Assembly (NCBI GenBank): GCA_031213475.1
Contig: JARUPZ010000014.1
Span: 3,638,535-3,702,534 of the forward strand
Reading direction: 5' to 3'
DNA: 64,000 nt
From: Nereocystis luetkeana
Taxonomy: Eukaryota > Sar > Phaeophyceae > Laminariales > Laminariaceae
Shown: positions 1 to 64,000 of the stretch, piece after piece
How positions within the stretch are numbered: position 1 is the first letter of the stretch
How the letters are laid out: the number at the start of each line of letters is the position of its first letter
The notes under the pieces: model-generated
Databases searched by the model: none
What the model saw: only the letters and a program-made list of their open reading frames with translations
What the model was told of the DNA's origin: nothing
Position numbers and translations under genes: made by a program

Positions 1-1140
1 CCTGGCTACTTACAATTTTTGTTGGTTAGTGTGTGGGCTGCGGCTTCGAACAGGTTGATAGGCTATAAGCCTTGCTGAGTTTTAAGGAAGCGCGGGAGGA
101 ACAGAAATCGGAAGGGGGGGGGGGCAGAGAATGTTAACAAAATAGACAAGAGAAGGAGAGTATGGAGATAAGACGAGAGGGGAAATGTCAGAGACAGCGG
201 GGGGGTTTTTAGGGTTGGAAGAAATGGTAGAAAGCAAATAGTATATGTACTAATACCAGTAGGTAGTTGCCGCTAGGAAATCTCGCAGCACGATACTTGC
301 AGCTGACATCAACTTGTGTGCGTGGAGAGATTTTATTCCAATAAAAAAGTATTATGTCCGGATTTCTTTCGTTCCGAAGACTATAATACCGTGGTCGGTC
401 GTAGATGTTTTTGGCTTCGGTAACGTCGAAAGGAGTCCCTATTTTGTGACACCGTGTAAGCTGTAACAGGTAGTAAAGTAGAAACTCGCATACGCTTGTA
501 AAAATAGGACGGAAATCAGGATACAATTGTTGGGCGGAAAATACGGCATGTGTTCAGCGAGGCTGTAGAGCGATCACTTCCGACTCTCAAAGCAGAGACG
601 GAGAATGTCGGGTTGTCGCCGACTAAATGGGGCGCTGTTAAGTTTTTTTTGTGCAGCATCTAAGCATGTGCGAGAGGAGGACGTCAACTAAGAACGCAAC
701 TAGACGTCCTCGTAGGCTCTACTACCGAAGCACAAGGAGGTGCCGGAGGTATCTGTTGGAAGGGGGGGAGCAGAGGTGCTGAGAAACGAAATGAGGGAAA
801 AGGAGACGGGAAAGGTCAGAGAAAGGGGGTATCGGGTTGGCAATGGAAGATAGAGTGAGAAACGGACAATACATAAACTTGAAGTGTACTGTTGATCGAT
901 CTCTGAAGGTATAGACGCAGCTGGCACGGGAACGCGTGGTTGACTCCAGACAATAACACGGAACTTCTCTTATATATATTATTATATATCCGTGCTGTCG
1001 AGTGACGGCAGGTGGCGGCGCATCCACGTGATTATCCATCACATTGCAGGCACAATTAATCTCCCGCTCTTATAATCCCACGTCAATATATATATATATG
1101 GAACTCCCTGATACTAAATGAAACATCTACGTCGTGTCTA
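1..1140. other. Unassigned stretch, no gene seen
   Basis: I find no protein family, RNA gene or clear repeat here. The short open frames are of chance type. A TA-rich run lies near 1090-1100. The outer Copia element, transcribed on the minus strand, should end in an LTR here. The only hints are two minus-strand purine runs just before possible LTR starts, at about 1150-1165 and 1195-1207. I could not find a matching second LTR. Confidence 0.5.
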
Positions 1141-1982
1141 TTGAGCACAGTCAATATCCCCCCTGCTCACTATACACGGACCATACTTCAATAATATCCC
1201 CCCAGGTCGGTAACATGGCAATGTACGACTTCGCTGGGTCGATATATATATCTCTTCTTTATCATATGCCCAACTCATATGAACTTCAGAAACTCAAACA
1301 CCCAATATGTGACTCAAAAATCAAATTCTCGAATCAACACTCAAATCCTCAAACCATTGTTTAAATGCTCAAATCCATAGCCTCTCTCTGTTGTTGCAAG
1401 CATATAAAAATACCGAAATCCAATGCCAGGTAAAACGGCATTCTTCTCGGATTCAGCCACATAAAACGGCATTTTCCGCGGAATTGATTCAAATATATCA
1501 ATGTCTCTTCAGTCCTACCGATCTCTCTCACTTTCCGAATTATATTACTATCCAGACCTTCCCTCGCCAGAAAACACTTTCATATATGGACCGCACACGC
1601 CCCCAGGCGCTTCCTGGTCTCTCTCCAGTCTCAACAAAAAGGTGAATCACAAAATCCATCAGAAAAATACCACAGGAGTGGTCAATGAATCATGCCAATC
1701 AAAATAAAATCAAGTCAAGAAACTTGATGCCAGAGATCGCGAGGAACCCCGTTCCTCCGGACAAGAGTCTCCCCTTATCCCCTACTCCCGCCATAGATAC
1801 ACAGATCGCGACGGTAATGCGAGATAGCACATGGGTTTCCCCACTTGAAAATTATTTGACGTGGAGACCACTCGGAAAACACCAAAAAAAACTCAAAATC
1901 CATTACCAGAAACAAAACGATTTTATAGTTCAAACATATTCTTCACTCAAAAAAAAAAATAAAGCATCTCGGAAACAAGGCG

Positions 1983-4573
1983 TCAAAGGTTCATCAGAAA
2001 TTCCCGGTGGTAACAAAAAACCATGTTGTTGAGCGGCTTTGTTAAGAAGTCTGCACGCTGCTCCTCCGACTCTACATGGGTAATAACAAACTCCCCCTTG
2101 GAAATAAGTTCTCGCAAAAAGTGGTGTCGAACGTCGATGTGCTTAGAATTCGACGTGCACACTGGGTTTTGTGTCAGGTGCCTTGCCCCCTCGTTATCCT
2201 CGAAAACCGTAATGCATCGCTCCCCAAACCCTGGAAAAATGACACTCCAAACGTAGCGCAAGAACATCGCCTCCTTGATAGTGTCTGCTAGTGCTACATA
2301 TTCAGCCTCAGTGGTCGAGAGCGTAACGCATTTCTGCGTCCTAGAAAACCAGCACACACGCGCCCCAGCACACATGATAGCCCCACCTGAAACTGACCTC
2401 CTGTCAGTGGCTTTGTTGGCGTAGTCCGCATCCGCAAACGCTACCAGCTCAAGCCCGCTACCCTTCTGAAACGTAATGCCGAAATCACTCGTAGAAAAAA
2501 CAAACTCTAAAATACCGACCGCTGTCTCCCAGTGTACTTCCCTCGGCCTATTCGTGTACCAGGTACCTCCCTACCGCCCTCACCGCGTTCGCAATATCCG
2601 GTCGTGTTTGGTTCGCAAGGCACACCAAGCACCCCACCAACTCGCGGAAAGGCCAATCACCCACGGGTTCATTCTCGTCGAACTCTTCGAGCTTCACACC
2701 AGCCGAAAGCGGATTGTTCCTCCCAGAACTAACACCAAACCTCGCCGCGGTCCTTTCAGCGAACGCCTGCTGCGAAATCGTCAAAGTACCAGCATCCCAA
2801 TCCATCGAAAAACAACAACCAGCATACCACCGCAACTCGCCCAGATTGTTGATCGGAACAAGGCTGTTCAGGTCTTCACAGAACTGATCGCACCTAGAAT
2901 TGGGCCCTACAGCGAAAATATCATCCACATGAACCACTGTTACTATGGAGACAGAGCCCGACTCGACCAACCTCATGGCACACGCATCAGCGGGGCTCTG
3001 CTCAAAGCCTAGACTCTTCATGTGAGTGAGAAGGTGGTTGTGCCACGACCTCGACGCTTGCTTCAAGCCATAGAGGCTGCGGTTCAACCTGACTACCTTA
3101 CCGGACATTTCGCCGCAGCCAGGGGGCAGTCGCATGAAAACATCCTCATCCAAACTCGACTGCACGAACGCTTGCTCAGCATCAAAATGACACAAATCCA
3201 GACCCAACTCGCACGCGACGGCACCCAACAAACGGAAACAAGACGCTGCAGGGGTCGGAGCAAAAGTCTCAAAGAAATCAATACCCTCACGCTGCTTGAA
3301 ACCTCGTGCCACCAGCCTTGCTTTCGCCCGCACCACATCACCATGCTCGTTGGACTTCCAGGCGAAGACCCACTTCGCCGAGATGACGTTGAGCCCCTCT
3401 GGTTGCTACGTCGCTCCAAACGTCCCCGCGTCCGCCAGTTCATGATATTCCTTGTCCATCGCCTGCCTCCAGATCGTCGAATACTCGTCTACACACGCTT
3501 CAGCATACGAGTTCGGCGTCGAAAGCTCGCTTGCCGGGCGCGTGGGAAGGGGAGGATTCCCGCGCGGTGGGGCATGGTGGAAAAGTACATGGCCTATACC
3601 TTCCTGTGCTGCCATCAGCGATAGCAGCCCATGCCCCATAGCCTCGCGGTTCCGCGCGGTCTCCCCTCTTGTCCGCCCCCTCAGAACGTCCCCTTCCTCC
3701 GGGTGCCGTCCAGTTTCCCCCACTGTCCGACCACCCTGCACACCGCCACCACCCTCCTGGTGCCGTGCAGTCTCCCCCCTGGTCCGCCCCCTCAGTACGT
3801 CCCCTTCCTCCGGGTGTCGTCCAGCTTCCCCCACTGTCCGACCACCCTGCACACCGCCACCACCTTCCTGGTGCCGTGCAGTCTCCCCCCTGGTCCCCCC
3901 CCTCAGTACGTCGCCATCCTCCGGGTCCGGGATATAAGAACCCAGTTCCCGGGCAGCGCGCTGCGAAAGCTGTGGTTGCGATAACTGCTGCGGCGGCGAC
4001 GGCGATGATCTCGGCGGCGGCGGTGGCGACGGCGGTGGCGGTGATGGTGGCAGTGGCGGCGGCGGTGACGATGACGGCGGCAGCGACGGCGACGGTGATG
4101 GCGGCAGCGACGGCAACGGTGACGGCGGGGGCGGTGGCGACGGCGAAGGCGGCGACGGCGGCGGTAGCGGCGGTGATGATGGCGGTAGCATCGGCAGCAG
4201 TGGGGATGGGGACGGTAATCCGGGCCATACGTCAGGGCCTCTCAGAGGCTCCGGCGTACCCGGGGGCGGTGGTGACGGCGACGACGGTGGCGGGGAGCTC
4301 TCCTCCTCCAAAGGCAGTAACCCCACAAACGGCTTCCTCGGGTGCTCCCAAGTGACGTCGCGGGAAAACGACCTCCGGCCAGATGCCAGCAGAATCTTGC
4401 TGCAGTCAGCTGCGTGGTGGTTGCCGCCGTTGAGGTAGAAACAAGCCTCCGCCTTCGGCTCGGTCTTCAAGCTCCTCCTGACGTGGTGGAAACCTGGCTT
4501 CAAACATGGGAGCAGCGGCGCAAACGGTGCTCTCCCGTAAAATTTGCGGTACGGCGAGTGTATTTCCGGCTTG
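1983..4573 (-). pseudogene. Copia pol fragment: IN-RT linker, reverse transcriptase, RNase H
   Basis: Reading down from 4573, the SPYRKFYGR motif and the SRDVTWEHP box are the usual Copia integrase-RT junction. A long proline-rich linker (about 4330-3940) and 111-bp tandem repeats (3657-3935) follow. RT has KWVFAWK, ARLVARGF, DAEQAF, the SLYGLKQA box and the catalytic VHVDD (YVDD in most Copia). RNase H has ADADYA, the STTEAEYVA box and EDNEGA. A TAG at 3406-3408 interrupts the start of RT. The RT frame ends early at 2548 because of a 7-bp insertion (CCTGGTA on the minus strand) just upstream. Without it the frame runs on to the stop at 1983. The open frame into this region now begins with an ATG supplied by the nested LTR (MTLEVM at 4608). 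Confidence 0.9.
3657..3935 (-). repeat. 111-bp tandem repeat in the Copia linker
   Basis: About two and a half copies of a 111-bp unit, starting near 3657, 3768 and 3879. On the minus strand each codes a 37-residue Gly/Arg/Glu-rich unit containing GDVLRGRTRGETAR and GGGGVQGGRTVGE. It sits between the proline-rich linker and the RT domain. Confidence 0.75.
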
Positions 4574-4578
4574 TCCCT
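4574..4578. repeat. Target-site duplication, left copy (TCCCT)
   Basis: It matches 8099-8103 exactly. Collapsing the two copies restores the host Copia reading frame across the junction. Confidence 0.92.
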
Positions 4579-5179
4579 TGAAGGAAGGATCATAACCTCG
4601 AGGGTCATGACCTGAAGGAATAATGCATGTTGAGGCTCTGTCTTCTATGAGAAGAGATGCAGAGGCGGCACCGAAGTGTCTGTGAAGATCACTTGTGATG
4701 AAGAAAGAAGATGGTTTGAATTTGGCGCTTAATTGGCCATTATAGAAGGAATCTTGATCTCAGAGATCAAGAGGAGAAGAGGAAAGGAAAGGAAGAAGAG
4801 GAAATGGAATGATCGAGGTGGGCGCTGCCATCACCTGATCACGAGACAATGCCCATGCTTCGGGCAGGTTTATTCTACAGCAGCCCGTCAAGGTTCCGTG
4901 AACCGTTCCTAGCAATGTCCCAGTAACGTTCTATGTAGCGTACTCGTAACGTTCTATGGAACGTTACCTGCTACCTATTGTGGTAGACTAGCTACCCTGC
5001 GTTACGATCAGTATGATAGAGATAAGTTGAATACAGTGCGTCGGCAAGAAAGAACAAACTCAAGATTCGCCGCATATCGTATTTCTCCGCATCTATCATA
5101 AGATACTCTTAGTAAGCTCGTGTGAAGTGACTGCACATCACAATAGATATGAATGTCAACGTCCATATATATGCTGACA
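4579..5179 (-). repeat. 3' LTR of the nested element
   Basis: 601 bp, TG...CA on the minus strand. Nearly identical to 7484-8098. Its last bases supply an ATG that fuses in frame with the downstream Copia fragment. Confidence 0.92.
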
Positions 5180-5190
5180 CGCCCCCGTGA
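5180..5190 (-). other. Polypurine tract of the nested element
   Basis: On the minus strand a G-rich run (ACGGGGGCG) directly abuts the TGTCAGC start of the 3' LTR. This is where plus-strand DNA synthesis is primed in LTR elements. Confidence 0.6.
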
Positions 5191-5832
5191 TGTCAGTCAG
5201 TAGCTTACGCTTACGGTGTAGAAACCAGATACTCAGAAAATCATACTGCAAAATAGTACGAGATATTGAGAAAACTGGGACGTGTTGTCTAGTATATACG
5301 TGTGTACGTATTTCTCGTATTTAACTCGTATGACTACAGAGTAATACCTAGTGTAGGCGAAAATCAAGGAATAAAACAAATCGTGGTGTAATTACCAGCG
5401 ATGTATACCCTAGAAAATAAAGTGTTAACCCGTCTGCTGTGTCCAACGCGCCCCCTGAACGGATGCCTAAAGCAGAACAGTAGAAACTGTAGACATAAAC
5501 GTACTGGATTGTTTAGTGCATTCAGCATGGTTTGAGCGTGTCTGTATGATACGTACTCGAAGTAAAGCTATGCAAACGTAAACCTTCCCCACAAAAAAAG
5601 AAAAAAAGAAAAAACAGTAAGAAATAACCAGGCGCGTATTGCTGGAGGCTCTTCTGCTTCGTGGCGCAATGCTGCGTCGTAGTTGGTGTTGCTGCTCGTG
5701 ATGATCTTCATGTTCAGGAAGTAGAAGAGAGCAGAACGAAGTCGCTTGGAGAAATGGTTGTGAAATTATGCTGCTGGTAATAGTCCATATAGCTCCGATG
5801 ATAATGAAGAGATGGCTCGGCTGGACGTGGTG

Positions 5833-6843
5833 TCAGGTCCTGTGATGGTACGTTTTGAAAAGCAATAATTGAATGTATTTGCTGCGAAGAAGTCGCCGTC
5901 GGAAACTCTCGATCTCTGATCCCCCCGTACGTCCGTTGATAGACAAAGCGGGCGTTGGTTCGATCATGGGGGCGTTGCCTCGTGCGTTGCGTAGACCACG
6001 TTGATGCTGCAGATGTTTGCTCCGGGTAGTGTTGATGTTGTAGTACAGGAAGAAATGTTGTAGGTACTGCTGCTGCTGTAGAAGCCGCAGAAACTGGCTG
6101 CCGTAGAAGTAGAAATCCCAGGGGCCAATGCTGCAGGTACGTATGTAGTGATGTTGAACTCGAAGTCGCTGCGAAGAACAGGACGCCGATATGCCACCTA
6201 GAGGCCGTAGATATGAAGCGGAAGTGGTCGTACGAGTAGTAGACCTATATCGCGAAGTAGTCGTGGTAGTCACAGCAGTAGTCGAAGAAGCTGATGGAGT
6301 AGATGCAGCTGGGCGGTGTACCTCCATCGCTATGGATGACGTGTAGTCTGCGACGTTGAATCGGCCGTTGAGTTGACCGTAGCTGAAGTGAAGGCTAGAG
6401 CCATATTTGCTCCCCAGCTGTTGAACGATGTACGCACTATTGACGTGTGGATTCGTCCGGTGCAGGTTACACAAAGAGTGCTTGTGTGCAAAGAAAAGTA
6501 ATTTCCTAATCTAGTTCATGCGTGCATAGCAATGTTGAACTCGATGACCTGGCTTTGTGCAGTGTGAGCAGATCACTACTGCTACTCGTACACGCATGCG
6601 TAGACGCCCTTTCGCTATGAGCGAAAACCCGTTACGCAGGAGTATTGTTCGAGTATTATTTCCGAGTCTAAATTCGTGCCCCCCGCTTGGAGCGTGAAAG
6701 CCGTCGCTGGAAATGGATGCCCCGTATAGGCGTGAAAGCCCCGTATAGGCAGGAGGTGGTTCTCCCGATACTACGCTGAGTAGCTGATTCGTCAAAGACC
6801 TGGCTGCGTGTATTACAGCGCGTGTAGGTCTTGAACAATGCAC
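5833..6843 (-). pseudogene. Gag-like open frame with CCHC zinc knuckle
   Basis: Two open segments in the same frame (6843-6511 and 6474-5833) are separated by a TAG at 6511-6513. The first ends with a CX2CX4HX4C zinc knuckle at residues 92-105 (bases 6570-6529), C-SH-C-TKPG-H-RVQH-C. This is the nucleocapsid RNA-binding motif of retroelement Gag proteins. The downstream segment is Ser/Thr-rich and unlike any polymerase. The upstream part of a Gag may lie in the repetitive stretch 6600-7400, where I cannot follow one frame. Without a pol gene this would serve only to package the element's RNA. Confidence 0.65.
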
Positions 6844-7260
6844 TTGAAGAAGTGGCTTTACCGTGCTTCGCGCTCGATGGCGTGAAAACTGGCTTGAAAC
6901 TAACTTTGCTTGTGATGGCGTAGAAACAGTATTGTAACGTTCTTAGTACTTTACAGCGTGGAAGCAGTGTGAAAACTAGCTTCGCGTGTGATGAGCAGAA
7001 ATAGTTGTGTGACGTGTTCCACGCTTACACCTCCAAAGCAGCATTGAAAACAAAGTTTTGTGTGTGATGGCACAAAAATGGTCGCGTGGCTTATTTTGCG
7101 CTTACAGCGTGAAAACAATGTTATACCTGGTACGTACGAATACGAGTTTCGCGCGAGAAAGCGTGAAACCGGACTCCTTACTCGTACGTGCTGCGCGCGT
7201 GAATGCGCACCAGTAGTCCCCTTACCTGCTTCGCGCATGGGAGCGTGAAAGCAGTCCTCC
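6590..7260. repeat. Degenerate GCGTGAAA-motif array inside the nested element
   Basis: The word GCGTGAAA or a close variant recurs about ten times at 40-100-base spacing, often followed by a T/G-rich GTGTGATGG segment. It overlaps the region expected to code the N-terminal part of Gag. Confidence 0.55.
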
Positions 7261-7467
7261 TTGAGGTAACCCTGTAGAACACACTTGACGAAATTCGATG
7301 TAGATGTCGCCAGGTCGGTGCTGGTCCTGTGGTTGTTGGAGAACAAAAAATAGCTTTTCCTCCGCACTTGGAAACCGAAAAAACGTTCTTCGTAGTTCCT
7401 GTGGAACTTGACGAACCGATGGAGACGTCGTTCCGTTCCTTGGTGCCGGTCGATGTGTCGACTAGAA

Positions 7468-7483
7468 GTCGAGGCTCATAACC
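7468..7483 (-). other. Primer-binding site, tRNA-Met anticodon-loop type
   Basis: Minus-strand GGTTATGAGCCTCGAC directly follows the CA end of the 5' LTR. GGTTATGAG is complementary to CTCATAACC, the anticodon-loop sequence of methionine tRNA, rather than to a tRNA 3' end. Confidence 0.65.
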
Positions 7484-8098
7484 TGCAGGAAGGCTCATAA
7501 CCTCGAGGGTCATGACCTGAAGGAATAATGCATGTTGAGGCTCTGTCTTCTATGAGAAGAGATGCAGAGGCGGCACCGAAGTGTCTGTGAAGATCACTTG
7601 TGATGAAGAAAGAAGATGGTTTGAATTTGGCGCTTAATTGGCCATTATAGAAGGAATCTTGATCTCAGAGATCAAGAGGAGAAGAGGAAAGGAGAAGAAG
7701 AGAGGAAAGGAAAGGAAGAAGAGGAAATGGAATGATCGAGGTGGGCGCTGCCATCACCTGATCACGAGACAATGCCCATGCTTCGGGCAGGTTTATTCTA
7801 CAGCAGCCCGTCAAGGTTCCGTGAACCGTTCCTAGCAATGTCCCAGCAACGTTCTATGTAGCGTACTCGTAACGTTCTATGGAACGTTACCTGCTACCTA
7901 TTGTGGTAGACTAGCTACCCTGCGTTACGATCAGTATGATAGAGATAAGTTGAATACAGTGCGTCGGCAAGAAAGAACAAACTCAAGATTCGCTGCATAT
8001 CGTATTTCTCCGCATCTATCATAAGATACTCTTAGTAAGCTCGTGTGAAGTGACTGCACATCACAATAGATATGGATGTCAACGTCCATATGCTGACA
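7484..8098 (-). repeat. 5' LTR of the nested element
   Basis: 615 bp, TG...CA on the minus strand. It differs from the other LTR mainly by an extra 18 bp in the GGAAAGGAGAAG-rich part. Confidence 0.92.
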
Positions 8099-8103
8099 TC
8101 CCT
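8099..8103. repeat. Target-site duplication, right copy (TCCCT)
   Basis: Pairs with 4574-4578. Confidence 0.92.
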
Positions 8104-8940
8104 CACCCTTGCCGGCATGTTGATGACGCCGCTCGCGTACACGCAGGACTCAGCCCAAAGGGGCTGCGTCGCCGGCATCCTTGTATCGCCGAACAGGCGG
8201 GGGGGCTCCAGGCGGGACGCCATTGCAAGCTCCAGCGTCATTGCAATTCGCCGCTCGACCACGCCGTCATGTTTCGGAGAATCGACGGGCGTGTGCTCGC
8301 GGCGGATACCGTGATGGTTGAGCAGCTCCACGAACTCCGCCTTGGTGAACTCGGTGCCGTTGTCCGAGCGAAGGCACTCCACGATGGACGGAACACCCTT
8401 GGCGTTGATGTCGGCCAGAAAACCAGCGAGGCCTTCGGGACGTCGGACTTCCGCTTCAAGAAATACGGCCATCCCAGTCGCGAGTAGTCGTCGACGATCA
8501 TCATCATGTACTGCGCACCGCCAGCAGACGTCGACTGCTCTCCCGACAGATCCACGAACAGACGTTCCAGAGGCCTGGTGGAGCGGCACTCGGTCGTCCA
8601 CGGCACCGCCATCCTCCTCCCCTTCGCCTCAGAACATCCATCACACGAAATCAACTCCCCAAAAACCCTAATGCCCATCTGGCGTGCCGTCTCACGGAGA
8701 GTGTCAGCATGGGAGTGGGCAAGGGAAACGTGAAGGTCGTTAATATTAATCCTCCGCATTTTTCCGGGAGCCAAAACAGCGGCAGCAATCGGGGTCTCTA
8801 CAGTCCGCGTGGCGTCTACGTACGAACCTGCGTCCTTACGCATAAAGGACAATTGCCCATCCAACAAGTGAGCTCCCTGGGAATCTAAAGTCACCGGGCA
8901 TTTCAGCATTACTGCGTGAAGTGAAAACAGGTTCAAAGGA
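8104..8940 (-). pseudogene. Copia integrase fragment (GAG-pre-integrase, zinc and catalytic core)
   Basis: From 8936 down, LNLFSLH begins the GAG-pre-integrase segment. It is followed by the HHCC zinc domain (HVSLAHSHADTL, then CDGCSEAKGR). The catalytic core shows the first Asp in LFVDLSG and an IVDDYSR segment. After a frameshift near 8440 come the second Asp in SDNGTEF and the Glu in KHDGVVERR. WAESCVYASGVINMP is the typical core end before the nested insertion. All three DDE residues are present but in two frames, so the enzyme cannot be made as one chain. A TAA closes the frame just above 8940. Confidence 0.88.
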
Positions 8941-9239
8941 AGGGATTACTTGGTATCTCTGGACAGGTTTGCATATCAAGCCGGTACTCGTTGGTACGCA
9001 CGTGTGTTGTTGCTTAGGGATAGAAGAAGAGCAGCTGTATTTATTTCGTGCACGCGAAGACTGGTAGCCAAGCTCGTGCCTCGCTGGGAAAAGCCCTGGT
9101 TTTCCTTCTGAAAGATACGCTTCCCAAGTACCACAAATGACCCCAGTGCCTGAACCCAGGTGATTACCGGGCTTTTCGGCCCCATCCAAAGCAGCTCCAA
9201 AATTGGCGGTGTGAGGCACAGGCGTATATACATACTCGT

Positions 9240-12200
9240 GCCCGGACGGTGCCTTGAAGTATGTTGGGCGGCCAGGCCCCAGAGGGCCCAGCAGTTACCG
9301 CGAAAGCCCACTGTACACAGATCATGTATGCCGATAGGGACCATTCACACAATCAAACAGACGGGGGGGTTATGTAAATATGCCGATGGGCTATAGTCAA
9401 ATGTTTTATTTCTTGGACGTTTTTTGCGGCGGCGGTGAAGAAAAATAAAGCGGGGCACAAAGTTGCCATAACTTTGCACCAGATAAAAAATTGCAAATTA
9501 TGACACTGGATTCGTGATGCCGCCCCAACATTACGTACCCTAGAGTTTCAGCTTCATCCGAGTCATTTTCAATTCCGGGGATTCGTCGGTAACATCCCCC
9601 CTTTCTGCGTTCCGATTATTAGGCACCTGGATATACTTGTTTTCATTGAAACACAAGGGAGATGAACAAATGATCCCCTCGAAAATTACGCGCCATCGTA
9701 ACTTCATCACAGAACCATACCAAAAAAAAATGAGGGGCAAGAGGTAAAATTAAATGATACCAGGTAAGAACTCACGGAACCCCCGCAGAAAATAATTAGC
9801 TTTAGCGCAGAACCGTGTGAAATCTGTTTCGGTCTAGATTTTTCGAACATGTTTGCCGGTTGGGATCTGCATGATCTGCACATGTTTCGCCTGCGCGGAT
9901 CTATATGATATACTTAATGTGCGCAACATTTTGAGTCGGCCGAAATTGATCTCGATGATTCAAATCATGGTCTGTCTGAGGTATCAAGCATTCTCCGAAC
10001 CCAGGAAGAGTGTTTCATGTGGAAAACTATTTCTACGGTAGGAAAAAAGCGTCTTTGTGGTGGACGGGCGTGGCGGTCGAACTCACGACCATTACAACCC
10101 ACGTTCTGACAACATTTGTTGTGTGTGTGTTAAAAGACAGTAGTCGCATGGACTCGTAGGGTCAACCGCCAAGTATATAGTGCTTCCCGCTCTCCTCTGG
10201 CCAACACTCACACAAAGTGCTTGGGAGTGATCATGTTTGGTATTAGTTACATGCTTGCTTACCGGATGCCTTTTAAGAGGAGGGGGGGGGATCAAGACAG
10301 CCGACATCGCCTGCCAGGTGTGATGGGACACAACTGCACTTAATATCGCCGTTACAGGGAACAGGGGATACCGTAACACCAGACACGTAATAAACTCTTG
10401 GGAAAATAAGATCCCATTCAAACGTAAACCTACATCATTTGCTCGATGTTACTGGAATCTGTAACAACGAACGCCACTCCCATACACATTTGTTGCAGAG
10501 AACATTAGGAGCGTTTAGTGATTTGATTAGGCAGTAATTGACTCGACAGACGCATTCGAAGTACATAACTATAGAGGGCATAGAAACCCCCAGCCCTGTT
10601 AACCTGGGGAGTAGACGAAATAAAAAAAAGTTGTTTTATTTGGCTCTTGGGCTCGGCATTCCTCGAGAGGACTCGGTAGTTTCAGTCCCCAGGTACCAGC
10701 AGGATAAGGCCATTTCAGGCCGAAGGTATCCTTCACGGGCAGCCAAAACACTCCGCTTCCACAATGTTGTCGTGAAAAAGTAAAAAAGCTTCACGTTTGA
10801 AGAATGCACGAGTAATAGCACCATCGGGCACGCCTTATTGTGAAGTTTTGTCGACACCTTGTCAGGATTGCTAAAAAAAATGCTCAACGTCTGTTTCTAC
10901 GCTCACGTTGTGCAAGGACGGGGGTCCCGGCTACCTGTTTGGAACTCGGCCATTTCAGATCCAGGCATCCTTGGGACTAGTGAAGAGCCGGACCCAGGAA
11001 TGTCAACCCCCAGGTGCCCAGGAGACTAGATCATTCAAAACGATTGGTACTGGGGACTCATTGACTCTGCACGGGGACTGGTACTCTGACGACGTACTAT
11101 ATTATGATGAGGACTGGTACTCTGACGACGTACTGGTAGTGTACTTTGTGGTAGTATGAAAGACCAGTTGTAAAGTTACTGTTACGACAGGAGTGGTTGT
11201 CGTGTGGCAAAGGCAAAAGGTACCGAATGGAAACGCACTACCGATGTCTCCATGTATATTACGTACCTGGTATTCGTCGTTGTGTGGTTTTGAGAACAAG
11301 CGATTCGTCGTGCACGGAGTGTGAGCAAAAAATAGAGCGACCATGACTGACGGCAACGGACGGTGATAACCACGACGGGCATTATTAATAGTACCAGCAG
11401 TCTTCGACATCTCATCCCACGGGCTGCTTCCTTGTTCCATCCGTCCAACCCCTGCCATCCATACTTCGCTGCTGCCCTGTTCGCGTTGCTGCTGCTGTCG
11501 TCATAATACCGTTTTCCTCCTTTTTCGGCTTTGGTGGCGTGATATGGCGTTTTGGTGTTGACACCAAAATCCCGCCTCATCCCTCGTGGTGGTTGAGAGG
11601 GTAGTTAGGGGAAAAGACAAACATGCATACAACCTCACCTGCGTGTCATAGGTCACGCGCATTGTGCTGGAGTGCATGATGAGCACCATGTTACAAAAAA
11701 GCAGCCCGCCAGAATGGCTCGTCAACTAATATATCGGTTGGGAATGCAGTACTCTCTACAGTAGTACCATCGGTCGATCGTACTCGCTCGCGCTCAGTCA
11801 ATACATGCAAGCAGCAGCTACAGCCATGTAAAAATCAATCAGTGCAAAAAAAAGGGAAACACAAATACAGCAAAAGCCAGGACAACCTCCGAGGCCGTGG
11901 AGACGACCACCAACGGCAACTGAAACGCTGCTTGCTGCACCACCAAGTTACCTCTGTTCTGGTGCCTTTCTGTCGCACAGCCGTTTTCACCATCCAGGAG
12001 CAATCACAAACCCTCTTCTCAACTTGTACTACTTGAATGGCATGCTGCCTGTATGTCTGCAAAACAAACTGGGCTACCTGCCTCGCCTGTATCTACCTGC
12101 CTTGCTTGTAACTAACGGAGGGCGGCCACAACTAGACGCCAGACTACACCGTCGAGACACCTCCAACACTGCCTTCCGTCACTGTAGAGATAGATCTAAA

Positions 12201-13990
12201 ACCAGAATAGCCACCAAGTACGTAGGAATTGGAACCCAAAACGCCAGATTACATAATTGCTTTCCACCTCGAAAGTCCCAACAAGAAAAAACGCGCGATC
12301 GTTCAGCGGGGGGTGGTGCACTTGTAAGTCACCCCCACACAAATATGCCGAACCGGAAACAAACGAAATCTGCCGGTACAACACACAACATCAGCATACA
12401 CTATCTACCCACCCCACGCCACATAACGCCTGAATTAAGAGGAAACCTTCACTTCATTATATCTGCACGACGGCAGGATCAACTTGCAAAAATAACGAAA
12501 CCACAAAACCCTCCTGTTAGCGTGAGGCACAGCGCGTACCCCCCCCCCCCCCTCCCACCAGCGACACGCCTTCTTCGATGCCCGGAAACATAGGGGAAAG
12601 CGAAATCGACCGCCAGTTCGAGAGCCGGAAACCGCCCGTCCCGCTCTCGACTAATCACCGACGACGGTGATTTGCGCTTTCCCTCTCCCTATCTCTACGG
12701 TCGCGATCCCTGTCCCCTCTGGGAGAAAAAATGGAGGGATAAATTTGCCGATTTTGCCCCGGCATGCAGTTCCAAAAAAAAAAAATGTCAGCCGTTCGTG
12801 TTTCCGATTCCGATTCGAAGAAAAACACGAGCGAGACGTAAAATGTGGATTCGAGTCCAACCGAATTAAACCAAATCGAACCGAGTTTTGGAACCAAATT
12901 GCAACCGAATCGAGGCGAGTCACGTCGAGAGCAGAAGCGCCCGTGAAAGCGTGGCATACAGATTTTGTGCGGTCAAATTTTGTTTTGCGGGGTTTTGTGC
13001 GTTACATACATGATTCGATTATTTTCGTGTGAGCAGAGAATATGTGACGATGGTTGAGAAGTACATGGCCATCGCAACGAGGGTCGAGGTAGGGCATAGA
13101 CGAGAGTGTGGGATAATCGAAACATTAGGTGTCAATAGGAAAAAGGACGAGGAGGGGGGAGGGGGGGGGGGGGCATTGATCCAATTTGTTTACCAGCCCC
13201 ATGGTGACCATGAAGAAGATAGGCAAGGAAGAGTGATGGAGCCATCGAGAGAGAAGGGGAGCAGAAGGTGGGGAAGGGACGGAGCGCGGGGGAGGGGGGG
13301 GGGGGGGGGGTGGGGGGGGAGCGGGAACAGGGAGAGAGAAAGAGAGGGGTGGGGGGGGGGGTGGGGGGGGGGGGGGGGTAGCCGCACATAGCGTTGTCGT
13401 CAGCTCAATGTAGCGGCGGTAGAGGAGAGAGAGGGAAATATAATCAAGCAGCGAGCGGAAGGACCCCTCAACACGACAACTAAGTTACTGCTGCTTCTGC
13501 TGCCGATACTGCTGCTGCTTCTGCTGCCGATACTGCTGCTGCTGCTTACTTTCACAACATGACCACGAAAGAACAAATAAAAAACCGTTCACTTCCGCGT
13601 CATTTTCCGAGTGAAACACTACACACACAAAAGATCATCGCCCCAAGATTTCAAGAAGGGGTGTACCCCTCCGCCGGAAATTATTACCCCAATAAAAGCG
13701 AAAGGGCAGCGACTTTTCCTGCCCAGAACCAAGGCCAACACCACCCAAACAAGAATGCGCGAGCGTACAGGGTGAGGGCGTAAAACGAAATGCGCTCTAA
13801 AAGCGGCAGCCCTCGGACACAGAGGCGTGGGATGAAGGTGAGGGTCGAACAACCCTCACGAACAGTGCCACTATTCTCCTGAGGCCGACAACTACGGCAT
13901 ACCTGGTATCAAAAATCGAGACATGAGTTTTCAATACCTTGGCAGGTTATTTCTCCCGGTGATGTGTGTTGCTGTATCCCCTGCATTATC
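9240..13990. other. Unassigned stretch between the Copia remains and the SR140 gene
   Basis: No protein family or RNA gene recognised. Minor features: a 24-bp repeat present twice (11075-11098 and 11111-11134), poly-C at about 12541-12552, a polypurine/poly-G stretch at 13150-13380, a CTG/CTTCTGCTGC-rich run at 13488-13550, and three of the TACCWGGTA motifs. A GATC-rich segment at 9840-9920 resembles others at 22.4, 26.7, 42.4 and 61.1 kb. Small 3' exons of the SR140 gene could be hidden here. Confidence 0.45.
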
Positions 13991-13997
13991 AATATAG

Positions 13998-14156
13998 CAT
14001 TGGTCAACCAATCTTCGAGAGGAATTTTCAGTGAGATTGGCCGATTGTACAGGCGTGGGATACCAACGAACGGTCAATTGGTCCAGGTTAGTTGGAATTC
14101 CGCGCCTTCAAAATCGGCCAATCCCCCTGGATTCCTCTCGAAAACTCACCAATGGC
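13998..14156. mobile_element. Hairpin-forming inverted-repeat element
   Basis: Two arms of about 65 bases (13998-14067 and 14089-14156) are imperfect reverse complements. Both contain TTCGAGAGGAAT, then GATTGGCCGATT, and end near CATTGG/CCAATG. About 20 bases separate them. The layout fits a foldback or MITE-type element. I could not define a target duplication. Confidence 0.65.
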
Positions 14157-14307
14157 TCGTTGAGAAAGCAGGGGACAACAAATTACATTCCCGGGAGAAA
14201 AACAATCGCTGAAAGTGCTGCAAGCTCCTGTTTAAAAACTATTTATGGGATTTCAGGTTCCCTAATAGTCGGCCTAACCAAACACATTACGGTCAAGATG
14301 TAGCATA

Positions 14308-44496
<30,189 letters not shown>

Positions 44497-44932
44497 CAGA
44501 AAACGAAAGTGGGTTGTGTTTGTCCTCTGCCACAGGCTATGTCCCTTCCTCTTCTTTCTTCCCGGCCTCTGAGTGTGTGGATCGCGGGTTGGGCTGCAAG
44601 TGGGCGCGCGGTGGCGGTGTCTCGTCTCTCGCAGCAGTGGTTTTCGCGGCGCTCCCTGCCGCCGGGGTTGCCCTTGGCTTCTGCCGCAACAAACAATGTC
44701 CGACTGTGATGGAGCCGTGTAGTCAGTGGTTCACTCCAGACTATCCCCGGCCCCCGTACTGGAGTTCATAATCATTGAGTTGCCTTGGATTTCGATAGCA
44801 GAACGGCGAAATCCTCTCTTATGCCACCTCGTCATCTGCTCTTGCCTGGGTCAGCCTGCTGCTAACGCCTGAAACCGAGTTTTCGGGAAATAAAAGCAGG
44901 CAGATTCGTTGCACCAACGGAACGCAGCCGAC
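44497..44932. promoter_or_regulatory. Short intergenic region between two divergent genes
   Basis: 436 bases separate the SR140 start (minus, ATG at 44496) from the start of the plus-strand gene (ATG at 44933). This space must hold both 5' leaders and probably a shared promoter. I see no clear TATA box at a fixed distance from either ATG, so the promoter call is inferred from layout. Confidence 0.55.
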
Positions 44933-53751
<8,819 letters not shown>

Positions 53752-53779
53752 CGCCGACGCGAGAGAACCGGTCCCTGGG

Positions 53780-54570
53780 AACGCCCTCTCGGGTTGATTT
53801 CGGGGAGATACCTCGGCTCGATATCGGGAAGACCCCTGGGATCGATTCTGGCGAAACCCCTTGGGTCAAGTCCGGCCGGAGAGACCCCTCTGGACGATGG
53901 TGAGGAGCCCATTGGGGCTGATTTTCGGGGAGATGCCTTGGGTTGATTCGGAGGAAAACCCTCAGGTCTACTCCGGCGGGTCTGCTAGGGTGGATTTCGG
54001 GGAGGGCCCTCCATTCGGCAGCGCTTAACATTTTGGGACCTGATAACTCAGGCTCCAGTTTTTGACGGAAAGATGGAAGAATGTGGCAATTATTGTCCTG
54101 AAACTCGAGAAGGACACACCCTGCCTGACGTGAGTGAGTATTCGAGCCTGGCCCAAAATAAGATATTCTTAGGAAGTGGTGTCGCTTACTGCTTTTAATT
54201 TGATTCCGGGGAGGCCCCTGGGGTCGGTTTCGGGTAAATAGTCAGGTCGATTTCTGGGAGACCCCTCTCGTCGATTCCAAGAAGCCCCCCCCAGCTCTAG
54301 GGTCGACATCAGGGAGATACTCAGTTCGATTTCGGGGAGAGCCGTAAGTTCAAGTTCGGCGATGATCGTCGGGTCAACTCGGGAGATGAAATCCCGGGTC
54401 GATTGCGAGGAAGTTTATAGAGTCGGTTCCCCGGAGAAGATTCCGGTTTTGATTGCGGGGGGACCCTGCAAGGTCGATTGCGGGGAGATTTATCGGATTG
54501 ATTGCGGGGAAACTCCTCGCGCCGATTGGCTTGAAAGGGTCGATTGCGGGGAGACAGAGCCCCAGGACTG
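53780..54570. repeat. About 28-bp degenerate minisatellite
   Basis: Units near CCCCTCGGGTCGATTTCGGGGAGA repeat from 53780 to 54000 and from 54210 to 54570, with an unrelated stretch between. One frame reads repeated VDCGETP-like peptides, but with stops. Begins just after the stop codon of the upstream gene. Confidence 0.75.
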
Positions 54571-54599
54571 GCCGAATATAGACGTCTTCCCCCGCGCCT

Positions 54600-57490
54600 G
54601 CTCCTTGGGCCTTGGGGTGCACGCGTGCGTGTTTTGGTACAGCAGTTTGTACGGTGGGCAGACAATGGAACCTCTTATCTCTTTCTCGCTTTGGAACGAT
54701 TTATTTGGGGGCGGTAACCGAAGCGCTCCCGTATTGAGCGGTCGGGTCCTCGGGGCAAGTGGTACGATTCCGGGGGGGGTGACTGGGTCATGCCATTATG
54801 GTGTACCAGGGTATACCCGTACCCAGTACGTTTGGCATGCGATGTATTTTCTTTTGTCAACCGTGGGAGTTTGTGCGACAGAGTTTGTAGTACAGACTAT
54901 CTCGCTGGGATGAAGGGTGGTCAGCACTGGCACTGGCGTGTGTTGGGTGTCCATGGGCGAAATTAACGTTTAGTGCGAAGAAGCCTGCTACTACTGTAGC
55001 ACTGCTATGTACTGCGTGGTACGAAGGGAGACGCACGCACCACGAATCACCCCAGAAAATAATGCGGCGCTTGGGCTCTTGTGCCGGGGGTCGCCTGCTA
55101 TCAACGATTTCCCATCGGTTCTCGATGTCTGGAGCCAATGGCAAGATGTTTTTGTCGTTCGCTGAGATTCGAAAAGTCTGCCGACCTTATACCATAACAG
55201 CAGAGATTACCGTCGGATCTACCAGGTGCTTGCTGTAGTAGACGATCAACGATACGACGTACCAGGTATTATTTATTAACACTACTCACTACATTAAATC
55301 TTGATACGTCCGGAGTTCGAACGTTTTAGTTTCTGCTGGCTGCCGCGTGGTCGAGGATGAGAGCCTCCCCAATGCGTCTGCTCCCGGCCTCAGGACGACT
55401 CGTTGCTGCATTCGTTCGCCATCTTGTGAGAGAGGGAGTAATCATGGCCATCGCTGAGCTGGATGGAGCCAAGTCCAGAGGGATGAGGCACACAAACAAA
55501 CCAAACACTTAACAGTCCTAAAAATGGAAGAATCAGAGGACCTTTAACAATCTGGGAGAAGGGATTTTAGGTTGGTATGCTGTTCAGGTGCTTTGGTTCA
55601 TGTCGGGATCAAGGAACTGGCGAAGACCTAACCCAACCCCTGACCCTAACCCTGACCCCAAACCGCAGCCAAAACTCGCCAAAAACGCGGCTGCGCCGCG
55701 TTTTCATCGAACCAGGAAATTTCCCAGTTGCGGACGACGATTCCGAAGTGCAGACCACGCGAGGCATTTTTCAAGTCAAAAACATCCCTGAAGATCCCTT
55801 CTCCCAGATTGCTAAACCTACTCAAGAATCATTTGGCACGCACTTTTTATAACGTGGGAGGAGCACGCCAGGCAATCCACCATGTCAGAACCATTTCTTG
55901 CCGGACAGGTACTACTGCTGTACTAATCATAGGTGTACATTCGAATCAGGACCGTTTCATACGCTGAACTCGAGGGCCTATTCCCACTCCTATTCGCTCG
56001 ATTATCGAGAGCGGGTTGGGGTTCAGGCAGAGCAGGTATCTCCCACTAAATAATAAAATATGCGTACACAACCAGACATTTCAGGCATGTTTGCTACTTG
56101 CTGTTGTGGCACCTGAGCTCACCCCTGCTGACGACACGTGCCACGGTTACGTGCGTACATATGAACGATGCGACCGCGAACTCGCTAGTCTAACCGCGCT
56201 AGGCATATGAATCATACTACGTACCGGTAGCCGTTGCAGATACCTGCGATACCAGGTATGAATATAAATATATGTTCGGCTTTCCAAAACATGATGATTG
56301 CACCGTTAAAAGGTTATGAGCCTTGTTCCAGTACTGCAACCGGCGAGAAGCCACATGCCACTACTGTATAGCACTGATAGCTTGTAGTGCACGGGGTAAG
56401 ATCCCAGAAAACAGTAGTAGTGAGCAGTACCAGGCGACGGTAGTATGCGCCGATATACCCGTGCGTGAAACATAGAACGTGCCAGACATTTATGGTAAAC
56501 ACTGCCATGAACATTAAAACACGCACCATTTCCCACAGAGAGAAAACCAAGGATCAACCTCTTGACGTAACAAGCGAAAACTCTACACGTGCGCATGGCC
56601 GAATAAACGATACACCAGCGCCGCATTCACGTCTACAGTAGCAGACCTACACCACCAGCAGTAACAGCAAATCAGCACCAGGTATATATGCAGCAAATCG
56701 GTGTATGAGCAGTACGAGCAGCAGTAGTTTCCGGCAGCAAAAAGTACTTGTACTTATTGTATTATTAGCGATCGGTACTCTATTGTAGTAGCATTCGAAG
56801 GATCTTGGGGTCCCGTCGGTCGTTACTTGCGCACGGGGCGACATACAGAGCTCGCGAGAACAGCAGCAAGCAAGTTTTGGCGCACGAGCGATCACAGCAG
56901 TCGAATGATACAACACGATACATACATGCATGTAGATACCTGGTATATATCTACGGCCTCGACGAATGGAGGGGACCTGCTTCGAGAGACAAGAAGGCCC
57001 GTGCGACGGTCGGTTGGCTCGCGAGAGCTTGGCACCCACCCGCAGCAGCTCTAGAGGTACCATGAAAGGAAAACACCCAAGACGAAGACACGCCGCCAGG
57101 CGGTTAACGAAACACGACGATGATATCTGTCGCGTGGTCAGTGCCGCCGCTTTCTCTCCCTCTCGCCACCAGCGCGACTAATATTGCCACCACCACCACC
57201 ACCACCACCATCACTATACAGGAGAGGACATGACACCTATTGAGCACTACATATAGCTACAATACTAAGAAAAAAAGCACTAATAAAGCAAAGCAGGCTG
57301 AGATTTACAGAAAAATAAAAAGAAATTCGGGAGGCGCCATACTGACGTTAAGTCTAGAACGCACTCTTTCTCAAATAAGAAAACATGTTTTTAAAAAGCC
57401 AATCCAGCATGGACGAGTTTTCCTATTTATTTACTGATAATAGTAGAGTTCCTCAGGCATAACACAACGCCGAAACAAGAGACACCTCGT
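54600..57490. other. Unassigned stretch with footprint motifs
   Basis: No protein family or RNA gene recognised. It holds three TACCWGGTA motifs (55260, 56250, 56937), an inverted-repeat element (55543-55816, listed separately), a CACCAC run near 57190-57212 and a region rich in CAGCAG near 56650-56730. Confidence 0.45.
55543..55816. mobile_element. Inverted-repeat element of about 274 bp
   Basis: Ends TTTAACAATCTGGGAGAAGG and CCTTCTCCCAGATTGCTAAA are reverse complements with one mismatch, and similarity extends about 30 bases. The interior holds CCTAACCCTGACCCC-type telomere-like words. It has the form of a non-autonomous DNA transposon. The target duplication was not resolved. Confidence 0.7.
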
Positions 57491-57499
57491 ATGCCCCCC

Positions 57500-58050
57500 C
57501 CCCCCCCTCCTATTTTTTATAGGTTGGGTTGGTGTCAATTGGCAACGACACTGTGAAACATGCCGCTCACTACGTGAGCTAGACAACCAGGGTACCGTTT
57601 TTTTTTATTTTTATTTTTTTGGCGGTCGCCTACAGCTGGTTGTCGAGTTAGATCATTTGTGCGAGGTAAAGAACCTTTACTCCGCACAAGGGAATTGATC
57701 ATATCACGTAGTGTTCAAGGTAAGGCACCCAAGAGGCAGATACATAGTACTCCCATTGCTGTCTCTGGAAATGCCTACACCGGAAATTAAATCAACTCAT
57801 TGAAGCTGTCGCCCATATACAAGTCCGCCTCAAAAGCGGTTCTTAGTAGGATGCAGCTCACCCTTCATGCGACTCGCCGGACACCTCACGGCGCTTCGCG
57901 CTTGGTGCAAGCAATGTCTGCCTGGTCGGTGAAAACCCGACATGCTCCGTCCCGGCATTGTAGGGATGCGAGGGTCTATGGTCATACGACTACGGCCATG
58001 CATGAGATCGAGTACATCTCTCCTATCGAGTACACCCCCCCCCCCCTCCC
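57500..58050 (+). repeat. Family A long copy
   Basis: Best match to 50575-51120 in the same orientation. Poly-C runs lie at 57495-57507 and 58025-58038. The terminal junction is CGAGTACACCCCCC. Confidence 0.85.
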
Positions 58051-58439
58051 CGCGCGCCCCAGACCCCCACTGCCACGGGTACTATAAATTAAATTACAGG
58101 GTTCGACGCAGGCACACGCCACCTTACACACGAACTCCTCTCTTGGGACTTCAGAGGGAAGGAATGTTGAAGAAAAAAATGACTAGACTACACGACTAGA
58201 TTGAGCGTCCGCCCACGCGAAGCATCCCGAGCTGCTGCTGCTGCTGCGGTAGAGTAACGGTTGTGCCCGAACCGCCGAGAATGCTAAGAGCTGTACATCA
58301 AGCGCCCAGTATGCCAGCAGCACGATCTGTTTGTAGGCGCTCGACGACTGGTTAGATCGCTCTCCTCGTCGTCTTTTTCGGACTCAATGTATATGGGTCC
58401 GAAAAGGCACACAATAGCCATGGCGCAGGCCTCGAAGCA

Positions 58440-61190
58440 GGGCTAAGATTCTCGTTTCTCAGCGTTCATAGGAGGACCCCTCTCTTCTCCATTTCTCTTT
58501 ATCTTTCTCTCCACCTCTCTTGTCCTCTGCGTGTAATCCTTCCCTGCGTTCTCTCGCTCGCTCTCTGTTACGCTCGCTCGCTTACGCTCTCTCTCTTGTT
58601 CCCTCGCTTGCTCTCTTTCTTGTTCGCTTGCTTGCTCTCTCTGTCCCTTCATCTTTACCGCCCTCCCTACGTGTCACATCTCTCTGATAATCTCTTATTT
58701 CCCCTCTGCGCCAGTCTCCGAATCCCCTCCTCTTCCCATCTCCTGTTTCTTGCTTGATCTCTTTGTTCCCTAATATGCCCTCCCTCACCCTCTTCCCCCC
58801 ATCGGTTCCCGTTCGTGCCTGTGTTGAGGTCGCCAGGGGACATCCTCCGCACATCCCCGGGTTTCCGAGGTGGCATGGATACCTACCGTAGCATCCTGCA
58901 CCTGTCTAGACTCCGGCCGGACTATTCGAGACGGTACCTTTCTAGGGCCCAAGGCACGTTACTTTAAAAACTACGATGAAGACGGCCGACAAATGCGGCT
59001 TCAGGGCGCGGCCCGGGTGCCCCCCCCCCCCCCCCCCGCCCCAACCACCGTGCGACTACTGCCATGCATGACATGACCCCCCCCCCCCCCCCCCTTCCCC
59101 GCTGAAAATGCAGCAATAATAGACGCCGACTAGGCCCAGCCTGGCTATTTATCCCCTTCGCCCCTATGGGACGGCAAAAATAAACGGGGTCGAACAAACT
59201 AACGATCACAGCATCGACCGCATGGAGCACAGTCCGTGTGCCCTGCTGGGGTATGATAGTGTATTCACAGAGGCGTGTGTCTGTGTGTTTGACGCGCCGG
59301 AAGCGCAACGTCGGGTGAGAGCCGCTGCTGTACGATGCGCGCGCGCAGGCAGCACGACGACGGTGCATTGAGTGCACGCACTGCACTGCCTCTTGCACGC
59401 TCTTGGCCATTTCAGGAGCGCCGGCTGCCGCTACTGCAAGTGCCGGTGATGCATGCGCCAAGCCAACACCACAACTAGCGGCAACCGGCGCCACTCCGCA
59501 CACCTAACCACCACACTGGCTGGCTGGTGAACCCCATCTATGCCAAGCGATTCCACAGGGCACAGCAGCGGGCAACAGGCTCTACTCAGCCGGCACTATC
59601 CGAGGGGCCACTCTATTATTGTAGGGGGTGCATAATAATCAGAACCAAACACGGTGCATAAAAAACATAGGGGGGGGGGGGGGGGGGGGGTATATAATTT
59701 TAGGGTCCATCGTGGTTCTGACGATTACTTGAGCCCCCCCCCCCCCCCCCCCCCTCTCCTCTCCCCAGGAAAAATAGACGCTTGATAAGGTCGCACTACC
59801 GTACTGTAGTATAATACAATACCCGTCTATTTTTCGGTCGCTATACATTGGGCATCTCAGAAGGGATTAAAGCACAGGAGGGAAACAACAACAAAAACAA
59901 ATGGTCCAGAGGTGAAAGAAGTACCTACGAATGTAACAGGTATCGTGTTGTGTACCGATCGATCACAACCAACGACCACCGACGAAAAAAAAAAACAAAA
60001 AAAAAACGGCAACTCAAACACCGCCTTGTTACGTAATCATCTCATGTTTCCTTGCCCCCCCCCCCACCCCACTCCCCCATTTTCCGGGCGAATGGGGGCG
60101 AACAACCAAAGCTTAGACACCACACTTGCGCTACTTGCTGCACAGACCCGAGTAACACCAGTGTCCGTTCGTAAAAATTAACACGTACACCGTGGATGGA
60201 TGGATGGATGGATGGCCGAGAAGCAGAAAAACGCGAAAACACCCCGGAAACGGATACCAGGTGCAAACATACCCGCTCATTCCGGCTCTAGAGGCGCGGG
60301 TGCGGGGGGGGGGGGTTGGGTTGAGTTGGGTTGGGTTGGGTTGGGGGTGGGCGTAGGCGTGGGCCGTGCCGGGGCTGGGCGGGCAGCGGACGCTCAGAAA
60401 AAGAAAAGAAGGGAGCAGAGTTGGAAGAAAAATAAAACAAAAGAAAAACACAAAAACGTGAAACACAAAATATAAAGCACACAAACACAGAAAAAAAAAA
60501 AAAAAAACACCGAACACCGAACACCGAAAACACCAAACACGGAGCACGAAACGTCAAACGAGCGTGTATTCATCTGGGAGAGTCGCTCGCTCGACTTCCC
60601 TTTCTCCCACTGCCTAAAAACAAAAACAAAAATGCTGTTGGTCTTGCAGTAGTTCTGTCCCTCAACGCGCCGGTGGTGCGGTGCGGTTTTGGTCCCCTTC
60701 GACTAATGATGAATAAACTCAGCTACTAACTACTTGTACGCACCAACTTTGACAAAAAAAAAAAAATCCGGGGAAAAAAAAATCAACTGACGTACGTACT
60801 GGTACCGGACAAGTACTGGAGCAAAACTCAACCTCCGTACCATCCTATTGGTAGGGAAGTTCATATAATATGAATCATACTACTGTAGTTCACACGTCCG
60901 ACAGATCATCTACAGGTCATCGACAGATCATCTGCGGATCATCTACAAATCATTTTCAGATCATCTACCGATCATCTACACTTGATAGAGATCTTGTAGG
61001 GCAGATGGGTTTACTATCCCGTACGATCTGTATGATCGTGGCGCACGCTGCCGGATGGGATCGCAAAATCTGCGTCATCCAGGGCAATGCTTCCTGGGTT
61101 GGATCTGCACTCGCCAGATCAGGCGCAACAGCTCATAGAGGCACTGTAAGATCTCGGTGATCTAGATCCTGATCCGTACGAGGTGTAAAA
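58440..61190. other. Unassigned, repeat-rich stretch
   Basis: A CTCT/GCTTG-rich run (58480-58660) gives Glu/Arg-rich antisense frames of low complexity. A family A end fragment lies at 59045-59095. A weak inverted repeat with AATCAGAACCA and TGGTTCTGACGATT ends lies at about 59634-59735. GGATGGATGG (60194-60214) and GGGTTGGGTT (60316-60343) runs follow. AGATCATCTAC-like words repeat at 60900-60985. No gene family recognised. Confidence 0.45.
60890..61150. repeat. AGATCATCTAC repeat and GATC-rich segment
   Basis: Seven or so imperfect copies of a 12-base AGATCATCTACA word, followed by GGTTGGATCTGCACTCGCC, which is shared with about 22410-22430. Part of a dispersed GATC-rich family. Confidence 0.6.
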
Positions 61191-61689
61191 TCGTTTATTC
61201 CTGATGCGTGTGCGCGGTTCGATTCAAAAAGAGGGTTCGTGCGGTGCGCTGGCCTCTTTATTTTCTGGCGCAACAGGGCTACCACGTACAGCTCGCAAAT
61301 ACACTATTAATACTATCATACGTACCTCGTACCAGGTACGCGAGAAAAGCTCCCAACAAAAAACGAGCCAATCTGCTAGGTAGCCCGCTTTGCCTACCGC
61401 CCGCTTTGCCTACCGCTCGCTTGTTTTATCGCTTGTTTGTCGCCTGCTTGGTTGTCGCAACCTTAGCCCCCACGAAAACCAGAACCCCCCCCCCGAAAAA
61501 ATAAGGCGAAAACAGCCCAAAACCACCCTTCCGAGAACAACTATTGAAGGAGGAAAAAAAAAAGAAGAGCCAACGCACGCAACATCGCAGACGTCCAGAA
61601 ATCAGACACACGCAGACACGCTTGGCTGTCGCTTGCTTGCCCCGCCCCTCCACCCCCGCCAAAAAAACAATTGAAACAAAAAATAAGAA

Positions 61690-61727
61690 AAAAGAACGAA
61701 CGAACGAACGAACGAACGAACGAACGC
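61690..61727. repeat. (GAAC)n microsatellite
   Basis: About nine units of GAAC. It lies just beyond the 3' end of the transportin-like gene. Confidence 0.85.
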
Positions 61728-61898
61728 AGACATCGCAGAGGAATGCAGACATCAGAAAAACTCGCAGGAACGCACGCACACACGCACACGCGCAAAAAAA
61801 ACAGAGGAGAAACGAAATCATCACACCACGCAGGTGAAAATGAAAAGCATAAGAACAAGAAAAAAAAACCGAAAAAGATTCCGAAAACATGAATTATT

Positions 61899-63954
61899 TC
61901 ACATTGTCATCGACCGGCAAACTGCCTGAGAAGCCGCCATCGCCGCGGCCCCCTCGTCCCCCACCCCCCCCGCGCTCATAAGGCCTGCGGAACTCCCGTA
62001 AAGCCGGCTCCCACCTCCCACCCCTGCTGCATGAGCGCCGTACGTCTGCTGCTGCTGCTGTTGCTGTTGCTGTTGCAGTTGCAGCTGCAGCTGCTGAGTT
62101 AGGCCGGGATGGAGGTGAAATGGGTTTTCCATCGAGCCGGGCGGCTGTTGGTGCTGCGGCGGCGGAGGGGGGGGCGGTTGGTTTTGACGTCGGATTGCGG
62201 AGGCGTGAACCGGTGGGGTGCCTTCCGTTCCCTTCTTCTTGCCCCCGCAGAACTTCTTCAGCCCCGCCTTGAAGGCCCGCCAGTCCTTGCAGCAGAAGTC
62301 CTCCTTAAGCTTCCGCGAGAAGGACAGCTTTGCTTCCTTGCCAACGTTGTATCTGTCACAAGTATGGGGAGGAGGAGGAGGAGGAGGAGGGAGAGGAGGA
62401 GGAGGAAAAAGAGTCGGAGGGGGAGACGGTGGAGACGGGAGTGCTCCTTCGTTGCTTGCCATAGTGTCAATAGACCATTGGCCACGCACCCCTTCCGGGA
62501 GGCGGAGCACCGAGAAACAGCTTTTGATGTACGGTAGCTCAATCTAGCGGTGATCTAAATCGGCCTACGTAATCTACAGCACATACACAGGATTTTTCCG
62601 TCCGACCGATGTGTGCCCACCTACTATTCCCGCCCGCTCACCCACCCACACCCTCTCTCAAACTCACTTCTCGAAAGCGGGGTCCTGCAGGACAGCCTCG
62701 ACCCACCCCGACACCGCCCCGGGCAAGAAGCAGTCGAACAACGCCCTGAGGGTGGCCACAAGGTCTTCCAACATCCAGCAAGGCATTGCGCCGCACATGG
62801 CCGACAGAAGGCCCCGCGTCAACGCCACGCCCATCCCGGTCTCCATCAGAAGCGCAGAAAAAGCCTCCTTCCGTTTGGGTTGGGGTCAGGGGTTGGGGTG
62901 TGGGGTTGGGGTTTGTTTCGGGTTAGGATTGGGGTTCAGGTTGGGGTTCGGAATCAGGTTTGGGTTGGAGCGGAGATGAGGCTGGGGTGGGGTTAGGGAT
63001 AGGGTTGGGGTTGGGGATAGGGTTGGGGTTAGCGCTGGGGTTGAGGTTGGAGCGGGGGTAGGGGCTGGGGTGGGGATTGGGCCGGGGGATATATTTAGGG
63101 TTGGGGCTGGGGTCAGAGTGGGGGTTGGGGTTGGGTTGGGTGGTACTTTGTTTGCTTGGGGTTGAGGTTGGAGCGGGGGTAGGGGCTGGGGTGGGGATTG
63201 GGCCGGGGGATATATTTAGGGTTGGGGCTGGGGTCAGAGTGGGGGTTGGGGTTGGGTTGGGTGGTACTTTGTTTGCTTGTTTAGGGTATCGTTACGAGGG
63301 GGGGGGGGGGGGGTCAGGAGTCAGCAGATATCGGGTTCGCAAAGAACGCAGGGAAACAAATGGGTCGTATCGCATGCTTTGATATCAGCAGTATAAGCAC
63401 TACAAGCAGCAACTGCAAACAGCAGCAGCACAAGCACAGCCTCAGCACCAGTGCCAACCCAAGCCATCCGACCCCACCCCCACCGTTCATCCCTATCCGA
63501 TCCTATCCCGCACCATCCCATGCTATCCCACCCTATCCCATCCCATTTGATCCCATCCCATCCCATCCTATCCCATCCCATCCTATCCCCTCCCATCCCA
63601 TCTCATCCCATCCCATCACATCCCATCACATCCTATCCCATCCCCTCTTATCCCCATCCCATCCCATCCTACCCTATCGTATCCTATCCTATCCCATCCC
63701 ATCCCATCCCTTCCCGTCCCATCCCATTACATCCCGCCCCATCCCATTCCATCCCATCCCATCCCATCCCATCCCAACCCATCCCAACCATCCCATATAA
63801 TCCCATCACACCCCACAATATCAACCTTACCGCAAACGGACGGTCCGTTCTCTGGGAGCAGCACGCCTGGATCAGCCTCAACACTGCTGACCCGGGTCCC
63901 TTCTCCCGCACGGCTAGTCTGGACACGGCCACGGACAGCCACGCCTCCAGCCAC
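61899..63954 (-). CDS. Transportin-3/importin-13-like nuclear import receptor, 3' end only
   Basis: Three exons in phase: 63954-63831 (WLEAWLSVAVSRLAVREKG, LRLIQACCSQRTDRPFA), 62867-62668 (EAFSALLMETGMGVALTRGL, LSAMCGAMPCWMLEDLV, GWVEAVLQDPAFEK) and 62352-61899 (YNVGKEAKLSFSRKLKEDF, RAFKAGLKKFCGGKKKG). The pattern of final HEAT-repeat helices, then a Trp-containing helix, then a basic helix with a KxxFxxxL-like spacing, matches the C-termini of importin-beta-type receptors TNPO3 and IPO13. TNPO3 carries SR splicing factors into the nucleus. After the usual end there is an extra tail of about 100 residues rich in Pro and Gln (about ten Gln in a row), ending CRSMTM. The rest of the gene lies beyond the right edge. 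The assignment rests on the last about 180 family-like residues. Confidence 0.68.
62440..62520 (+). repeat. Family B partial copy
   Basis: GTTGCTTGCCATAGTGTC, GGCCACGCACCCCTTCCGG and GCGGAGCACCGAG match the family core. It lies in an intron of the transportin-like gene. Confidence 0.65.
62875..63036. repeat. GGGGTTA-like G-rich low-complexity sequence
   Basis: GGGGTT, GGGTTA and GGGATA words in irregular order. Telomere-like in composition, but not a regular telomeric array. Confidence 0.7.
63037..63278. repeat. Identical 121-bp tandem duplication
   Basis: Copies start at 63037 and 63158, both with GGGGTTGAGGTTGGAGCGG, and I find no difference between them. They end TACTTTGTTTGCTT. Identity in such G-rich DNA suggests a recent duplication or an assembly artefact. 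Confidence 0.88.
63480..63790. repeat. (ATCCC)n microsatellite
   Basis: About 60 imperfect CATCC/CATCCC units on the plus strand. It lies in the intron between the first two visible exons of the transportin-like gene. Confidence 0.9.
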
Positions 63955-64000
63955 CTGCAAACCCCAACAACAAACAAGATAACGAGAAAGTTCATCTTGT

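Follow-up and report, generated by a model that had tools for sequence, protein, structure and literature searches.

The genome of Nereocystis luetkeana carries a short recurrent sequence, TA-CCWGG-TA, and single copies of several of its repeats have gained the corresponding 7 bases at a TA dinucleotide. These scars are probably excision footprints of a cut-and-paste DNA transposon that targets TA, the element itself being as yet unseen. The scars are Tc1/mariner-like, and membership of the Tc1/mariner group is not proven. Studies of transposon footprints normally deal with only a few of them; in this genome a single 7-base footprint recurs about once per 2.55 kb (assembly of 465,085,209 bases), in old and younger repeats and with a readable target preference. 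Scale, a uniform 5-base core and a missing source are what set the case apart from known footprints.

The best-documented single event lies in a Copia gene within the window, the whole 64,000-nucleotide stretch that was analysed. The features concerned are as follows.

2548 to 3336, minus strand: Copia reverse transcriptase open reading frame from the ORF list (RVT_2, E 3.1e-38), with a stop just past the scar.
2557 to 2565, minus strand: scar TA-CCTGG-TA in the Copia gene, where other Copia copies are 7 bases shorter.
1985 to 2555, minus strand: RNase H-like portion of this Copia pol, 190 open codons that follow the scar in a different frame.

Positions 2557-2565 read TACCAGGTA on the plus strand and TACCTGGTA on the minus strand. 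The duplicated TA occupies 2564-2565 and 2557-2558, and the core lies between them at 2559-2563 (minus strand). A preliminary description had placed a 7-bp TA-CCTGG-TA insertion inside the RT/RNase H frame, and this is borne out: the reverse transcriptase frame reads through TACCTGGTA and then meets a stop at 2548 (minus strand), and the RNase H-like part continues in a different frame. The RNase H-like piece had no match in a Pfam search; against PDB it gave weak Cas6 matches alone (E 1.1 and 1.6), which were dismissed as chance. Relatives outside the Nereocystis genome are 66% (L080) and 46% (L081) identical to this part, and in both the matching RT/RNase H junction is unbroken. The host gene thus fits Copia, with an RVT_2 reverse transcriptase followed by a downstream piece resembling L080 and L081. 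These two records (JALZUP010000359.1 and JALZUP010000089.1) and a third (L082, CALFWR010000036.1) carry Copia pol under titles of bacterial MAGs, probably as eukaryotic contamination; TACCWGGTA is absent from all three (10.8 kb together). No Copia reverse transcriptase was found in viral contigs. An exact double motif was met in 3 viral contigs and set aside as chance, there being no general motif excess. Near the Copia gene, a direct repeat of 600 bp, 95.6% identical (window 4579-5179 and 7484-8098), may represent either paired LTRs or solo LTRs.

Related copies establish the direction of the change. A 241-base query across the scar site returned 211 genomic candidates. Forty of these were scored, one being the window copy itself, and all 39 others are exactly 7 bases shorter than it; 37 span the full query with 234 bases, and the remaining two start at query base 2 or 3. 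Twenty of the 39, from twenty separate places, were fetched and aligned, and every one reads GAGGTACACG where the window copy reads GAGGTACCTGGTACACG; the window copy is therefore the one that gained the 7 bases. The preliminary description had predicted just this, Copia copies with a single TA and without the 7 bp, and had taken the bases to be added to a TA; 39 of 39 scored and 20 of 20 aligned copies agree. Apart from the scar, five positions of the window copy depart from the majority, compared with none to two in the other aligned copies. An exact short string repeated so widely does raise the question of an assembly or sequencing artefact. That explanation is scarcely credible, as the string is absent from 20 of 20 near-identical Copia copies and present in the diverged one, its copies show ageing and its target preference is symmetric. 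The flank repeated at the Copia site is GGTAC, along which the alignment gap can slide, so that the size of the duplication is unreadable from this site alone.

The same event at a TA is seen in other repeats. One is a MITE family of about 110 bp, TA-flanked and with ends CGGGGGACCATAG, whose central TATATA is a scar hotspot. Copies in the window lie at 21183-21293, 21574-21686, 22103-22214, 23243-23361 and 48768-48882, and one of them is filled.

23243 to 23361, minus strand: MITE copy with ends CGGGGGACC, TA-flanked, with a scar at the central TATATA hotspot.
23295 to 23303, minus strand: scar inside this MITE copy; the four other window copies are exactly 7 bases short.

Empty copies have one TA at the site and filled copies a TA on either side of the core; since MITE copies have other flanks than the Copia gene, the duplication is reduced to TA. 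An unbiased 264-kb sample was made up of the window and 20 stretches of 10 kb (L012-L031), one of which holds 2,500 N. It contains 17 MITE stretches, one of them a 30-base fragment, with the central scar intact in two and decayed in one. Genome-wide, the hotspot pattern has 13,291 matches (6,650 + 6,641). Among the 100 of these that were listed, 87 have the empty length and six are 7 bases longer (five with an intact CCWGG, one decayed). The other seven are longer by 1 (two), 2, 3 (two), 8 and 20 bases, no value occurring more than twice. The pattern TACCWGGTAN{0,2}GGTTTTTRTG has 1,041 + 1,110 genome matches, and those listed are mostly, not all, MITE copies. Twenty MITE copies were fetched, a biased selection in that they were picked by a motif-carrying query; their cores are CCTGG or CCAGG and fall within the TATATA hotspot in three or more registers. 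Many of the MITE scar events were therefore independent. Some filled copies may have spread by MITE copying and not as separate events. A single MITE copy (L074, C17:7369282-7369561) carries two exact scars and a TACCCTGGTA variant at three different TAs. In a LINE-like repeat, one copy is filled (L114) and five have the TA alone at the same place (L107, L109, L111, L113 and L115). A paralogue spans the site at 14 of the 103 exact motif sites in the sample. At six of the 14 there is an empty paralogue that aligns without gaps and retains the TA; at the other eight no empty junction was both clean and gap-free. Filled paralogues were also seen, in two pairs.

The motif is far too frequent for chance. 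The window holds 24 exact copies against 0.23 expected, with a maximum of 2 in shuffled sequence. Besides the two scars given above, and together with two members of a longer class, they are the following.

7124 to 7132, plus strand: scar, exact motif.
9758 to 9766, minus strand: scar, exact motif.
11264 to 11272, plus strand: scar, exact motif.
13900 to 13908, plus strand: scar, exact motif.
15336 to 15344, plus strand: scar, exact motif.
20948 to 20956, plus strand: scar, exact motif.
29210 to 29218, plus strand: scar, exact motif.
32120 to 32128, minus strand: scar, exact motif.
32540 to 32548, plus strand: scar, exact motif.
40544 to 40552, plus strand: scar, exact motif.
40905 to 40913, minus strand: scar, exact motif.
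42447 to 42455, plus strand: scar, exact motif.
43162 to 43170, plus strand: scar, exact motif, followed by TACCCGGTA with a common TA.
45857 to 45865, minus strand: scar, exact motif.
45998 to 46006, plus strand: scar, exact motif.
50510 to 50518, plus strand: scar, exact motif.
51302 to 51311, plus strand: 6-base-class scar TACCAGGGTA, from the core-class count.
51567 to 51582, plus strand: two scars with a common TA, TACCTGGTACCAGGTA, from the motif scan.
54804 to 54813, plus strand: 6-base-class scar TACCAGGGTA, from the core-class count.
55260 to 55268, minus strand: scar, exact motif.
56250 to 56258, minus strand: scar, exact motif.
56937 to 56945, plus strand: scar, exact motif.
61330 to 61338, minus strand: scar, exact motif.

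The sample contains 103 exact sites against 2.4 expected. The whole genome has 182,395 (91,155 + 91,240), against 1,744 (883 + 861) for the reversed-string control, a 100-fold excess; the two strand counts show that forms with A and T at the centre are equally common. The Copia insertion had initially been called direct evidence for the origin of the dispersed motif. This stands for the sites tested individually, a minority of the 182,395. Exact or one-mismatch matches number 280,004 + 280,656 (control 34,799 + 35,099). As the motif is nearly its own reverse complement, an exact site is counted twice in the one-mismatch search; with exact sites subtracted, about 195,900 remain against 66,400 in the control. 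The sample shows the same excess (132 one-mismatch forms against 54.5 expected), from which it follows that the scars are of mixed age. Two-mismatch forms in the sample show no excess (503 against 548 expected). The scars are thus not saturated. At the core centre, W stands at 103 sample sites and C or G at 13 (1.7 expected), and five pairs of tandem scars in the sample have a common TA. In the literature searched, mostly without subscription papers, no description of the motif as a genomic scar was found.

Abundance, exactness, near-palindromic form and equality between strands would also suit a functional palindrome, a binding site or similar, raised by selection or point mutation. That reading is very improbable: at the sites compared, exactly 7 bases arrived in a single step, in one case inside a Copia gene; the empty sites disfavour it; tandem scars have a common TA; and a 6-base class would not be expected from it.

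Target preference was analysed at 93 sample sites, after removal of 10 partners in the five tandem pairs, with all TA dinucleotides as background. The preference is symmetric, with R at -1, T at -2, A at -3, A at -6 and A/T at -7, and p values range from 7e-5 to 5e-15. In the window, RTA...TAY surrounds 21 of the 24 scars and 35% of TAs. PIF/Harbinger footprints have a 3-bp TWA/TNA duplication. No such longer duplication is apparent here, TA alone being common to the sites and the flanking base varying.

Longer cores form an asymmetric, nested series. Among 6-base cores in the sample, TACCAGGGTA occurs 10 times (0.67 expected) and TACCTGGGTA not at all (0.44 expected); the class, rarer than the 5-base core, consists almost solely of CCAGGG/CCCTGG. 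Genome-wide, TACCWGGGTA has 13,000 matches (6,505 + 6,495) against 771 (380 + 391) for the control. Among the 100 listed, the centre is A in 93 and T in 7. Seven of those with A are units of one satellite array of 528-base period (G000 C1:1305185-1308353) carrying TACCAGGGTA, a scar copied by tandem duplication. One-sided forms of the MITE hotspot number 97 + 97 genome-wide, and the 100 listed comprise 85 CCCTGG, 3 CCCAGG, 4 TCCTGG, 1 TCCAGG, 4 GCCTGG and 3 GCCAGG. Sixteen of the CCCTGG cases were fetched: 11 are TA-CCCTGG-TA, 3 are TA-CCCCTGG-TA and 2 are otherwise. Seven-base cores in the sample (CCAGGGA, CCAGGGG, CCTGGGA and CCTGGGG, 2 each) are too few for asymmetry to be visible and in this respect lend no support to a nested-end reading. 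Shorter cores are also raised in the sample, with CAG at 94 against 34, CCAG at 24 against 10.9 and CCGG at 13 against 3.8. The nested cores read like differing lengths of one hidden end, 5'-CCAGGG(G). The CCAGGG/CCCCTGG series speaks against a binding site and would be expected from overhangs of 5, 6 and 7 bases at such an end.

The proposed mechanism would run as follows. (i) A cut-and-paste DNA element would insert at the TA of a palindromic AT-rich target, about WAnnATR-TA-YATnnTW, and the TA would be duplicated. (ii) When the element leaves, the transposase would cut at its boundary on one strand and, on the other, usually 5 bases in from each end. (iii) Two 3' overhangs, CCAGG, would remain and pair as CC-A:A-GG. 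(iv) Random repair of the central mismatch would yield CCAGG or CCTGG, hence TA-CCWGG-TA. (v) Where the cut at one end lies 6 or 7 bases in, CCAGGG or CCAGGGG (CCCTGG or CCCCTGG on the other strand) would remain. The 7-base gain at a TA, the excess, the target preference and the core series are observed; that a transposase made the scars, how long its overhangs are, that the element ends in 5'-CCAGGG(G) and that it stayed active for long are inferred. The 7 bases might alternatively have been added directly at a TA by another DNA-breaking enzyme with templated fill-in, no element ever having been inserted. Such an addition would account for the missing source and the uniform core; it is improbable, in that it does not readily predict the asymmetric CCAGGG and CCCCTGG cores, which look like end-length variants.

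Excision footprints are the preferred reading, and comparisons with known systems place them near Tc1/mariner. Transposases of this group leave 3' overhangs of 2 or 3 nt, whose repair gives TA-flanked footprints (PMC3878927), and the footprint core is given as 2-4 bp of terminal bases (PMC7913693). The Sleeping Beauty footprint is C(A/T)GTA (PMC3878927). Shared with this system are the TA target and its duplication, the AT-rich palindromic target and an odd-length, near-palindromic core with an A/T centre, as from mismatched identical 3' overhangs (PMC3878927). The A/T centre is borne out by equal forms and by C/G at 13 sites against 103. In contrast to the Sleeping Beauty core of 3, the core here is 5 bp with minor classes of 6 and 7, outside the 2-4 bases of the Tc1/mariner account; there are 182,395 exact copies, and the source was not found. 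In grasses, the footprints of Stowaway MITEs and Osmar5 are few and varied, with end fragments of 1-4 bp (PMC1925063). They too are TA-flanked scars of terminal bases with nested lengths and reinsertion beside an old footprint, but they are mixed, whereas one core dominates genome-wide here (PMC1925063). Two features of the core weaken the footprint reading: its length, which exceeds the 2-4 bp or 2-3 nt of Tc1/mariner, and its uniformity, far greater than in Stowaway/Osmar5. The preliminary description had named a Tc1/mariner-type transposon. Its footprint reading has gained from the palindromic target preference and the nested CCAGGG/CCCCTGG cores; its assignment to Tc1/mariner has not gained support, given the core length, the lack of a source element and the lack of DDE_3 matches. 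It is therefore partly supported, right in kind and unproven for Tc1/mariner.

A source element was sought in several ways. TA-flanked terminal inverted repeat pairs in the window were only tandem scars or chance pairs. No CCWGG-ended, TA-flanked element was found in the window and the 264-kb sample, where pairs were again tandem scars or chance. A 25-base CCTGG...CCAGG candidate (L006-L008) proved to be two decayed scars. Of the 202 one-sided MITE hits, 28 were read (8 of 8 and 20 of 194); in these the MITE arm directly adjoins the core and there is no inserted element. Genome matches to TACCAGGGG number 894 + 904 against 19,888 + 20,003 for the reversed control, counts that prove nothing because the control string partly resembles the MITE end. 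Extension families A (11), B (9) and C (3) among 100 listed TACCAGGGG matches were rejected as internal parts of repeats, not ends, the sequence upstream of the TA being common to the copies fetched (11, 2 and 2); family D has 5 of the 100 listed, and one copy was fetched. The DDE_3 profile has 0 matches in the genome. DDE_1 (pogo type) has 28, several with long open frames, and around the three pogo-type loci L083-L085 there are no ends matching the scar core. Absence of the source from the sequence examined would fit an element that is rare, lost or very efficient at leaving, and the rival explanations fit it too.

One of these is programmed elimination, with the assembly representing a post-excision genome from which TA-bounded internal sequences are cut in development, much like ciliate IESs except that a 5-base scar and not a clean TA is left. 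Paramecium has ~45,000 IESs with TA boundaries, and they agree with the present case in the TA boundaries, the tens of thousands of sites and a Tc1/mariner link (PMC3464196). Excision there is described as precise (PMC3464196), whereas here a 7-base scar stays. The extreme number of scars and the lack of any unexcised element at the places read would also suit elimination. The reading is nonetheless distinctly improbable: the data, from one assembly, do not indicate a second nuclear or developmental form of the genome, one-mismatch scars behave as inherited, ageing marks, and only the more diverged of 21 aligned Copia copies bears the scar, as from ordinary ageing.

Taken broadly, the idea of a self-erasing mobile element or programmed elimination, with 200,000-300,000 inherited 7-base scars and hardly any inserted copy left, is doubtful. 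If true, the change from TA to TA-CCWGG-TA would be a form of mutation constantly at work on genes genome-wide. With about 180,000 scars, the process must be a notable source of mutation in the Nereocystis genome. If the excision reading is right, the scars would date and map past jumps of an all-but-vanished element, the element's ends would be readable from its remnants (5'-CCAGGG), and scars would act as frameshift mutations wherever they fall within genes. The element and its transposase can then be sought by direct tests.

Other short sequences are also enriched. TACGAGTA/TACTCGTA, which resembles the Minos footprint, occurs 11 times against 1.3 expected in the window (4941, 6231, 6583, 7179, 7864, 21147, 29661, 45870, 48883, 49160 and 52199, two of the 11 being inside a repeat pair) and 40 times against 9.3 in the 264-kb sample. 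In the same sample TATTAATA occurs 58 times against 5.4 and TACAGTA 94 against 34; some TATTAATA lie within longer palindromes, for example beside L018:3768.
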